Below, piece by piece: positions 1 through 64,000 of a stretch of 64,000 nucleotides of DNA. This DNA is from Haloplanus natans DSM 17983. GTDB lineage: Archaea; Halobacteriota; Halobacteria; Halobacteriales; Haloferacaceae. A program made the position numbers and the translations under genes. The notes below the pieces were generated by a model. That model worked only from the letters and a program-made list of their open reading frames with translations, had not been told where the DNA came from and did not search any database. The stretch lies in assembly GCF_000427685.1 (NCBI RefSeq), contig NZ_KE386573.1, positions 1,968,938 to 2,032,937 of the forward strand, given 5' to 3'. How positions within the stretch are numbered: the stretch's first letter is position 1; each line of letters begins with the position of its first letter.

Positions 1-42
1 AGCCGGACTTTACAACTACGGACCCACAGTAAATCACATCAA

Positions 43-1185
43 ATGACGGAGGACTTCTACGACGTGCTCGGGGTGTCTCGGGACGCCGACGAGGACGAGA
101 TCAAACGGGCGTACCGAAAGAAGGCATCGGAGTACCATCCGGACGTGAGCGACGACCCCGACGCCGAGGAGAAGTTCAAGAAAATCCAGAAGGCAAAGGA
201 GGTGCTCACGGACGAGGAGAAACGGCAGGCGTACGACCAGGTGGGCCACGAGCGGTTCGAACAGGCCGAGAAGCGCGGCGGGTTCGACGGCGGTGGCGGC
301 GGCGCCGGCGCGCAGGGCAACCCCTTCGGCGGCGGTGGCGGCGGCTTCGGCGACATCTTCGAGCAGTTCTTCGGCGGCGGTGGCGGCCGTGGCGGCAACC
401 GGCCGCGGCAGGGCCAGGACCTCCGAACGTCGCTCCAACTCGACTTAGAGGAGGCGTTCGAGGGTGTCGAGCGCGAGTTCACGGTCACGCGACCGATGCG
501 GTGTTCGGACTGCGGCGGCCGCGGCCACCCGCCGGACGCCGACAGCGAGACGTGCCCGGAGTGTAACGGTCAGGGACAGACCACCCAGGTCCAGCAGACG
601 CCGTTCGGCCGGATGCAACAGACCACCACCTGTCGCCGCTGTGAGGGGGAGGGGACCCTCTACAGCGAGACGTGTTCGACCTGTGGCGGCGACGGGCAGG
701 TGCGCGAGGAGTCGACGCTCTCGGTCGAGATTCCCCCGGGGATTCGCGACGGCCAGACCCTCCGGATGGAAGGCGAGGGCGCGCCGGGAGCGAACCGCGG
801 CCCGAACGGCGACCTACTGATCGAGATATCGGTCGCGGACCATCCCGACTTCGACCGTGACGGCGACGACCTGCACCACCAGCATCCCATCTCCTTCCCG
901 CAGGCGACGTTCGGCGACACGGTCGAGGTGCCGACCCTCGAGGGCACCGTCGAGATGGACGTGCCCGAAGGCACCCAGAGCGGCGAGACGTTCCGCCTCA
1001 AGGGCAAGGGGATGCCGCGGCTCCGACGGCGCGGTCGGGGCGACCTCTTCGTACAGGTTCAGGTCGTTACGCCCGACAGCCTGAACAGCGAACAGCGCGA
1101 GGCGCTGGAGCAGTTCGCCGAGGCGGGCGGCGAGGAAGTCGAGGTGAACGAGGGCTTCTTCGAGCGGATCAAGAGCAGTTTCTGA
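43..1185 (+). CDS. dnaJ: Chaperone protein DnaJ (Hsp40)
   Basis: Cytosolic co-chaperone that delivers unfolded proteins to DnaK and stimulates its ATPase. The 380-residue protein has the classic order: an N-terminal J domain with the HPD motif at residues 32-34, a Gly/Phe-rich linker at about 75-125, four CxxCxGxG zinc-binding repeats at about 155-225, and a C-terminal substrate-binding region with the usual FGDTVEVPTLEG segment. Length is normal for the family. In haloarchaea dnaK usually lies just upstream, which here would be outside the window. The stop codon overlaps the start of the next gene, so the two are probably co-transcribed. Confidence 0.97.
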   Translation: MTEDFYDVLGVSRDADEDEIKRAYRKKASEYHPDVSDDPDAEEKFKKIQKAKEVLTDEEKRQAYDQVGHERFEQAEKRGGFDGGGGGAGAQGNPFGGGGGGFGDIFEQFFGGGGGRGGNRPRQGQDLRTSLQLDLEEAFEGVEREFTVTRPMRCSDCGGRGHPPDADSETCPECNGQGQTTQVQQTPFGRMQQTTTCRRCEGEGTLYSETCSTCGGDGQVREESTLSVEIPPGIRDGQTLRMEGEGAPGANRGPNGDLLIEISVADHPDFDRDGDDLHHQHPISFPQATFGDTVEVPTLEGTVEMDVPEGTQSGETFRLKGKGMPRLRRRGRGDLFVQVQVVTPDSLNSEQREALEQFAEAGGEEVEVNEGFFERIKSSF

Positions 1186-1931
1186 TGGCCGCTGACGTTC
1201 TCGGTGACCTCGTCGCACGCGACCGGCGAAGCGACGCGGTGGCGCTCCGTGTCGACGCGACCGGCCGCGAGATCAGCTATCGCGACTTCTGTACCACCGC
1301 GTGGAAGGCGGGTCACGCGCTCAGTCACTGCGGTGTCCATCCGGGGGCACGCGTGGCGCTCGCGCCCGACCCGGCGCCACAGCCGTTGTCGACGCTGTTC
1401 GGCGCCGCGTGCCTCGGTGCGCGTGTGACCTTCGACGCCGAGGCGGCGGCCCGGGCCGTCCTCGTCCCCGCCGACCGCGAGTGCGACCTGGAACGTCGCC
1501 CGGGGCGGGCGGTCGTCGTCTACGGCGACGCGCCCGAAGACCCGGGAATCACCCACTGGGAGCGGACGGTCTGGAGCGAGAACCCCGTGCGACCGCCCGG
1601 CGAACGCGACGCCGACGAGGTGGTCCTCGACGGCGCGGAACCACGTTCCGCGAGCAACCGGACGCAGTCCGGTAACCCCGGATCGACGGCGTACACGCAC
1701 CGCGAGGTGTTGGCCGCGGCGGCGCGCGTCGTCGACGTGGCGGGCCTCGACGCCGATACGTCGGTGGGGCTCCGGGCGCCCCTGACCGATCCGCGAGCGG
1801 TCGTCGCGGGCGTGGTCGCCCCGCTTTCGGTCGGCGGGACGGTCGTGCTTCCGGAGGGAGCGTCGGACGCGGACGTATTCGTGGGCGACGGGAGTGAGTG
1901 GGGCTTCGACGTGGCCGACGTGTCACTCTAA
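1185..1931 (+). CDS. Short AMP-dependent ligase-like protein
   Basis: A 248-residue protein resembling only the N-terminal part of acyl-CoA synthetases of the AMP-binding superfamily: an early ISYRDF-type segment, then a GARVALAPDP...LFGAACLGARVTFDAE stretch. The C-terminal adenylate-forming domain and a clear P-loop SGTTGxPKG motif are missing, so catalytic activity is doubtful. The ATG overlaps the dnaJ stop, indicating translational coupling. No frame break is visible, so it looks like a stable short form rather than a fresh pseudogene. A function tied to DnaJ is only inference from position. Confidence 0.6.
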   Translation: MAADVLGDLVARDRRSDAVALRVDATGREISYRDFCTTAWKAGHALSHCGVHPGARVALAPDPAPQPLSTLFGAACLGARVTFDAEAAARAVLVPADRECDLERRPGRAVVVYGDAPEDPGITHWERTVWSENPVRPPGERDADEVVLDGAEPRSASNRTQSGNPGSTAYTHREVLAAAARVVDVAGLDADTSVGLRAPLTDPRAVVAGVVAPLSVGGTVVLPEGASDADVFVGDGSEWGFDVADVSL

Positions 1932-1976
1932 GCCTAACGATCGGCCGACGGCAGTCCATGTCTCCGGCGGGAACAG

Positions 1977-1985
1977 GTTTATACC
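1977..1985 (+). promoter_or_regulatory. TATA-like box of the fatty-acid permease gene
   Basis: GTTTATACC lies about 30 nt before the ATG at 2013, the spacing of a leaderless haloarchaeal promoter. An imperfect dyad, CCAC-N6-GTGG at 1984-1997, sits between box and start and could be an operator. Confidence 0.55.
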
Positions 1986-2012
1986 ACAGTGCCGTGGTGT
2001 GTGTGAACGTCC

Positions 2013-3413
2013 ATGACAGCTAGACAGCGCGTGCAGTCGTTCGGCCGGGCGATGGCGGACTGGTCGGAGAAGTGGGTCCCGAGCCCGTTCCTCTTCGCGG
2101 TGATCCTGACGCTCATCGCGTACGGGGCGGCGATCGCGTTCACGCCGGACGGGCCGTATCAGAACATCGTGAACTGGTACGACGGGTTCTGGACGCTGTT
2201 GACGTTCGCGATGCAGATGGTGCTCATCCTGGTGACGGGCTACGCCGTTGCCGACTCCGACTTCGTGAGCGGCTATCTGAACAAACTCGCGTCGGTTCCG
2301 AACGACAACACGCAGGCGGCGTCGCTGGTGGCCGCCGTCTCGCTCGTCTTCGGATATTTCCACTGGGGGATCGGCCTCATCGTCGGGGCCATCTTCGCCA
2401 TCTTCGTCGCGCGGGCGGGCCACGAACGCGGGAAGACGTTCCACTATCCGATCCTGTGTGCCGCCGGCTACACGAGCCAGACCATCTGGCACGTCGGCCC
2501 GTCGACGAGTGCGGGATTGCTCTCCGCGACGGAGGGCCACCCGTTTCAGGACATCATCGGCATCGTCCCGCTCAGCGAGAGCGTCTTCACCATCTACGCG
2601 TTCGGCATCGCCGTCCTCGTGTTTCTGACGGTGATTCCGGTGCTCGCCTTCCTCGCACCGGAGGAGAGTGACGCGACGGGAATCGACGAGTACGCCCCGA
2701 GCCTGCTGAAAGGCGACGCCGAGGAGGCCATCTCGGACGGTGGGACGACGACCACCGGGGCGGAACAGGTGAGGCGGTCGCCGGCCGACCGCCTCAACGA
2801 CAGTCGGGCCATCGCGTACCTGATCGCCGCCGGCATGCTGGTGTATGTCGTCCAGTACTTCGTCAACGCGGGCGGCATCGGCGAGGCACTCGACCTGAAC
2901 GTCTTCAACTTCACGTTCATCGCACTCGGCCTACTCTTGCACAAGACGCCGGCGGCGTACATGGAGACGATCCGTGACGCGACGGAGGGGGCGGCGGGCA
3001 TCATCCTGCAGTTCCCCTTCTACGCGGGCATCCTCGGCATCATCAGCAACTCCGGGCTCTCGGACCTGATCGCGGAGGGACTGCTCGCGGTGGCGACGCC
3101 ACAGACGTTCCCGGTGATCGCGTGGCTCCTCGGCGGCGTCATGAACCTGTTCGTCCCGAGCGGCGGCGGCGAGTGGGGGATCATCGGTGGCGTCGTCGGG
3201 AGCGCGGCGGTCGAACTCGGCGTGGCGCCGGGGAAAGCCATCGTCGCCTACGGCGTCGGCGACATGTGGACGAACATGTTCCAGCCGTTCTGGGCCATCC
3301 CGCTGCTGGGCCTGACCAAGGTTCGCGCCCGCGACATCCTCGGTTACACCATGATCGTCATGGTGGTGCTGTTCCCTGTGTTCGCCCTCGGGCTGTACTT
3401 CCTGCCGTACTGA
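2013..3413 (+). CDS. Short-chain fatty acid permease, AtoE family
   Basis: A 466-residue polytopic membrane protein with about 11-12 hydrophobic segments. It starts with the family-typical segment around WVPSPFLFAVILTLIAY and carries the conserved region NLFVPSGGGEWGI near residue 385. The AtoE family is associated with uptake of short-chain fatty acids such as butyrate or acetoacetate. A charged loop (about 215-265) separates the two halves. The gene has its own TATA-like box and stands alone, with a 243-nt gap before the next gene. Substrate specificity cannot be read from the sequence. Confidence 0.88.
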   Translation: MTARQRVQSFGRAMADWSEKWVPSPFLFAVILTLIAYGAAIAFTPDGPYQNIVNWYDGFWTLLTFAMQMVLILVTGYAVADSDFVSGYLNKLASVPNDNTQAASLVAAVSLVFGYFHWGIGLIVGAIFAIFVARAGHERGKTFHYPILCAAGYTSQTIWHVGPSTSAGLLSATEGHPFQDIIGIVPLSESVFTIYAFGIAVLVFLTVIPVLAFLAPEESDATGIDEYAPSLLKGDAEEAISDGGTTTTGAEQVRRSPADRLNDSRAIAYLIAAGMLVYVVQYFVNAGGIGEALDLNVFNFTFIALGLLLHKTPAAYMETIRDATEGAAGIILQFPFYAGILGIISNSGLSDLIAEGLLAVATPQTFPVIAWLLGGVMNLFVPSGGGEWGIIGGVVGSAAVELGVAPGKAIVAYGVGDMWTNMFQPFWAIPLLGLTKVRARDILGYTMIVMVVLFPVFALGLYFLPY

Positions 3414-3656
3414 GGCCCGCGTTCGTTTTTTCCGACGACCGAAATACGGCGCACGCGGCCCTCGGCCATCGTCGCCGGGAGGTCGACCGCGGTGGCGTCC
3501 CGGTGGACCGTCGTCGTCGCGCGCCACCGCGGGCGCGATGTCGCGGTCGGTGACGATTCAGTTCTATTGGCAGATATGTCGCCGAGCTTACCAGTCGGTG
3601 AGAATCGGCGGTCGGGCCGGCAAATCCTTTTTATGTCGCGTCTACTACCTCGGGGC

Positions 3657-4241
3657 ATGTACGTCCGGGATGCCAAGAACCGCGACGAGGTCTGGTTGCT
3701 CGACCACATCGAGGAGATGGGCCTGGACGACGCCGCCTTTCGGTCCCGCGATTACGTCATCGCCGTCGACGAGGAGTCGAACGAGCGGGCGGGGTTCGGC
3801 CGCGTCCGCATCCACAAGACGGACGCCGGCGACTACTGCGAACTCACGGGCGTGGGCGTCCTGCCCGAGTGGCGCGGGCAGGGGGTCGGCGCGCACGTGG
3901 TCGAGCGATTGATCGAGACGGCGACGACCGAGGGGTTCGAGACGGTGTACTCGCTGACCGACGAGCCGGGGTATCTGACCCAGTTCGGCTTCGACCCCGT
4001 CGAATCGAGCGCGCTCCCGGCGAAGATGCGCGAGCGACTGGCGACCAAGCGGGAGTCGGTTCAGGCCGACGCCGTCGCGACGAGCATCGCCGTCGACGAC
4101 TTCGCCATGCCCGAGAGTCTGCGCGAGGCGTTCAAGAACGCGGCGCCACACGACCCCAACGAGGGGTCCGTCGTCGAGGACGCCGAGGATTTCGGCATCG
4201 ACCCCGACAGCGCCACCTACAAGTACGACACCGGGCGTTAA
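3657..4241 (+). CDS. GNAT family N-acetyltransferase
   Basis: A 194-residue protein with an N-terminal GNAT fold. The acetyl-CoA-binding signature is visible as VLPEWRGQGVGAHVVERLIE at about residues 70-90, followed by an aromatic segment LTQFGFDPVES. The family transfers acetyl groups to amines; the acceptor here is unknown. An in-frame extension to 3492 is possible, but ATG 3657 is preferred because TTTTTATG at 3628-3635 is a good TATA-like box about 26 nt upstream. The C-terminal 60 residues (acidic, DPNEGSVVEDAEDFGIDPD) lie outside the fold. The stop overlaps that of the convergent gene downstream. Confidence 0.85.
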   Translation: MYVRDAKNRDEVWLLDHIEEMGLDDAAFRSRDYVIAVDEESNERAGFGRVRIHKTDAGDYCELTGVGVLPEWRGQGVGAHVVERLIETATTEGFETVYSLTDEPGYLTQFGFDPVESSALPAKMRERLATKRESVQADAVATSIAVDDFAMPESLREAFKNAAPHDPNEGSVVEDAEDFGIDPDSATYKYDTGR

Positions 4242-4447
4242 GTCCGATCCTCGAGGAAGTCGGTGCTGAACGCGAGCCACGCGAGCACCGTACAGAAGAC
4301 GATGGGCGGAAGGATGGCGAACGCCCAGAGTGGTTCGATTCCCCAGAACAGAAGCAAGAGCACGTCGGCGAGGCCGAGCAGGAGAAACGGCGTCACCGCG
4401 AGGAGCGCTCGCCGCCGGTTTGGGCTCGAATCCCGGGAGAGTGCCAT
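4238..4447 (-). CDS. Small two-helix membrane protein
   Basis: A 69-residue protein with a basic N-terminus (SPNRRRA) and two strongly hydrophobic segments at about 13-33 and 38-60, joined by a WGIEP turn, ending in the acidic tail STDFLEDRT. This is the profile of a small integral membrane protein. No motif points to a function. The longer in-frame reading upstream is Arg/Pro-rich and low-complexity, typical of a non-coding frame. It may be co-transcribed with the next minus-strand gene upstream, another small membrane protein 41 nt away. Confidence 0.65.
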   Translation of the reverse strand: MALSRDSSPNRRRALLAVTPFLLLGLADVLLLLFWGIEPLWAFAILPPIVFCTVLAWLAFSTDFLEDRT

Positions 4448-4488
4448 ACGACTCCTCGGCGTTCGGTCGTCAAAAGCCCCGCGGATGG

Positions 4489-4716
4489 TCACCGATCCGC
4501 GATTCGATACACCAGTGCGCTGCCGGCGACCATCAGGAGGCCGAGAAGCCGGACGCGGCGGGTCGCGTTCGGGCGCGGGACGAATTCGACGGCGAGGACG
4601 CGGTCGTACCCCCACCGAGCGGTCGCGAGCAGTCGCGCCGGCACGAGCAAGTGGACGACGCCAGCGAGGACGCCGAGCAGTGACAGCCATCGAACGCGGG
4701 TTCGAAACGCGGGCAT
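4489..4716 (-). CDS. Small membrane protein, conserved haloarchaeal type
   Basis: A 75-residue protein with one hydrophobic segment at about 9-30 (WLSLLGVLAGVVHLLVPARLL), an amphipathic middle with conserved-looking Arg/Trp residues, and a second segment at about 55-70 (VRLLGLLMVAGSALVYR). I do not recognise a characterised family. Placement next to another small membrane gene on the same strand suggests a two-gene unit. Confidence 0.6.
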   Translation of the reverse strand: MPAFRTRVRWLSLLGVLAGVVHLLVPARLLATARWGYDRVLAVEFVPRPNATRRVRLLGLLMVAGSALVYRIADR

Positions 4717-4762
4717 GGGGCGACATTGGGCCGGCGTGGATTATAGATATTAGGCGAGAAAA

Positions 4763-4782
4763 CCCACGAGTTTAGTCGTGGG
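4763..4782. repeat. Left IS605-type subterminal hairpin
   Basis: CCCACGA-GTTTAG-TCGTGGG: a perfect 7-bp stem with a 6-nt loop. The identical stem recurs at 5075-5094. Such hairpins are what the HUH transposase of IS200/IS605 elements recognises. Confidence 0.65.
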
Positions 4783-5074
4783 ATGAATCGCCGCACAGTT
4801 CTCAGATGCCGAAATCGGACGATTTGAGTGCCTACACTACGTATTTGTGGCTGTCATTGCGACGGACCCCCGTCGTGATTGATGGTCCGAAAACTGGCAG
4901 TTGACTCGGTGTTTGCCTCATCAAAAAGTAAGCCATCGGACACCTCAAGCGATCTAAAACAACCAGATAACTCCGAATCCTTCACACGATAGGAGTAACG
5001 GGGGCGTGGCACTCCCATCGGCGTGTCGGGTCGTAAACGTAAGTTCCCAAACCAGCGCAAACGGGCGTGGGAAG

Positions 5075-5094
5075 CCCACGACTTTAATCGTGGG
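5075..5094. repeat. Right IS605-type subterminal hairpin
   Basis: CCCACGA-CTTTAA-TCGTGGG: the same stem as the hairpin at 4763-4782 but a different loop. It is followed within 7 nt by the probable element end. Confidence 0.65.
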
Positions 5095-5172
5095 AGGATG
5101 TCATATACTGCGGCCCGTCACTCACCGACCGGAGGGGAGCGTATATCCCCGCACCGGCCGTAGACCTGCGGC

Positions 5173-5592
5173 GTGACCGACGAACTCATCGAGGCGGCCC
5201 GTTCGGCCCTCGAGGCGGCGTACGTTCCGTACTCCGACTACACGGTCGGTGCGGCGCTTCGAACCGCCGACGGAACCGTGTTCACCGGCTGTAACATCGA
5301 GAACGCCAACTACAGCAACAGCCTCCACGCCGAGGAAGTCGCCGTCGCCGAGGCGGTCAAGAACGGCCACCGCGCGTTCGACCGCCTCGCCGTCTCCTCG
5401 GGCGCCCGCGACGGCGTCACGCCCTGTGGGATGTGTCGACAGACGCTCGCGGAGTTCTGTCGCGACGACCTGCCCGTGATCTGTGACGAAGGTGGCGACT
5501 CGACGACGACGTACACGCTCGGCGAACTGCTCCCCGAAACCATCGGTCCGGAAACGCTGGAATCAGCCAATCGTCCCACAGATTCCGATTAG
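5173..5592 (+). CDS. cdd: Cytidine deaminase
   Basis: Deaminates cytidine and deoxycytidine to (deoxy)uridine in pyrimidine salvage. The 139-residue protein has both zinc-site motifs: HAEE at 52-55 (zinc ligand His52 and proton-shuttling Glu54) and PCGMCRQ at 84-90 (Cys85, Cys88). The substrate-binding NIENANYS segment is at about 41-48. Length fits the homotetrameric class. The start is GTG. A nucleoside phosphorylase gene lies 290 nt downstream on the same strand, so cytidine-to-uracil salvage genes are grouped here. Confidence 0.95.
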   Translation: MTDELIEAARSALEAAYVPYSDYTVGAALRTADGTVFTGCNIENANYSNSLHAEEVAVAEAVKNGHRAFDRLAVSSGARDGVTPCGMCRQTLAEFCRDDLPVICDEGGDSTTTYTLGELLPETIGPETLESANRPTDSD

Positions 5593-5674
5593 AAAAACAT
5601 ATGAACAATTAATACACTATGGTATAGATTATCGTAGGAATTATTGCCATACAGCGTGAATAATTGGTAAAACA

Positions 5675-5684
5675 TTTTTATAAG
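5675..5684 (+). promoter_or_regulatory. TATA-like box of the zinc-ribbon microprotein gene
   Basis: TTTTTATAAG, in an AT-rich intergenic stretch (5593-5707), lies about 28 nt before ATG 5708 and fits a leaderless transcript. Confidence 0.6.
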
Positions 5685-5707
5685 TGGGATGTCATCGTAG
5701 TAACGAG

Positions 5708-5842
5708 ATGGCAGAACTCATGACCCCCACCACCGATCCGACGACGCTCTCGTCCTGTCCGTCCTGCGAGAGCGACGTGACCAACGTCCACGGCATCTAC
5801 ACCTGCTCGACGTGCAGTTGGGTGACACCCGACTTCCGCTAA
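5708..5842 (+). CDS. Zinc-ribbon microprotein (44 aa)
   Basis: A very small protein with two CxxC knuckles, CPSC at 17-20 and CSTC at 33-36, spaced like a zinc ribbon. The second knuckle is followed by SWVTPDFR at the C-terminus. Haloarchaea have many such one-domain zinc-finger microproteins, often of unknown function. The strong TATA-like box at the correct distance for leaderless translation, and the position between cytidine deaminase and nucleoside phosphorylase, support it as a real gene. A regulatory or protein-binding role is only inference. Confidence 0.72.
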   Translation: MAELMTPTTDPTTLSSCPSCESDVTNVHGIYTCSTCSWVTPDFR

Positions 5843-5881
5843 CGCGACCATTACTTTACGGCCCTCGTCGTACAGGCGTCT

Positions 5882-6688
5882 ATGACGAGCGACGCGGACG
5901 ACCGACAGTACCACCTCGACATCGTGCCCGGCGACGTCGCCGACACCGTCCTCCTCCCCGGCGACCCCGACCGCGTAGACATCGTCACAGACCGCTGGGA
6001 CGACGCCGAGATGGTCGCCGAACACCGCGAATACCGCACCGCGACGGGCACGTACGCGGGCGCCCCCCTCTCGGTCACGTCGACCGGTATCGGGAGCCCC
6101 TCGACCGCCATCGCGGTCGAAGAACTCGCCCGCGTCGGCGCCGAGACGTTCCTCCGGGTGGGGTCCTGTGGTGCCCTCCAACCCGACATGGACGTGGGTG
6201 ACCTCGTGATCACCACCGGCGCCGTGCGAGGCGAGGGGACGAGCGAGGAGTACGTCCGCGAGGACTACCCCGCCGTCGCCGACCACGCGGTCGTCTCGGC
6301 GCTCGTCGCGGCCGCCGAGCGTCTCGGCTACGACTACCACTGCGGCGTGACGATGAGCACCGACAGCTTCTACGCCGGCCAGGCCCGGGAGGGGTTCGAC
6401 GGGTTCGAGGCCGCCGGCAGCGAGTCGTTGCTCGACGACCTTCGCGCCGCGAACGTCAAAAACGTCGAGATGGAGGCGAGTTCGATCCTCACGCTCGCGA
6501 CCCTGTACGGCCTCCGTGCTGGCGCGGTGTGTTCCGTCTTCGCCAACCGATCGACGGGCGAGTTCCGGACGGAGGGCGAGGGCCGGGCCGCGGAAGTCGG
6601 GAGCCTCGCTGCCGCGCTCCTCCACGAGATGGACGACCGGCGGGCCGACGCCGGCGCCGACGCGTGGCACGCCGACCTCTCGCTGTAG
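5882..6688 (+). CDS. udp: Nucleoside phosphorylase (uridine phosphorylase type)
   Basis: Phosphorolysis of nucleosides, most likely uridine, to free base and ribose-1-phosphate. The 268-residue protein has the PNP/UDP family pattern: LLPGDPDRV near residue 24-32, the phosphate-binding stretch VTSTGIGSPSTAIAVEEL at about 64-81, RVGSCGALQ at about 90-98, and VEMEASSIL near 200, where the Glu pair contacts ribose. Proximity to cdd favours uridine as substrate. The start is ATG 5882, 39 nt after the zinc-ribbon gene stop. Confidence 0.88.
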   Translation: MTSDADDRQYHLDIVPGDVADTVLLPGDPDRVDIVTDRWDDAEMVAEHREYRTATGTYAGAPLSVTSTGIGSPSTAIAVEELARVGAETFLRVGSCGALQPDMDVGDLVITTGAVRGEGTSEEYVREDYPAVADHAVVSALVAAAERLGYDYHCGVTMSTDSFYAGQAREGFDGFEAAGSESLLDDLRAANVKNVEMEASSILTLATLYGLRAGAVCSVFANRSTGEFRTEGEGRAAEVGSLAAALLHEMDDRRADAGADAWHADLSL

Positions 6689-6788
6689 GGATCGACGGTC
6701 GTCGACAGCAAGTTCGACGAATGGCCGATTCAGGCCGTCTCACGGGCGTTTCAACACTCCTATAACCGACGACTGACGAGTGGCGCGT

Positions 6789-7967
6789 ATGACCTCTCAG
6801 GTCGTCGTTCTCGGGTCCGGCTACGCCGGCGCGGGTGCCGTCAAACAGTTCGAAGACGTAACCGACGGAACCGCCGAGCTGACCTGGATCTCCGAGCACG
6901 ACTATCATCTCGTCCTCCACGAGTCACACCGTGTCATCCGCGACACGAGCGTCGCCCCCAAGATCACGATTCCGGTCGACGAGATCAAATCCCCCGAGAC
7001 GACGTTCCGGCAGGGTCACGTCGCCGAGATCGACGTCGACGACCGAACCGTCCACCTCGACGCCGGCGAGACGGTCGAGTACGACTACCTCCTCGTCGCG
7101 CTGGGGAGCAGCACCGCCTTCTACGGAATCGAGGGTCTCGCGGAACACTCCCACACACTCAAGAGCCTCGACGACGCCCGCGAAATCCACGAGGATGTGG
7201 CCGCGGCGGCGGCCGACGCCACCCGCTCCGATCCCGCACAGGTCGTCGTCGGCGGCGCCGGCCTCTCCGGCATCCAGTCGGCGGGCGAAATCGCCGCCTA
7301 CCGCGACGAACACCGCGCCCCGATCGACGTGACGCTCGTCGAGGGTCTCGACGACGTGTTCCCCGGCAACGACCCCGAACTCCAGGGCGCGCTCCGCAAG
7401 CGCCTGGAGGAAGCCGACGTCGACATCATGTGTGGCGAGTTCGTCTCGAAGGTCGACGCCGACACCATCTACGTCGGCGGCGGGGAGGACGAGGAGCCGA
7501 CCGAACTCGACTACGACGTGTTCCTCTGGACCGGCGGTATCACGGGGCAGGACGAACTCGCCGACGCCGGGGTCGACAAGGACGACCGGAGCAACCGAGT
7601 GTACGCCGACAACGACTTCCGGACGAGCGACGAGCGCGTGTTCGCCATCGGCGACACGGCGCTGATCGAACAGGGACCGGAGGAGTTCGCCCCGCCGACC
7701 GCACAGGCCGCGTGGCAGGCCGCGGAGGTGGCGGGCGAGAACCTCTTCCGGGCCACGAAAAACCAGTCGCTGCGGACGTGGAGCTACGACGACAAGGGGA
7801 CGCTCGTCTCCGTCGGCGACGAGGCGGTCGCCCACGGGGTCGACGTGTTGCCGATCGACACGTTCGGCGGCCTCGGCGCCGAGACGCTCAAGAAGTTCGT
7901 CGCCGCGCGCTGGATCGCCGATGTCTCCTCCATCGGCCGGGCTATCGACGCCTGGTCGGATATGTGA
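6789..7967 (+). CDS. NAD(P)/FAD-dependent oxidoreductase, NDH-2-like
   Basis: A 392-residue flavoprotein. The N-terminal dinucleotide fold has VVVLGSGYAGAGAVKQF. The second (NADH) fold has VVVGGAGLSGIQSAGEIA at about 150-168, and FAIGDTAL near 295-302 contacts FAD. This layout is typical of type II NADH dehydrogenases and related quinone reductases, which pass electrons from NADH to membrane quinone without pumping ions. The ATG at 6789 starts directly at the first Rossmann strand; an in-frame GTG lies 9 nt upstream. The partner acceptor is unknown, so sulfide:quinone-type or other activity cannot be excluded. Confidence 0.82.
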   Translation: MTSQVVVLGSGYAGAGAVKQFEDVTDGTAELTWISEHDYHLVLHESHRVIRDTSVAPKITIPVDEIKSPETTFRQGHVAEIDVDDRTVHLDAGETVEYDYLLVALGSSTAFYGIEGLAEHSHTLKSLDDAREIHEDVAAAAADATRSDPAQVVVGGAGLSGIQSAGEIAAYRDEHRAPIDVTLVEGLDDVFPGNDPELQGALRKRLEEADVDIMCGEFVSKVDADTIYVGGGEDEEPTELDYDVFLWTGGITGQDELADAGVDKDDRSNRVYADNDFRTSDERVFAIGDTALIEQGPEEFAPPTAQAAWQAAEVAGENLFRATKNQSLRTWSYDDKGTLVSVGDEAVAHGVDVLPIDTFGGLGAETLKKFVAARWIADVSSIGRAIDAWSDM

Positions 7968-8130
7968 TTACCGGTCAATCCACGCCGCGAGCGCCCTGGC
8001 ACCGCGATACCGAAGGCAACCGACAGGAGAGAGTCCTCGACGATAGCAGCGACTGTTAGGCCTCGATCACGGAGTAATCGAACGATAATTCACGGTCGGA
8101 CGAGTGCCCGGGTCCGGGCGAACAGCTCGA

Positions 8131-8218
8131 CTGATACGGATTCTTGTAACTGTTTACCGGTGGTTCGCCAGGACGGTCCGGCGAACCACCGGCAATGACT
8201 TACAATAACCCGTATGAG
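8131..8218. repeat. 88-nt palindromic 3'-end element, copy 1
   Basis: Architecture 13 + 26 + 10 + 26 + 13 nt. Core arms at 8144-8169 and 8180-8205 share the ACCGGTGGTTCGCC stem; the central 10 nt is AGGACGGTCC. Outer arms read CTGATACGGATTC and, as complement, CTCATACGGGTTA. It lies between convergent genes, 16 nt from the stop of the minus-strand regulator gene. Four other copies occur in the window. Confidence 0.85.
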
Positions 8219-8234
8219 GGGGTGAAACAGCGGC

Positions 8235-8768
8235 TCAGTGCGCCGGCTCCTCCGCCGGCGCTCGCATGTCGTCGATACGGAGGATGAGGATGTTGTCGGT
8301 GTCGTCCTTGCCGTCGACCGTACCGTCGATGACGAGTTTCGACAGCGGCGTGGGCCCGACACGGACCTTGTCGCCCTCGTGGAACTCCCGGACCGAGCCC
8401 TGCACGTAGATTTCGGCACGGCACAGATCGGGGTGGTGAACGGAGGAGAGGTCGATTTCGCCGACGTTTGCCGTGTCGACCGGTTCGCCGTTGTGGAGGA
8501 GGGGGACGGCCGCCGGTTCGTCCATCTGGTCGATGTCGAGGGCCTCGTACGCGTTCGCGGTTGGCTTGTAGCCACCCTTCGGCCCCGGTACTCCTTCGAC
8601 GAGCTGGAGGGCTTTGAGACTCTGCATCTGGTTGCGGATCGTCCCCGGGTTTCGGTCGACTTCCTCCGCGATATCTTCCCCTTTCACCGCGTCCTCGGTC
8701 TCACGGTGGAGGTTGATGAGCGCCGTGAGGATCGTCTTCTGACTCGACGTTAGTTCGATTGATGACAT
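8235..8768 (-). CDS. Winged-helix transcriptional regulator
   Basis: A 177-residue protein. Residues 1-80 form a helix-turn-helix/wing region (TSSQKTILTALINL, then GEDIAEEVDRNPGTIRNQMQSLKALQLVEGVPGPKGGYKPT), close to Rrf2/MarR-type DNA-binding domains. Residues 95-170 form a beta-rich C-terminal domain (IYVQGSVREFHEGDKVRVGPTPLSKLVIDG) of unknown ligand. It probably binds DNA as a dimer. It is transcribed divergently from the epimerase gene at 8890, a candidate target. Its 3' end faces the palindromic element copy 1. Confidence 0.78.
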   Translation of the reverse strand: MSSIELTSSQKTILTALINLHRETEDAVKGEDIAEEVDRNPGTIRNQMQSLKALQLVEGVPGPKGGYKPTANAYEALDIDQMDEPAAVPLLHNGEPVDTANVGEIDLSSVHHPDLCRAEIYVQGSVREFHEGDKVRVGPTPLSKLVIDGTVDGKDDTDNILILRIDDMRAPAEEPAH

Positions 8769-8889
8769 ACCACCGATTTAGTCGTTCGCGTTATTAAATT
8801 CGATGGATGTGTGAATCGGTTTCGAATTTCGGTCCGGCCGTCGAGACGAAAGCGATACCGCTTTCCATTCGTCTCACGAGACACCGCCC

Positions 8890-9807
8890 ATGAGAGGCAA
8901 GCGCGTCCTCGTCACTGGCGGGGCCGGATTCATCGGCTCGAACCTGGCGAACCGACTGGCCGCCGACAACGAGGTTATCGCCCTCGACGACTGCCACCTC
9001 GGCACGCCCGAGAACCTCGACGACGACGTTCGGTTCGTCGACGGGAGCGTCCTCGACGAAAATCTGCCGACCGACGTGGATGTCCTCGTTCATCTCGCCG
9101 CCTACTCCTCCTATACGATGGTCGAGGAGAACAAACGCGAGGCCACCCGCGTCAACGTCGAGGGGTTCGTCAACACCGTCGAACAGGCCCGCGAGGACGG
9201 CTGTGACACCGTCGTCTACGCCTCCACCTCCTCTATCTACGGCTCGCGCACCGAACCGTCCCCGGAGAATATGGCCGTCGAAGCGCGCACCTGCTACGAG
9301 GCGTCGAAGCTCGCACGAGAGCGCTACGGCGAGTACTTCGGCAACCACTACGACGTGACGCTGGCCGGCCTCCGATTTTTTTCGGTGTATCAGGGTTACG
9401 GCGGCGCGGAAGAGCACAAAGGCGAGTACGCCAACACCGTCGCGCAGTTCGCCGACGCCATCGCGAACGGCGAAGCACCCGTGCTGTTCGGCGACGGGTC
9501 TCAAACACGGGATTTCACCCACGTCGACGACGTGGCGCGGGCGCTCGAACTCGCCGCCGACCACGAGTTGCAGGGGGTCTACAACGTCGGTACCGGCGAG
9601 AGCTACGATTTCAACACGATGGTTGCGATGATCAACGACGAACTCGGCACCGATATCGACCCCGAGTACGTCGAGAACCCCCTGCCCGTCTACGTCCACG
9701 ACACGATGGCCGACGCGACAAAACTCCGCGAGGCGACGGGCTGGGAGCCCGAGGTGGGGTTCGAGGACGGGGTCGCGCGGGTGTGTGACCCCTACCGCGA
9801 GGCCTGA
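8890..9807 (+). CDS. NAD-dependent sugar epimerase/dehydratase
   Basis: A 305-residue extended short-chain dehydrogenase. It opens with VLVTGGAGFIGSNL (the GxxGxxG NAD-binding loop), has a YEASK catalytic segment near residue 138 (Tyr and Lys of the YxxxK motif), and a T/S-rich STSSIYG stretch upstream. It most resembles UDP-glucose 4-epimerases and related nucleotide-sugar enzymes feeding surface glycan synthesis. The exact substrate is not determinable. No other glycosylation genes are adjacent; the regulator divergent from it is the only obvious partner. Confidence 0.85.
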   Translation: MRGKRVLVTGGAGFIGSNLANRLAADNEVIALDDCHLGTPENLDDDVRFVDGSVLDENLPTDVDVLVHLAAYSSYTMVEENKREATRVNVEGFVNTVEQAREDGCDTVVYASTSSIYGSRTEPSPENMAVEARTCYEASKLARERYGEYFGNHYDVTLAGLRFFSVYQGYGGAEEHKGEYANTVAQFADAIANGEAPVLFGDGSQTRDFTHVDDVARALELAADHELQGVYNVGTGESYDFNTMVAMINDELGTDIDPEYVENPLPVYVHDTMADATKLREATGWEPEVGFEDGVARVCDPYREA

Positions 9808-9874
9808 CGAGGCGAGGAAGGGTCGTGCGGGTGTCCTACCGCGCCCTTTTGCCGACACCCGCACAACGGCCCGT

Positions 9875-10702
9875 ATGACCGACACAGTACGCATCGTCGG
9901 CGCCCCCACCGACTACGGCGCGAGCCGACGTGGTGTCGACATGGGGCCCCTCCGCGATTCGCTACGCCGACCTCGCGGCCGCGCTGTCCGGACTCGGCGT
10001 CGACGCGGTGGACAGCGGCGACCTGCCGGTCACGCGCGTCGAGAACGACGACCCCGGCCGCACCGACGCGAAGTACCTCCCAGCCATCGAATCCGTCTGT
10101 ACTCGACTGGCCGACAGGGTGAGCGACGCCCTCGACGCGGGTGAGAGGCCCCTCGTCCTCGGCGGCGGCCACTCCGTCGCCATCGGGAGCGTCGTCGGGT
10201 CGGCGCGCGACGCCGATGTCGGGGTGCTCTGGTTCGACGCCCACGGCGACGTGAACACGCCGGCGACGACGCCGAGCGGGAACGTCCACGGAATGGGCGA
10301 GTTCGCCGGACTCCCGTGGGCGAACGGCGTCGGTGTCGATCCGGAGAGCGGGCGGCGATCCACGAGCACGGAGTCGCGACTTACTCCATCTCAGACATCG
10401 ACGACCGGGGCGTCACCGAGGTGGTCGCCGACGCCCTCGATACCGTCGGCGGGCGAAACGGCGTCCACGTCAGTCTCGATCTGGACTGGCTCGATCCCAC
10501 CGAGGCACCGGGCGTGGGGACGCCCGTCAGGGGCGGTGTCACCTACCGCGAGGCGCACGCGGCGCTCGAACGGGTGGCCGAGCGCGCGACGGTGCGATCG
10601 CTCGAACTCGTCGAGGTGAATCCGATCCTCGACGACCACAACCGAACCGCCGAACTTGCGTTCGAACTCGCCGCGAGCGCGCTTGGAAAACGGATTTTGT
10701 AG
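9875..10702 (+). pseudogene. rocF: Arginase/agmatinase family gene, frameshifted and internally deleted
   Basis: Ureohydrolase-family sequence that would hydrolyse arginine to ornithine and urea. It spreads over three frames. The first, from 9875, gives GAPTDYGASRRGVDMGP and is then lost at the GGGGCCCC run near 9944-9951. The second gives SAIRYADLAAALSGLG through the GGGHS and WFDAHGD metal motifs. The third, from about 10350, gives [17 protein letters not shown], the SLDLDWLDP motif and a normal C-terminus. Between HGM and the third frame about 20 residues typical of the family are missing, including the usual VGLR segment. Metal-site motifs survive, so decay is recent. Only the first lesion could be a sequencing error. 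Confidence 0.8.
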
Positions 10703-10706
10703 GCGC

Positions 10707-15175
<4,469 letters not shown>

Positions 15176-15334
15176 CTATTTATGCACCGAGAAATTCCGC
15201 TTCGAATTCCCCAACTTGAGTTCGCAGTTCGTCGGACACCACCGACGACAGTCACCGAACGCGGCGCCAAACGGGGCGCCGTCCCGCTCGCGCGCGCGTC
15301 GCTCCCCTTTCACTTTCACCACGCTGGCGGTGGC

Positions 15335-15343
15335 CTTTTAAAC
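15335..15343 (+). promoter_or_regulatory. TATA-like box of the top6B-top6A operon
   Basis: CTTTTAAAC lies about 30 nt before ATG 15369 in the gyrB/top6B divergent region, consistent with a leaderless transcript. Confidence 0.55.
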
Positions 15344-15368
15344 GTCGTGGCGGTAGAGGGGCCCACGA

Positions 15369-17771
15369 ATGACATCGTTCCAGTCGACGCTCGGCGAGGA
15401 GGGGGGCATCGCCGAGGAGCTGGCCGAGAACCAGCGGGCCATCTCCATCGCCGAGTTCTTCGAGAAGAACAAACACATGCTCGGCTTCGACTCCGGGGCC
15501 AGAGGGTTGGTGACCGCCGTCAAGGAGGCAGTCGACAACGCCCTCGACGCCACGGAGGAAGCCGGTATCGCCCCCGACATCTACGTCGAAATCGCCGAAG
15601 CGGGCGACTACTACAGACTGATCGTCGAGGACAACGGGCCGGGAATCACGAAAGAGCAAGTCCCAAAGGTGTTCGGGAAACTGCTGTACGGCTCCCGGTT
15701 TCACAAGCGGGTTCAAAAACGTGGCCAGCAGGGCATCGGCATCTCCGCGGCCGTCCTCTACTCCCAACTCACCTCCGGGAAACCCGCCAAGATCACCAGC
15801 CGAACCCAGGGGAGCGCCGACGCCCAGTACTTCGAGCTGGTCGTCGACACCGACGACAACGAACCCGAGGTCAGGGCGGAGAAAACGACTTCGTGGGACC
15901 GCCCGCACGGCACCCGGATCGAGTTGGAGATGGAGGCGAACATGCGGGCGCGCAACCAGCTTCACGACTACATCAAACACACCGCGGTCGTCAACCCCCA
16001 CGCCCGCGTCGAACTCCGGGAACCGGGGCTCGACGAACCGCTGAAGTTCGAGCGCGGCACCGACCAGTTGCCGGCCGAGACGGAGGAGATTCGCCCCCAT
16101 CCCCACGGCGTCGAACTCGGGACGCTCCTGAAGATGCTGACGGCGACGGAGTCGTATTCCGTGTCGGGCTTTCTCCAGGGCGAGTTCACCCGCGTCGGCG
16201 GGAAGACGGCGACGAAGGTGTGTGATCGTTTCCGCGACGAACATTTCGGGCGCGAGATGGCGTGGACGACGCCCTCGCCGGCCGACGAGGCGGACGTGGA
16301 AGACGCCGTCCTCGACGCCGTCGCCAACAAGAGCGCCGAGGCGACGGCGTGGTTCGCCGACCGCGTAGCGGAGACGGTCGGCGACCGGGAGCGACTCGCC
16401 CACCACGAACTCGTCGGCGTCGTCTCCAACCTCGCAGACGCCGTCGAGGAGGAGTTCGACGAGACGTTCGGCGAGACGGTACGGGAGAACGCCGTCGACG
16501 CGGCGTGGGCGGAACTCACCGGCCCGGACCTGCTGCGGGCCTCGCTGTACGAACGGGTCGACGACGCGACGAGCACGCAGAAAGACGACGCCACGGTGCA
16601 GGGCCTAGCCGACCGCCTCGCCGATAAGTTCGCCGGGGCCGACGATCCACGCCACCGGGCGACGCGGGACGAACTCGCCGCCTACGTGGACCGCTCCGCG
16701 GACCGGATCGAGGACGCCGCGGACGCGACGGTCGGCGAGACGGCCCGCGGGAACGTCACCGATGCGATCTGGGGCCACATGCGAACGGTCCCGGATGATC
16801 CGCCCCGGGTACGGGCGATCGCCGACGACCGCGACACCGCCTCCGAGTTACTGGAGGCGATGCGCGGGACGGACATCCTCGCCCCGCCGACGGACTGCCT
16901 GTCGCCGATCACGGCCGACCTCGTCGAGGCGGGACTGAGAAAGGAGTTCGAGGCGGATTTCTTCGCGGCGTCGACCCGCGACGCCGAGGTTCACGGCGGC
17001 GACCCCTTCATCGTCGAGGCGGGCATCGCCTACGGCGGCGATCTCGAACACGAGGGCTCGGTCGACGTGATGCGCTTTGCCAACCGCGTCCCCCTCGTCT
17101 ACCAGCGGGGGGCGTGTGCCATCACCGACGTGGTGAAAGGGATCGGCTGGCGCAACTACGGGCTGGATCAGCCGGGAGGGAGCGGTCTCCCCTCCGGCCC
17201 CGCGGTAATCATGGTCCACGTCGCCTCGACGAACGTCCCCTTCACCAGCGAGTCGAAAGACGCCGTGGCGAACGTCCCCGAAATCGAGGACGAGGTCGAA
17301 CTCGCCATCCGGGAGGCCGCGAGGGAACTGAAATCCTACCTCAACCGACGGCGGTCGCTGGAGAAACGCCGGAAGAAACAGGACGTACTGGGGCGCATCC
17401 TCCCCGAGATGGCCGACAAACTCGCCGCGGTGACGGGGCGGGAGCGGCCGAACATCGACGGGGCGCTCGGGCGCATCATGAACAACGTCATGGTCGAACG
17501 GTCCGTCGAGGATGGGACGGTGACGCTCGCGGTTCGGAACCACTCCGATCGAGCGGAGACGCTGGACCTGACCGACATCGTCAGCACGGAGCCGGCGACG
17601 GTGAGCGACGGCGCGTCGGTCGTCGACATGGACGGCGAGTGGTTCGTACAGTGGTCCCCGTCGGTGTCGGCGGGCGAGACGGCGACACTCACCTACGAGG
17701 TGAGCGAGGAGACGACCTTCGACGTCGATGTCGGGGGCGTCGAAAGCGAGAAACTCACGGTGAACGCATGA
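15369..17771 (+). CDS. top6B: DNA topoisomerase VI subunit B
   Basis: ATPase subunit of topoisomerase VI, which relaxes and decatenates DNA by ATP-dependent double-strand passage. The 800-residue protein has the GHKL motifs [10 protein letters not shown] (about 53-62), EDNGPGI and [17 protein letters not shown] helix-2-turn-helix insert and transducer follow. Residues about 290-520 are an extended acidic insertion made of repeated ADRV/DAVEEEF-like helices, common in haloarchaeal Top6B and making it longer than the crenarchaeal form. The C-terminus is an Ig-like domain. Overlaps top6A by four bases. Confidence 0.96.
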
Positions 17772-18856
17772 GCACACAGGACGAACGCGCACGACAGCAG
17801 TTGATCGACCTCGCGGCGGAGTTCTACGACCAGTTCGCCCGCGGGGAGGTGCCGGAGATGACCCTTCCCACGCGAACCAAAAGCAACATCGAGTACGACG
17901 AGGAGAGCGGCGTGTGGGTGTACGGCGACCGCACCTCCACGCGGTCGGCCAACTCCGTCCGCGGCGCCCGGAAGCTACTCAAAGCGACCTACACCATCGA
18001 CTTCCTCGCCCGCCAGTTGGAGGAGGGTCGATCCTCCACGCTCCGTGAACTCTACTATCTCTCCGAATCGTGGGACGCAGAGGAGGCCGCCTTCTCGGAT
18101 CAGGACGAGTCCAACCAGCTTATCGAGGACCTCGAAATCGTCTCGGAGGTGACTCGCGAGGACTTCCATATGCGCCCGGAGGAGTCGGGCGCGACGCTGA
18201 TGGGCTCCCTCGAACTCCGCGAACAGACCCGCCGGGGCGAGCGCGAGATTCACTGCCAGAAAGACGTGGGCGAGGGTGGCTACCAGATTCCCAACAACCC
18301 CGACACCATCGACTTTCTGGATCACGACATCGACTTCATCCTCTGTGTCGAGACGGGCGGGATGCGTGACCGCCTCGTCGAGAACGGCTTCGATACGGAC
18401 TACGACGCCCTGATCGTCCACCTCAAAGGCCAGCCGGCGCGGGCGACCCGCCGGATCACCAAACGGCTCCACGACGAACTCGACCTGCCCGTCGTGGTCT
18501 TCACCGACGGCGACCCGTGGTCCTACCGCATCTACGGCTCCGTCGCCTACGGCTCGATCAAGAGCGCGCACCTCTCGCAGTATCTCGCGACGCCCGAGGC
18601 ACGCTTCGTCGGCATCCAGCCCGAGGACATCGTCGAGTACGACCTGCCCACCGATCCGCTGGCCGATTCGGACGTGAACGCCCTCGAATCCGAACTGGAG
18701 GACCCGCGCTTCATGACCGACTACTGGGAGGAACAGATCGAACTCCAACTCGACATCGGCAAGAAGGCCGAACAGCAGGCCCTCGCCTCCCGCGGCCTCG
18801 ATTTCGTCACCGACGAGTACCTCCCGACGCGGCTGGGCGAGATGGGCGTGCTGTAG
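17768..18856 (+). CDS. top6A: DNA topoisomerase VI subunit A
   Basis: DNA-cleaving subunit related to Spo11. The 362-residue protein has a winged-helix (CAP-like) domain with catalytic Tyr in [11 protein letters not shown] at about residue 97-98, and a TOPRIM domain with the metal-binding Glu in CVETGGM and the DxD in [12 protein letters not shown]. It starts at ATG 17768 inside the last codons of top6B (ATGA overlap), which ties production of the two subunits at equal amounts. Confidence 0.96.
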
Positions 18857-18896
18857 CCTCGCTCACACTTATTTCCTTCGGGGACGTATCGGGTGT

Positions 18897-19397
18897 ATGA
18901 ACTTCGACACCGACCTCGGCCGCTTGCGCCACTTGCCCGAGACGCCGCTTCGCGCGCTCAAGCGGTCGTTCTGGTGGGTCCGCAAGACGTTCTTCTCGAA
19001 GCCGAAACCCGAGAACCCGGCCGTCGTGGTCGACATGCGCGAAGCCGAGGCGGAGGCGTTTCTCGGCGAACACTTCTTCGAACCCGGGTGGGAGATGTCC
19101 TACCACTACCACAACGAAGTCGTGAACGTGCGCCGGGTCCAGCATCTCGACGACCACCCCTCCGGTCTCCCGTGGTGGCAGACCCACATCCGCGGCTACG
19201 AGCATCCGAATGGGCTCGAACTCGCGGCCCACTTCGAACCCGAACCCGCCGAGCATCCGGACGCACACGTCGACGGCGACCACATCGACGTGTCGCGGGG
19301 GAACGCGACGCTGGTCGGGATTCTGGAGGACGCCGGCGTCGAGTTCCGGCGAATCGGTGACTGGCCCGCGGACGGGACGGCCGTCGCGGACGCCTGA
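18897..19397 (+). CDS. Conserved haloarchaeal hypothetical protein
   Basis: A 166-residue soluble protein with no domain I recognise. The N-terminal 45 residues are basic and aromatic (RALKRSFWWVRKTFFSKPK); the middle is His/Trp-rich (WEMSYHYHNEVVNVRR, GLPWWQTHIRGYEHPNG, HPDAHVDGDHIDVSRG). The clustered His could bind a metal, but that is speculation. A TATA-like CTTATTT at about 18866-18873 lies 28 nt upstream of the ATG, so it has its own promoter despite following top6A by 40 nt. Confidence 0.7.
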   Translation: MNFDTDLGRLRHLPETPLRALKRSFWWVRKTFFSKPKPENPAVVVDMREAEAEAFLGEHFFEPGWEMSYHYHNEVVNVRRVQHLDDHPSGLPWWQTHIRGYEHPNGLELAAHFEPEPAEHPDAHVDGDHIDVSRGNATLVGILEDAGVEFRRIGDWPADGTAVADA

Positions 19398-19490
19398 CCC
19401 GTCGCGGCCGCGTCTCGGAACCGCAGATGGCCGACGGATCACACCCGCCGGCGGAAAATCACGGGGGGTCGATAGACGGACGATTCGGCC

Positions 19491-21101
19491 TTAGCTGTCG
19501 TCGGTCTGGTTGGCGGCGACCGCCGTGTTGTTCATGCCGCTGCCGTCGTTGTGGCGGCACTGCTCGGTGTAGAAGCCGAGGTCGAACTCGACGGAGTCCG
19601 ACTGGATCTCGTTACCGTGGTCGACCGGCACCCACCACGCGAAGGCGGCGGAGAACTCCGTCTCGCCGCGGAAACAGGCGGTGGGGAAGTTGCCAGCGGA
19701 ACTGCCGCCGACAGACGGATTTCGGTAGTAGGTGTCGAGGGTATCGCCGCCGCCGAGGGTGCCCCGGCCGGCAGCCACGGCAAGGACAACGGCATCGTCG
19801 CCGTAGACGTTGCTCAGATCGGACGTGGGGCCGCCACCGCCGAGGTTGGTGGTGGTACCGTCGTCGTTGATCTCGAACCAGTTGAATCCGGCGTTGTTAT
19901 CAGGATTTCCGGCTATTTCGAGGTGGACGTTTCGGGTCTTCCACATCTCGTCCGCCGGGGTGCCATCGTTCGACGCGCGGTAGACAACGTGTCGAGTCCC
20001 ATCTGCCTCCTCAATCAGGAGGTAGACTTCGTCCGGCGCCGATTCGTCGTTGTTGGCGCCGCCGTAGTATTCGTAGGTGAGCGTCGTCGTCGGGTTGGTG
20101 GGATCGTCCGTGAGGTCCCCGAGCGTCGGTTCGCTGGGGAGCGAGACACCGGTCGTCACGTAGTCGTTCGTGGCCACGCCGCCGGAGGTGGCGTGTGCGA
20201 CCCGTCCGCCGCCGCCTGCTGGATCGTCGGTGAGCTCGACATCGGCATCGTAGTTGCCGTCTCCGCCGGTGTCGAATCGCGTGACACCAGCGCGGGTGAA
20301 GTCCGTGGGCGAGGCATCCGTGATAGGCTTGTTCACGCCGTCGATCCGAACGCCGTTCCCGCTGTTGAGCGCGTCAAGGACGTTCCCGAGACTATCGACG
20401 AGCAGCGGGCTCTCGCCACCGTCCTGGTAGTTGTCGCCGTCGTCGAGCCACACGGCCGCCTGCACGACGTTCATGAGTTCGACCGTGCCGGTCGACTCGT
20501 CGGGGTCGTCGCTCTCGGGTTCGGTCGTCTGGTTCTCGTTTGCCGTGTAGCTGCCCGGATTGTTCATCCAGACGTAGCCGGGGTTCGTACAGAGCGTGAG
20601 GTCGAAGGTGACCTCGCCGAAGTCGCCCGGCTTCACGTCGCCGATGTTGACGATTGCGCTCTCGCCGTCCGCATTCGTGGCGGCCTCGATGCCGTTACAG
20701 CCGCCGTTGCTGTTCGAACTCGTCTGCGTGTTCGCGAGGAACTGGTCGGGGTCGTCGACGGCGATGAGCCACGCGTCGTTCGTCGGCATCCCGGTTTCGC
20801 CCGACTGCAGATCGCTCGCACTACCGGTTTCACCGGCTGCACCGTCGTACATCCGCACGCTCACGTCGTCGCCGGTCGTCGACGTCGTGCTCCCGTCCTC
20901 GTCGTCGCTCCAGTCCGAGTAGTGAGCGGAATAGCCCACACCCAGATCCAGCGTGCCCGCAGTAAGCTGGTTGTTCTCGAAGGTTTCCTGATCGGAGAAG
21001 TACGCACTCGTCCCGAGGCCTGCGCCCGCGGAAGCGACGCCGATGGTGCCGAGGGCGGCGAGTGCCTTCCGGCGGGACAGGTTGAATTTGTCTTCGCTCA
21101 T
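19491..21101 (-). CDS. SipW-type secreted protein (TasA/CalY-like)
   Basis: A 536-residue exported protein. The N-terminus has a twin-arginine-like SRRKALAALGTIGVASAGAGLGTSAYFSDQETF, and AYFSD followed by NQLTAGTLDLGV is the SipW-dependent signature found in TasA and camelysin-like proteins. The rest is highly acidic and rich in Asp, Gly, Thr and Asn, with several Cys (for example GGCNGIE, LTLCTNPG, FPTACFRG), as expected for an extracellular beta-sandwich or fibre protein of a halophile. ATG 21101 is chosen over an in-frame start at 21131. A role in cell-surface structure is inference; no SipW peptidase is in the window. Confidence 0.75.
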   Translation of the reverse strand: MSEDKFNLSRRKALAALGTIGVASAGAGLGTSAYFSDQETFENNQLTAGTLDLGVGYSAHYSDWSDDEDGSTTSTTGDDVSVRMYDGAAGETGSASDLQSGETGMPTNDAWLIAVDDPDQFLANTQTSSNSNGGCNGIEAATNADGESAIVNIGDVKPGDFGEVTFDLTLCTNPGYVWMNNPGSYTANENQTTEPESDDPDESTGTVELMNVVQAAVWLDDGDNYQDGGESPLLVDSLGNVLDALNSGNGVRIDGVNKPITDASPTDFTRAGVTRFDTGGDGNYDADVELTDDPAGGGGRVAHATSGGVATNDYVTTGVSLPSEPTLGDLTDDPTNPTTTLTYEYYGGANNDESAPDEVYLLIEEADGTRHVVYRASNDGTPADEMWKTRNVHLEIAGNPDNNAGFNWFEINDDGTTTNLGGGGPTSDLSNVYGDDAVVLAVAAGRGTLGGGDTLDTYYRNPSVGGSSAGNFPTACFRGETEFSAAFAWWVPVDHGNEIQSDSVEFDLGFYTEQCRHNDGSGMNNTAVAANQTDDS

Positions 21102-21131
21102 TGGTTTGCTCCCCCTTGCGGGGATGCCCAC

Positions 21132-21234
21132 CGACGGAGTCGAACCGCCGTCGCACGTCGCGATGACGTGGCACGGAGTTCCGGCGCCCCGGAACTACCG
21201 TACGCCGTGTGGGTCGGACCGCTTGGTTCGACCC
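21132..21234 (-). promoter_or_regulatory. Structured 5' leader of the SipW-type gene
   Basis: Three inverted repeats follow in a row upstream of ATG 21101: CGACGG/CCGTCG at 21132-21153, AGTTCCGG-CGCC-CCGGAACT at 21177-21196 (perfect 8-bp stem), and GGGTCGGACC-GCTT-GGTTCGACCC at 21211-21234 (one G-T position). A TATA-like TCGATATTAA on the minus strand near 21268-21277 would place all three in the mRNA leader. Unlike most genes here, this one would then have a long structured 5' UTR of about 140-170 nt. Confidence 0.5.
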
Positions 21235-21439
21235 AACGGAGACACCCGGTTAGCTATTGAGCGGTTAATATCGATAATCCGCTCGTTAAGTCGTCTAACC
21301 TCCGATTAATAGTTGGCTGAATTATGTATGGCTGGGCCTGTCGATCGTCGAAACCCGGAATCGGGGGGCTGCAACCCGATTGTCGCGTCGGTACCGTCTC
21401 GAATTAATATTGGCTGGAATATAGTAACTCTCGCGTCGG

Positions 21440-21906
21440 TCACGCCCATCCCTCGTCGAGGACGACCGGAATACCACGGCCGGCCACGTCGGCCGCGAAC
21501 GCCCGCGTGTCGTAGTGAATCGGGCAGACGAGGTCCGGATCGAGTCGTTCGGCGAGGGCGGCGGCGTCGTGGCGGTCCATACACACCGATCCCGAGATGT
21601 TCGCCAGGAAGAGGGAGGCGTCGAGACCCGCGTGGTGGGGGAGTACGTCGGAGTCGCCGGGCCAGAAGACGGAGACGCCACCCACCTCGATACCGGTAGC
21701 CGACGCCGAATCCCTCGGGATGGGTGACCGACCCGTCCGCATACGGTCCGTCGGGGTCGTTGTACGCGGGCAGGCTCCGAACCGGGACGCCCGCGACCTC
21801 GACCGTCTCGCGTTCCCCGATCCGGACGAGGTCGTAGCCCTGCCGCTCGGCGAGCGGTGGCGTAGCCGACCCAACGGACTGAGAGGGTGTCGTAGCGGAT
21901 GATCAC
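21440..21906 (-). pseudogene. Metallo-beta-lactamase-fold hydrolase, decayed
   Basis: Pieces of an MBL-fold hydrolase (UlaG/UPF0173-like) lie in two frames. It starts RYDTLSVRWVGYATA from a GTG at 21906, then changes frame to ERQGYDLVRIGERETVEVAGVPV, and changes frame again near the codons for GFGVGY to give GIEVGGVSVFWPGDSD through CPIHYDTRAFAADVAG. The HxHxDH metal-binding segment expected after the first strands is absent, so an internal deletion accompanies the frameshifts. It cannot encode an active enzyme. Confidence 0.72.
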
Positions 21907-21929
21907 AGTAACGAGTGATTAACTGGGGA

Positions 21930-23591
21930 TTATCCGCGGTCCACCAGCCGCTCGACCCGCGCTAGCGAGTCCGCGTCAGCCGGCGCCTTGTCCTCGCGCA
22001 CGGCGACGAAGCGCGGGAACCGGAGCGCGTAGCCCGACCCGTACGTGGGCGAGGACTGAATCTCCTCGTAGCCTACCTCGAATACGACTTCGGGTTCGAT
22101 ATCCACGTCGGTCCCGTCCTCCGCCCGTATCAGGGGTTCGAGGCGGTCGCTCAGATCCGCAAGCCGCTCGTCGGTGATCCCCGTCGCCACCTTGCCGATG
22201 GTCGCGAATCCGTCCTCGGTCCGCGCCGACAGCAGAAACGTACCGAGGTGGTTCGCCCGCCGCCCCTCGCCCCATTCGGCACCCGTGACGACGAGATCCA
22301 GGGTCTCCACGTCGGGCTTGCGCTTCAGCCAGTTCTGCCCCCGCTTGCCCGGCGTGTAGGTGGAGTCGGGATTCTTGAGCATGATCCCCTCGTGGCCCGC
22401 GTCAAGGGCCGCCGCCTCGCGGTCGGCGATGGCGTCGGCGTCGTCGAGGACGCGGAACGGGGACGGTGTGGCGCCGCTGACCGCCGACAGGGCGTTAGAT
22501 AGCCGTTCCCGTCGATCGAGGAGTGGCTCGTCGAGCAGGTCGACGCCGTCGACGTGGAGGCAGTCGAACGCCCGGAACTCGATCCGTACCTCCTCGCGCA
22601 TCCGCGCCACGTCGTGTTTTCGGCGAAACCGCCGCAACACCTCCTGAAAAGGCAGGGGGTCGCCCGATTCGTCGACGGCGATTGCCTCGCCATCGAGGAT
22701 CGTGGGAACGAGAAGGTCGGAGACGGCCTCGACCACCTCCGGCAACGCGTCGGTCACGTCCTCTAAGTTGCGTGAGAAGACCCGCGTCTCGCCCGCCGGG
22801 TCGTGGTGGACCTGCACCCGGGCGCCGTCGAACTTGGTCTCGACGGCGATCGACTCCCACGCGTCGAGGGCGTCCGCCGCGGTACCGGCCTGGGCGAGCA
22901 TCGCGCTCACCGGCCGGCCGACGACGAGTTCGGCCGCCGCCAGGCCCGATGCACCCTCGTCGCGGGCGCGAACGGCCACCGCACCGCAGTCGTTTTCCAC
23001 CTGTAAGGCCCGTTCGACTTCCTCGACCGGCACGTCGAACGCCTCCGCGATGGCGTCGCGGACGATACCCTCCCCGACGCCGATGCGCATCTCAGAGAGG
23101 ACGAGCCGAGCGAGATAGCGCGCCGAGCGTGAGTCGGCGCGGTTGAACAGGCCGAAGAGCACGTCGACCTTGTGATCCCGGCTCCCCGGGCCGTCGGCGG
23201 CCGCGAGGTCGCGGAGGCGGGCGTCCACCCCGGCGACCGTCAGCGGATCGGGGTCGGCGGCGCCGAAGGCGGCGAGCCCCTGTTGCCCGTCGAGGTCCAG
23301 CGACGCCGCGACGGCACCGATTTCGCCCTCGGCGGCCAGTCGGTCGGCCACGTCGTCGGCAGTGACGTTCGGGCCGGCGGCGCGGGCGAGCGCCTCGTGA
23401 CAGAGGGCCGGCCCCACGTCGAGGGTCGTCGAGTCCCACGCGGGGACGACGCGCCCGAGCAGCAAGCGGGCGACGACGGGCAGGTCGTCACCGGCATCGA
23501 CGAACAGATCGGCAACCAGAGACGTAACCGCGAGGTCGGCGCTCTCGTTTTCGACGGCGCAGACCCGGTCGGCGAAGTCGGCGAAGTCCAT
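21930..23591 (-). CDS. lig: ATP-dependent DNA ligase
   Basis: Seals nicks during replication and repair. The 553-residue protein has an N-terminal DNA-binding domain (1-230), then the nucleotidyltransferase core with adenylated lysine Lys253 in ETKFDGARVQ, further motifs FSRNLEDVT, LDGEAIA and GHEGIMLKNPDS, and WLKRKP before the OB-fold. Length is typical for archaeal ligase I. ATG 23591 is the natural start; the much longer upstream reading runs antisense to the neighbouring gene and is rejected. The gene is divergent from 23688. Confidence 0.95.
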   Translation of the reverse strand: MDFADFADRVCAVENESADLAVTSLVADLFVDAGDDLPVVARLLLGRVVPAWDSTTLDVGPALCHEALARAAGPNVTADDVADRLAAEGEIGAVAASLDLDGQQGLAAFGAADPDPLTVAGVDARLRDLAAADGPGSRDHKVDVLFGLFNRADSRSARYLARLVLSEMRIGVGEGIVRDAIAEAFDVPVEEVERALQVENDCGAVAVRARDEGASGLAAAELVVGRPVSAMLAQAGTAADALDAWESIAVETKFDGARVQVHHDPAGETRVFSRNLEDVTDALPEVVEAVSDLLVPTILDGEAIAVDESGDPLPFQEVLRRFRRKHDVARMREEVRIEFRAFDCLHVDGVDLLDEPLLDRRERLSNALSAVSGATPSPFRVLDDADAIADREAAALDAGHEGIMLKNPDSTYTPGKRGQNWLKRKPDVETLDLVVTGAEWGEGRRANHLGTFLLSARTEDGFATIGKVATGITDERLADLSDRLEPLIRAEDGTDVDIEPEVVFEVGYEEIQSSPTYGSGYALRFPRFVAVREDKAPADADSLARVERLVDRG

Positions 23592-23687
23592 CGATCCCAG
23601 GTCCGGTCCCGCCGCGGTTAAGCGCGACGGGTTCGCGGGATCGACTGCAGTCACCGGATTGAAGATGCTGAGCGTACAGGAAGGGGT

Positions 23688-25229
23688 ATGAATAGCGACC
23701 TGGCGGCGCAGGTTCGGGACGTTCTCGACGTCGACGTCTCCGAGTTTCGGGCGCAGGCGCAGGCCGACGCGGAGGTGGTCAAAAACGAACTCAGAGACGG
23801 GACGTTCGACAACCACCGCTCGATCATCGGGTTGGAGTACGAGTTCTACGCCGTTGCCGACGGTCGGTGGCGTCGAGGGAGCGACGACGAGGGGACGGGG
23901 GCGGAACTCGTGCGCGTGCCCCGGCGCCTCCTCGAACTCATCCGCTTCGAGAAGGAACTCGGCCTCCACAACGCCGAGATGACGACCAGTCCCCAGCCGT
24001 TGAACGCCGACGGGCTCCGGGCACAGGCCGCCGGCGTCCGCTCGCATCTCTCCTCGGCGCTCCAGACCACACGGACCGAGGGGATGCGCCTCGTCAGCGA
24101 CGGCATCTGGACGATTCCGCCGTCCGGCGAGACGGCCCGCGGCTACCTGACCGACAGCGTCGAGGACGAGGGTATCCGCATCGCGACGAACATGACCGAC
24201 GCCGTGCGGTATCACGCGATGGCCAACGGACCGAACACGCCGACGCCGTTCACGGTCGACGCGCCACACGTCACCCTCGAAGCCGACACCGTGATGCCCG
24301 AAAGCCTCATTACGTCGATCCAGCCCCACTACCAGGTGCCCCACGCCTCCGACCTGCCGATCTACCACAACTACGCCCTCCGGATCGCCGGGCCACTTCT
24401 CGCACTCGGCGTCAACTCCCCGTTTTTCCCGCCGGACCTCTACGACGACGGCGTCGACCCCGAGACGGTCGTCGACGACGCCCGCGCCGAGAACCGCATC
24501 TTCGTCTTCGAGTCCGTCCTGAACAGCGACGACGCACGGAAGGTGCGATTTCCCGACGACCTGGACTCCGTCGCGGAGGCGGTCGACCGCGTCGCCAACG
24601 ATCCGACGGTCGTCCCGATGCCGGTCGACCGCGGCGACCGCTTCGACGACAAGTTCGCCACGCTCCGGCGCAAACACGGCACGTTCTGGCGGTGGGTGCG
24701 CCCCGTCTTCGACGGCGCCGACCGCTCCTCGGCCAACGCCCGCATCGAGTTCCGCCCCATCGCCGCCCAGCCGACCGTCCGCGACTCCATGTCGTTCATG
24801 GCGACCTTTGCCGGCCTGATGGAGAGTCTGCCTCGTCACGAACATCCGGTGATCGGCCAGGACTGGAGCGTCGCTCGGGAGAATTTCTACGCCGCCGCCC
24901 GCGACGGGTTGGCGAGCGAGCAGCGCTGGATCACCAACGGGGGCGAGGAGACGACCGATTCGGAGGTGATGTACGAGGACGTGCTCTCACACGCCGTCGA
25001 GGGGCTGAAGAACGCCGGCTGTTCGGCCGACGAGGCGGCGTCGTACGTCGAACCGCTGCGGGCACGGATCGACGCCGGACTCACGCCGGCCGGATGGAAA
25101 CGCGAGCGAGTGCGGGACAAGGTCACGGACGGCGCCGCGCTCTCGACGGCCGTTCCCGCGATGCAACGGACGTACGTGGACGAGCAGACCGAAACGCTTC
25201 TCGACGGGACGTTCGCCGAGTGGTGGTAA
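23688..25229 (+). CDS. Glutamate-cysteine ligase-like carboxylate-amine ligase
   Basis: A 513-residue protein with features of the GCS2 superfamily: IIGLEYEFYAV at about 45-55 (metal-binding Glu pair), EKELGLHNAEMTTSPQP (about 86-102) and NARIEFRPIAAQPT (about 345-360). Such enzymes make gamma-glutamyl or related amide bonds using ATP; haloarchaea use gamma-glutamylcysteine as their main low-molecular-weight thiol. It is longer than the GshA of Halobacterium as I recall it (about 360 residues), so it may be a paralogue with another substrate. It stands alone, convergent with the proteasome gene. Confidence 0.72.
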   Translation: MNSDLAAQVRDVLDVDVSEFRAQAQADAEVVKNELRDGTFDNHRSIIGLEYEFYAVADGRWRRGSDDEGTGAELVRVPRRLLELIRFEKELGLHNAEMTTSPQPLNADGLRAQAAGVRSHLSSALQTTRTEGMRLVSDGIWTIPPSGETARGYLTDSVEDEGIRIATNMTDAVRYHAMANGPNTPTPFTVDAPHVTLEADTVMPESLITSIQPHYQVPHASDLPIYHNYALRIAGPLLALGVNSPFFPPDLYDDGVDPETVVDDARAENRIFVFESVLNSDDARKVRFPDDLDSVAEAVDRVANDPTVVPMPVDRGDRFDDKFATLRRKHGTFWRWVRPVFDGADRSSANARIEFRPIAAQPTVRDSMSFMATFAGLMESLPRHEHPVIGQDWSVARENFYAAARDGLASEQRWITNGGEETTDSEVMYEDVLSHAVEGLKNAGCSADEAASYVEPLRARIDAGLTPAGWKRERVRDKVTDGAALSTAVPAMQRTYVDEQTETLLDGTFAEWW

Positions 25230-25233
25230 GCCG

Positions 25234-25971
25234 CTACAGCAGCGATTCGAACTCTTTGTGTTTCGTGATGTCGACGCCCTCGTCCGTGACGACGGCGACG
25301 TTGATGCCGTTGCCGGACGCGAGGTCACGCTCGACCGCGCTCTGAATGGCGTGGGCGGCGACCGACCGGGCCTCGTCCATCGTGAGGTCGTCTTCGTACT
25401 CCTGTTCGAGGACACCGAGGGCGTACTGGCTCCCGGAGCCGGAGACGGCGTAGTCCTCTTCCATCATCCCGCCGAGCGGGTCGAGGCTGTAGACGTGAGC
25501 GCCGTCCTCGTCGACGCCGCCGAGGAGGGGCGAGACGATAAAGAACGCACCCGAGCGGAGGAAGTTGCTCGTGAGCGTCGAGAGGGCTTCCATGCTCATG
25601 TCCTTGCCCCGACGCGTCTCGTAGAGGCTCGTCTCCGAGCGGAGCGAGCGGATGAGCGACTGGGCGGCCGACACCGATCCGGCGATGGTGAGCGCGCCCG
25701 TCGGGTGGATCTGTTCGACCTTCTGGACGTCCTTGCTGGAGACCATGCGACCCGCGCTGGCGCGCATGTCGGTCGCCATCACGACGCCGTTGGCAGTCGA
25801 GAGCCCGACGGTCGTCGTGCCGGTTTTCATCTCCTTGTCCTCGTCGCCCGCCGCGGCGCGACGCTCCTCGGTGTTCGTGAACTCGCCGATTTCCGGCCCG
25901 AACACCGGGCGGTCCTGCCCGTCGAGACGGTCCTGCGCGCGTGAAAAGTCCTGATTCGTCGGGGTACGCAT
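25234..25971 (-). CDS. psmB: 20S proteasome subunit beta
   Basis: Catalytic ring subunit of the archaeal proteasome. The 245-residue precursor has an acidic propeptide of about 51 residues ending EDKEMKTG, then the mature N-terminus TTTVGLSTANGVVMATDMRAS; the exposed Thr at about 52 is the nucleophile, with the conserved Asp and the Lys-equivalent region downstream and GSGSQYALGVLE near residue 178. ATG 25971 is preferred over the GTG codon immediately before. No alpha subunit is nearby. Convergent with the ligase-like gene, 4 nt apart. Confidence 0.96.
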   Translation of the reverse strand: MRTPTNQDFSRAQDRLDGQDRPVFGPEIGEFTNTEERRAAAGDEDKEMKTGTTTVGLSTANGVVMATDMRASAGRMVSSKDVQKVEQIHPTGALTIAGSVSAAQSLIRSLRSETSLYETRRGKDMSMEALSTLTSNFLRSGAFFIVSPLLGGVDEDGAHVYSLDPLGGMMEEDYAVSGSGSQYALGVLEQEYEDDLTMDEARSVAAHAIQSAVERDLASGNGINVAVVTDEGVDITKHKEFESLL

Positions 25972-26019
25972 CACCTGCTTTTGCGGGGGCGCGCTGATAA
26001 ATGCAACCCTTCCGTTGCG

Positions 26020-26190
26020 CTACCGTCCCGTGCGGTCGTAGGCCCGCACCGCCGCCGCGACGAGGTCACCGAGCGGAACGGTGACTCCCAGACGACGGGC
26101 GAACAGGGCCAGCGGCATCAGAGCGATGCCGACGGCCAGGGTGATCTGATACGCCGCGAACGCGCCAGCACGGTACAGTGGTTCGAACAT
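26020..26190 (-). CDS. Small membrane protein (56 aa)
   Basis: A short frame with normal haloarchaeal codon use: MFEPLYRAGAFAAYQITLAV followed by GIALMPLALFARRLGV, giving one long or two short hydrophobic stretches, then VTVPLGDLVAAAVRAYDRTGR. The composition is that of a small membrane protein; no family recognised. It lies upstream of psmB on the same strand (49-nt gap), so co-transcription with the proteasome gene is possible. Confidence 0.6.
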   Translation of the reverse strand: MFEPLYRAGAFAAYQITLAVGIALMPLALFARRLGVTVPLGDLVAAAVRAYDRTGR

Positions 26191-26356
26191 CTGCGTAGCC
26201 GTCCGTGGAGCGACCGTCGTATATAACTCTGCTGGCTCGCCGATTCGGATGAGTCCGCCGCTGTCGGTCGATTACGTCGAACGACGGGTCCCGGCCGGTG
26301 CTGGTGCCGCGACGCCCGTCGATACCGCGATAGCCCCCGTGTAGTACCGCCGTCTC

Positions 26357-26373
26357 ACGCATAACTTATGCGT
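26357..26373. promoter_or_regulatory. Perfect 17-nt palindrome upstream of 26435
   Basis: ACGCATAA-C-TTATGCGT, an 8-bp perfect inverted repeat centred 70 nt before the next plus-strand gene. It could be an operator overlapping a TATA region. No second copy was noticed. Confidence 0.4.
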
Positions 26374-26434
26374 GTTATCCGGAGGGCGTACGCGGTGGGA
26401 AACCCTGATACGTCGGCTGGCCGTACCTCCGTCC

Positions 26435-26875
26435 ATGTCGAACTGGACCGATAGGATCGTCGGCGACCGAATGGCCGTCGACCGGGAGTTCAGCGACCGG
26501 GTCCGTACCTCCGAGTTCTCGAATCAAGAGTGGGGACTGGTCATGACCGCCGTCGACTTCGAAATCGAACACGCCGACGACCCCGACCGGGCGCGGATCG
26601 TCGCCGACACCGAGAGCCTCCCCCAGATGATCCCCGAACTGGAGAAGGTGCAAGAGGGAATGGGGCCCGGCGGCCCGAACGGCGGGCGCCAGGCCGACAG
26701 CGGCACCGGCGTCCTCGACGCTATCCGCGGCGCACTCGGGATGGGCGACGGCGACGACGACGCCGATAAACTCGACGCGGCCGAACGCCTCGTCGACGAG
26801 TACGCGAGCGCCCTCCAGGAACGGCTCGAAGAGAAGGGGAAGTGGGACGATATCCGGCAGTCGTACGACGGGTGA
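26435..26875 (+). CDS. Conserved haloarchaeal protein (DUF5799-like)
   Basis: A 146-residue acidic protein. Residues 1-70 look like a folded, mainly helical domain (NWTDRIVGDRMAVDREFSDRV, then EWGLVMTAVDFEIEHADDPDRARIVADT). A Gly-rich linker follows (GMGPGGPNGGRQADSGTG), then a C-terminal helix pair (KLDAAERLVDEYASALQERLEEKGKWDDI). I recall similar haloarchaeal proteins under DUF5799, function unknown. The start at 26435 fits that N-terminus; the in-frame extension to 26372 looks non-coding. Confidence 0.7.
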   Translation: MSNWTDRIVGDRMAVDREFSDRVRTSEFSNQEWGLVMTAVDFEIEHADDPDRARIVADTESLPQMIPELEKVQEGMGPGGPNGGRQADSGTGVLDAIRGALGMGDGDDDADKLDAAERLVDEYASALQERLEEKGKWDDIRQSYDG

Positions 26876-26894
26876 GACGCCGTCCGGCGGACCG

Positions 26895-27872
26895 CTACAG
26901 GCGGTCGACGACGGCGTCGGCCACGTCGTCGGTCGTCGCCTCGCCGCCCAGGTCGGGCGTGTGCGGACCCTCGGCCAGCGTCGTCTCGACGGCCGTCCGC
27001 ACCGCCGTCGCTTCGTCCTCGTAGTCGAGGAAGTCGAGCAACATCGCCGCCGACAGCACCGTCGCCGTCGGGTTGGCGACGCCCTCGCCCGCGATGTCGG
27101 GCGCACAGCCGTGGACGGGTTCGAAGATTCCCCGCTCCGAGCCGACGTTCGCGCTCGGGAGTAAGCCGAGGCCGCCGACCAGCCCCGCGGCCAGATCGGA
27201 CAACACGTCGCCCGCCAGATTGGGGCAGACGATCACGTCGTAGCCCGTCGGGTCCATCGCGAGACCCGTCGCCATCGCGTCCATATACGCGTCGTCGACG
27301 GCGACGCCGCGGTCGCTCGCAACCTCGCTGACGGTGTCGACGAACAGGCCGTCGGTCACGCGCATCACGTTGTTCTTGTGGGCAATCGTGAACCCGTCTA
27401 GCCCGTTCGACTCGACGTAGTCGCAGGCGAACTCGGCGAGCCGTCTGGACGCTCGTTGCGTGACCAGTCGCGTCAGTGTCGACACGTCCTCGGTCAGGCG
27501 CTCCTCGATACCGGCGTAGACCCCCTCCGTGTTCTCGCGGAGGATCACCAGATCCGTCTCCGGCTGGACCGCCTCGACGCCCGGATACGTCCGCGCCGGG
27601 CGGATGTTGACGAAGGAGTCCACCGCGTCGCGAAGCGGGAGGATCACGTCGGCGGAGGTTTCGCCCGTCGCGCCGAACAGCGTCGCGTCGGCGCTCGTGA
27701 CCGCCTCCAGCGTCGCCTCGGGAAGCGGGGTCCTCGTCCGCTCCGCCACGGCGTCGCCCGCTTCGACGTGGTCGTACTCGAAGTCGACGACCGCATCGAG
27801 GACACGCAGCGTCGCCGGGACGACTTCGTGGCCGATGCCGTCGCCGGGGATGACGGCGATGCGCTCGCTCAT
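26895..27872 (-). CDS. leuB: 3-isopropylmalate dehydrogenase
   Basis: Oxidative decarboxylation of 3-isopropylmalate, third step of leucine synthesis, NAD-dependent. The 325-residue protein starts [18 protein letters not shown] (substrate/nucleotide N-terminal motif), has [14 protein letters not shown] near residue 108, and the metal-binding region [25 protein letters not shown] at about 220-244. It is last in the ilv-leu operon; its ATG overlaps the leuD stop. Isocitrate dehydrogenase is a paralogue, but operon context settles the role. Confidence 0.94.
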
Positions 27873-28498
27873 CGGTCGACGTACGGCAGGTCGGCCGCCG
27901 TCTCGTCGATGGCGTCCATGTTCGACCGGAGCAGGGCAACGGTGTCCCAGATGCCCTGCACCAGCGCCCCGCGCATCGCCTCGTCTATGTCGACGTCGAC
28001 GGTCTTGCCGTCGTAGGTGACCGTCTCGTCGACTACGTCGAGTTCGATACCCGCCGACGGGTTCGCCTCGATGAAGTCCTGTAGCTCCGCGACCGTCTCC
28101 GGGTCCGTCGTCGCCGCCGGGATGCCAAGCGACTTGCAGTTGTCCGCGAAGATTTCGGCGAACGACTCGCCGACGATGGCCTCGACGCCCCAGCGGGCCA
28201 GCGCCCGCGGCGCGTGCTCCCGCGAGGAGCCACAGCCGAAGTTGTCGTTGACGACGAGGACGTTCGCCCCCTTGTACTCGTTGAAGGGGTGGTCGTTCAG
28301 TTCGCCGTCGTCGTCGCGGCGCGCGTCGTAGAAGGCGTACTGATCCATCCCTTCCCAGGTCGTCGTCTTGAGGAACCGGGCGGGGATGATCTGGTCGGTG
28401 TCGATGTCGTCCCCGCGGACGGGGACGCCGGTGCCCGCGACGCGGCGCACCTTCATCTCCTCGACGCCGACGCCGTTCTCCGACCCCTCGCCGCTCAT
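27869..28498 (-). CDS. leuD: 3-isopropylmalate dehydratase small subunit
   Basis: Small (swivel-domain) subunit that isomerises 2- to 3-isopropylmalate with LeuC. The 209-residue protein has [14 protein letters not shown] at about 29-42 and [15 protein letters not shown] at about 84-98, both diagnostic. ATG 28498 overlaps the leuC stop (ATGA); an internal ATG at the MKVRRVAG segment is the alternative start and would shorten it by 14 residues. The stop overlaps the leuB start in the same way. Confidence 0.95.
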
Positions 28499-29916
28499 GC
28501 GTCCACCTCCGTCAGGTCGCGCACGTCGGCGACTTCGCCTTCCACCGCGGCGGCGGCGACCATCGCCGGACTCATCAGCACCGTCCGGCCGTCCTTGCTC
28601 CCCTGTCGACCCACGTAGTTGCGGTTCGACGAGGACGCACACCGCTCGGAGCCCTCGAGGGAGTCGTCGTTCATGGCCAGACACATCGAACAGCCCGCCT
28701 CGCGCCAGTCGAAGCCCGCCTCGCGGAAGATGTCGTCGACACCTTCCGCTTCGAGCGTCGATTTCACCGTCCCCGACCCGGGAACCGCGAGCGCACGCAC
28801 GTCCGGATGGACCTCGCGGCCCTCCAGAACCGCGGCGGCCTCGCGGAAGTCGCTCGCACGGCCGTTCGTGCAGGTGCCGAGGAAGGCCACGTCGATGGGA
28901 TAGCCCGCCATCGGCTCGCCGGGCGTGACGCCCGTATGCTCTTGGGCGGCTCTGGCGGCGTCGCGTTCCCCCTCGGGCAGGTCCTCGGGCGCCGGGACGG
29001 GGTCGCCGATGCCGACGGCCTGTCCGGGGTTCGTCCCCCACGTGACCATCGGCTCCAGATTCCCGGCGTCGAGGTGGACCACGTCGTCGTAGTCGGCGTC
29101 GGGGTCGCTCGCGATGGACTCCCAGTACGCCTTTCGCTCCTCGAACGCGTCGCCCTCGGGGGCGAACTCGCGGCCGCGCAGGAACTCGTAGGTCGTCTCG
29201 TCGGGATTTATGTAGCCCGCGCGGGCGCCGCCCTCGATGGACATGTTACAGACCGCGAGGCGCTCCTCCATCGAGAGGTCGCGAACCGCCTCGCCGCCGT
29301 ACTCGTAGACGTAGCCGACGCCGCCGTCGACGCCGAGTTCGGCGATGATCTTCAGGATGAGGTCCTTCGAGTGGACGCCCTCGCCGAGCCGACCGTCCAC
29401 CTCGATGCGGCGGACCTCGGCCTTGTCGGCGGCGACACACTGCGAGGCGAGCACGTCCCGGACCTGGCTCGTGCCGATGCCGAACGCGATGGCGCCGAAA
29501 GCGCCGTGCGTGGCGGTGTGGGAGTCACCACAGACGACCGTCGTCCCCGGCTGGGTCAAGCCCAGTTCGGGCGCGACGACGTGCGTGATGCCCTGCTTCT
29601 CGGACTCCAGCCCGTAGAACTGGATGCCCGTCTCGCTCGTGTTGCGCTCCAGCGCCGTCAGCATCCCCTCGGCCGACTCGTCGGCCAGCGGACGCTCCCG
29701 TCCCTCCGGCCGCGTCGGCACGATGTGGTCCACCGTGGCGACGTTGCGCTCGGGGAAGGGGACTTCGATGCCCCGCTCCCGCAACTCGGAGAAGGGCTGG
29801 GGACTGGTCACCTCGTGGATGAGATGTAGGCCGATGAACAGCTGATCCTGTCCGTTCGGGAGGTCGGCCACCTTGTGCCGGGCCCACACCTTGTCGTAGA
29901 GCGTGCCCTCACTCAT
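28495..29916 (-). CDS. leuC: 3-isopropylmalate dehydratase large subunit
   Basis: Aconitase-family subunit holding the 4Fe-4S cluster. The 473-residue protein has [26 protein letters not shown] near 132-151, [17 protein letters not shown] at about 344-360 and [13 protein letters not shown] at about 407-419; Cys in TCT and the CSMC pair are the cluster ligands. Length matches the bacterial-type LeuC. Acts with LeuD directly downstream. Its start is overlapped by a small upstream frame. Confidence 0.96.
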
Positions 29917-30157
29917 TTTCCTCGGGGCCCTCTCCCCCCTGGGTGTCGCCGTCGCCGCGCGCCCAGACCTCGTTCGTCCCGTCGCCGTCCGCCGCCGTGT
30001 GGGACACGTCGCGCATTCGTTCGCGGCCCTCGGTCTCGACGTCCTCGCCGGCGCCGTCCGTGCACAGTCCGTCGGCGTCCCGGCCCCGACGGTACGCGCC
30101 GGCGACGGCGCGTTGCGTGGGATGGCTGTGGTCCACCGACCCCATCCGATCAGTCAT
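29909..30157 (-). CDS. Small uncharacterised gene between ilvC and leuC
   Basis: An 82-residue hydrophilic protein starting [20 protein letters not shown], Arg/Asp/Gly-rich and probably disordered. Its start overlaps the ilvC stop by 8 nt and its stop overlaps the leuC start by 8 nt, so it is fully embedded in the operon and cannot be a chance spacer. The repeated overlaps argue that it is translated. No known leucine or isoleucine pathway enzyme fits, and no motif is recognisable. It may serve translational coupling rather than encode a working enzyme. Confidence 0.65.
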
Positions 30158-31187
30158 CGGCCGGGGCCTCTGCCTCCTCCTCGGCCTCTTCGGCCCAGGA
30201 GAACAGCGCGCGCAGTCGGGCGCCGACCTCCTCGATGTCGTGGTTCCGGTCGGCCGCGTGAAGCTGCGTATAGGAGGGGCGACCGGCCTGGTTCTCGAGG
30301 ATCCACTCGCGGGCGAAGTCGCCGTTCTGGACCGCTTCGAGCGCTTCGTCCATGTTCTCGCGGACGCCCTCGCCGACGATCTCCGGCCCCACGGCGAGGC
30401 CACCGTACTCGGCCGTGTCGGAGACCGAGTTCCACATCTCGGCCATCCCGCCCTCGTACATCAGATCGACGATCAGCTTCATCTCGTTGAGACACTCGAA
30501 GTAGGCCATCTCCGGGCTGTAGCCCGCGTCGACCAGCGTCTCGTAGCCCTTCTTGATGAGCGACGTGATGCCGCCACAGAGCACCGCCTGCTCGCCGAAG
30601 AGATCCGTCTCGACCTCCTCCCGGAACGTCGTCTCGACGACGCCCGCGCGGGTGCAGCCGATGGCCTGTGCGTACGCCAGCGCCTCCGCTTTCGCCTCGC
30701 CCGTCGTGTTCTGGTAGACGGCGAGGAGGGCGGGCGTGCCCGTGTTCTCGGTGTAGTTGCGCCGCAGGAGGTGGCCCGGCGTCTTCGGGGCGATCATCGT
30801 CACGTCGACGCCCTCGGGGGGCTGGATCTGGTTGTAGTGGATGTTGAAGCCGTGGGCGAACTGGAGGGTGTCGCCCGCCTCGAGCCCGTCGCCGATGGCC
30901 TCGAACACCGCCGGCTGGACGGTGTCGGGAACGAGCATCGAGACGATATCCGCCTCCGCGGCGGCGTCGTCGGGGGTCGCGACCCGCAGCCCGTCGTTTT
31001 CGGCCTGGGCCCACGAGTCGGAGGATTTCCGCAGGCCGACGACCACGTCGATCCCGCTGTCATCGAGGTTCTGTGCGTGGGCGTGGCCCTGACTGCCGTA
31101 GCCGAGGACGGCTACGGTCTTGCCGGCGATTGCGTCACTGTCCGCGTCGTCGTCGTAGTATACCGGAACGGTAAATTCGTCTGTCAT
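30150..31187 (-). CDS. ilvC: Ketol-acid reductoisomerase
   Basis: Second common step of valine, isoleucine and leucine synthesis: isomerises and reduces acetolactate or acetohydroxybutyrate. The 345-residue class I protein has [17 protein letters not shown] at about 25-41 (Rossmann loop), GLRKSSDSW where the cofactor phosphate is recognised, [13 protein letters not shown] near 121-133, and [10 protein letters not shown] at about 250. Metal-binding Asp/Glu are in [12 protein letters not shown]. Starts 2 nt after the ilvN stop. Confidence 0.96.
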
Positions 31188-31189
31188 GG

Positions 31190-31780
31190 TTATGTCGTCT
31201 TGCGTGTGCCGCGTTCGAGCGCCGCCGTGCCGGTCCGGACGATCTCGTGGATGCCGAACCGACCGAACGTCTCCACCGCGGCGTCGATCTTCTGCTCGCT
31301 GCCCGTGATCTCGACGGTGACCGACTCCCGGGAGACGTCGACGGTCTTGCCGTCGTACATCTCCGCCACGGCGCCGACCTGATCGGGGGCGCTCCCGTCG
31401 ACCTTGATCAGCGCGAGTTCGCGCCGGATGGCGTCGGGTTCGAGTTCGGTCACCGCGATGACCGGCACGAGCTTCTGTAGCTGTTTTTTCGCCTGTTCGA
31501 TGCCCGGTTCGGGCTCCTCTATTTCGAGCGTGATTCGCGCTCGGTCACCATCGGTGGTCGGACCGACGGTGAGGCTTTCGATATTGAACTGCCGCCGCCG
31601 GAACAGTCCGGAGACGTTCGCCAACACGCCGGGTTCGTGTTCCACGAGCGCCGAGAGAACCGCCCGCCGGGCGTCGGGCTCCGCCTCCACCTCGGGGTCG
31701 ATGCGGATGCCCTGGGAGTTGCGCCGGCCCTCGGGCGTCTCCCGCTCCTCGGGTCGTGGACCGTCCAGCCCGCCGCTCAT
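31190..31780 (-). CDS. ilvN: Acetolactate synthase small (regulatory) subunit
   Basis: Regulatory subunit that binds branched-chain amino acids and controls IlvB. The 196-residue protein has a charged N-terminal extension (1-35), an ACT domain beginning [33 protein letters not shown] (about 40-72), and a C-terminal ACT-like domain. Feedback inhibition is expected from the family. ATG 31780 overlaps the ilvB stop by four bases. Confidence 0.94.
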
Positions 31781-33537
31781 AGCTGCTCCTCCGAGAGGGC
31801 GAATTTGTCGTTGGCGCCGCCGCTCGGCACCATCGGGTAGACGTTCTCGGCGGGGTCGATGTGGAAGTCGACGACCGAGGGGCCGTCGTAGGCGAGCGCC
31901 TCCTCGACGGCGTCGGCCACCTCGTCGTAGTCGTCGACGCGCCAGCCGCGGGCGCCGAAGGCCTCGGCCAACTTGTCGAACTCGGGGATCCAACTGTAGC
32001 CGGCGGCCATGTGTCGCCCCTCGAAGAAGGCGTCCTGCCACTGGCGCACCATTCCGATGTACTCGTTGTTCAGGATGGCGACCGTGATGTCGAGGTCCTC
32101 GCGCACGGCGACCGAGAGCTCCTCGACTGTCATCAGGAAGGAGCCGTCGCCGTCGATACAGACGACTTCCTCGTCGTCGTCGGCCGCCAGTCGGGCGCCG
32201 ATGGCCGCGGGCAGGCCGTAGCCCATCGTCCCGAGGCCGTGCGAGGAGACCCACTTCCGCGGGTCGCGGAACGTCCAGTACTGGGACGCCCACATCTGAT
32301 GCTGGCCGACGCCCGAGGTGACGATGGCGTCGTCGCTCGTGGCCTCGTCGAGCGCCTCGACGACGAACTGCGGTTTGAGCGGTTCGTCGTCCGGCGCCGC
32401 GTAATCCATCGGGTACTCCGTCTTCCACGTCCGACACTGCTCGCGCCACTCGTCGGCGTCGGGCGCGGCGGTCAGCGCGTCGTCGAGCTGTCCGAGGACG
32501 CGCCCCGCGTCGCCGATCAGCGGGTAGTCGGCGTGGATGTTCTTGCTGATCTCCGCGGGGTCGATGTCGACGTGAACGACCTCCGCGCTCGGCGCGAACG
32601 TCTCGATACCGCCGGTCAGGCGGTCGTCGAATCGGGTGCCGACGGCGATCAGGAGGTCCGTGTGGTTGATCGCCATGTTGGCGTAGCCGGTGCCGTGCAT
32701 GCCCGCCCACGACAGACAGAGCTCGTGGTCCTCGGGCATCGTGCCGATACCGGGCATCGTCGTCACCACCGGAATCTCGTAGTCGGCGGCGAACTCGCGG
32801 GCCACGTCCGCGGCGTCGGCTTTCACCACGCCGCCGCCGAACAGGAGCAGCGGTTTGTCCGCCGCCTCGATGGCGCTCGCCACCGTCTCGACGGCGCTCT
32901 CGTCCGCTTCGTCCTGTGGCGTGTACGTCTCCGGCGTCTGGGGCATCCCCGGTTCGCGGTCCGTCTCCCCGCTGGTGACGTCCTTGGGGAGGTCGACCAG
33001 CGTCGGCCCCGGCCGGCCGGCGGAAGCGAGCGCCACCGCCTCGCCGACGGTGTCGCCGACGGTGTCGGCGTCGCTCGCGAAGTAGTTGTTCTTCGTGATC
33101 GGTGCGGTGATGCCCGTCGTGTCCGTCTCCTGGAAGGCGTCGCTGCCGACCATATGCTGGGGCACCTGCCCGGTCAGCGCCACCACGGCGTCGGAATCCA
33201 TGTTGGCGTCGGCGAGTCCCGTCACGAGGTTGGTCGCGCCAGGACCCGAGGTAGCCAGGCAGACGCCCGGCTGGCCGGACACCACGCTGAACGCGTCGGC
33301 CGCGTGAGCCGCCCCCTGTTCGTGGGCCATCATCACGTGACGGATCTCCGAATCCCAGAGCGCGTCGTAGACGGGCATGATCGCCCCGCCCTGCACGCCG
33401 AACATCACGTCGATGCCCGCGTTCTCGAGGGCTCGAACGGTGGACGTAGCGCCCGACGTGACTTGTGTCGGGGCCCCGTCGGCCGCCTCGTCGCTCGACT
33501 CCTCCGTCTCCGGTGGTTGGGTGGTTCGCTCGCTCAT
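31777..33537 (-). CDS. ilvB: Acetolactate synthase large subunit
   Basis: ThDP-dependent enzyme condensing pyruvate with pyruvate or 2-oxobutyrate, the first committed step. The 586-residue protein has GVQGGAIMPVYDAL, the catalytic Glu in HEQGAAHAADAF (about 72-83), and the ThDP-binding GDGSFLMTVEEL...NNEYIGMVRQWQ at about 455-495. First enzyme gene of the ilvBNC-orf-leuCDB operon. About 220 nt of probable mRNA leader, with a small ORF and hairpin, precede it. Confidence 0.96.
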   Translation of the reverse strand: MSERTTQPPETEESSDEAADGAPTQVTSGATSTVRALENAGIDVMFGVQGGAIMPVYDALWDSEIRHVMMAHEQGAAHAADAFSVVSGQPGVCLATSGPGATNLVTGLADANMDSDAVVALTGQVPQHMVGSDAFQETDTTGITAPITKNNYFASDADTVGDTVGEAVALASAGRPGPTLVDLPKDVTSGETDREPGMPQTPETYTPQDEADESAVETVASAIEAADKPLLLFGGGVVKADAADVAREFAADYEIPVVTTMPGIGTMPEDHELCLSWAGMHGTGYANMAINHTDLLIAVGTRFDDRLTGGIETFAPSAEVVHVDIDPAEISKNIHADYPLIGDAGRVLGQLDDALTAAPDADEWREQCRTWKTEYPMDYAAPDDEPLKPQFVVEALDEATSDDAIVTSGVGQHQMWASQYWTFRDPRKWVSSHGLGTMGYGLPAAIGARLAADDDEEVVCIDGDGSFLMTVEELSVAVREDLDITVAILNNEYIGMVRQWQDAFFEGRHMAAGYSWIPEFDKLAEAFGARGWRVDDYDEVADAVEEALAYDGPSVVDFHIDPAENVYPMVPSGGANDKFALSEEQL

Positions 33538-33644
33538 TGTCGTAAGCTGTACGTCGGTGGCTGTCGGTGTGAATGATTCATTGTCGTGTGGCCATGTGGC
33601 TCCCTGTGTACGGTACGGTCACGTCCGCGGAGGATGAGTTGTGA

Positions 33645-33660
33645 GGGGCTATACAGCCCC
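33645..33660 (-). promoter_or_regulatory. Hairpin in the ilvB mRNA leader
   Basis: On the transcript strand GGGGCT-GTAT-AGCCCC, a 6-bp GC-rich stem. It extends to about 10 bp with one bulge through flanking TGTA and TCACA. The stop codon of the leader ORF lies inside it, so a ribosome finishing the leader would cover or melt the stem. No U-run follows directly. Confidence 0.55.
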
Positions 33661-33753
33661 TACAATCGGGCCGATCGAACCGTCGACGCCGCGACGACCC
33701 GCTACTGGGTCGGCACTCGCGGTCGAACCCCGGGTCTGATCGAACCCTCGCAT
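33649..33753 (-). CDS. Candidate ilv leader peptide (34 aa)
   Basis: A 34-codon frame on the ilvB strand, ATG at 33753 and TAG at 33649-33651. The ATG lies about 30 nt from a TATA-like box, so the transcript would start essentially at this codon and be translated leaderless. The last 12 residues are VDGSIGPIVGAV: five of twelve are Val or Ile, with GTA used three times and ATT once in the whole frame, codons that are rare in this GC-rich genome. The stop codon sits in the loop and 3' edge of a hairpin. The arrangement resembles an amino-acid attenuator; function is unproven. Confidence 0.5.
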   Translation of the reverse strand: MRGFDQTRGSTASADPVAGRRGVDGSIGPIVGAV

Positions 33754-33778
33754 CGTATTCGGTGAATCCCGCTCCGCA

Positions 33779-33788
33779 GATATAATCC
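33779..33788 (-). promoter_or_regulatory. TATA-like box of the ilv-leu operon
   Basis: GGATTATATC on the minus strand, about 30 nt before the leader ORF ATG at 33753 and about 246 nt before ilvB. It is the best TATA-like match in the 400-nt gap between leuA and ilvB. Confidence 0.6.
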
Positions 33789-33938
33789 TTTCCGTCGAGA
33801 ACGGCGACTCGGAGCGCCCTCCGTGCCGTATGCGCCACCCGCCGCTCCACGGCTGGAGCGAACGGGGGCGACCCCATCATAGCGATGCGGGCGGTGTGCC
33901 GGGGCGGCCGCGAACGCGGGTGGCGACGGCCATCGCTC

Positions 33939-35160
33939 TCAGGCGCGGACCTCCTCCTCGCGGGTGACGTTCTCCTCGCGGGCGAACCGCCGCAGGTCCG
34001 CCATCGTCACCCGCTCCTTGTCGGCGCCGTAATCCTTGACCAGTCGGGTGACCGCCCGGACCTCCGAGTCGGTCGGGTCGTAGCCGATTTCCTTCAGTCG
34101 CTTGCGCACCGAGTGGGTCCCGGTGTGTTTGCCGAGGACGAACTCGCGGGTCGCGCCCACCATCTCCGGTGTCATCACGCCCGGTTCGAACGTGTCCGAG
34201 TTCTCGATGACGCCTGCGGCGTGGATACCGCTCTCGTGGGAGAAGGCGTTGCGCCCAACGACCGGCTTGTTCGGCGGATTGGGGATGTCGCTGTAATCCT
34301 CGACCATCCGGGACAGTTCCGTGATTCGGGTGGTGTCGATCCCCGTGTCCACGTCGTACAACGCCTCCGAGGCCATGACGACCTCTTCGAAGGCGGCGTT
34401 GCCGGCGCGTTCGCCGATGCCGTTGACCGACACCTGTGCCTGCGCCGCGCCCGCCTCGAAGCCGGCGATGGCGTTCGCCGTCGCCAGCCCGAAGTCGTCG
34501 TGGGCGTGGACGTCGACCTGCGCGTCGGTGTTCTCGCGGACCATGCGCACGAGGTCCATAAAGCGCGTGGGCGTCGCCACCCCGCAGGTGTCCGGAATGT
34601 TGATCCAGTCGGTCCCCGCGTCGCTGACCGCCTCCACCACCTCGACGAGGAAGTCGTCGTCGGTGCGGGTGGCGTCCATCGGCGAGAACATACACTCCAC
34701 GCCCGCCTCCTTGACACGCTCGACGCATTTGACCGCGCGGTCGACCGCCTCCTCGCGCGAGGCGTGCATGGAATCCTGTAGCTGTACGTCGCTCGTACTC
34801 ACGAAGACGTGGACCAGTTCCACGCCCGAGTCGAGCGCCGCCTCCACGTCCTTGTCGACGACGCGAGCGAGGCCACACACCGTCGTGTCGGTGGCGTTCG
34901 AGATGTCTCGAACGGCCTCGAACTCCGCGTCGGAGTTGACCGGGAACCCCGCCTCGATGACGTGGGTGCCCATCTCGTCAAGGACTGCGGCGATGTCACG
35001 CTTCTCGTCGTAACTGAACGACGTGCGCGGTGACTGCTCGCCATCTCGGAGCGTTGTGTCGAAAATTCGTACACCGTCAATTTCGCCGGTGCGGGCCAAC
35101 GTGCCCTGGAAGAACTCGATCCGCCGGGGTATCCGACGAATCCTCCATGTCGTTAGACAT
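33939..35160 (-). CDS. leuA: 2-isopropylmalate synthase, apparent frameshift at the 5' end
   Basis: Condenses acetyl-CoA with 2-oxoisovalerate, first step of the leucine branch; (R)-citramalate synthase is a close alternative. From IEFFQGTLARTGEIDGVRIFDTTLRDGEQSPRTSF onward the frame is intact, with VDVHAHDDFGLATANA (metal-binding HxH), GIGERAGNAAFEEVV and HESGIHAAG. This frame has no ATG or GTG before IEFF. The only well-placed start, ATG 35160 about 30 nt after a good TATA-like box, lies in another frame that meets it at the CCCC run (35126-35129). Either one or two bases are missing in the assembly, or the gene is inactivated. The catalytic part is otherwise full length for the family. Confidence 0.85.
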
Positions 35161-35186
35161 TGTACTCTACCAGAGGATAGCCCTCG

Positions 35187-35194
35187 TATATAAA
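35187..35194 (-). promoter_or_regulatory. TATA-like box of leuA
   Basis: TTTATATA on the minus strand, centred 30 nt before ATG 35160. Its quality and spacing argue that ATG 35160 is the true translation start. Confidence 0.65.
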
Positions 35195-35275
35195 CCTGTC
35201 CCTGTCCGGTGATTCCCCGGTATCGACCGTCGGACGGTCGCCCCGACTCGGCGGCGGCGGGGAGGGCGGGTCGAC

Positions 35276-35287
35276 CGGACATGTTCG
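35276..35287. promoter_or_regulatory. NarO-type palindrome upstream of the cupin gene
   Basis: CGGACATGTTCG, one mismatch from CGAACATGTTCG, the 12-nt palindrome found exactly before norB at 40439. Its centre is about 43 nt before the cupin ATG, similar to the 47 nt at norB. Confidence 0.45.
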
Positions 35288-35324
35288 CCCCAACCCTTCC
35301 GTCCGTCCGCCGTCCACTCCCGAT

Positions 35325-35708
35325 ATGGCCGTCACCGACTTCGACGCCGAACGCGCCTACGACGACGAGACGTTCGCCGCACACAAGGTGTTCCGCACCG
35401 ACGACCTGCAGGTCGTCTGTGGCTACTTCGAACCGGGACAGTTCATTCCGGTCCACGCGCCGTCGAGCGCCCTCGTCGTCGCCGTGCAGTCCGGGACCGG
35501 CGTCGTCCGCGAGGGCGGGACCGACCACCGCGTCGAACCCGGCGACGTGGTGACCGTCGCGGCCGACGTAGAGCGAGGGATTCGAGCCGACGACGACTCG
35601 CGGCTGGAGACCCTGCTGGTGACCGCGCCGCCGCCGACGGAGGTCGAACACGAACCGGTCCGGGCGGGGCTTCGCCGCGGCGAGTTCGAGCCACAAGGGG
35701 GATCGTGA
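35325..35708 (+). CDS. Cupin-domain protein
   Basis: A 127-residue single-domain cupin. The beta-barrel pattern is visible: DDLQVVCGYFEPGQFIPVHAPSSALVVAVQSGTGVVREGGTDHRVEPGDVVTVAADVERGIRA. The first motif has His at about 44 in FIPVHAPSS but lacks the second His and the Glu of canonical metal-binding cupins, so metal binding is uncertain. Function unknown; small cupins often act in metabolite binding or as sensors. The NarO-type palindrome upstream suggests expression under low oxygen or nitrate, which is inference. Confidence 0.75.
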   Translation: MAVTDFDAERAYDDETFAAHKVFRTDDLQVVCGYFEPGQFIPVHAPSSALVVAVQSGTGVVREGGTDHRVEPGDVVTVAADVERGIRADDDSRLETLLVTAPPPTEVEHEPVRAGLRRGEFEPQGGS

Positions 35709-35809
35709 CTGGCCGTCGGTCGCCGCCGGATCGGTCCCCATTGAGTCCCAAGACCCCCTGCCAGTAGCCCGCCCGAACGCTTTTCTCCCGCCCGAGCGAT
35801 CCTACGGCT

Positions 35810-36106
35810 ATGAGCGAGTTCGACCTCGACCTCCGGAACGCGGAGGAACAACTGGAGGAGGGCGAGGACGGCGGATCGGAGGTGGTTCTCGGTGTCCTCG
35901 ACGGGAGCACCGACCCCGGGGAGTGGATTCGAACCGTCGAGGACGGCAAGATACTCGTGTTGAACGTCGAGGGCGACCTGAACCGTCTCGCGGCGGGGTT
36001 TGCCCGCGAGGTCCGCGACGCCGGCGGGACGCTCATGCGCTTTCGCGGCTTCCTCGTCGTGACGCCCCCCGGCGTGGGCATCGACACCGACCGGCTCTCG
36101 TCGTGA
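35810..36106 (+). CDS. Conserved haloarchaeal protein (DUF5779-like)
   Basis: A 98-residue protein. After an acidic N-terminus (FDLDLRNAEEQLEEGEDGG) it has an alternating beta/alpha pattern: SEVVLGVLDGSTDPGEWIRTVEDGKILVLNVEGDLNRLAAGFAREVRDAGGTLMRFRGFLVVTPPGVGIDTDRL. This looks like a small compact domain. I recall similar proteins under DUF5779 but cannot assign a role. Confidence 0.7.
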   Translation: MSEFDLDLRNAEEQLEEGEDGGSEVVLGVLDGSTDPGEWIRTVEDGKILVLNVEGDLNRLAAGFAREVRDAGGTLMRFRGFLVVTPPGVGIDTDRLSS

Positions 36107-36137
36107 GAAGCGTGGCCGGGCGGCGTCGCTTCGACAC

Positions 36138-36818
36138 TTACGACGACCGCGTGAACGTCACCCAGTGACCGTCGCCGTCGCGGACCGGAACGGCCTCCCG
36201 CACCGTCGTCCACGCCGCGACTGCCTCGGCCGCCGTCGCCGGGTCCGCCGTCTCGAAGCCCAGGTCGACGTGGACGCCGCCCCTGGCGTTCGCGAGGCCG
36301 AGGTGTGGCTCCCAGAGCTCCAGATCCATCGGCCCGCGGAGACGGACGCGCCGGCGCGTTTCCCCCCGATCCACCGGCTCGAATCCGAGCGCCGTATACG
36401 TCGCCTCGGCCCGGTCCAGATCCGCGACTTCGAGGACGACTTCGAAGATCCCGGTCGGCGCGTCGGCCCCCCGCTCCTCGCCCGCTTCGCACCCGATTTC
36501 GACGCAGTTGCCGTCGGGGTCGTAGACGTAGAGCGAGCGATAGCCGCCGAAGTCGACCACTTCGGGATCGAGGTCGGCCAGTCGCTCGCGCCACGCCGAC
36601 AGCGCGCCCGGCGCGGCCGAGAACGCGAAATGCGTGTGGAGGCCCCCCCGGGGCACGCCCGTCGGTCGGCGCAGATGGAGGTCGGTCTCCCCCACGGGGA
36701 AGACGACCGCTTCGGCCGTCTCGCGTGCGACCGCGAGCCCGAACCGGTCGGCGTAGAACGCCCGCGTGGCGTCGAGATCCATCGCTTCGAGCGCCAGATG
36801 GGTGAGCCGAGTGAGCAC
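36138..36818 (-). CDS. VOC-superfamily protein (glyoxalase/dioxygenase fold), two modules
   Basis: A 226-residue protein with two vicinal-oxygen-chelate modules. The first starts THLALEAMDLDATRAFYADRFGLAVA, has His near residue 7 and continues to YVYDPDGNCVEIG, whose Glu is a typical metal ligand. The second starts IFEVVLEVADLDRAEATYTALGFEPV and ends GDGHWVTFT. The pattern fits a glyoxalase, fosfomycin-resistance or ring-cleavage type fold; the reaction is unknown. Stands alone on the minus strand. Confidence 0.78.
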   Translation of the reverse strand: MLTRLTHLALEAMDLDATRAFYADRFGLAVARETAEAVVFPVGETDLHLRRPTGVPRGGLHTHFAFSAAPGALSAWRERLADLDPEVVDFGGYRSLYVYDPDGNCVEIGCEAGEERGADAPTGIFEVVLEVADLDRAEATYTALGFEPVDRGETRRRVRLRGPMDLELWEPHLGLANARGGVHVDLGFETADPATAAEAVAAWTTVREAVPVRDGDGHWVTFTRSS

Positions 36819-36916
36819 GGGTCGACTACGGCTCGTGGCCGATTAATCCTCCCGCCGAGTCGGAGGTTACGTCGGCGGATCGAGGGTTTATGCGCGTCCC
36901 GCTCCCATACGTCGGT

Positions 36917-37594
36917 ATGCCACTCAAGGGCGGCCGCGCGGACCTGCGCGAGATCGACCGCTGGGACGGCGGCCTCGGCTGGATCGCGTACCCCGACGAG
37001 CGGATGCAACGGGCGAGTCACGCGCTCGATACCGACGAGGGCGTGTGGGTGGTCGATCCGGTCGACGCGCCGGGTGTCGACGACCTGCTCGCCGACCTGG
37101 GTGACGTAGTCGGCGTCGCGCTCTGTCTCGACCGACACAAGCGCGACGCCGCGGCGGTGGCGCGACGCCACGACGTGCCCGTCTCCATCCCGGAGTGGAT
37201 GGACGGCGTGGCGTCGAAACTCGACGCGCCGGTCGAACGTGTCGGCCGGGAACTCGGCGACTCGGGCTACCGGGTCCGGCGCGTCCGCGACGCCTCGATC
37301 CCACCGTGGCAGGAGGCCGCGCTCTACGACGGCGAGACGCTGCTCGTCGCCGAGGCGGTCGGCACGGCCTCCTTCTTCCGCGCCGGCGACGAACGCCTCG
37401 GCGTCCATCCGATGCTCCGGCCGATCCCGCCGCGGGACGCCCTCGGCGACCTCACGCCCGAGCGGATCGTCGTCGGTCACGGTGAGGGCGTCTTCGACGA
37501 CGCGACCGCGGCGCTTCGGAACGCCCTCGCCGGCGCCCGCCGGCGCATCCCCGCCGCGTACGCGAAGATGGCCCGTGAGATGGTGCTGGGGTGA
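36917..37594 (+). CDS. MBL-fold-like protein lacking the metal motif
   Basis: A 225-residue protein whose predicted strand-helix order (GLGWIAYPDERMQRASHALDTDEGVWVVDPVDAPGVDDLLADLG, then VVGVALCLDRHKRDAAAVARRHDVPVSIPEW) resembles metallo-beta-lactamase-fold proteins, with LDRHKRDAA at the place of HxHxDH. Only one His and one Asp of the motif remain, so ordinary zinc hydrolase activity is unlikely. A HGEGVFDDATAALR segment near the C-terminus corresponds to the later metal-His region. ATG 36917 is chosen over an in-frame start at 36890. Overlaps the next gene by four bases. Confidence 0.65.
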   Translation: MPLKGGRADLREIDRWDGGLGWIAYPDERMQRASHALDTDEGVWVVDPVDAPGVDDLLADLGDVVGVALCLDRHKRDAAAVARRHDVPVSIPEWMDGVASKLDAPVERVGRELGDSGYRVRRVRDASIPPWQEAALYDGETLLVAEAVGTASFFRAGDERLGVHPMLRPIPPRDALGDLTPERIVVGHGEGVFDDATAALRNALAGARRRIPAAYAKMAREMVLG

Positions 37595-38082
37595 GCCGAG
37601 AGAGGGGCGAGGCGGCATCCCCGCCTCGGGACCGGGACGCCGTGGCCAGAACCGACGGCGGTGACGACACGTCCGTCTACGTCACCCGCGGCCTCGTCGA
37701 GATGCTCCTCGAACGCGCGGCCGAGACCGAACCCGCTCAGGAGAACCTCGTCCTCGATTCGACGCCGGCGTCCGACTTCGAGGCGGACCTCGGCGTCGAG
37801 CCCTCGACGACCGTCCTGAGCCACGTCTACTTCCCGATGGCCGGCCGGGCCGTCAGCGACGTGTTCGGCGTCGACCTCGGGACGCCCGCCGGTCGGGGGC
37901 GCGCCCGCTTTCTCAGCCACCCACAGGGACCGGCGGAACTCACCCGTCGCGACGATCTGGCGGGTGTCGTCCTCCTCGCGGTGCCGCCGTGGGAGACGCT
38001 CCTAGCGTTCGACCGACGGGGACGATCCCTTAATCTGACCGTCGTCGACGCCGAACCGCCGGCCGAGTCGGTGCCGGAGTGA
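37591..38082 (+). CDS. Conserved haloarchaeal hypothetical protein
   Basis: A 163-residue protein starting at a GTG that overlaps the previous stop; a second in-frame GTG at 37642 is closer to the apparent fold (TSVYVTRGLVEMLLERAAETEP). The body (VLSHVYFPMAGRAVSDVFGVDLGTPAGRGRARFLSHPQGPAELTRRDDLAGVVLLAVPPWE) looks globular. No family recognised with confidence. Coupled to the MBL-like gene upstream, and closely followed by the folD-like gene. Confidence 0.65.
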   Translation: MSRERGEAASPPRDRDAVARTDGGDDTSVYVTRGLVEMLLERAAETEPAQENLVLDSTPASDFEADLGVEPSTTVLSHVYFPMAGRAVSDVFGVDLGTPAGRGRARFLSHPQGPAELTRRDDLAGVVLLAVPPWETLLAFDRRGRSLNLTVVDAEPPAESVPE

Positions 38083-38119
38083 CCGAACCGTTTTGCCGCC
38101 CGCCACCGTGGAGCGAGAC

Positions 38120-38986
38120 GTGTCCGATCCACGGCGACTGAGCGGCACGGAGCCCGCCACGGCCGTCCGGCGCGACGCGCTCGCCCGCCTCGACGCCTGC
38201 CGCGAAGCCGGCGTCGAGCCCTGCCTCGCGACGGTGCTAGCGAGCGACGACCCAGGGGCACGGGCGTTCATGGACCGCAAACACGACCGATGCGCCGAGG
38301 TAGGGATCGACACCCGTCGCGTCGACCTGCCGGCCGAGGCGCCCGCCGAACGCGTCTACCGGACCGTCGAGGAGTTGGGCGCCGACCCGGCGGTCACGGC
38401 GCTGTTCGTCCAGGTGCCGCTGCCGGAACACGTCGAGGAGGCGGCGGTGCGGGCGCGGGTCCCGCCCGAGAAGGACGTGGACTGTTTCGCGCACGCGAAC
38501 GTCGGCCGTCTGGTGGCCGGCGATCCGCGGGTTCGCCCCGTCACGTCGCTCGCGGTCGACCGCCTGCTCTCGGCACACGGCGTGGCAGTCGCGGGACGGG
38601 ACGCCGTCGTCGTCGGACGGACGACCGTCATCGGCACGCCGCTCGCGCACCTGCTGTGCCGGCGGGACGCGACGGTGACGGTCTGTCACTCGCGGACCGA
38701 GGAGTTGGGGGCGAAAACGCGGAGCGCCGACCTGCTGGTCACCGCCGCCGGGACCCCCGGTCTGGTCGACGGCTCGATGGTTTCGGCGGGGGTCGTGGTC
38801 GTCGATGTCAGCGCGAACCGCGTGGCCGAAGGGGTCGTCGGCGACGTGGACGCCGACAGTGTCGGCGAGACGGCGTCGGCGATGACGCCCGTCCCCGGCG
38901 GCGTCGGGCCGCTGACGATGGCGTCGCTCCTGCACAACGTGGTGGCGGTGAGCGCGCCCGAGTCCGTCTCAAACGGTTTATCGTAA
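38120..38986 (+). CDS. folD: FolD-like methylenetetrahydrofolate dehydrogenase/cyclohydrolase
   Basis: A 288-residue protein of the bifunctional FolD family, interconverting 5,10-methylene- and 10-formyl-tetrahydrofolate. Seen: ARAFMDRKHDRC with the catalytic Lys, FVQVPLPEHV, EKDVDCF with the conserved Asp, VVVGRTTVIGTPLAHLL and the C-terminal TPVPGGVGPLTMA. Odd: the Tyr of the YxxxK pair is Phe, and the usual PCTP motif reads PVTS, so activity may be altered. GTG 38120 fits the family N-terminus; TTG 38093 and GTG 38108 are alternatives. The last codons and TAA lie inside palindromic element copy 2. Confidence 0.82.
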   Translation: MSDPRRLSGTEPATAVRRDALARLDACREAGVEPCLATVLASDDPGARAFMDRKHDRCAEVGIDTRRVDLPAEAPAERVYRTVEELGADPAVTALFVQVPLPEHVEEAAVRARVPPEKDVDCFAHANVGRLVAGDPRVRPVTSLAVDRLLSAHGVAVAGRDAVVVGRTTVIGTPLAHLLCRRDATVTVCHSRTEELGAKTRSADLLVTAAGTPGLVDGSMVSAGVVVVDVSANRVAEGVVGDVDADSVGETASAMTPVPGGVGPLTMASLLHNVVAVSAPESVSNGLS

Positions 38987-39055
38987 ATCAGTACCGGAGG
39001 TTCGCCGAGACGGTCCGGCGAATCACCGGTACTGACTTACAATAAACACTATCAG
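38968..39055. repeat. 88-nt palindromic 3'-end element, copy 2
   Basis: 13 + 26 + 10 + 26 + 13 nt. Left core 38981-39006, centre GAGACGGTCC, right core 39017-39042. It lies exactly between convergent genes. The left arm encodes the final residues and TAA of folD; the right terminus (complement CTGATAG) supplies the TGA of the ribbon-helix-helix gene. Both genes therefore end inside the element. Confidence 0.88.
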
Positions 39056-39261
39056 TCGAGGTAGCCGAGGTCGGCCAACTGGTCGGTGATTTCCTCGAAC
39101 TCCGCCTCGGTCAACTCGCCGCGGCGCTGGTACTGGATGACGATGCTCCGGAGGAGGAACCGGACCAGATCGCTCGTACTGGAGAAGCTGGTGCCTTCGA
39201 TGGTCTCCTCGACTCGGTCGCCGAGCTCTTTTGGGATCGAAACCGTCGTATACTCCGTCAT
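39052..39261 (-). CDS. Ribbon-helix-helix (CopG/Arc-type) regulator
   Basis: A 69-residue protein beginning MTEYTTVSIPKELGDRVEETI, whose alternating strand TVSIP is the DNA-contacting beta ribbon, followed by FSSTSDLVRFLLRSIVIQYQ, the second helix. The C-terminal tail GELTEAEFEEITDQLADLGYLD is acidic. RHH proteins bind DNA as dimers and often repress their own or toxin operons; no toxin is adjacent. ATG 39261 is preferred over the upstream in-frame extension. Its stop codon is provided by palindromic element copy 2. Confidence 0.8.
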   Translation of the reverse strand: MTEYTTVSIPKELGDRVEETIEGTSFSSTSDLVRFLLRSIVIQYQRRGELTEAEFEEITDQLADLGYLD

Positions 39262-39354
39262 GCTGGGTCGGACGGGGCCCGGCGGCAAAGGCGTAGCGTT
39301 CGCGGGAGCGACGAATGGCGGTCGTTTTTAGTGGCTCGGTGACAACGCCCGGTA

Positions 39355-39681
39355 ATGGCAGCCAGGCCGCCACAGCAGGATACGTCGTCACCGGACGCGG
39401 TGGAATTCGGGATCGCCGCACTGGTCGGTTATCTGGATCACGCCGACATCGAATATCCGGCCACCAGTGACGAAATCGTCCGGGCGCTCGGCGATCCGGA
39501 CATCCCCTACGACGGCTCGGGCGGGAGCGTCGCGCTGTCGGAGGCCATGAGCGCGCTCCCGAAGCGCACGTTCGACTCCGAATCCGAACTGCTCGACCTG
39601 CTCCACCCGGTGTTCGAGGAGTACCGTGCCTCCGCCAGCGGGAGTATCCTCGGTCGCATCCGGTCGGTCCTGCCCTTCTAA
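39355..39681 (+). CDS. Conserved haloarchaeal protein (DUF5789-like)
   Basis: A 108-residue protein with a small helical domain: VEFGIAALVGYLDHADIEYPATSDEIVRALGDPDIPYDGSGGSVALSEAMSALPKRTFDSESELLDLLHPVFEEYR. It resembles haloarchaeal proteins I recall as DUF5789, related to DUF2795, of unknown role. TTTTTAGTG near 39325-39333 is a plausible TATA-like box about 26 nt upstream. The stop overlaps that of the convergent Bat-like gene. Confidence 0.7.
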   Translation: MAARPPQQDTSSPDAVEFGIAALVGYLDHADIEYPATSDEIVRALGDPDIPYDGSGGSVALSEAMSALPKRTFDSESELLDLLHPVFEEYRASASGSILGRIRSVLPF

Positions 39682-40340
39682 ACCGCCCGTGGCGGGTCGT
39701 CGAGCGTCACGTCGAGGCGCTCGGCGGCGAACTCCTTTATTACCCGTTCCTCTGCGCGGTGGAGCGTGACACTCGCTGTCGACTTCGCGAGGTCGACGGC
39801 CTCGGCCAACTCCGTCAGCGTACACTCCCGGGGCGTGTCGTAGTACCCCTCCTCGACGGCCGTCACGAGTAGCCGCCGTTGCTGGTCGGTGAGGAGGTCG
39901 GGCGTCTCCACCGCGTCGTACACCCGGTTGAGCGTATACGAGAGCCCGAACGCCTCTAGCTGTTGGCCAAAGGCCGAGAGGCGGTCCCGCGACGCCGTGA
40001 GTTCGATCACCGCCTCCCCGCCCCGGATCGTCAGGGGGAGTTCGAGCGGCGCGCCCGACTCCTGAATCGACAGCAACAGGAGGGGATCGCTCGTCTCGAA
40101 CTGGACGATAGCGGTGTTCTCGGCGTGTTGCATCAGTTCGACGGAGGAGACGCCGGACAGGGATTCGATGGCCCCGAGTACCGCCGGTATCGACTCGCTC
40201 TCGACTTCGAGGAGACCGAACCCCGCCTCGCCCGAGGGCATCGCCGACAGCACCCGGAACGTCGCCGACGGGAAGTCGCGCGATACCTCCCCGATCCAGA
40301 CGGCCGTCGGCAGGTCGATGGTGAGTTTGGCGTAGGGCAT
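39678..40340 (-). CDS. Bat-type HTH_10 transcriptional regulator
   Basis: A 220-residue regulator. The N-terminal 150 residues form an input domain of the bacterio-opsin-activator type (KLTIDLPTAVWIGEVSRDFPSATFRVLSA and further ACT-like strands). The C-terminus has the HTH_10 domain: LTDQQRRLLVTAVEEGYYDTPRECTLTELAEAVDLAKSTASVTLHRAEERVIKEF. Related haloarchaeal regulators include NarO and DmsR, which control nitrate and DMSO respiration, but this one lacks an obvious Cys cluster. It is divergent from norB with two NarO-type palindromes between, so norB control is a reasonable inference. Confidence 0.85.
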   Translation of the reverse strand: MPYAKLTIDLPTAVWIGEVSRDFPSATFRVLSAMPSGEAGFGLLEVESESIPAVLGAIESLSGVSSVELMQHAENTAIVQFETSDPLLLLSIQESGAPLELPLTIRGGEAVIELTASRDRLSAFGQQLEAFGLSYTLNRVYDAVETPDLLTDQQRRLLVTAVEEGYYDTPRECTLTELAEAVDLAKSTASVTLHRAEERVIKEFAAERLDVTLDDPPRAV

Positions 40341-40386
40341 GGGCGGTCGTCGAACGATACGAACCCCATCACTACGGGGCTTGGCC

Positions 40387-40398
40387 CGAAGATGTTCG
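40387..40398. promoter_or_regulatory. NarO-type palindrome, degenerate copy
   Basis: CGAAGATGTTCG, one mismatch from the perfect palindrome 41 nt further on. It is nearer to the regulator gene start (40340) than to norB, so it may serve autoregulation. Confidence 0.5.
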
Positions 40399-40438
40399 GA
40401 CGGTCTCCGTGGCGTGTCGACGTGGAACGGGGAGGGAA

Positions 40439-40450
40439 CGAACATGTTCG
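40439..40450. promoter_or_regulatory. NarO-type palindrome before norB
   Basis: CGAACATGTTCG, a perfect 12-nt palindrome centred 47 nt before norB ATG. From memory, this is the motif described upstream of haloarchaeal denitrification genes controlled by NarO. Confidence 0.65.
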
Positions 40451-40491
40451 GACCAACGACCAACGGCGTCGGGTGAGGATAATCGAACGTC

Positions 40492-42786
40492 ATGCAAGTC
40501 CGCAGACGCACGCTCGCGAAACTGTTGCTCGTCGTCTTCGTCGGCAACCTCGTCGTGATGGGGGCTGGCGCCTGGTACTCCTACCAGCAGGCGCCCCCCA
40601 TCCCACAGGAGTTCGTCGGCCCGGACGGCGAGACGGTGGTAACGGACGATCAGATACAGGAGGGGAAGGCGACCTTCCAGTCCGACGCCCTCATGAACCA
40701 CGGGTCCATCCTCGGCAACGGGGCGTATTTCGGTAGCGACTACACCGCCGACGCCCTGGATCGGAAGGTGCAGTATATGCGGTCGTACTACGCCCAGGAG
40801 CGGTACGGAAGCGGGTACGATGCCCTCACCGGCGCCGAACGGGCGGCGGTCGACAGCCTCGTCGAGGAGGACTTAGCCTCCACCGACACCACGGCCCCCG
40901 TCGAGTACTCCGCGGCGGAAGTCTACGCCCACCGGCAGGTGCGGACGGACTACGTCGAGCGCTACCACGAGGGGAGTCGCGAACACGGCCTCCCGGCGGG
41001 AACCATCGAATCCGCCGACGACGCTCGCCGGTTCGCCGACTTCGCGCTCTGGACGGCGTGGTTCTCACACACCGAGCGGCCGGGGAGCGACCACACCTAC
41101 ACCAACGACTGGCCGTACGCCCCCATCGCGGGCAACGAACCCACCGCGGGCACGATGACCTGGAGCGTCATCGCGATGGTGTTGCTGGTCGCGGGTGCCG
41201 GTATCGGCGTCTGGCTCTACCGCTCCGTCGAGTTGCCAGAACCGGAGACTCACGGGGTGTCGATCCCACACCCCGACGACATCGACCTCCTGCCGAGTCA
41301 GCGCGCGGCGACGCGATTCATTCCCATCGGCGCCGGGCTCTTCCTCTGTCAGGTCCTCCTCGGTGGGCTCCTCGCGCACTACTACATCGAACGCGACGGT
41401 TTCTTCGGTATCGGCGAACTCCTCGGGGTCGACGTGCTCGGACTCCTGCCCTTCGCCCTCGCGAAGACCTACCACATCGACCTCGGCGTCCTCTGGATCG
41501 CGACGCTGTGGCTGGCCGCTGGCCTCTTTCTCCCGCCCCTGCTGACCGGGACGGAGCCGTCGAACCAGAAGCGGTACGTGCACGCCCTGATCGGCGCCCT
41601 GCTGGTCGTGGTCGGCGGCGGCTTCGCGGGCATCTGGCTCGGCGCCAACGGCTACATCGACGGCGAACTCTGGTGGATCATCGGCAACGAGGGGCTCGAA
41701 TACCTGGAGGTCGGCAAACTGTGGCAGTTCGGGCTGCTCGCCGGCTTCGTGTTCTGGGCGGCCCTCGTCGCCCGCGGCTTCAAGCCGCTTCTGGACCGCG
41801 AGGAACCCTACGGTCTCGCACACATGATCCTCTACGCCGGCGGCTCCATCGCCCTCCTGTTCAGCGCGGGCCTGTTTTACACCCCCGAGACCAACATCGT
41901 CGTCACCGAATTCTGGCGGTGGTGGGTGGTCCATATGTGGGTCGAGGGCGCCTTCGAGTTCTTCATCGTCGCCATCGTGGGCATCACGCTGGTGTCGATG
42001 AACCTGCTCAGGCGCCGCTCGGCCGAGAAGGCGGTCATGTTCCAGGCGCTGTTCGTGATGGGGTCGGGCGTCATCGGCGTCTCACACCACTACTGGTGGA
42101 TCGGCCAGCCCGACGTGTGGCTGCCCTTCGGCTCCGTCTTCTCGACGCTCGAACTAATCCCGCTCGTCCTCATCCTCTTCGAGGCGATCAACGAGTACCG
42201 CACGCTCGCTACCGCCGGCGAGTCGTTCCCCTACTCCCTCCCCTTCGCGTTCATCATCGCGTCGGGGGCCTGGAACTTCGTCGGCGCGGGCGTGCTCGGG
42301 TTCTTCATCAACCTCCCGATCATCAACTACTACGAACACGGCACCTACCTGACCGTCGGCCACGCCCACGCGGCCATGTTCGGCGCCTTCGGCTTCCTCG
42401 CGCTCGGCATGGTCACCTACATGCTCCGCATCGCGGTCGATCCGGGGCAGTGGAACCCCCGGCGTCTGAAGTGGTCGTTCTGGCTCTGGAACGCCGGCCT
42501 CGCGGTGATGGTCTTCGGCTCCGTCCTCCCTGTGGGCTTCCTGCAGCTCGAAACCGCCTTCACCGCCGGCTACGACGCCGCGCGGAGCCTCGCCTTCTAC
42601 AACCGCGACCTGATCCAACTACTGTTCTGGGCCCGCCTCCCCGGTGACACCATGCTCATCGCGGGGACGGTGATATTCGCCTACGACATGGTGAAACAGC
42701 GGTTCGCGCTCCGTGACACCTCGGTTCCGGCGAGCATTCCCGGATCGAGCGTCATCTCGCGTCGCGTCCTGCCGGAGGACGACTAA
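40492..42786 (+). CDS. norB: Nitric oxide reductase, single-subunit (quinol-type) NorB
   Basis: Membrane heme-copper oxidase superfamily enzyme reducing NO to N2O in denitrification. The 764-residue protein has an N-terminal helix and a large extracytoplasmic domain (about 30-210), as in quinol-dependent NORs that fuse the cytochrome subunit region, followed by 12 or more membrane helices. Visible sites: HMWVEGAFEFF, SHHYWWIGQP (metal-ligand His pair) and GHAHAAMFGAFGF (heme-ligand region). No separate NorC is adjacent. The palindrome and divergent Bat-type regulator indicate induction under low oxygen. Confidence 0.93.
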   Translation: MQVRRRTLAKLLLVVFVGNLVVMGAGAWYSYQQAPPIPQEFVGPDGETVVTDDQIQEGKATFQSDALMNHGSILGNGAYFGSDYTADALDRKVQYMRSYYAQERYGSGYDALTGAERAAVDSLVEEDLASTDTTAPVEYSAAEVYAHRQVRTDYVERYHEGSREHGLPAGTIESADDARRFADFALWTAWFSHTERPGSDHTYTNDWPYAPIAGNEPTAGTMTWSVIAMVLLVAGAGIGVWLYRSVELPEPETHGVSIPHPDDIDLLPSQRAATRFIPIGAGLFLCQVLLGGLLAHYYIERDGFFGIGELLGVDVLGLLPFALAKTYHIDLGVLWIATLWLAAGLFLPPLLTGTEPSNQKRYVHALIGALLVVVGGGFAGIWLGANGYIDGELWWIIGNEGLEYLEVGKLWQFGLLAGFVFWAALVARGFKPLLDREEPYGLAHMILYAGGSIALLFSAGLFYTPETNIVVTEFWRWWVVHMWVEGAFEFFIVAIVGITLVSMNLLRRRSAEKAVMFQALFVMGSGVIGVSHHYWWIGQPDVWLPFGSVFSTLELIPLVLILFEAINEYRTLATAGESFPYSLPFAFIIASGAWNFVGAGVLGFFINLPIINYYEHGTYLTVGHAHAAMFGAFGFLALGMVTYMLRIAVDPGQWNPRRLKWSFWLWNAGLAVMVFGSVLPVGFLQLETAFTAGYDAARSLAFYNRDLIQLLFWARLPGDTMLIAGTVIFAYDMVKQRFALRDTSVPASIPGSSVISRRVLPEDD

Positions 42787-43077
42787 CCGGCAGCCGACGC
42801 CCCCGCTACGACGAGGCCGTCTCGTCGACTGTCGATCCACCGGGCCGTCGCCCGAGCGACGACGCGGGTCGACAGTCGCCGACGGCCGTTCCACTGGCGC
42901 CACGCACCGACTGTGCCGCGGCGACGCCCGTCGCCAGCGAGCACAACAGGACAGCCACGAGAACGAGCGTGGGGGAACCACACCGCCACTAACATCAATA
43001 TTCTGATAAATCCGTGCGGTGGTTCCCACCGGCCCGGAAACGAACCGTTCAGGTAGGGGCACCTCCGACCACGGGAC
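42787..43077. other. Intergenic region with no convincing gene
   Basis: Between norB and the MFS gene. A minus-strand frame gives a signal-peptide-like TLVLVAVLLCSLATGVAAAQS, but has no start codon before it in the same frame, whereas an ATG-started frame at about 42998 is Arg-rich. This may be a decayed secreted-protein gene or chance. An AT-rich patch at about 42991-43012 may hold a promoter. Confidence 0.4.
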
Positions 43078-44346
43078 GTGTTCGGATCGACGCTCGACGC
43101 CGTGCGCGGATTCCGTCGCCCCGTCTACGCCGTCGCGGGCGGTCGGCTGATCAACGTCTTCGGTGCCGGCCTCGTCTACCCGTTCGCGACGATTCACTTC
43201 CACCTCGAAGTCGGCCTCGCGCTCTCCATCGTCGGCGTCGGTTTGCTGGTCAACAACGTCGCGACTGCGACGGGGACGGCCGTCGGCGGCTACCTCGCCG
43301 ACCGCTACGGTCGTCGGCCGGTGATGGTCGGCAGCATGGCGCTGTCCGCCCTGACCCTCGCCGCCTACGCCCTCGTCACCACGGGTGTCGGCTTCGTCGC
43401 CGTCGCGGCCGCCGCCGGCCTGACGACGGGGCTGTACGCCCCCGCGAGTCAGGCGATGATCGCCGACCTGACCGACCCAGGGGAGCGCGAACGCGGTTAC
43501 GGTCTCCTGAAAGTCGCCAGCAACGTCGGCTTCGGCTCCGGATTCGTCGTCGGCGGCGTCCTCTACGAGTTCGCCGCCACCGCCGTCTTCGTCGCCGACG
43601 GCCTCACCTCCGCCGTCGTCGCCGTCGTCCTCCTCGCTGCCCTCCCGCGTGTCCACGACGGGCGGGCGGCTGCGACCCTCTCCGAGAGCGTCGGCGACTG
43701 GGGGCAGGCCATCTCGCAGCGCCGACTCCTCGGCCTCGCCCTCCTCAACGTCGGCTTCGCGGTCATGTACGCCCAGATGCAGGCGACGGTGCCCGTCGTC
43801 GCCAGCGAGACGCTCGGCCTCGACTCCGCGGAAATCGGCACGCTGTACGTCCTCAATCCGCTCGTCCTCGTCGTCTTCCAGATGCCCGTCCTGGGCGCCA
43901 TCGGCGACTGGCGCCGGACTCGCGGCCTCGTCGCCTCGACTGCCTTCTGGGGGGTGAGCTTCCTCGCCGTCATGCTGGTCGAGTTCGTGCCGACCCGCCT
44001 CGGCGTCGCCGGCGTAGAGCCGGCTGCCCGAGGAACGTCCTTTCTCGCCGTGAGCCTGGTCGGCGCCTTCCTCGTTCTCCGCACGGTCGGCGAGATACTT
44101 CACTCGCCGCTCGTCACGTCGCTCGCCAGCGACCTGGGTCACGCCGACGAACGCGGCTCGCGGCTCTCCCTGATCGAAATCGCCAAGCGACTCGGGATGG
44201 GGGTGGGGGCCGCCCTCGGCGGCGCCTTCTTCGATTACGGCGTTGCGGCCCTGCTCTGGCCGGCGCTGATCGTCGGCTGTGCCGGCCTCGCTATCGGCCT
44301 CCTCGTACTCGAACGGCGGGTGTCGCCGGCCGAAAACGGGGTTTAG
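43078..44346 (+). CDS. MFS transporter
   Basis: A 422-residue major facilitator protein with 12 hydrophobic segments. The family signature GGYLADRYGRRPVMVG after the second helix (about 65-82) and a second cytoplasmic loop with charged residues between halves (about 195-215) are visible. The central stretch is Gly/Ala-rich. GTG 43078 is the likely start. Closest in style to drug or small-molecule efflux carriers, but the substrate is unknown. Its stop overlaps the stop of the convergent acyl-CoA ligase gene. Confidence 0.88.
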   Translation: MFGSTLDAVRGFRRPVYAVAGGRLINVFGAGLVYPFATIHFHLEVGLALSIVGVGLLVNNVATATGTAVGGYLADRYGRRPVMVGSMALSALTLAAYALVTTGVGFVAVAAAAGLTTGLYAPASQAMIADLTDPGERERGYGLLKVASNVGFGSGFVVGGVLYEFAATAVFVADGLTSAVVAVVLLAALPRVHDGRAAATLSESVGDWGQAISQRRLLGLALLNVGFAVMYAQMQATVPVVASETLGLDSAEIGTLYVLNPLVLVVFQMPVLGAIGDWRRTRGLVASTAFWGVSFLAVMLVEFVPTRLGVAGVEPAARGTSFLAVSLVGAFLVLRTVGEILHSPLVTSLASDLGHADERGSRLSLIEIAKRLGMGVGAALGGAFFDYGVAALLWPALIVGCAGLAIGLLVLERRVSPAENGV

Positions 44347-45857
44347 GCGAGCCGTTCGCGCACCGCGTCCCGGTCGACCGTCCCCGAATCCGTCCGCGGA
44401 ATCGCGTCCGCGAACCGGAACGTCCGCGGCAGCTTATGCCCCGCGAGTCGCGCCCGGCAGTGGTCGTCGAGGGCCGCCACCGAGGGGGCGGCGCCCTCAC
44501 GTGGGACGACCAGCGCGGCCACGCGTTCGCCCCACTCCTCGTCGGGGACGCCGACGACTGCGGCGTCGGCCACGTCCGGGTGGTCGCGGAGCGCGTCGGC
44601 CACCTCGGCGGGCGCGACGTTCTCGCCGCCGGTGACGATCAGGTCGTCCGTGCGGCCGACGATCCAGACCCGGCCGTCCCCGTCGCGGTAGCCCACGTCG
44701 CCGGTGCGGAGGCCGTCCTCGCCGAACGCCGCCGCCGTCGCGTCCGCGTCGAGGTAGCCCGGCGACACCGTCGGTCCCGAGACGACGAGTTCGCCCGTCT
44801 CGCCCGGCGAGCGTTCGTCGCCGTCCGCATCGCGAACGGCGAGGTCGGTCCAGTAGAGCGGGCGACCGACCGTTCCCGGATGGGCGACGGCTTCCTCGGG
44901 CGTCGCCGTCGCGATCTGTGAGGCCGTCTCCGTCATCCCGTAGGTGGGGAAGACGGGGATCGAACGCTCGATACACCGATCGAGCAGAGTGCCGGTCGCA
45001 GGCGCGCCGCCGAGAAGCACCGCCCGGAGCGACGGCCCGAGGTCGTCGGTCGTCGCGTCGAGGAGACGCGAGAGCGTCGTCGGCACCAGGGAGGTGGCCG
45101 TCACGTCGTAGCGCTCGAAATCCGCGGCGACCGCGTCGGCGTCGAACGACTTCCTGAGAACGACCGTCATGCCGTACAGGGGGCCACGGAGGACGGGCGT
45201 GAGACCGCCGACGTGATGCAGGGGGAGGGCGACGTGCCACCTCTCCGAGCGGTCGAAGCCGAGACGGAAGACGGAGGCGACAGCGCTCGCGAGGACGTTC
45301 CGAAGCGTGAGGCGGACGCCCTTCGGCGCACCCGTCGTGCCCGATGTGAAGGGGATCAGGAGCGTCGAATCGAGCGCCCAGTCGTGCGACACGACGGCGT
45401 CGGGCGTGTGGGCGCCGAGTAGGGTCACCGCCGAGTCGGCCACGCCGGTGCCGGCGTCGCCGTCGACGGAGACGACTGGAACGGACGCACCGTCGCCGTC
45501 CGCCGTGTTCGCCGCCGCCACCACGTCGGCCGCCGTCGTCGCGTCACAGACGAGCGTCGTCACCGCCGCCCGATCGAGTCGGGTAGCGAGTTCGTCGGGC
45601 GTGAGCCGCGTCCCGAGGGGGACGAGGACGGCGCCGAGTCGGACAGCGGCGTGGATCACCTGGACGGCGGCCGGGCGCGTCGGGAGGCAGACGCCCAGAC
45701 GGTCGCCGGGGCGGACGCCGAGAGCGGCGAGACGGCCGGCGACCCGCTCGACGGCCGAATCGAGGTCGGCGACCGACCACCGCTCGTCCCGGTCGGCGTC
45801 GATCAGCGCCGTCGCGTCCGGCGTCACGGCAGCGCGGTCGGTGAGCGGATCGTTCAT
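44343..45857 (-). CDS. menE: AMP-dependent acyl-CoA ligase, MenE-like
   Basis: A 504-residue adenylate-forming enzyme. It has the P-loop LIPFTSGTTGAPKGVRLT (about 165-182), PTYGMTETASQ near 295, GELVVSGPTVSPGYLD, the core LRTGDVGYRDGDGRVWIVGRTDDLIVTGGENVAPAEVAD and a C-terminal Lys-containing ARLAGHKLPR. O-succinylbenzoate-CoA ligase (menaquinone synthesis) is the best guess by style, but no other men genes are adjacent. Its overlap with methylmalonyl-CoA epimerase makes a propionate- or acyl-CoA role an alternative. Confidence 0.72.
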   Translation of the reverse strand: MNDPLTDRAAVTPDATALIDADRDERWSVADLDSAVERVAGRLAALGVRPGDRLGVCLPTRPAAVQVIHAAVRLGAVLVPLGTRLTPDELATRLDRAAVTTLVCDATTAADVVAAANTADGDGASVPVVSVDGDAGTGVADSAVTLLGAHTPDAVVSHDWALDSTLLIPFTSGTTGAPKGVRLTLRNVLASAVASVFRLGFDRSERWHVALPLHHVGGLTPVLRGPLYGMTVVLRKSFDADAVAADFERYDVTATSLVPTTLSRLLDATTDDLGPSLRAVLLGGAPATGTLLDRCIERSIPVFPTYGMTETASQIATATPEEAVAHPGTVGRPLYWTDLAVRDADGDERSPGETGELVVSGPTVSPGYLDADATAAAFGEDGLRTGDVGYRDGDGRVWIVGRTDDLIVTGGENVAPAEVADALRDHPDVADAAVVGVPDEEWGERVAALVVPREGAAPSVAALDDHCRARLAGHKLPRTFRFADAIPRTDSGTVDRDAVRERLA

Positions 45858-46240
45858 CGCTCGACGAACTCGACGAGGACGCCGCCGGTCGAGCCGGGGT
45901 GGAGGAAGGCCACGTCGTGTCCCCACGCGCCCGGTCGGGGGCGTTCGTCCACGAGTTCGACGCCGTGGTCCCGCACCGAATCGAGCGCGCCCGCCACGTC
46001 CGGCGTCGCGAGCGCGACGTGGTGGATGCCCGGCCCCTCGCGGTCGAGATACCGCGGGATCGCTCCCTCGTCGTCGAGCGGTTCGAGGAGTTCGACGTAG
46101 CCGTTGCCCAGATCGAGGAAGGTCACGTCGAGGCCGTCGAACGTCTCGCGGTGTGCGACCGGCGCGTCGAAGAGCGCGCCGAACAGGTCGGCTATGGCGG
46201 CGGCGTCGCGCGTGGCGACGCCGACGTGATCGAAGCGCAT
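45854..46240 (-). CDS. mce: Methylmalonyl-CoA epimerase
   Basis: A 128-residue VOC-fold enzyme converting (S)- to (R)-methylmalonyl-CoA. It starts MRFDHVGVATRDAAAIADLFG with the metal-ligand His at 5, has FLDLGNGYVELLEPLDDEG with Glu, GIHHVALATPDVAGALD with the second His and GGVLVEFVE at the end. This order and length match the epimerase family. The mutase gene is 4.3 kb away (50503-52179). The four-base overlap with the ligase gene implies co-translation. Confidence 0.85.
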   Translation of the reverse strand: MRFDHVGVATRDAAAIADLFGALFDAPVAHRETFDGLDVTFLDLGNGYVELLEPLDDEGAIPRYLDREGPGIHHVALATPDVAGALDSVRDHGVELVDERPRPGAWGHDVAFLHPGSTGGVLVEFVER

Positions 46241-46298
46241 ACTCGATCCCGGAGGCCCGCGGACAAATAGCGTCGGGTGTGTCACGACGGACGGATAC

Positions 46299-46405
46299 TG
46301 ATAGGGAGTATCGTAGCCAGCCGGGGGTCCAGCGACCCTCGACTGACCGTGGTCTCCGATTCGGGCGAAACCGAACCGATGAACAGTTACGATAATCCCT
46401 ATGAG
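46299..46405. repeat. Diverged palindromic 3'-end element, copy 5
   Basis: A 107-nt inverted repeat with outer arms CTGATAGGGAGTATCGTA (46299-46316) and TACGATAATCCCTATGAG (46388-46405), two mismatches in 18. These match the termini of the 88-nt element, but the interior is longer and unlike the ACCGGTGGTTCGCC stem. It begins 3 nt after the stop of the minus-strand gene at 46408. Confidence 0.6.
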
Positions 46406-46407
46406 AC

Positions 46408-46713
46408 CTACGACTCCTCGCCCGCGTCCTCCTCCTCGTCGCCCGCGAACGGCGACTCCTCGACGGGGATATACTCGACTTTCCGCGCGCGGTCGGCGAT
46501 CTCCTCCAGATAGTCGAGCGCGATGAAGTTGATGCCCCGCTCGTTGTAGTTCTGGAATCGGCCGTCGACGAAGCCGAGATACTCGGTTTCCCCGTCGAGC
46601 GGCTCGATTTCGAGCACCCAGTCGGGGCCGTGCTTGTTCAGCCAGTTTGCCAGGGTGTTGTCCGTGATGGTGTCCCGATCGAGCTCGTCGCCGGACGGTT
46701 CCGTCTGACTCAT
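46408..46713 (-). CDS. Conserved haloarchaeal protein
   Basis: A 101-residue acidic protein: TITDNTLANWLNKHGPDWVLEIEPLDGETEYLGFVDGRFQNYNERGINFIALDYLEEIADRARKVEYIPVEESPF, flanked by acidic disordered ends. The compact central domain has well-spaced hydrophobic residues. I do not recognise a characterised family. Palindromic element copies flank it on both sides (46299-46405 and 46818-46905). Confidence 0.68.
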   Translation of the reverse strand: MSQTEPSGDELDRDTITDNTLANWLNKHGPDWVLEIEPLDGETEYLGFVDGRFQNYNERGINFIALDYLEEIADRARKVEYIPVEESPFAGDEEEDAGEES

Positions 46714-46817
46714 GACGCGGAGAAGGCACGGGGGTAACTAAACGTTGTTCCCCCGATCGACGACTGTCGATCCGGAACTGATCGTGTCATGATACGTGTC
46801 TCGCGGCGACAGTCGGT

Positions 46818-46905
46818 CTCATAGTGTTTATCGTAAGTCATTAGCGGGGAGTCGCCAAGACGGTCCGGCGACCCACCGGTACCCAGTTACAAAAAACACT
46901 ATCAG
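46818..46905. repeat. 88-nt palindromic 3'-end element, copy 3
   Basis: 13 + 26 + 10 + 26 + 13 nt. Left core 46831-46856, centre AAGACGGTCC, right core 46867-46892. Outer arms CTCATAGTGTTTA and, as complement, CTGATAGTGTTTT. Its right terminus supplies the TGA of the sugar-acid dehydratase gene. Both arms carry GTCGCC where other copies have TTCGCC, a paired change that keeps the stem. Confidence 0.88.
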
Positions 46906-48137
46906 GCCGGATCGAACAGCGTCTCGCCATCGACCATGTGTTCCTCGACGGCGTCGAGATCGAGGGTCAGGCCGAGGCCGGGCGCCTCGGGGATGGCCAT
47001 GCGCCCGTCCTCGATGAGGCCGTCCTCCTCGACGAGATCCTCCCACCAGCCGAGCTGGTAGCTGTGGAACTCGACGGCGAGGCTGTTGGGGATGGCGGCC
47101 GCGACCTGTGCGCTCGCCATCGTTCCGATGGGCGAGGCGACGTTGTGCATCGCGATGGGGATGTAGTAGAGGTCGGCGTGGGTGGCGATCTTTCGCGTCT
47201 CGCGCATCCCGCCGACCTTCGGGAGGTCGGGTGCGAGGATGTCGACCGCCTGCTCCTCGATGAGGCGGCGCTGGCCGTGGGTCCGGTAGACGTTTTCGCC
47301 GACGGTGACGGGCGTCGTCGACGACTGGGTGACCGCCCGCTGTACGTCGTGGTTCTCCGGCGGGACGGGGTCCTCGATCCACCACACGTCGTACTCCTCG
47401 ACCGCCGCGAGCAGCTGTTTCGCGCTTCCGGCGGAGTACGACCAGTGACAGTCGAAGGCCACGTCGGCGCGGTCGCCGACCGTCTCGCACACCTCGCGGA
47501 CGATGTCGACCTTGTGTTCGATCTCCGGACCACGCATGTGGCGGTTGGCGCGGTCGGCCTCGTGTCCGGAGGGCACGTCGAGGTCGAACTTCAGCGCGTC
47601 GTAGCCCAGTTCGGAGACGACGCGTTTGGCCTCCGCGGCGTTCGATTCGGGTTCGGATTCGTCGCCGGCGTGGCAGTCACAGTACACCCGCACCGCGTCG
47701 CGGTACTTTCCGCCGAGCAGTTGGTACGCGGGCACGTCGAGGAGCGTGCCGGCGGCGTCGTGCAGGGCGATTTCGATCCCGGAGATGGCCGACACCACCT
47801 TGCCCGAGATGGAGCCTTCGCCCGACATCTTCTGGATCAGGTGTTCGTACAGGCGGTCGATGTCCAGGGGGTTCTCGCCGATCAGGAAGGGGGCCATCCG
47901 GTCGACGATATCGGCGTCGCCGCCGCCCCAGTACGCCTCGCCGGTGCCGACGACGCCGGCGTCGGTGTAGACGCGGACGAGGAGCCACGGGTAGTTACCG
48001 TCGACCATCGTGGTCTGTACGTCGGTGATCACCACGTCGCGCGGGCCGCGGTCGGCCGAGAGCCCCATCGTCTCCGCCGAGAGGTCCCGCATCGTATACT
48101 CCGCGTTGGGGTCGTGGAGCGTGCGGTAGTTGGGCAT
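46902..48137 (-). CDS. Enolase-superfamily sugar-acid dehydratase (gluconate/xylonate type)
   Basis: Dehydrates an aldonic acid to the 2-keto-3-deoxy sugar acid in the semi-phosphorylated Entner-Doudoroff or pentose pathway. The 411-residue protein of the mandelate-racemase type has HDPNAEYTMRDLSAETMGL at the start, KFDLDVPSGHE, the metal-binding VAFDCHWSYS and WWIEDPVPPEN, and HNVASPIGTMAS. It resembles both GnaD and XacD of Haloferax as I recall them, so gluconate or xylonate cannot be decided. A minus-strand TATA-like ACTATAATT at 48161-48169 lies about 28 nt upstream. Confidence 0.82.
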   Translation of the reverse strand: MPNYRTLHDPNAEYTMRDLSAETMGLSADRGPRDVVITDVQTTMVDGNYPWLLVRVYTDAGVVGTGEAYWGGGDADIVDRMAPFLIGENPLDIDRLYEHLIQKMSGEGSISGKVVSAISGIEIALHDAAGTLLDVPAYQLLGGKYRDAVRVYCDCHAGDESEPESNAAEAKRVVSELGYDALKFDLDVPSGHEADRANRHMRGPEIEHKVDIVREVCETVGDRADVAFDCHWSYSAGSAKQLLAAVEEYDVWWIEDPVPPENHDVQRAVTQSSTTPVTVGENVYRTHGQRRLIEEQAVDILAPDLPKVGGMRETRKIATHADLYYIPIAMHNVASPIGTMASAQVAAAIPNSLAVEFHSYQLGWWEDLVEEDGLIEDGRMAIPEAPGLGLTLDLDAVEEHMVDGETLFDPA

Positions 48138-48235
48138 ACGTCTTTTCCAAGTCCGACGGTAATTATAGTACCCCCCGCCCGACGGAGTTCGAGGATGTCA
48201 CAGCTTCAAGCGTCGGCCCGCCGTGGGTGGGGACG

Positions 48236-48676
48236 ATGTACGAGACGATCCTCGTGCCGGTGGATGGGAGCGCGGGCGCCGAGGCCGCGGCGGCCCACGC
48301 CGTCGACCTCGCGACGGTTCACGACGCGAACGTCCACGTGCTCTACGTGGTCGACGTCCGCATGAGCCCGATCAGCGCCGACATGGACCACGACGAGGTG
48401 GTGGCGCTGGTCGACGAGTCGGGGGAGCGACCGACCACCGCGGTGATCGACCGGGCGGAGCGCGCGGGCGTCCCGTCGGTCGAGGCGATTCGCCTCGGAA
48501 TCCCCCATCGGATCATCGAGGCGTACGCCGAAAACGAGGGCGTCGACCTCGTGGTGATGGGCACCCACGGCCGGACGGGCATCGAACACGCCCTCGTCGG
48601 GAGCGTCACCGAACGGGTCGTCCGAACCCTCGACGTGCCGGTTCTGACCGTCCACCCCGGTTCGGTGCGAGAGTGA
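48236..48676 (+). CDS. Universal stress protein, single domain
   Basis: A 146-residue UspA-family protein: MYETILVPVDGSAGAEAAAAHAVDLA at the start and the ATP-binding signature VVMGTHGRTGIEHALVGSVTERVVR near the C-terminus (G-2x-G-9x-G-S/T), then PVLTV. Likely a nucleotide-binding cytosolic stress protein. ATG 48236 is preferred over an in-frame GTG 9 nt upstream. Another Usp gene with two domains lies 0.7 kb away on the opposite strand. Confidence 0.9.
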   Translation: MYETILVPVDGSAGAEAAAAHAVDLATVHDANVHVLYVVDVRMSPISADMDHDEVVALVDESGERPTTAVIDRAERAGVPSVEAIRLGIPHRIIEAYAENEGVDLVVMGTHGRTGIEHALVGSVTERVVRTLDVPVLTVHPGSVRE

Positions 48677-48793
48677 GACGCGCCGTATCCCGGGCGTATC
48701 GCCACGGTACCGACGCTGACGTGTCAGCGTATCGGGGACGAAGCGAGGTTATTTGGCCCGTGGCGACGTGTGTGGGGACGACGGAGACCACCC

Positions 48794-48943
48794 ATGACCC
48801 ATACGCTCGAAATCAGCGACGAACTCAAGGACCGACTCGACAAGCACCTCGAGGAGGACGAGACCCCCGAGGAGTTCATCGAGGAACTGGTCTCGATGTA
48901 CGAGACGGAGGGCGCGTTCCTCCAAGAGGGCTACTCCGAGTAA
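48794..48943 (+). CDS. Small antitoxin-like protein (DUF7557-like, 49 aa)
   Basis: A 49-residue protein, MTHTLEISDELKDRLDKHLE followed by EDETPEEFIEELVSMYETEGAFLQEGYSE. The N-terminal strand (TLEIS) plus helix (DELKDRLDKHL) and second helix look like a ribbon-helix-helix or VapB-type fold. I recall near-identical haloarchaeal proteins as DUF7557, function unknown. No toxin gene is beside it. Confidence 0.7.
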   Translation: MTHTLEISDELKDRLDKHLEEDETPEEFIEELVSMYETEGAFLQEGYSE

Positions 48944-48946
48944 GGC

Positions 48947-49324
48947 TCAGGTCCCCCGGGTGTCGTCCCAGCCGCCGGCGTCTGCGAGTTCGAAGAGCTC
49001 TCCCCAATTCTCGTTCTCGGGAGCGTGATACGCCGCGTCGGACGGGTCGACGGTCTCTATGTCGGCCACGTGCTCGACGAGCCCCCGCCAGTCGAACCGC
49101 CGACCGTGCTCCCGAACGGCGCCGGTCAGAGATCACCGGATCTCCATCGGGAGCGACGCGGCGATGTCCTCTGCGGCGCCGGCGGGGACGTGCCCCCCGA
49201 GCGTCGACAGCGTCGCACGGATCGACCGAACCGTCTCGCCGGTGCCGGGGAGTTCGAGGCGATGCTGGACCGTCCGGATGAACTCGTCGAAGTTCGTCTT
49301 CCAAAAATATTGTTTATTGGTCAT
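48947..49324 (-). pseudogene. DUF2267-like gene with in-frame stop and deletion
   Basis: From ATG 49324 the frame gives FDEFIRTVQHRLELPGTGETVRSIRATLSTLGGHVPAGAAEDIAASLPMEIR and then TGA at 49133-49135. The same frame continues without change: LTGAVREHGRRFDWRGLVEHVADIETVDPSDAAYHA, then directly ENENWGELFELADAGGW to a stop at 48947. In family members as I recall them, a Trp or Tyr codon stands at the TGA, and about 20 residues separate AYHA from the C-terminal piece, so a nonsense change and an internal deletion are both likely. Confidence 0.65.
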
Positions 49325-49364
49325 TAACGACGAAGGTCATTTCTACGGCGTGAGAACGCCTGTG

Positions 49365-50192
49365 TCAGGATTCGCCGACGGCGTCGAGCGTGAGCACCGG
49401 TCGATCACAGAGCCGGACGACCCGTTCGGCGACGCTCCCGAGGAGGTAGCGGTCGACGCCGGTCCGGCCGTGGGTGCCCATCACCACGAGGTCGACGTCT
49501 TCCGCGTCGGCGTAGTCGACGATGGCCCGGTAGGGGGCGCCGGTCAACACCGACGCCCGAATCGTCGAGACGTCGGCGCCTTCCGCCCGGTCGACGACCG
49601 AATCCAGCGCGTCCTGGCCCGCCTGCTGGAGTTCGTCGAGGACGGCTCCCGACCCGTCGGCGGGGATGGCCCCGGCGTCGACGACGTGGACGACGTGAAG
49701 CGCCGCACCGGTCGCCAGGGCGAACTCGACGGCGTGGGCCGCCGCGGCCTCGGCACAGTCGCTGCCGTCCGTCGGAACGAGCACTGCGTCGAGGTCACGG
49801 TCGACGACCGTGCCCTCGTGGACCGTGAGGACCGGCACCGGCGACTCGCGGAGCGTCCGCTCCGCGACGCTCCCGAGGACGAACCGACCCAGTCCGGTCC
49901 GGCCGTGTGTCCCCATGACGATACAGTCGGCGTCGTGGTCGCCGGCGTACTCGAGGATGTGCTCGTAGACGGCCGTCTCGGCGTCGACCACCGCCGTCGT
50001 GGCCGTGACGCCGGCGGCCGCCGCCCGGTCGGCGACGGCCGTCGTCGTCCGTTCGCCCTCGTCGTCGTCGGATTCACGCACGTACAGCGCGTGGACCGCC
50101 GCGTCGAACCGCCGCGCGAGGGTCACCGCCGCGTCGGCCGCCGCCACCGCCACGTCGCTTCCGTCGGTCGGTACGAGGATGGTGTCGTACAT
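49365..50192 (-). CDS. Tandem-domain universal stress protein
   Basis: A 275-residue protein made of two UspA domains. Domain 1 (1-135): MYDTILVPTDGSDVAVAAADAAV through IVMGTHGRTGLGRFVLGSVAERT. Domain 2 (about 138-275): LDAVLVPTDGSDCAEAAAAHAVEFA through VVMGTHGRTGVDRYLLGSVAERVV. Both keep the ATP-binding G-2x-G-9x-G-S motif, so both halves probably bind nucleotide and form an internal dimer. Flanked by a decayed DUF2267-like gene and a microprotein gene, in what looks like a stress-response patch. Confidence 0.9.
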   Translation of the reverse strand: MYDTILVPTDGSDVAVAAADAAVTLARRFDAAVHALYVRESDDDEGERTTTAVADRAAAAGVTATTAVVDAETAVYEHILEYAGDHDADCIVMGTHGRTGLGRFVLGSVAERTLRESPVPVLTVHEGTVVDRDLDAVLVPTDGSDCAEAAAAHAVEFALATGAALHVVHVVDAGAIPADGSGAVLDELQQAGQDALDSVVDRAEGADVSTIRASVLTGAPYRAIVDYADAEDVDLVVMGTHGRTGVDRYLLGSVAERVVRLCDRPVLTLDAVGES

Positions 50193-50320
50193 GATCGTTC
50201 GACCGGAGATCGAACGGGAGTGTCAATAAACCGTCGCGTCGTCCCCACGAAGCGAGAGCGACGATCCACCGGCCCAGCCGGTCGTCCCCCCGCAGTCAGT
50301 CGATCAGTCCCGCACCACAA

Positions 50321-50329
50321 TCTATAAGA
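50321..50329 (+). promoter_or_regulatory. TATA-like box of the CxxC-HxxxxH microprotein gene
   Basis: TCTATAAGA, about 35 nt before ATG 50360, in a strongly AT-rich stretch (50320-50360) that also contains ATAATATAATTA. Confidence 0.5.
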
Positions 50330-50359
50330 GACGACGACGAGATAATATAATTAAAGACC

Positions 50360-50506
50360 ATGACATATAAACGCTGCCCGCTGTGCGCCCGGGCCATCGA
50401 CTGCCGCACGGAGCTCCGAATCCACCTGATGGTCGAACATCGGAAGAGCGCGGTCATCGACGAGTACGTCGACCGGCTCGGCCAGTCGGTCGTCGTCTCG
50501 CCCTAG
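50360..50506 (+). CDS. C2H2-type zinc-finger microprotein (48 aa)
   Basis: [20 protein letters not shown] then [28 protein letters not shown]. Cys6 and Cys9 (CPLC) plus His21 and His26 (HLMVEH) are spaced like a C2H2 zinc finger, and a helix follows. Size, composition and an AT-rich promoter region support it as real. A DNA- or protein-binding role is inference. Its TAG overlaps the mutase stop codon (convergent genes sharing four bases). Confidence 0.7.
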
Positions 50507-52179
50507 CGACCCGGCTGATACTCGCCGAACTCGTCGCGGAGGGCGTTCGATATTTCGCCGACCGTCGCGTACGTCTTGACGGCGTCGACGATGGGGGGAA
50601 GCAGGTTGTCGTCGCCACGGGCCGTCTCGCGGAGCGTCGCGAGTGCGGCCTCGACGGCTTCGTCGTCGCGCTCCTCTCGAACCGACTCCAAGCGGTCGAT
50701 CTGTCGGCGTTCGTCCTCCTCGGTCACCTCCTCTAGGTCCACCTCGGGCTCCTCCTCGACCCGGAACTCGTTGACGCCGACGATGATTCGTTCGCCGTCC
50801 TCGATCTCCTGTTGGCGGTCGAACGCCACGTCCTGAATCCGTCCCTGCACCCACTGGGACCGCACCGCGTCGAGCATCCCCCCGCGCTCGTCGATGTCGT
50901 CCAGCAGGTCGAACGCCTCGTTTTCCAACTCGTCGGTCAGCGACTCGACGTAGTAACTCCCGGCCAGCGGATCGATTGTGTCGGCCGCCCCCGACTCGTG
51001 TGCGAGGATCTGCTGGGTGCGAAGCGCGGTTCGGACGCTCTTTTCGGTCGGGAGCGACAGCGCCTCGTCCTTGCCGTTGGTGTGGAGGCTCTGGGTACCA
51101 CCCAGCACGGCGGCGAGTGCCTGGTATGCCACCCGAACCACGTTGTTGTCGATCTGTTGGGCCGTCAGCGTCGACCCGCCGGTCTGTGTGTGGAACTTCA
51201 ACTGCCGTGATTTGGGATTTTCGGCACCGAAGCGCTCCGCCATGATCGTCGCCCACATCCGCCGGGCGGCGCGGAACTTCGCCACCTCCTCGAAGATGTT
51301 GTTGTGTGCGTTGAAAAAGAAGGAGAGCTGTGGGGCGAACTCGTCCACGTCGAGGCCGGCGTCGAGAGCGGCGTTGACGTACTCGATGCCGTTGCCGAGG
51401 GTAAAGGCGATCTCCTGGGCCGCGGTGGAGCCGGCTTCGCGGATGTGATACCCCGAGATGGAGATGGTGTTGAACTTCGGCGTCTCCTCGGCGCAGAACT
51501 CGAAGATGTCCGTGATGAGCCGCATCGAGGGCTCGGGCGGGTAGATGTAGAGGTTGCGCGCGATGTACTCTTTCATGATGTCGTTCTGGATGGTGCCCCG
51601 AAGCTCCGAGCGGGGGACACCCTGCCGGTCGCCGATGGCGACGTACATCGCCAGCAGGACGGCGGCGGGGGCGTTGATCGTCATGCTCGTCGACACCTCC
51701 GACAGCGGGATGCCGTCGAACACCGTCTCCATGTCCCGCAGGGAGTCGATGGCGACGCCCGACTTCCCCACCTCACCCGCAGCCATCGCCGCGTCCGAGT
51801 CGTAGCCCATCTGCGTCGGCAGGTCGAACGCCATCGACAGCCCGGTCTGGCCCTGATCGAGGAGGTAGTTGAACCGCTCGTTGGTCTCCGCCGCGGTACC
51901 CATGCCGGCGTACTGGCGCATCGTCCATAGCCGGCCGCGGTGCATCGTCGAGTAGACGCCGCGGGTGTACGGCTCCTCGCCGGGGAAGCCCACGTCCTCG
52001 CGGTAGTCGAGGTCGGCCACGTCCGCGGGGGTGTACAGCGGGTCGACTTCCTGGCCCCCGGTGTCGGTGGTGAACGGCTCCTGTCGCTCCCCAAACCGAT
52101 CCACGGTCGGCCCGTACGTCTCGGCCTCCCACTCGGCTTTGGCCTCGCGGATCGCGTCGAGGTCGTCGGGGTCGAACAT
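50503..52179 (-). CDS. mcmA1: Methylmalonyl-CoA mutase, catalytic subunit
   Basis: B12-dependent interconversion of methylmalonyl- and succinyl-CoA in propionate and branched-chain catabolism. The 558-residue protein is the TIM-barrel catalytic part: [44 protein letters not shown] (CoA-binding), [42 protein letters not shown] and [14 protein letters not shown]. It lacks the C-terminal cobalamin domain, which haloarchaea encode separately; that gene is not in the window. ATG 52179 fits the family N-terminus. Works with the epimerase at 45854. Confidence 0.95.
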
Positions 52180-52374
52180 AGGCGGTCGGAGGAGCGCCGC
52201 GGACTTAAACTGCGGTCCCCCGTAGCTCGATACCCCCGCCGAACGGACGGCCGAACGCCGGTCACCGACCCCCGCTCTCTCGACGGCTCCCGCCGGACGC
52301 CGATTCCACGATGCTGGGAACCGTCGACCGGGATTATTCCCGGGGAGAACCATTCTCTAACCGAGGTGAGCAGG

Positions 52375-52725
52375 ATGCAACTACTCTCTACACTCGCCGA
52401 ACTGCCCGTCGCACAGTGGCAGCCGGGTCCCCACGGTCCCGGTCCGCACGGCCCGCACTGGGGCGGCGGACCGATGGGGCCGATGGGTCCCGGCGGCACT
52501 GGCATGAGCGGCGCCGGATTCGGCGTCGGTGGCTGGTGGCTCGTGTTCCTGCTTGCCCTCCTCGTCGTCGGCGTCGTCGCCGCGGCGCTGTTCCTGGCGA
52601 TCCGCGAGGGAGGCGACGGCGACGACGGCGCCCTCGTCGTCCTTCGCGAGCGCTACGCCGCCGGCGACATAGAGCAAGAGGAGTTCGAGCGCCGTCGGGA
52701 CCGGTTGACGGGCGGCACCGGCTAA
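52375..52725 (+). CDS. SHOCT-domain membrane protein
   Basis: A 116-residue protein. The N-terminal 50 residues are Gly/Pro/His-rich and repetitive (GPHGPGPHGPHWGGGPMGPMG), then one membrane helix (WWLVFLLALLVVGVVAAALFLAI), a short acidic loop, and the C-terminal SHOCT motif VLRERYAAGDIEQEEFERRRDRL. SHOCT motifs are short oligomerisation or targeting pieces. The Gly/His-rich segment could bind metal, but this is unproven. Confidence 0.75.
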   Translation: MQLLSTLAELPVAQWQPGPHGPGPHGPHWGGGPMGPMGPGGTGMSGAGFGVGGWWLVFLLALLVVGVVAAALFLAIREGGDGDDGALVVLRERYAAGDIEQEEFERRRDRLTGGTG

Positions 52726-52785
52726 CACCGTCAGCCACAGACCCGAACACAAGCGTTCAAGGGTCCGCCCGCCCGCTGTATAGGC

Positions 52786-53556
52786 ATGTACATCGCAGAC
52801 GAGACGTGGCCCGAACTGGGCGACTACTTCGCCGACGAGTCGCTGGCGCTCGTCCCTCTCGGCTCCACCGAACAGCACGGCCCCCACCTCCCCTTAGCGA
52901 CCGACCATCTGATCGCGGAGGCGTTCGCCCGCGAAGCCGCGGAACGAACCGGGTTCCTCTGTACTCCGACGATCAACGTCGGCGTCAGTCCTCACCACCG
53001 CCAGTTCCACGGGACCATGTGGGTCGACGCACCCGTCTTCCGGGACTACGTCGAATCCTTCACTCGCAACCTCACCTACCACGGCATCGACCGCGTCGTC
53101 TACGTCAACGCCCACGGTGGCAACGTCGACCACCTGCGGGAGGTCGGGCGGCGCCTCCGCGACGACGAGGAACTGTACGCAATCGAGTGGATGTGGGACG
53201 AGAGCATCCCCGAACTCGTCGACGACCTGTTCGCCCAGAACGGTCCCCACGGCGGCCCGAAAGAGACGGCCATGGTCCAGCATCTCCACCCGCATCTCGT
53301 CCGCGACGACCAGCTAGAGGCGGCCCGAGACGGCGGGATTCCGGACGTCGAGGCGGCGGAGACGGTCAAACACGGCTCCCGGACGTTCTACGACGCCGCC
53401 GACAACACCGGCAACGGTGTGCTCGGGGATCAGACCGACGCCACGGCCGAGAAAGGGGGACAGCTATTCGAGGCGGCGACCGACCAGCTCTGTCGGCTCT
53501 GTGACTGGCTGGACGACCAGCCGTTCGAGGACCTGCTGCCGAAAGGTCACGTGTGA
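52786..53556 (+). CDS. Creatininase-family amidohydrolase
   Basis: A 256-residue protein of the creatininase/FAPy-deformylase family. Metal motifs are visible: [23 protein letters not shown] at about 25-47 (Glu, His, Asp ligands), [10 protein letters not shown] near 79, and [12 protein letters not shown] near 105. Members hydrolyse cyclic or N-formyl amides, for example in riboflavin/F420 (ArfB-like) and creatinine metabolism; here the substrate is not clear. It lies 60 nt after the SHOCT gene on the same strand and 85 nt before nac. Confidence 0.85.
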
Positions 53557-53641
53557 CCGGCACCGGGAACCCGTCGCCCGTCCGTCCGAGCGGCTGAACC
53601 CCTTCGCCATCCTTTTGACCGCGCACACCCACCGACGAGCT

Positions 53642-54037
53642 ATGTTCGGTGGTGGCGGTATGAATCCGCGGAAGATGAAACAGATGATGGAACAGATGGG
53701 CATCGACGTGACCGAACTCGATGCCGAAGAGGTCGTCATCCGGACGGGCGACGAGGAACTCGTCTTCTCGAACGCCCAGGTGACGCGCATGGACGCCCAG
53801 GGTCAGGAGACGTACCAGGTCGTTGGCGAACCCGAAGTTCACGAAGCGAGCGAGACTGCCGGCGCCGTCGAGAGCGGCCCCGAGGCGAGCGAGGCCGACG
53901 ACGGCGGCGAGGCGGCCATTCCCCAAGACGACGTGGAACTCGTCGCGACCCGCGCCGGCGTGAGCAAGGACGACGCCCGGGACGCACTCGAAGCCGAGGA
54001 CGGCGACCTGGCGGCGGCCATCGCCCGACTGGAGTGA
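53642..54037 (+). CDS. nac: Nascent polypeptide-associated complex protein
   Basis: Ribosome-associated chaperone contacting emerging polypeptides. The 131-residue protein has a Gly/Met-rich basic start ([19 protein letters not shown]), the NAC domain ([34 protein letters not shown]), an acidic linker and a C-terminal UBA domain ([36 protein letters not shown]). This is the archaeal homodimeric NAC. The stop overlaps the trmI-like GTG start. Confidence 0.94.
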
Positions 54038-54756
54038 CCGTCTTACTGGTCCACGGTGACCGGGAGTATCTCCGGGCACCGGGCGAGGAACTCCAGACCG
54101 ATCTGGGCGTGCTGACGGTTCCCGACGACGTCGAACCCGGGCAGCGCCTGGAGACGCATCTGGGCGACGAGTTCGTCGTCCGCGAGCCACGCGGGCCGGA
54201 CCTGTTCGATCACTTCGAGCGCACGGGGGCGCCGATGATGCCCCGCGACATCGGGCTGACCATCGGATTCACCGGCGCCGCGGCCGAGGACCGCGTCCTC
54301 GACGCGGGCACCGGAACGGGCGTCCTCGCGGCCTACCTCGGCCGCATCGGCACCGACGTGGTGACTTACGAACGCGATCCGGAGTTCGCCGAGGTGGCCC
54401 GCGAGAATATGCGCCTCGCCGGCGTCGACGACGCCGTCGAGGTTCGGACGGGGGACGTGACCGCCGACCTAGACGACCTGACCGGCTTCGACATCCTCAC
54501 CCTCGACACCGAGGACGCCCCGACCGTCGTCCGGCAGGCGCCCGACATCCTCGTGAGCGGCGGTTTCGTCGTCGTCTACTCGCCGTTCGTCGAGGGATCG
54601 CGCGCCGCCGTCGAGGCCGCCGAGGAGGCGTCGCTGACCGACGTGACGACCCACGAGACGATCCAGCGGCGGATGACCTTCGACGACCGGGGCTCGCGCC
54701 CCGACACCCGGGGTGTCGGCCACACCGGCTACCTCACCGTCGCGCGGTGGCAGTAG
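54034..54756 (+). CDS. trmI: tRNA (adenine-N1)-methyltransferase, TrmI type
   Basis: SAM-dependent enzyme methylating N1 of adenine 57/58 in the tRNA T-loop. The 240-residue protein has an N-terminal beta domain (1-65), then [29 protein letters not shown] and the SAM motif [17 protein letters not shown], with [19 protein letters not shown] binding SAM ribose. The catalytic DxxP-like region is [10 protein letters not shown]. The start is GTG overlapping nac TGA, so nac-trmI form a translation-related pair. Confidence 0.88.
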
Positions 54757-54819
54757 CCGACTCCCAGAGCCCGGGAGACCGACCGACGGTATAAGTGCGT
54801 GGCCGCCAAATCGACGCGT

Positions 54820-55047
54820 ATGAGTCGGGAGCGCGGCGCGGAGATCGACGACGTGCGGACGTGGCCCGAACTGGCGGTCGGCCTCTACGAGCGTCTCACG
54901 GGCCGTGGCGCCGAGATCACCTACGAGTTCGACGATCTGGAGATACGGGTCCCGGATCGGATGGGACCGAACGCCGACCACGCCCGCTGGCGTCTCGATG
55001 GCACGGTTCGCATCAGGACCCGTGATCGCGACCACGACGAGGAGTGA
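54820..55047 (+). CDS. Conserved haloarchaeal hypothetical protein
   Basis: A 75-residue soluble protein (EIDDVRTWPELAVGLYERLTGRGAEITYEFDDLEIRVPDRMGPNADHARWRLDGTVRIRTRD). One helix followed by several strands gives a small alpha-beta domain. TATAAG at 54790-54795 lies 27 nt before ATG 54820; an in-frame GTG at 54799 is less likely. It ends overlapping the GTG start of the next gene, forming a pair. Confidence 0.7.
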   Translation: MSRERGAEIDDVRTWPELAVGLYERLTGRGAEITYEFDDLEIRVPDRMGPNADHARWRLDGTVRIRTRDRDHDEE

Positions 55048-55391
55048 CCGAACTCGACCGGCCCCTCGACGTCGACGCCGATCTGACGCTCGCGGTCGGC
55101 GACGAGACAGTGACGATCCGGGGATACGGCGACCTCGTCGTCGTCGCGGCGCCGTCGCTCTCGGTCGTCCGAACGCTCGCCGGGACTGCTGCCCCGCCGT
55201 TCGACGTTCACCTTCTGGACCACCTGTCCGACGCCGACGTGACGCTGGACGTTCGGGTGCGTGGCCGGAGCGTCGCCCGGGCGGGGTCGGAAGTCGACGC
55301 CGGCCCCCTCTCGCGCGCACTCGGCGTCGCGCCGGCCCGCGTCAGCCTCGGCGGCCTCCTCTTGACGACGCTCGGCGAGTGGCGGTGCTAG
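55044..55391 (+). CDS. Conserved haloarchaeal hypothetical protein, partner of 54820
   Basis: A 115-residue protein, mostly predicted beta strands: DVDADLTLAVGDETVTIRGYGDLVVVAAPSLSVVRTLAGTAAPPFDVHLLDHLSDADVTLDVRVRGRSVARAG. Translation from GTG 55044 is coupled to the gene before. No family known to me. The strand-rich profile and the tight pairing suggest a two-protein complex, which is inference. Overlaps the stop of the convergent gene. Confidence 0.68.
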   Translation: MTELDRPLDVDADLTLAVGDETVTIRGYGDLVVVAAPSLSVVRTLAGTAAPPFDVHLLDHLSDADVTLDVRVRGRSVARAGSEVDAGPLSRALGVAPARVSLGGLLLTTLGEWRC

Positions 55392-55966
55392 GCAACGCCA
55401 CGAACTAGCTCGAACAGCTCCGCTCGGAAGGCCGAGGGATCGAGACAGTCCGCGAGCGCGTCGGCCGCCGGCCCCGCGCCGTCGACGACGGCGGTCGGAT
55501 AGGCGCCGCCGGCCAGTCGGAAGGCGCCGTCGGGCGCCCAGACCGCCAGCCACCCGTCGACCGAGAGCGTCACGCCGACGACCCGACAGCGAGCGTCGTA
55601 GCCGAACAGGCGGGCGTCCTCGTTGCCGACCCGGAGGGAGCGACGCTCGACGCGGTCGACGGCTTCGAATCCCCGATCTTCGAGGCGGTCGGCGAAGCCG
55701 TGACTCGCGCGGGACGCGACCAGCCCCCGGAGCGCGCCCGTCACCGGCGGCGACGGGGTGAGTTCGAGGCGGGTCGCGAGAAAGAAGCGCCAGCTTCGGT
55801 CGACGCCCGTCCGTTCGCGGACGGCTTCGCGGAGTCGGTCGTCCTCGTAGAGGCGGATATGGGCCCTGACGGTGAGGCCGGGGGCGGCGAAAGGCGTCTC
55901 GGTCGTGTCGCCGGCGTGTCGCCAGTCGGTGAGCGGGTCGTCGGGAACCGACGGCGGATCGACCAT
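55388..55966 (-). CDS. Conserved haloarchaeal protein of unknown function
   Basis: A 192-residue protein: TPFAAPGLTVRAHIRLYEDDRLREAVRERTGVDRSWRFFLATRLELTPSPPVTGALRGLVASRASHGFADRLEDRGFEAVDRVERRSLRVG, followed by FGYDARCRVVGVTLSVDGWLAVWAPDGAFRLAGGAYPTA. It appears globular and alpha/beta, without membrane segments. I could not place it in a named family. The next minus-strand gene, at 56022-56525, lies upstream and could share a transcript. Confidence 0.65.
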   Translation of the reverse strand: MVDPPSVPDDPLTDWRHAGDTTETPFAAPGLTVRAHIRLYEDDRLREAVRERTGVDRSWRFFLATRLELTPSPPVTGALRGLVASRASHGFADRLEDRGFEAVDRVERRSLRVGNEDARLFGYDARCRVVGVTLSVDGWLAVWAPDGAFRLAGGAYPTAVVDGAGPAADALADCLDPSAFRAELFELVRGVA

Positions 55967-56021
55967 TGCGTCTACTGCACGGCGCCGTCACGCATATATG
56001 TTGGTCCGTCGCCGCTCCGTA

Positions 56022-56525
56022 TCACGCCGTCCGGTCGACGGTCAGGAGGAGCCCCCCGAACAGACACAGGAAGACGACGCCGAGGGGGAGAGGAAGTGAC
56101 GAGAAGCCACGCGAGAGCAGGAGATACGTCGCGCCGGCGAAGACGAGGCCCGTGCCGAGAAGGAGCGCACCGAGGAGACGCACGGGATCGACCGGCCACG
56201 ACTCCGCCCAGGCCTCCCGCCGGTAGTAGACGAGGGAGACGACGAGCGCCGCCACGAAGAGGGCGGCCCCGACCGCCCAGACCTCGTAGGCGGCGACGAT
56301 CGGATTCCCACGCTGGAACGCGATGGCCGACAGGGGGTCGGAGACGGCGACGCCGCGGGCGAGCGAGATACCGAACACGTACCGGAGTTGAACCAGCGGA
56401 AACCGGACGAACAACACCGCCGCACCGCTCGGGTCCGAGGCGTACGATACGTTCCAGGGGATAAACGTCGACAGCCACGTCAGGAGGACGGCCAGTTCGC
56501 CGGCGTACTCGGACCGAACCCACAT
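56022..56525 (-). CDS. Multi-pass membrane protein (TIGR04206-like)
   Basis: A 167-residue protein with about five hydrophobic segments. It starts MWVRSEYAGELAVLLTWLST, then PWNVSYASDPSGAAVLFVRFPLVQLRYVFGISLARG, AAYEVWAVGAALFVAALVVSLVYYRREAW and LLGALLLGTGLVFAGATYLLLSR. I recall similar haloarchaeal proteins as TIGR04206. Function unknown. ATG 56525 is used; longer readings upstream lose the hydrophobic pattern. Confidence 0.7.
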   Translation of the reverse strand: MWVRSEYAGELAVLLTWLSTFIPWNVSYASDPSGAAVLFVRFPLVQLRYVFGISLARGVAVSDPLSAIAFQRGNPIVAAYEVWAVGAALFVAALVVSLVYYRREAWAESWPVDPVRLLGALLLGTGLVFAGATYLLLSRGFSSLPLPLGVVFLCLFGGLLLTVDRTA

Positions 56526-56720
56526 ACGCGTCCCCGACGCGGGCCACGGAATAAAACCCACCGGCGTCGGTCGCCGTCGAAAGATATCGTAGTTGATAAC
56601 TGTGGGCGAACGATTACACGTCAGTCGCCGCTCGAACGGCTCGATGGGGGGCGACAACGCGACCACGACCCGGATGCGGCGCGTCGAACCGCTCGGTAGG
56701 TCGCCGACGGCGACGTGAGT

Positions 56721-57577
56721 ATGTCCGGTCCAATCGAGCTCTCGGCGACGATTCTCCGTGAGCGCATCCACGAGAAGCCGGTCAGGGCCGACCTGACGGT
56801 CGGCGGCGACGTTCTCCGCGTGGAGAGCGAGGACTGGCCACTCGCCGTCGCGGCGGCCGACATCTTCGACGTTCGCCGCGGCTCGCCGCGGGCCGCCGCC
56901 GATTTTTCAGCGGGACGGTCGGCGGGACGTGCTGTTCGTCGACGGCTCCCGATCCGCACTCGAGAAGTACGCCGGCCTCCTCTATCCCTGGCTGCTGGAC
57001 GGCACCGAGGTGGCCGTTCGTCACCCGGCCGAGGTGGGTGGCCGCGTGATCGGCGAGACGTTCGACATCGGGACCTACGAGTCACACCCGTCAAGATCGG
57101 CCGTACGGGAATCACCTACCCGTTCGGCATCGACCTCGATACGATCGTTCATCTCTCGCGGTCCGAGGGGGGCTTCTCGGGGACGAGCGGACGATTATGG
57201 ATCTCCAGTACGTGAGCGACGGGATGGCGGTTTCCCTGGACCTGTCGGTCGAGCCACCGAGAACGCAGCACCTACTCGGACGCCACCTGCGACAGAACTA
57301 CCACGACGTTCGAAAGCGGGTCCGGCAACTGGACCTCCCCAAGCCAGCCGTGCGAACGCTCCACAAACTCTACTCGTTCCGTGGCACCGCGTCGCCGTGG
57401 GTGATGCTCGACGACTCGACGGACGCTTCGGTCGACATCCTCCGCGGCCTCGGGAAGGCGGACCTCGTGTGTCTCACCGACGGAGGGGTCGAACTCACCT
57501 CCCGCGGGTTGATTCTGGTCACCGAACACGTCGGCACGTCGGACGGCGGGGCATCGGTCCCGCCGGCTGACGACTGA
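56721..57577 (+). pseudogene. CheF-like taxis protein gene with three frameshifts
   Basis: CheF proteins link the chemotaxis system (CheY, CheC/D) to the archaeal flagellar motor. Read across frames the sequence is continuous and CheF-like: IELSATILRERIHEK and VAAADIFDVRRG from 56721; a shift at the TTTTT run near 56901-56907, then RDVLFVDGSRSALEKYAGLLYPWLLDGTEVAVRHPAEVGGRVIGETF; a shift near 57080-57092, then VKIGRTGITYPFGIDLDTIVHLSRSEGG; a shift at the GGGG near 57178-57182, then MDLQYVSDGMAVSLDLSVEPP to the stop at 57577. The C-terminal piece (from ATG 57197, 126 codons) could still be made alone. No other che or arl genes are nearby. Confidence 0.68.
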
Positions 57578-57661
57578 TAGTGATCATTGTAAGTCAGTAC
57601 CGGTGGTTCGCCAGAACGGATCGGCGAACCACCGGTATACAGTTACAATAAATGAACGGTC
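57574..57661. repeat. 88-nt palindromic 3'-end element, copy 4
   Basis: 13 + 26 + 10 + 26 + 13 nt. Left core 57587-57612, centre AGAACGGATC, right core 57623-57648. The core stem ACCGGTGGTTCGCC is perfect in both arms. The left terminus CTGATAG supplies the TGA stop of the cheF-like frame. The right outer arm is degenerate. In the centre a G-C pair of copies 1-3 is A-T here, a paired change. Confidence 0.88.
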
Positions 57662-57717
57662 GGCCAGACGCGGGGCGTTACGTTCATACCGCCTGAACCC
57701 AAAGACGAACGTAGGGA

Positions 57718-58191
57718 ATGAGGCGCGACCACTTCGAGTTGGAGGCACACAACATCGACTGGGTCGAGACCGGCGAGGCGCCGGCCGAACCCAAAGTCGT
57801 CATCGACTTCAACGGACCGAAAGAGACGCTGACAGACCGGCTGACCGACGCGGAGGGGACCCTGCTGGAGGCCTCGGAGACGGACGTAGCGTTCCGACTG
57901 CAGGACCCACTCGACGACCCGGATGCGGCGGGCGTCGTCAGCGTCACCGACCGCGTCACCGGCGACTTCCTCCTCGAACTCAACGAGGAGGCCGACGACG
58001 TACTGCGATTCGTCCGCGCCGCACGCGAGTACGGCCAGTCGGCCGACGACGACGGCGGCCGCTACAGCGTCGTCATCCGCATCGACGGCGAGACGCTCGC
58101 GACGTACTCGAAGAGTACCTTCCTCGTCTACGACGCAAACGGGAGCCTGCTCCGGTCCAAGAGCCTCATCCCGTCCGGCGTCGAACTCTAG
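57718..58191 (+). CDS. Conserved haloarchaeal protein (DUF5793-like)
   Basis: A 157-residue acidic protein: MRRDHFELEAHNIDWVETGEAP, then PKVVIDFNGPKETLTDRLTDAEGTLLEASETDVAFRLQDPLDDPDAAGVVSVTDRVTGDFLLELNEEADDVLRFVRAAREYG and a strand-rich C-terminus ending SLIPSGVEL. It resembles haloarchaeal proteins I recall as DUF5793, role unknown. A promoter may lie in or just after palindromic element copy 4. Confidence 0.72.
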   Translation: MRRDHFELEAHNIDWVETGEAPAEPKVVIDFNGPKETLTDRLTDAEGTLLEASETDVAFRLQDPLDDPDAAGVVSVTDRVTGDFLLELNEEADDVLRFVRAAREYGQSADDDGGRYSVVIRIDGETLATYSKSTFLVYDANGSLLRSKSLIPSGVEL

Positions 58192-58260
58192 ATTTACGTC
58201 GCTCGGCGCGTAGGGGTGGGCGTGCGAAACGTCACCGACCGCGTCAGTAACCCGTTCGGT

Positions 58261-58848
58261 ATGCAGCCACCCTGTGAGCGATTCGTCCCGGGGTACGGCG
58301 ACGCCAACGCTCACTTCCACGTCGTCGGCGACCACCCGGGCGTCCACGGGGGCATCGAGGCCGGCGTCCCCTTCACCGGCAGCCAGGCCGGCCGTCGACT
58401 GCAACGCGCGCTCCACGACGCCGGCCTCCTGCGGACGACGGGCGACCGACCCGATGTGAACACCACCTACCTCTCCTACCTCCACACCTGCGTGCCGACG
58501 GGCGCGCCGACCGACGACGACTACGCCGCGATGGAGCCGTTCTTCGACGCCGAACTCCGCGCCATCGCCGCGCACGTCCTTTTCCCGGTGGGTGAACGGG
58601 CAATCGAACACGTCCTCGAGACGTGCACGGCCCACGACACGGCAGGCCTCGACGTCGAGAGCCTGCACGCGACGGAGGTGCAGGGCAGCGGGTGGCTCGT
58701 CATGCCGATCCGTGACCCCCGGACGTGGGCGTCGGACGACGCGACGAGCCTCGTCGACGCCATCGACACCCTCCGCGCGACCGACTACCGGCGCGAGACC
58801 GACCTCGGTCGGTTCGTCGCGGGCAACGAACCGTATCTGGTCCGGTGA
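58261..58848 (+). CDS. Uracil-DNA-glycosylase-superfamily protein
   Basis: A 195-residue protein. FHVVGDHPGVHGGIEAGVPFTGSQAGRRLQRALHDAGL at about 20-57 matches the UDG-superfamily pattern GExPGxxEDxxGxPFVGxxGxxLxxxL, and TYLSYLHTCVPTGAPTDDDY follows as the N-rich region does in family 4/5 enzymes. The catalytic residue and the HPS-like loop are not clear, and the four cluster Cys are absent, so glycosylase activity is uncertain. ATG 58261 is preferred over an in-frame GTG at 58216. Confidence 0.7.
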   Translation: MQPPCERFVPGYGDANAHFHVVGDHPGVHGGIEAGVPFTGSQAGRRLQRALHDAGLLRTTGDRPDVNTTYLSYLHTCVPTGAPTDDDYAAMEPFFDAELRAIAAHVLFPVGERAIEHVLETCTAHDTAGLDVESLHATEVQGSGWLVMPIRDPRTWASDDATSLVDAIDTLRATDYRRETDLGRFVAGNEPYLVR

Positions 58849-59249
58849 CGGCTGGCCGAACGTCCACTGCGGCGCGTGCCGAACGGCCGGAATACTCGCA
58901 TGAGCCGCTGTCCGGGGCGACTGTCGACACATTCGGACAATTCTCACGAGCATTATGGAATATATTAGCGAGATCAACAGCTTTTTCAATACATGCGTAA
59001 ACATAGGAACCGACGCGATCGGCCTTCCGCCGAGCGCGTCACGTATCGCATAGACATTGCGAGTCAGGTGCTCCTCGCAGTGGCTTGGTCAGTCGAACGG
59101 CCACCGCGTGTGGCCCCGTACGTTCTCCGTTCGGGGGACGCCATCGTGGCGTCGCCCGTTCGTTCGGAGACGTCCGCGCACCACCGTCCGGACGGACGCC
59201 TCGAGGCACATACGAAACCTTGAAACGCGAACCGACGGTAGCAGAGGGT
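58849..59249. other. Intergenic region, 401 nt, no gene seen
   Basis: Contains an AT-rich core at about 58935-59010 and GC-rich flanks. Frames crossing it are Arg/Ser-rich and look non-coding. The 3' part (59200-59249) should hold the rpoL promoter. No tRNA-like cloverleaf was found. Confidence 0.5.
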
Positions 59250-59534
59250 ATGGAACTGCGGGTCATCGAGAAGACCGACGAGGAACTCCGCATGGAGATC
59301 GCGGGCGAGGATCACACGTTCATGAACGTCCTCAAGGGCGCGTTGCTGGAGACGGCCGGGGTGGCGGCGGCGACGTACGACATGAACCCGGAGCAGTCGG
59401 GGGGACAGACCGACCCCATTCTCTCGGTCAAAACCGAGGCCGGCACCGACCCCCTCGACGCGGTTGGCGACGCCTCCCGTCGCGTGCAGGACATCACCGA
59501 CGACTTCATGGCCGCGTTCGACGCCGCCGCGTAA
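59250..59534 (+). CDS. rpoL: DNA-directed RNA polymerase subunit L
   Basis: Small assembly subunit homologous to eukaryotic Rpb11/Rpac2, pairing with subunit D. The 94-residue protein [20 protein letters not shown] then [66 protein letters not shown] has the [11 protein letters not shown] dimerisation helix and the conserved HP-equivalent region. ATG 59250. Convergent with hisF, which ends at 59694. Confidence 0.93.
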
Positions 59535-59693
59535 CGGCCGGCGGAACACGCTCCCCACCGCCGCGATACCCCCGACGCCGAGCCCTGGCCGCGCTCGCTC
59601 GGCCACGAAGGCGCAACGAACTCGACGGCGCCAGCGCGGGACCGCGCGACGTTACGGACGCGCAAAGAGAAAGCCGCGTGTTAGGAGAGGATA

Positions 59694-60509
59694 TCAAAGC
59701 CGCACCGGAACGCCCCGCTCGTCCAGATACTCCTTTACGTCTCGGATCGAGTACTCGTCGAAATGGAAGATGGAGGCCGCGAGCGCCGCGTCGGCGCCGG
59801 CGTCGGTGAACACTTCGTAGGCGTCTTCCGGCCCCCCACAGCCCGAGGAGGCGATGACGGGCGTCGAGACGTTGTCACAGACGGCGCGGGTGAGCGGGAT
59901 GTCGTAGCCGTCTTTCGTCCCGTCCGCGTCGATGGAGTTGACGAACAGTTCGCCCGCCCCGCGCGACTCCACCTCGCGGGCCCACTCCACCACGTCGACG
60001 CCCGTGCCCTCGCGGCCGCCCTTGATCGTACACTCGAACCAGCAGGATTCGCCGTCGATCCGCTCGTAATGTTCACCCGCCTCGTCGTAGCGCCGGCGGG
60101 CGTCGACGCTGATGACGATGCACTGGCTGCCGAAGGCCGCGGCGCCCGCGTCGACGAGGTCCGGATTCTCGATGGCCGCGGTGTTGATCGACACCTTGTC
60201 CGCGCCCGCCCGGAGCGTCTCCTTGATGTCGTCGCGGGTGCGGATGCCGCCGCCGACGGTCAGGGGAATGAACACCTCGTCCGCGATCCGCTCGACGACG
60301 TGGAGCATCGTCTCGCGCCCCTCCGCGCTGGCCGTGATGTCGAGGAAGACGAACTCGTCGGCGCCCGCCGCGTTGTACTCGCGGGCCATCTCGACGGGGT
60401 CGCCCGTGTATTTCAGGTCCTCGAAGTTGACGCCCGTGTACACCGCCGCGTCGCCGTCCTCGTCGATGTCCACGTCGATACAGGGGATGATTCGCTTGGT
60501 TACGGCCAT
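59694..60509 (-). CDS. hisF: Imidazole glycerol phosphate synthase subunit HisF
   Basis: Cyclase subunit of histidine synthesis; uses ammonia from HisH to form the imidazole ring. The 271-residue TIM barrel starts [13 protein letters not shown] (catalytic Asp at about 11), has [28 protein letters not shown], a [13 protein letters not shown] phosphate-binding region, [18 protein letters not shown] with the second catalytic Asp, and [17 protein letters not shown] short insertion ([13 protein letters not shown]) near residue 23-35 is common in haloarchaea. ATG 60509. HisH is not adjacent. Confidence 0.95.
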
Positions 60510-60684
60510 TACTCGTGTCTCCCCTCCGACGCCGGGCGACAAAAACCGTCTGGTGTCGGTGGCTGTGGCCGTCCCCTTCGTACCGTCGACGATGCCGTGT
60601 CGAGATGCTCGGTACAACGAGTCCCTCTGGCGGCCGCCGACGGTATCAGGAGTATTTTTGTAACACGGCCCCCCACACACGCAT

Positions 60685-60852
60685 ATGGCCGACCACGACG
60701 ACCACGCGGACCACGAGCATCACCCACACGGCGGCGACGAGGGACGTGTCACCTCGCCGATGCAGGAGTTCACGACCGGGCAGGTCGGGATCGGTTTCGT
60801 CGTCCTCCTCGTCGGCCTCGCGGTGACGTTCGGACTGCCGCTTCTATTCTAG
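60685..60852 (+). CDS. Small His-rich single-helix membrane protein (DUF7550-like, 55 aa)
   Basis: A 55-residue protein: [20 protein letters not shown], then [35 protein letters not shown]. The N-terminus has seven His among acidic residues (possible metal binding), the rest is one membrane helix. I recall similar haloarchaeal proteins as DUF7550. GTATTTTTG near 60651-60659 is a TATA-like box about 30 nt upstream. Its end overlaps the purL stop by 9 nt. Confidence 0.7.
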
Positions 60853-62979
60853 CTCCCGTTCGAGCACGTCCCGGATCGCACGAATCTCCTCGACGCCGCG
60901 GGTGAGTCGCTCCTCGCCGACCGTCAGGGTCAGTTCGCCGCCGGCCGTCGCCGCACCCAGATCCCTGACGGGCGCGTCGCCCGCGGCGGCTTCCACCGCC
61001 GCCGGATCGGTCGTCTCGACGACGACTCGCCCGGGCGTCTCGTCGAACAGCGCTTCGGCGCTCTCGACCGTCGCGCTGATGCCCGCCGCGCCCACCATCT
61101 CAGCGAGCGTCACCGCGAGGCCACCGTGGCTCACGTCGTGGGTGGCGAGCGTCGAGTCGAGGCTGGCGACCGCCCGGACCGCGTCGACCGCCGCCGTCGG
61201 GTCCGCGGGCAGGTCGGGGAAGCGGTCGCTCCCGCCCTGCGTGGCGAGGTACGTCGAGCCGCCGAGGGCACCGCCGCGGGCGCCGACTTCCAGTAGGGTT
61301 CCCTCGCCGGAGACGGTCATCGGCGGGGCGTCGTAGCCCTCGCGGACGCCGATCATCGCCAGCGTCGGCGTCGGCGGGATGGGGCCGGCGGCGGAGTCGT
61401 TGTACAGCGAGACGTTGCCGCCGACGACGGGTACCGAGAGGGTCCGACACATGTCCGCGAGGCCGTCGACGATGGCACCGAAGCCGCCGTACACCTCGGA
61501 TTTCTCTGGGTTGCCACCGTTGAGACAGTCCACCGCGGCGTGGGGGCTGGCCCCCTTGGCCGCGAGGTTGGTCGCGTTCTCCAGGGCGACGGCCCGGGCG
61601 CCGTCGTAGGGGTCGGCGTCCGTCCACGCCGGGATTGCACCCGCCGACAGGGCAAGTCCCGTGCCGGCCTCCCTGATCGCCATGATCGCCGCGTCGTCGC
61701 CGGGACGACGCGCCGTCCGCGCCCCGACCTCGTGGTCGTACTGGCGGTAGACCCACGCCTTGCTCGCCGTGTTCGGACTGCCGACGACGGCGTCGAAGGC
61801 CGACTCGACCCCCGCGTCGGGCAGGTCGCGCTCGGCCTCGACCGGCTCCGCCATCGGCAGGTCGTTCATCGGTGCGCCGTCCGCGAGGAACTCGGCGGGC
61901 ACGTCGACGACCGTCTCGCGGCCTCGCGGCTCGCTTCCCTCGAAGGTACAGACGTAGTTCCCCTCGGTCACCTCGCCGATGACCGAACAGCCGAGGTCGT
62001 AGCGGTCGGCTATTTCCCGCACCTCAGCCACGTCGTCCGGCCGCACCTCGTAACACATCCGTTCTTGGGATTCGGCGAGCAGGATCTCCAGGGCGGACAT
62101 GTTGGGTTCGCGCTGGTGGACCCGATCGAGTTCGATTTCGGCGCCCAACCCACCCTTGGCGACGAGTTCGCTGGAGGCGCCGCCCAGTCCCGCGGCGCCG
62201 AGGTCGCGGGCCGCGCGGATCAGATCCGCGTCGACCAGCGCCTCGTTGGCCTCGATCAGGAGCTTCTCCGTGTACGGGTCGCCCACCTGCACCGCGGGGC
62301 GATCCTCGGTTTCGGCGTCCTCGCTCAGGTCCTCGCTGGCGAAGGAGGCGCCGCCGAGGCCGTCGCGGCCGGTGGCGTTGCCGACGAGCACGAGTTTGTT
62401 GCCCGGCGTCTTCGCCTCGGCGGTGACGAGACGCTCCTCGTTCACGATGCCGACACAGGCGACGTTCACCAGCGGGTTGCCCTCGTAGCCGTCGTGGAAC
62501 TCGACGCTGCCACCGACCGTCGGGACGCCGATGGCGTTGCCGTAGTCGGCGATACCCTCGACGACGCCGTCGAAGAGATAGCGGGAGTGCTCGCGGTCGA
62601 AGCCGCCGAAATAAAGCGAGTCGGTCAGCGCGATGGGGTAGGCACCCATCGAGAGGATGTCGCGGACGATGCCGCCGACACCGGTCGCCGCGCCGTCGTA
62701 CGGGTCGACGTAGGACGGGTGGTTGTGGCTCTCGATGCCCATCGCGACGTACGTCTCCTCGCCGTCGCCGTGGGTGGGGAGGGAGACGACGGCGGCGTCG
62801 TCACCGGGGCCGACGACCACCTGGTCGGCCTCGCTGTCGAACGCCGACAGGAGCGGTCGGGACGACCGATAGGCGCAATGTTCGCTCCAGAGGTTCTCGA
62901 ACAGCGCCGCCTCGGCGGGCGTGGGGTCCCGCCCGAGTTCGGCGGCGACGAGGTCGTGGTCCGTATCGGACAGGCTCAT
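60844..62979 (-). CDS. purL: Phosphoribosylformylglycinamidine synthase subunit PurL
   Basis: Fourth step of purine synthesis: makes FGAM from FGAR, ATP and glutamine-derived ammonia, together with PurQ and PurS. The 711-residue small-type PurL has [16 protein letters not shown] at the start (catalytic His), [52 protein letters not shown]-type motifs, and [22 protein letters not shown]-terminal [19 protein letters not shown] matches the AIRS-like second half. No PurQ or PurS adjacent. Confidence 0.95.
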
Positions 62980-63083
62980 TCACCTCCGTCTTTCGCGCTG
63001 GCGGAGTAATGTTTTTCCATCGGGGCCCGCGCCCGCCCCGAAGGATCGGCGCCCTTTTTATCGCCCGTGCCGACCGTACGCGT

Positions 63084-63767
63084 GTGTTATCGGTCGAGTT
63101 GCACACGCACTCGTCGCTGTCCCACGACGGTCGGGACCCGGTCGACCACCTGCTCGAACAGGCGGCGTCGGTCGGGCTTGACGCCATCGCCGTCACCGAC
63201 CACGACGAGATCGACGCTAGCCTCGACGCCGTCGAGATGGCTCCCGGCTACGGCTTAGTGGGCATCCCCGGCATGGAGATCACGACCGCCGCCGGCCACG
63301 TCCTCGCCCTCGGCGTCGAGGAGTTGATTCCGGCCAACCTCTCCTTCGAGGAGACGCTCGACCGCATCCACGCGGGGGGCGGCATCGCCGTCGTCCCCCA
63401 CCCGTTCCAGTCCTCCCGCCACGGCGTCGCGCCACACATCTCGGCCGCAACGCTCGCCAGCGCCGACGCCATCGAAGTGTACAACTCCCGCCTCCTCACC
63501 GGTCGCTCGAACCGCAAGGCCGAGCGCTTCGCCGCCTTCCACGACCTCCCTATGACCGCCGGCAGCGACGCCCACATCGCCGAGATGGTTGGACAGGCGG
63601 TCACGGAAGTCGACGCCGACGAGCGCACGGCCGAGAGCATCCTCGACGCTATCGCCGACGGCCGGACGAGCGTCGTCGGCCGCCGCACCCCGTGGCGAAT
63701 CAGCTTCCGACAGGCTGCCGGCGGGGCGAAACGCCGACTCGTCCGCGCGCTCGGCGACCTGCTGTGA
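63084..63767 (+). CDS. PHP-domain phosphoesterase
   Basis: A 227-residue PHP protein. Seen in order: VELHTHSSLSHDG (HxH metal motif), IAVTDHDEID, GIPGMEITTAAGHVLALGVEE, VVPHPFQSSRHGV and MTAGSDAHIAEMVG: the full set of His/Asp metal ligands of a trinuclear PHP site. Family members hydrolyse phosphate esters such as histidinol phosphate, nucleoside phosphates or DNA ends. GTG 63084 is chosen because CTTTTTATC at 63054-63062 lies about 26 nt upstream; the in-frame reading from 63009 is unlikely. Overlaps the next gene by four bases. Confidence 0.85.
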   Translation: MLSVELHTHSSLSHDGRDPVDHLLEQAASVGLDAIAVTDHDEIDASLDAVEMAPGYGLVGIPGMEITTAAGHVLALGVEELIPANLSFEETLDRIHAGGGIAVVPHPFQSSRHGVAPHISAATLASADAIEVYNSRLLTGRSNRKAERFAAFHDLPMTAGSDAHIAEMVGQAVTEVDADERTAESILDAIADGRTSVVGRRTPWRISFRQAAGGAKRRLVRALGDLL

Positions 63768-64000
63768 CCCGGCTTCGCGGCGCCGACGCCGAGACCGTTC
63801 GCCGTGCCCTCGACGCCGACGACCCTCTTCCCGGCACGGCCGGCTTCGCCGGCTTCGTGAACCGAGGTGCCTCGCGCCTCGCCCCTGACGGCTTCCTCGT
63901 CCGCGACGTACTCGGCCGACAACCGATCTTCGGCGCCCCCGACGACTGGGGGTTCGCGCCCGACGGCGTGGCCGGCGACCCGACGCCGGTCCCCGCGGGC
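63764..64000 (+). CDS. Asparagine-synthetase-like protein, 5' part only
   Basis: A frame starting at GTG 63764, overlapping the PHP stop, open to the end of the window (79 codons). MTRLRGADAETVRRALDADD then PLPGTAGFAGFVNRGASRLAPDGFLVRDVLGRQPIFGAPDDWGFAPDG resembles the short N-terminal part of haloarchaeal asparagine-synthetase-type enzymes, where VRDVLGRxPLF is conserved. The catalytic Cys2 of class II glutaminases is not present. Truncated by the window edge, so full function cannot be judged. Confidence 0.62.
   Translation, partial: MTRLRGADAETVRRALDADDPLPGTAGFAGFVNRGASRLAPDGFLVRDVLGRQPIFGAPDDWGFAPDGVAGDPTPVPAG

Follow-up and report, generated by a model that had tools for sequence, protein, structure and literature searches.

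The ilvB operon of haloarchaea is probably regulated by a leader peptide that reads the charging of tRNA. A short open reading frame (ORF) at the head of the transcript ends on rare isoleucine and valine codons at the foot of an RNA hairpin, and a ribosome held on these codons would keep the hairpin from forming. We put the probability of this whole explanation, including its inferred output, at about 0.77. Its sensor part, in which the element acts as a ribosome-sensing leader peptide of haloarchaea, is well supported by how its sequence is conserved. The promoter position, the ORF, its control codons, the hairpin, a second short ORF (uORF2), their conservation and the use of the element before valS are all read from the DNA. 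The earlier note had suggested an attenuator-style leader at this position. That suggestion is supported because the test set beforehand, that of conservation in relatives, did not count against it: a comparison of ilvB upstream regions shows that the class Halobacteria has retained the ORF with its Ile-Val end, its rare codons and the hairpin. The kept ORF and codons are joined by cognate codons in the leaders of valS, pheS and trpS.

The leader ORF and its control codons

All features described here are on the minus strand of the window, by which we mean the whole 64,000-nt stretch of Haloplanus natans DNA that was analysed. Its first gene, ilvB (31777-33537), encodes the large subunit of acetolactate synthase (NCBIfam TIGR00118, E 7.5e-208), and the run continues as (ilvN), ilvC, leuC, (leuD) and leuB, the genes after ilvB being identified by their translations. 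Upstream, with a separate promoter, lies leuA1 (33939-35117, minus strand), assigned by its ORF and family match to the 2-isopropylmalate/citramalate synthase family. A GC-rich palindrome, GCTCCAGCCGTGGAGCGGCGGGTGG, occupies about 33866-33835 between leuA1 and the ilvB promoter, and several relatives within the genus have a similar sequence at the same place.

The TATA-like box of the operon promoter, ATTATAT (33786-33780), stands about 32 nt ahead of an ATG at 33753. This ATG opens uORF1 (33753-33649), whose 34 codons encode MRGFDQTRGSTASADPVAGRRGVDGSIGPIVGAV and end in a TAG at 33651-33649; box, start and ORF are all as originally described. We compared 92 ilvB loci: 80 come from named haloarchaea and 12, the window among them, from the window's genus; one species is represented twice (L002 and L093). 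All of them have GTAGGGG ahead of ilvB, and its GTA always shares the frame of an ATG further upstream. The uORF1 frame has an open ATG within 36-165 nt upstream at 92/92 loci; the two remaining frames have one at 0/92 and 10/92. The best AT-rich hexamer begins 32-33 nt ahead of the uORF1 ATG in 71 of the 92 loci and is perfect at this position in 42, whereas a random-position control gave 0. A box about 32 nt before the ATG would place the 5′ end of the transcript at or next to the start of uORF1, making the message leaderless. Beyond these loci, a covariance model of the element (R1) matches 379 of 391 genomes of the class. Searched against about 245 genomes of the same phylum outside the class, R1 returned only three weak matches (E 0.02-0.05), which we took as chance and rejected as further instances.

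The end of the peptide is far more constrained than the rest. It reads Ile-Val-Gly-(Ala/Val)-(X)-stop in all 92 loci save one with Val-Val-Gly, and many uORF1s end in Leu-Ile-Ile-Val-Gly-Ala; the stop normally falls 3-4 codons past the GTA but 8 codons past it in several Natrialbaceae. Within the window's genus, the body of uORF1 changes at 0.29, 0.36 and 0.36 by codon position, with no synonymous-site bias. Such equal change suggests that the body is a spacer and that the end alone is constrained, as in bacterial leader peptides. The proposal that the final 12 residues form a Val- and Ile-rich end therefore holds for the last residues, IVGA/V, and not for the 12-residue end as a whole. An unconstrained body would also be expected if uORF1 had arisen merely by chance within an untranslated leader. 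This explanation is extremely unlikely, however, as it leaves unaccounted for the in-frame conservation at 92/92 loci (0/92 and 10/92 for the remaining frames), the choice of rare codons, the R1 matches in 379/391 genomes of the class, the presence of the element before valS and the cognate codons ahead of pheS and trpS.

Codon choice at this end is fixed as well. GTA GGG is invariant in 92/92 leaders. The ilvB genes at these loci, in contrast, contain 4061 Val codons, of which 15 (0.4%) are GTA. The codon preceding it is ATT in 79, ATC in 12 and GTA in 1 of the 92; ATT makes up 6.7% of Ile codons in the ilvB genes. The pair ATT GTA at 33666-33661 in the window was thus rightly called rare. 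This fixed synonymous choice bears on an alternative in which sensing falls to the nascent peptide: its C-terminal IVGA(V) would arrest the ribosome at or near the stop when a small molecule such as free Val or Ile binds in the exit tunnel, in the manner of TnaC. Conservation of IVG(A/V) by the stop above a variable body is what such a peptide would leave, but the peptide would have no need of GTA in 92/92 loci. Moreover, the stop lies mostly 3-4 but in several loci 8 codons after the GTA, valS leaders retain only the V-G of the motif (FVG, VVG), and the pheS and trpS leaders are different peptides, each rich in its own amino acid. We consider an arrest peptide improbable.

The GTA is retained even where the 3′ arm of the hairpin cannot pair with it, so pairing alone does not explain its presence. 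The invariance of GTAGGGG could alternatively reflect a bound protein, with a regulator recognizing either the RNA hairpin or a DNA operator palindrome, GGGGC-N-GCCCC, common to ilvB and valS. The very high nucleotide conservation and the sharing of the element by these two genes are in keeping with such a site. Yet the arm spacing varies by 3 bp and more, which is unusual for an operator; the ATG frame, the stop codon and the TATA spacing are retained across loci; and the layout recurs ahead of pheS and trpS, where the sequences differ and the codons are those of each gene's own amino acid. Taken together, these points leave a protein site with little likelihood.

The hairpin, the second ORF and the likely output

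The uORF1 stop is held in a hairpin, AGGGGCT-GTAT-AGCCCCT (33661-33644), and the TAG straddles its loop and 3′ arm, in agreement with the earlier placement of the stop inside a stem. Across loci, stems around the uORF1 stop score 16.5 compared with 9.6 ± 0.4 when the flanks are shuffled; as a control, stems at uORF2 stops score under their own shuffles. Folded over its full 223 nt, the leader shows no unusual stability relative to shuffles (z -0.55), and a scan of 33300-34100 with Rfam 15 gave no match at E <= 1, T-box included. As the arms, GGGGC and GCCCC, are almost invariant, covariation is limited. It is seen in the loop-closing pair, which changes from C-G to U-A in 6 of 74 sequences (for example, GGGGUCUAACCCC versus GGGGCCUAGCCCC), and in some sequences the stop switches from TAG to TAA together with this change. 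Where the stop has moved downstream, the hairpin persists as GGGGCG..CGCCCC (for example, L040, L047 and L074).

Downstream of the hairpin is a G-poor tract of C, U and A (33648-33629), with 3-5% G over its first ~12 nt across the 92 loci. Every clade has such a G-poor C/U tract after its hairpin, and some (Halobellus, Halohasta and Halonotius) have runs of U; neither the window nor its genus has the U-run of an intrinsic terminator. Folding of each clade with alifold gave no terminator/antiterminator pair or other mutually exclusive structure for ilvB, and masking the hairpin left the predicted accessibility of the uORF2 and ilvB starts unchanged. A recurring box, CACCGUUUUC or CRCACCGTTTTC, is found about 45 nt past the hairpin in the ilvB leaders of Haloferax and Natrialbaceae.

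We also considered long-range pairing between uORF1 and the ilvB start. Overall it reaches -18.0 kcal/mol, whereas control regions give -18.5 and -19.2 kcal/mol, and in the window it is weak (z -1.2), so that as a general feature it was rejected; the lead is confined to one lineage. In Natrialbaceae, for example at loci L046, L052, L074 and L078, the uORF1 segment GCGTTCGCTYCGATT is complementary to the ilvB start ATCGATGAGCGAACGC at a predicted -23 to -29 kcal/mol, and this pairing is a possible start-codon mask in Natrialbaceae only.

The earlier note had left a gap of about 110 nt before ilvB. The spacing is right, but the gap is not empty: it contains uORF2 (33581-33534, minus strand), which encodes MNHSHRQPPTYSLRQ and had been missed. 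Its TGA overlaps the ilvB start codon as ATGA (33537-33534). This overlap with an open uORF2 is present at 75 of the 87 loci in which ilvB has an ATG start, whereas shuffled spacers give 11.1 ± 2.5. An upstream stop thus overlaps a downstream ATG, as in termination-reinitiation pairs. In Haloferax volcanii, the ATGA gene overlaps tested showed strict translational coupling (PMC6728339). This precedent and the conserved overlap, taken together, indicate by analogy that translation of ilvB probably depends on ribosomes that complete uORF2.

From this arrangement we infer that uORF1 is translated, that ribosomes stall on it, in which direction regulation works and by what step it reaches ilvB. 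The transcript would start at or beside the ATG at 33753, and ribosomes would load on its 5′ end and translate uORF1. Near the end of this ORF, a ribosome would reach the rare ATT GTA at the foot of the hairpin, with the stop codon in the loop region. When the charging of Val- or Ile-tRNA is low, it would stall there, cover the 5′ arm and prevent the hairpin; when charged tRNA is plentiful, it would terminate and depart, and the hairpin would reform. Hairpin formation would in this way serve as the readout of tRNA charging. An open hairpin would allow ilvB expression in one of two ways: transcription would run on through the G-poor tract instead of stopping there, or ribosomes would engage uORF2, whose translation the ATGA overlap would link to that of ilvB.

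Between these outputs we lean slightly towards uORF2 coupling as our best guess, by analogy with coupled gene pairs. The other output leads to classical transcription attenuation, in which the ribosome would control an archaeal terminator, formed by the hairpin or an alternative structure, and uORF2 would have no role. This is a version of the leader explanation and its confidence overlaps with that given above. It would make sense of the G-poor C/U tract seen past the hairpin in all clades, of the U-runs in Halobellus, Halohasta and Halonotius, and of the CACCGUUUUC box that recurs in Haloferax and Natrialbaceae some 45 nt further on. It remains doubtful, as the window and its genus lack a U-run, no terminator/antiterminator alternation was found and the ATGA overlap of uORF2 is too conserved for an idle ORF. 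Because a U-run terminator is absent and no alternation was found for ilvB, membership in the bacterial transcription-attenuator type is not established.

Leaders before other genes and the start of leuA1

Many genomes of other families carry a second copy of the element, and nearly all sampled cases precede valS. The 11 distinct valS leaders (L190, L191, L193-L195, L197-L199, L201, L202 and L221) contain GTA, usually as GTA GTA or Val-Phe-GTA, and never have Ile before the GTA. Val codons are therefore common to the ilvB and valS leaders, whereas Ile codons come in only with ilvB, which belongs to the pathway for both amino acids; this pattern fits the prediction of tRNA-charge sensing. The regulon is patchy, as no valS leader was found in the window's own family and none was seen before ileS or leuS. 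In one genome (L192, G246), a second leader copy ending in LIVGV and a stop lies ahead of an apparently broken ORF.

The pheS gene is preceded by a small ORF ending in a GFGFFF-like run in 28 of 37 sampled loci, and Phe-rich leaderless uORFs of this kind are found at L236, L238, L239, L241-L243 and L293-L317. In the window's genome, the pheS leader reads MATEPTTTDSLAREAPALGFGFFFSP and then stop (L243, G000:C7, about 3.26 Mb). Hairpins in the pheS stop region score 14.2 compared with 12.0 ± 0.56 for shuffled sequences and differ in sequence between genomes; a possible second pairing was judged by eye only. A conserved motif, YGGA-stem-GRCGAAA, follows the hairpin in pheS leaders. Ahead of the second trpS, Trp-rich uORFs were found in 2/2 genomes, beginning MNTAPWRWWSP (L267, G079) and MAFALEWRWRV (L268, G281) and carrying WRWW and WRWR, respectively. 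The pheS and second trpS leaders share the layout of the ilvB leader with unrelated sequences. No Trp leader was found before haloarchaeal trpC in 10 genomes. The trpC promoter (L281-L290) has an overlapping palindromic element resembling GTACA..TGTAC, which is probably a repressor operator.

Short ORFs are therefore found in the leaders of an amino-acid biosynthesis gene (92/92 ilvB loci) and of the aminoacyl-tRNA synthetase genes valS, pheS and second trpS. Codons for the cognate amino acid hold a constant position ahead of an RNA hairpin: Ile-Val in the ilvB leaders, Val in those of valS, Phe in those of pheS and Trp in those of trpS. The hairpin statistics cover ilvB and pheS. That the valS, pheS and trpS leaders bear codons cognate to their own genes is a prediction of a codon-sensing leader.

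Upstream of the operon, leuA1 has an unusual start of its own. A TATA box stands about 32 nt ahead of a leaderless ATG at 35160, which opens a frame (35160-35077, minus strand) that reads MSNDMEDSSDTPADRVLPGHVGPHRRN up to its stop and is +1 out of frame with LeuA. An out-of-frame ATG is found at 88/88 haloarchaeal leuA1 loci (the relatives being among L002-L092), and a TTWAW or TTAAW box lies upstream in 78 of the 88, mostly at -32 to -35. In the part of the LeuA frame that runs from the nearest upstream stop to the conserved domain, 76/88 loci have no ATG and 37/88 have no ATG, GTG or TTG. Where the frames overlap, CGAGTTCTTCNAGGG is invariant in all 85 aligned loci; the overlap consists of CGA, the rare Val-Leu codons GTT CTT, then CCA or CGA (CAA in one) and GGG. 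CUU is a classical +1 slip codon, with bacterial prfB and yeast Ty1 as examples. A transposon insertion in H. volcanii leuA1 causes isoleucine auxotrophy (PMC4300041), so the gene is functional. A functional gene behind an out-of-frame ATG makes a conserved programmed +1 frameshift at GTT CTT the simplest reading, a candidate drawn from sequence that is possibly tied to the supply of Val and Leu. An unusual start codon may serve instead.

A broader claim brings these leaders together. Haloarchaea may have a general leaderless leader-peptide system (Ile/Val for ilvB, Val for valS, Phe for pheS and Trp for the second trpS), which would be the first attenuation of its kind known in Archaea, with a translational output coupled through uORF2 rather than a U-run terminator, and with a programmed +1 frameshift at GTT CTT in leuA1. 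We give this combined claim an even chance. No report of archaeal leader-peptide attenuation was found in the open-access papers searched. Should the system work as proposed, leader peptides would govern branched-chain biosynthesis and several tRNA synthetases throughout an archaeal class, and leaderless mRNAs would have a function in regulation. The coupling of transcription to translation, or of one translation event to another, could then be tested in archaea with simple reporters in H. volcanii, a genetic model.

Comparison with known systems

Ribosome-sensing leader peptides are textbook regulation in bacteria, where Phe- or Trp-rich peptides are encoded ahead of pheST (pheM), trpS and the trp operon. 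The haloarchaeal pheS and second trpS leaders resemble these in their richness in Phe and Trp, whereas the domain of life and the sequences differ. Where the bacterial trp operon has a leader peptide, haloarchaeal trpC instead has a promoter palindrome (10 genomes). T-box riboswitches govern valS, ilv and pheS in Gram-positive bacteria, with tRNA charging as their signal; the haloarchaeal leader would share these target genes and this signal, but it has no visible tRNA-binding RNA and no Rfam match at E <= 1.

The bacterial ilv/leu attenuators, including ilvL, leuL and the uORF of Corynebacterium ilvB-II, are alike in having a short leader ORF before the biosynthetic gene, branched-chain codons, rare codons and a hairpin at the end of the ORF (PMC10272879). 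In contrast to these attenuators, the haloarchaeal uORF1 is leaderless, running from the 5′ end of the transcript, and it has only one to four control codons and a stop inside the hairpin; no U-run terminator/antiterminator was found, and a second uORF overlaps the ilvB start. This overlap has its counterpart in the termination-reinitiation pairs of H. volcanii, which share the ATGA; the pairs tested there were overlapping genes, whereas the partner of ilvB is a short uORF of variable sequence (PMC6728339).

Closest to the synthetase leaders are the uORFs that a 2016 study of H. volcanii transcription start sites placed in long 5′-UTRs, among them one of 26 aa for pheS and one of 23 aa for trpS (tryptophan--tRNA ligase) (PMC4983044). 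It lists no ilvB uORF, a point against the leader explanation, although its search covered only 5′-UTRs of 150-250 nt. Its section on these uORFs notes no cognate codons, hairpins, regulation or function. The 26 aa of its pheS uORF (PMC4983044) equal the length of the Phe-rich, 26-residue leader that we found in a Haloferax-like genome.
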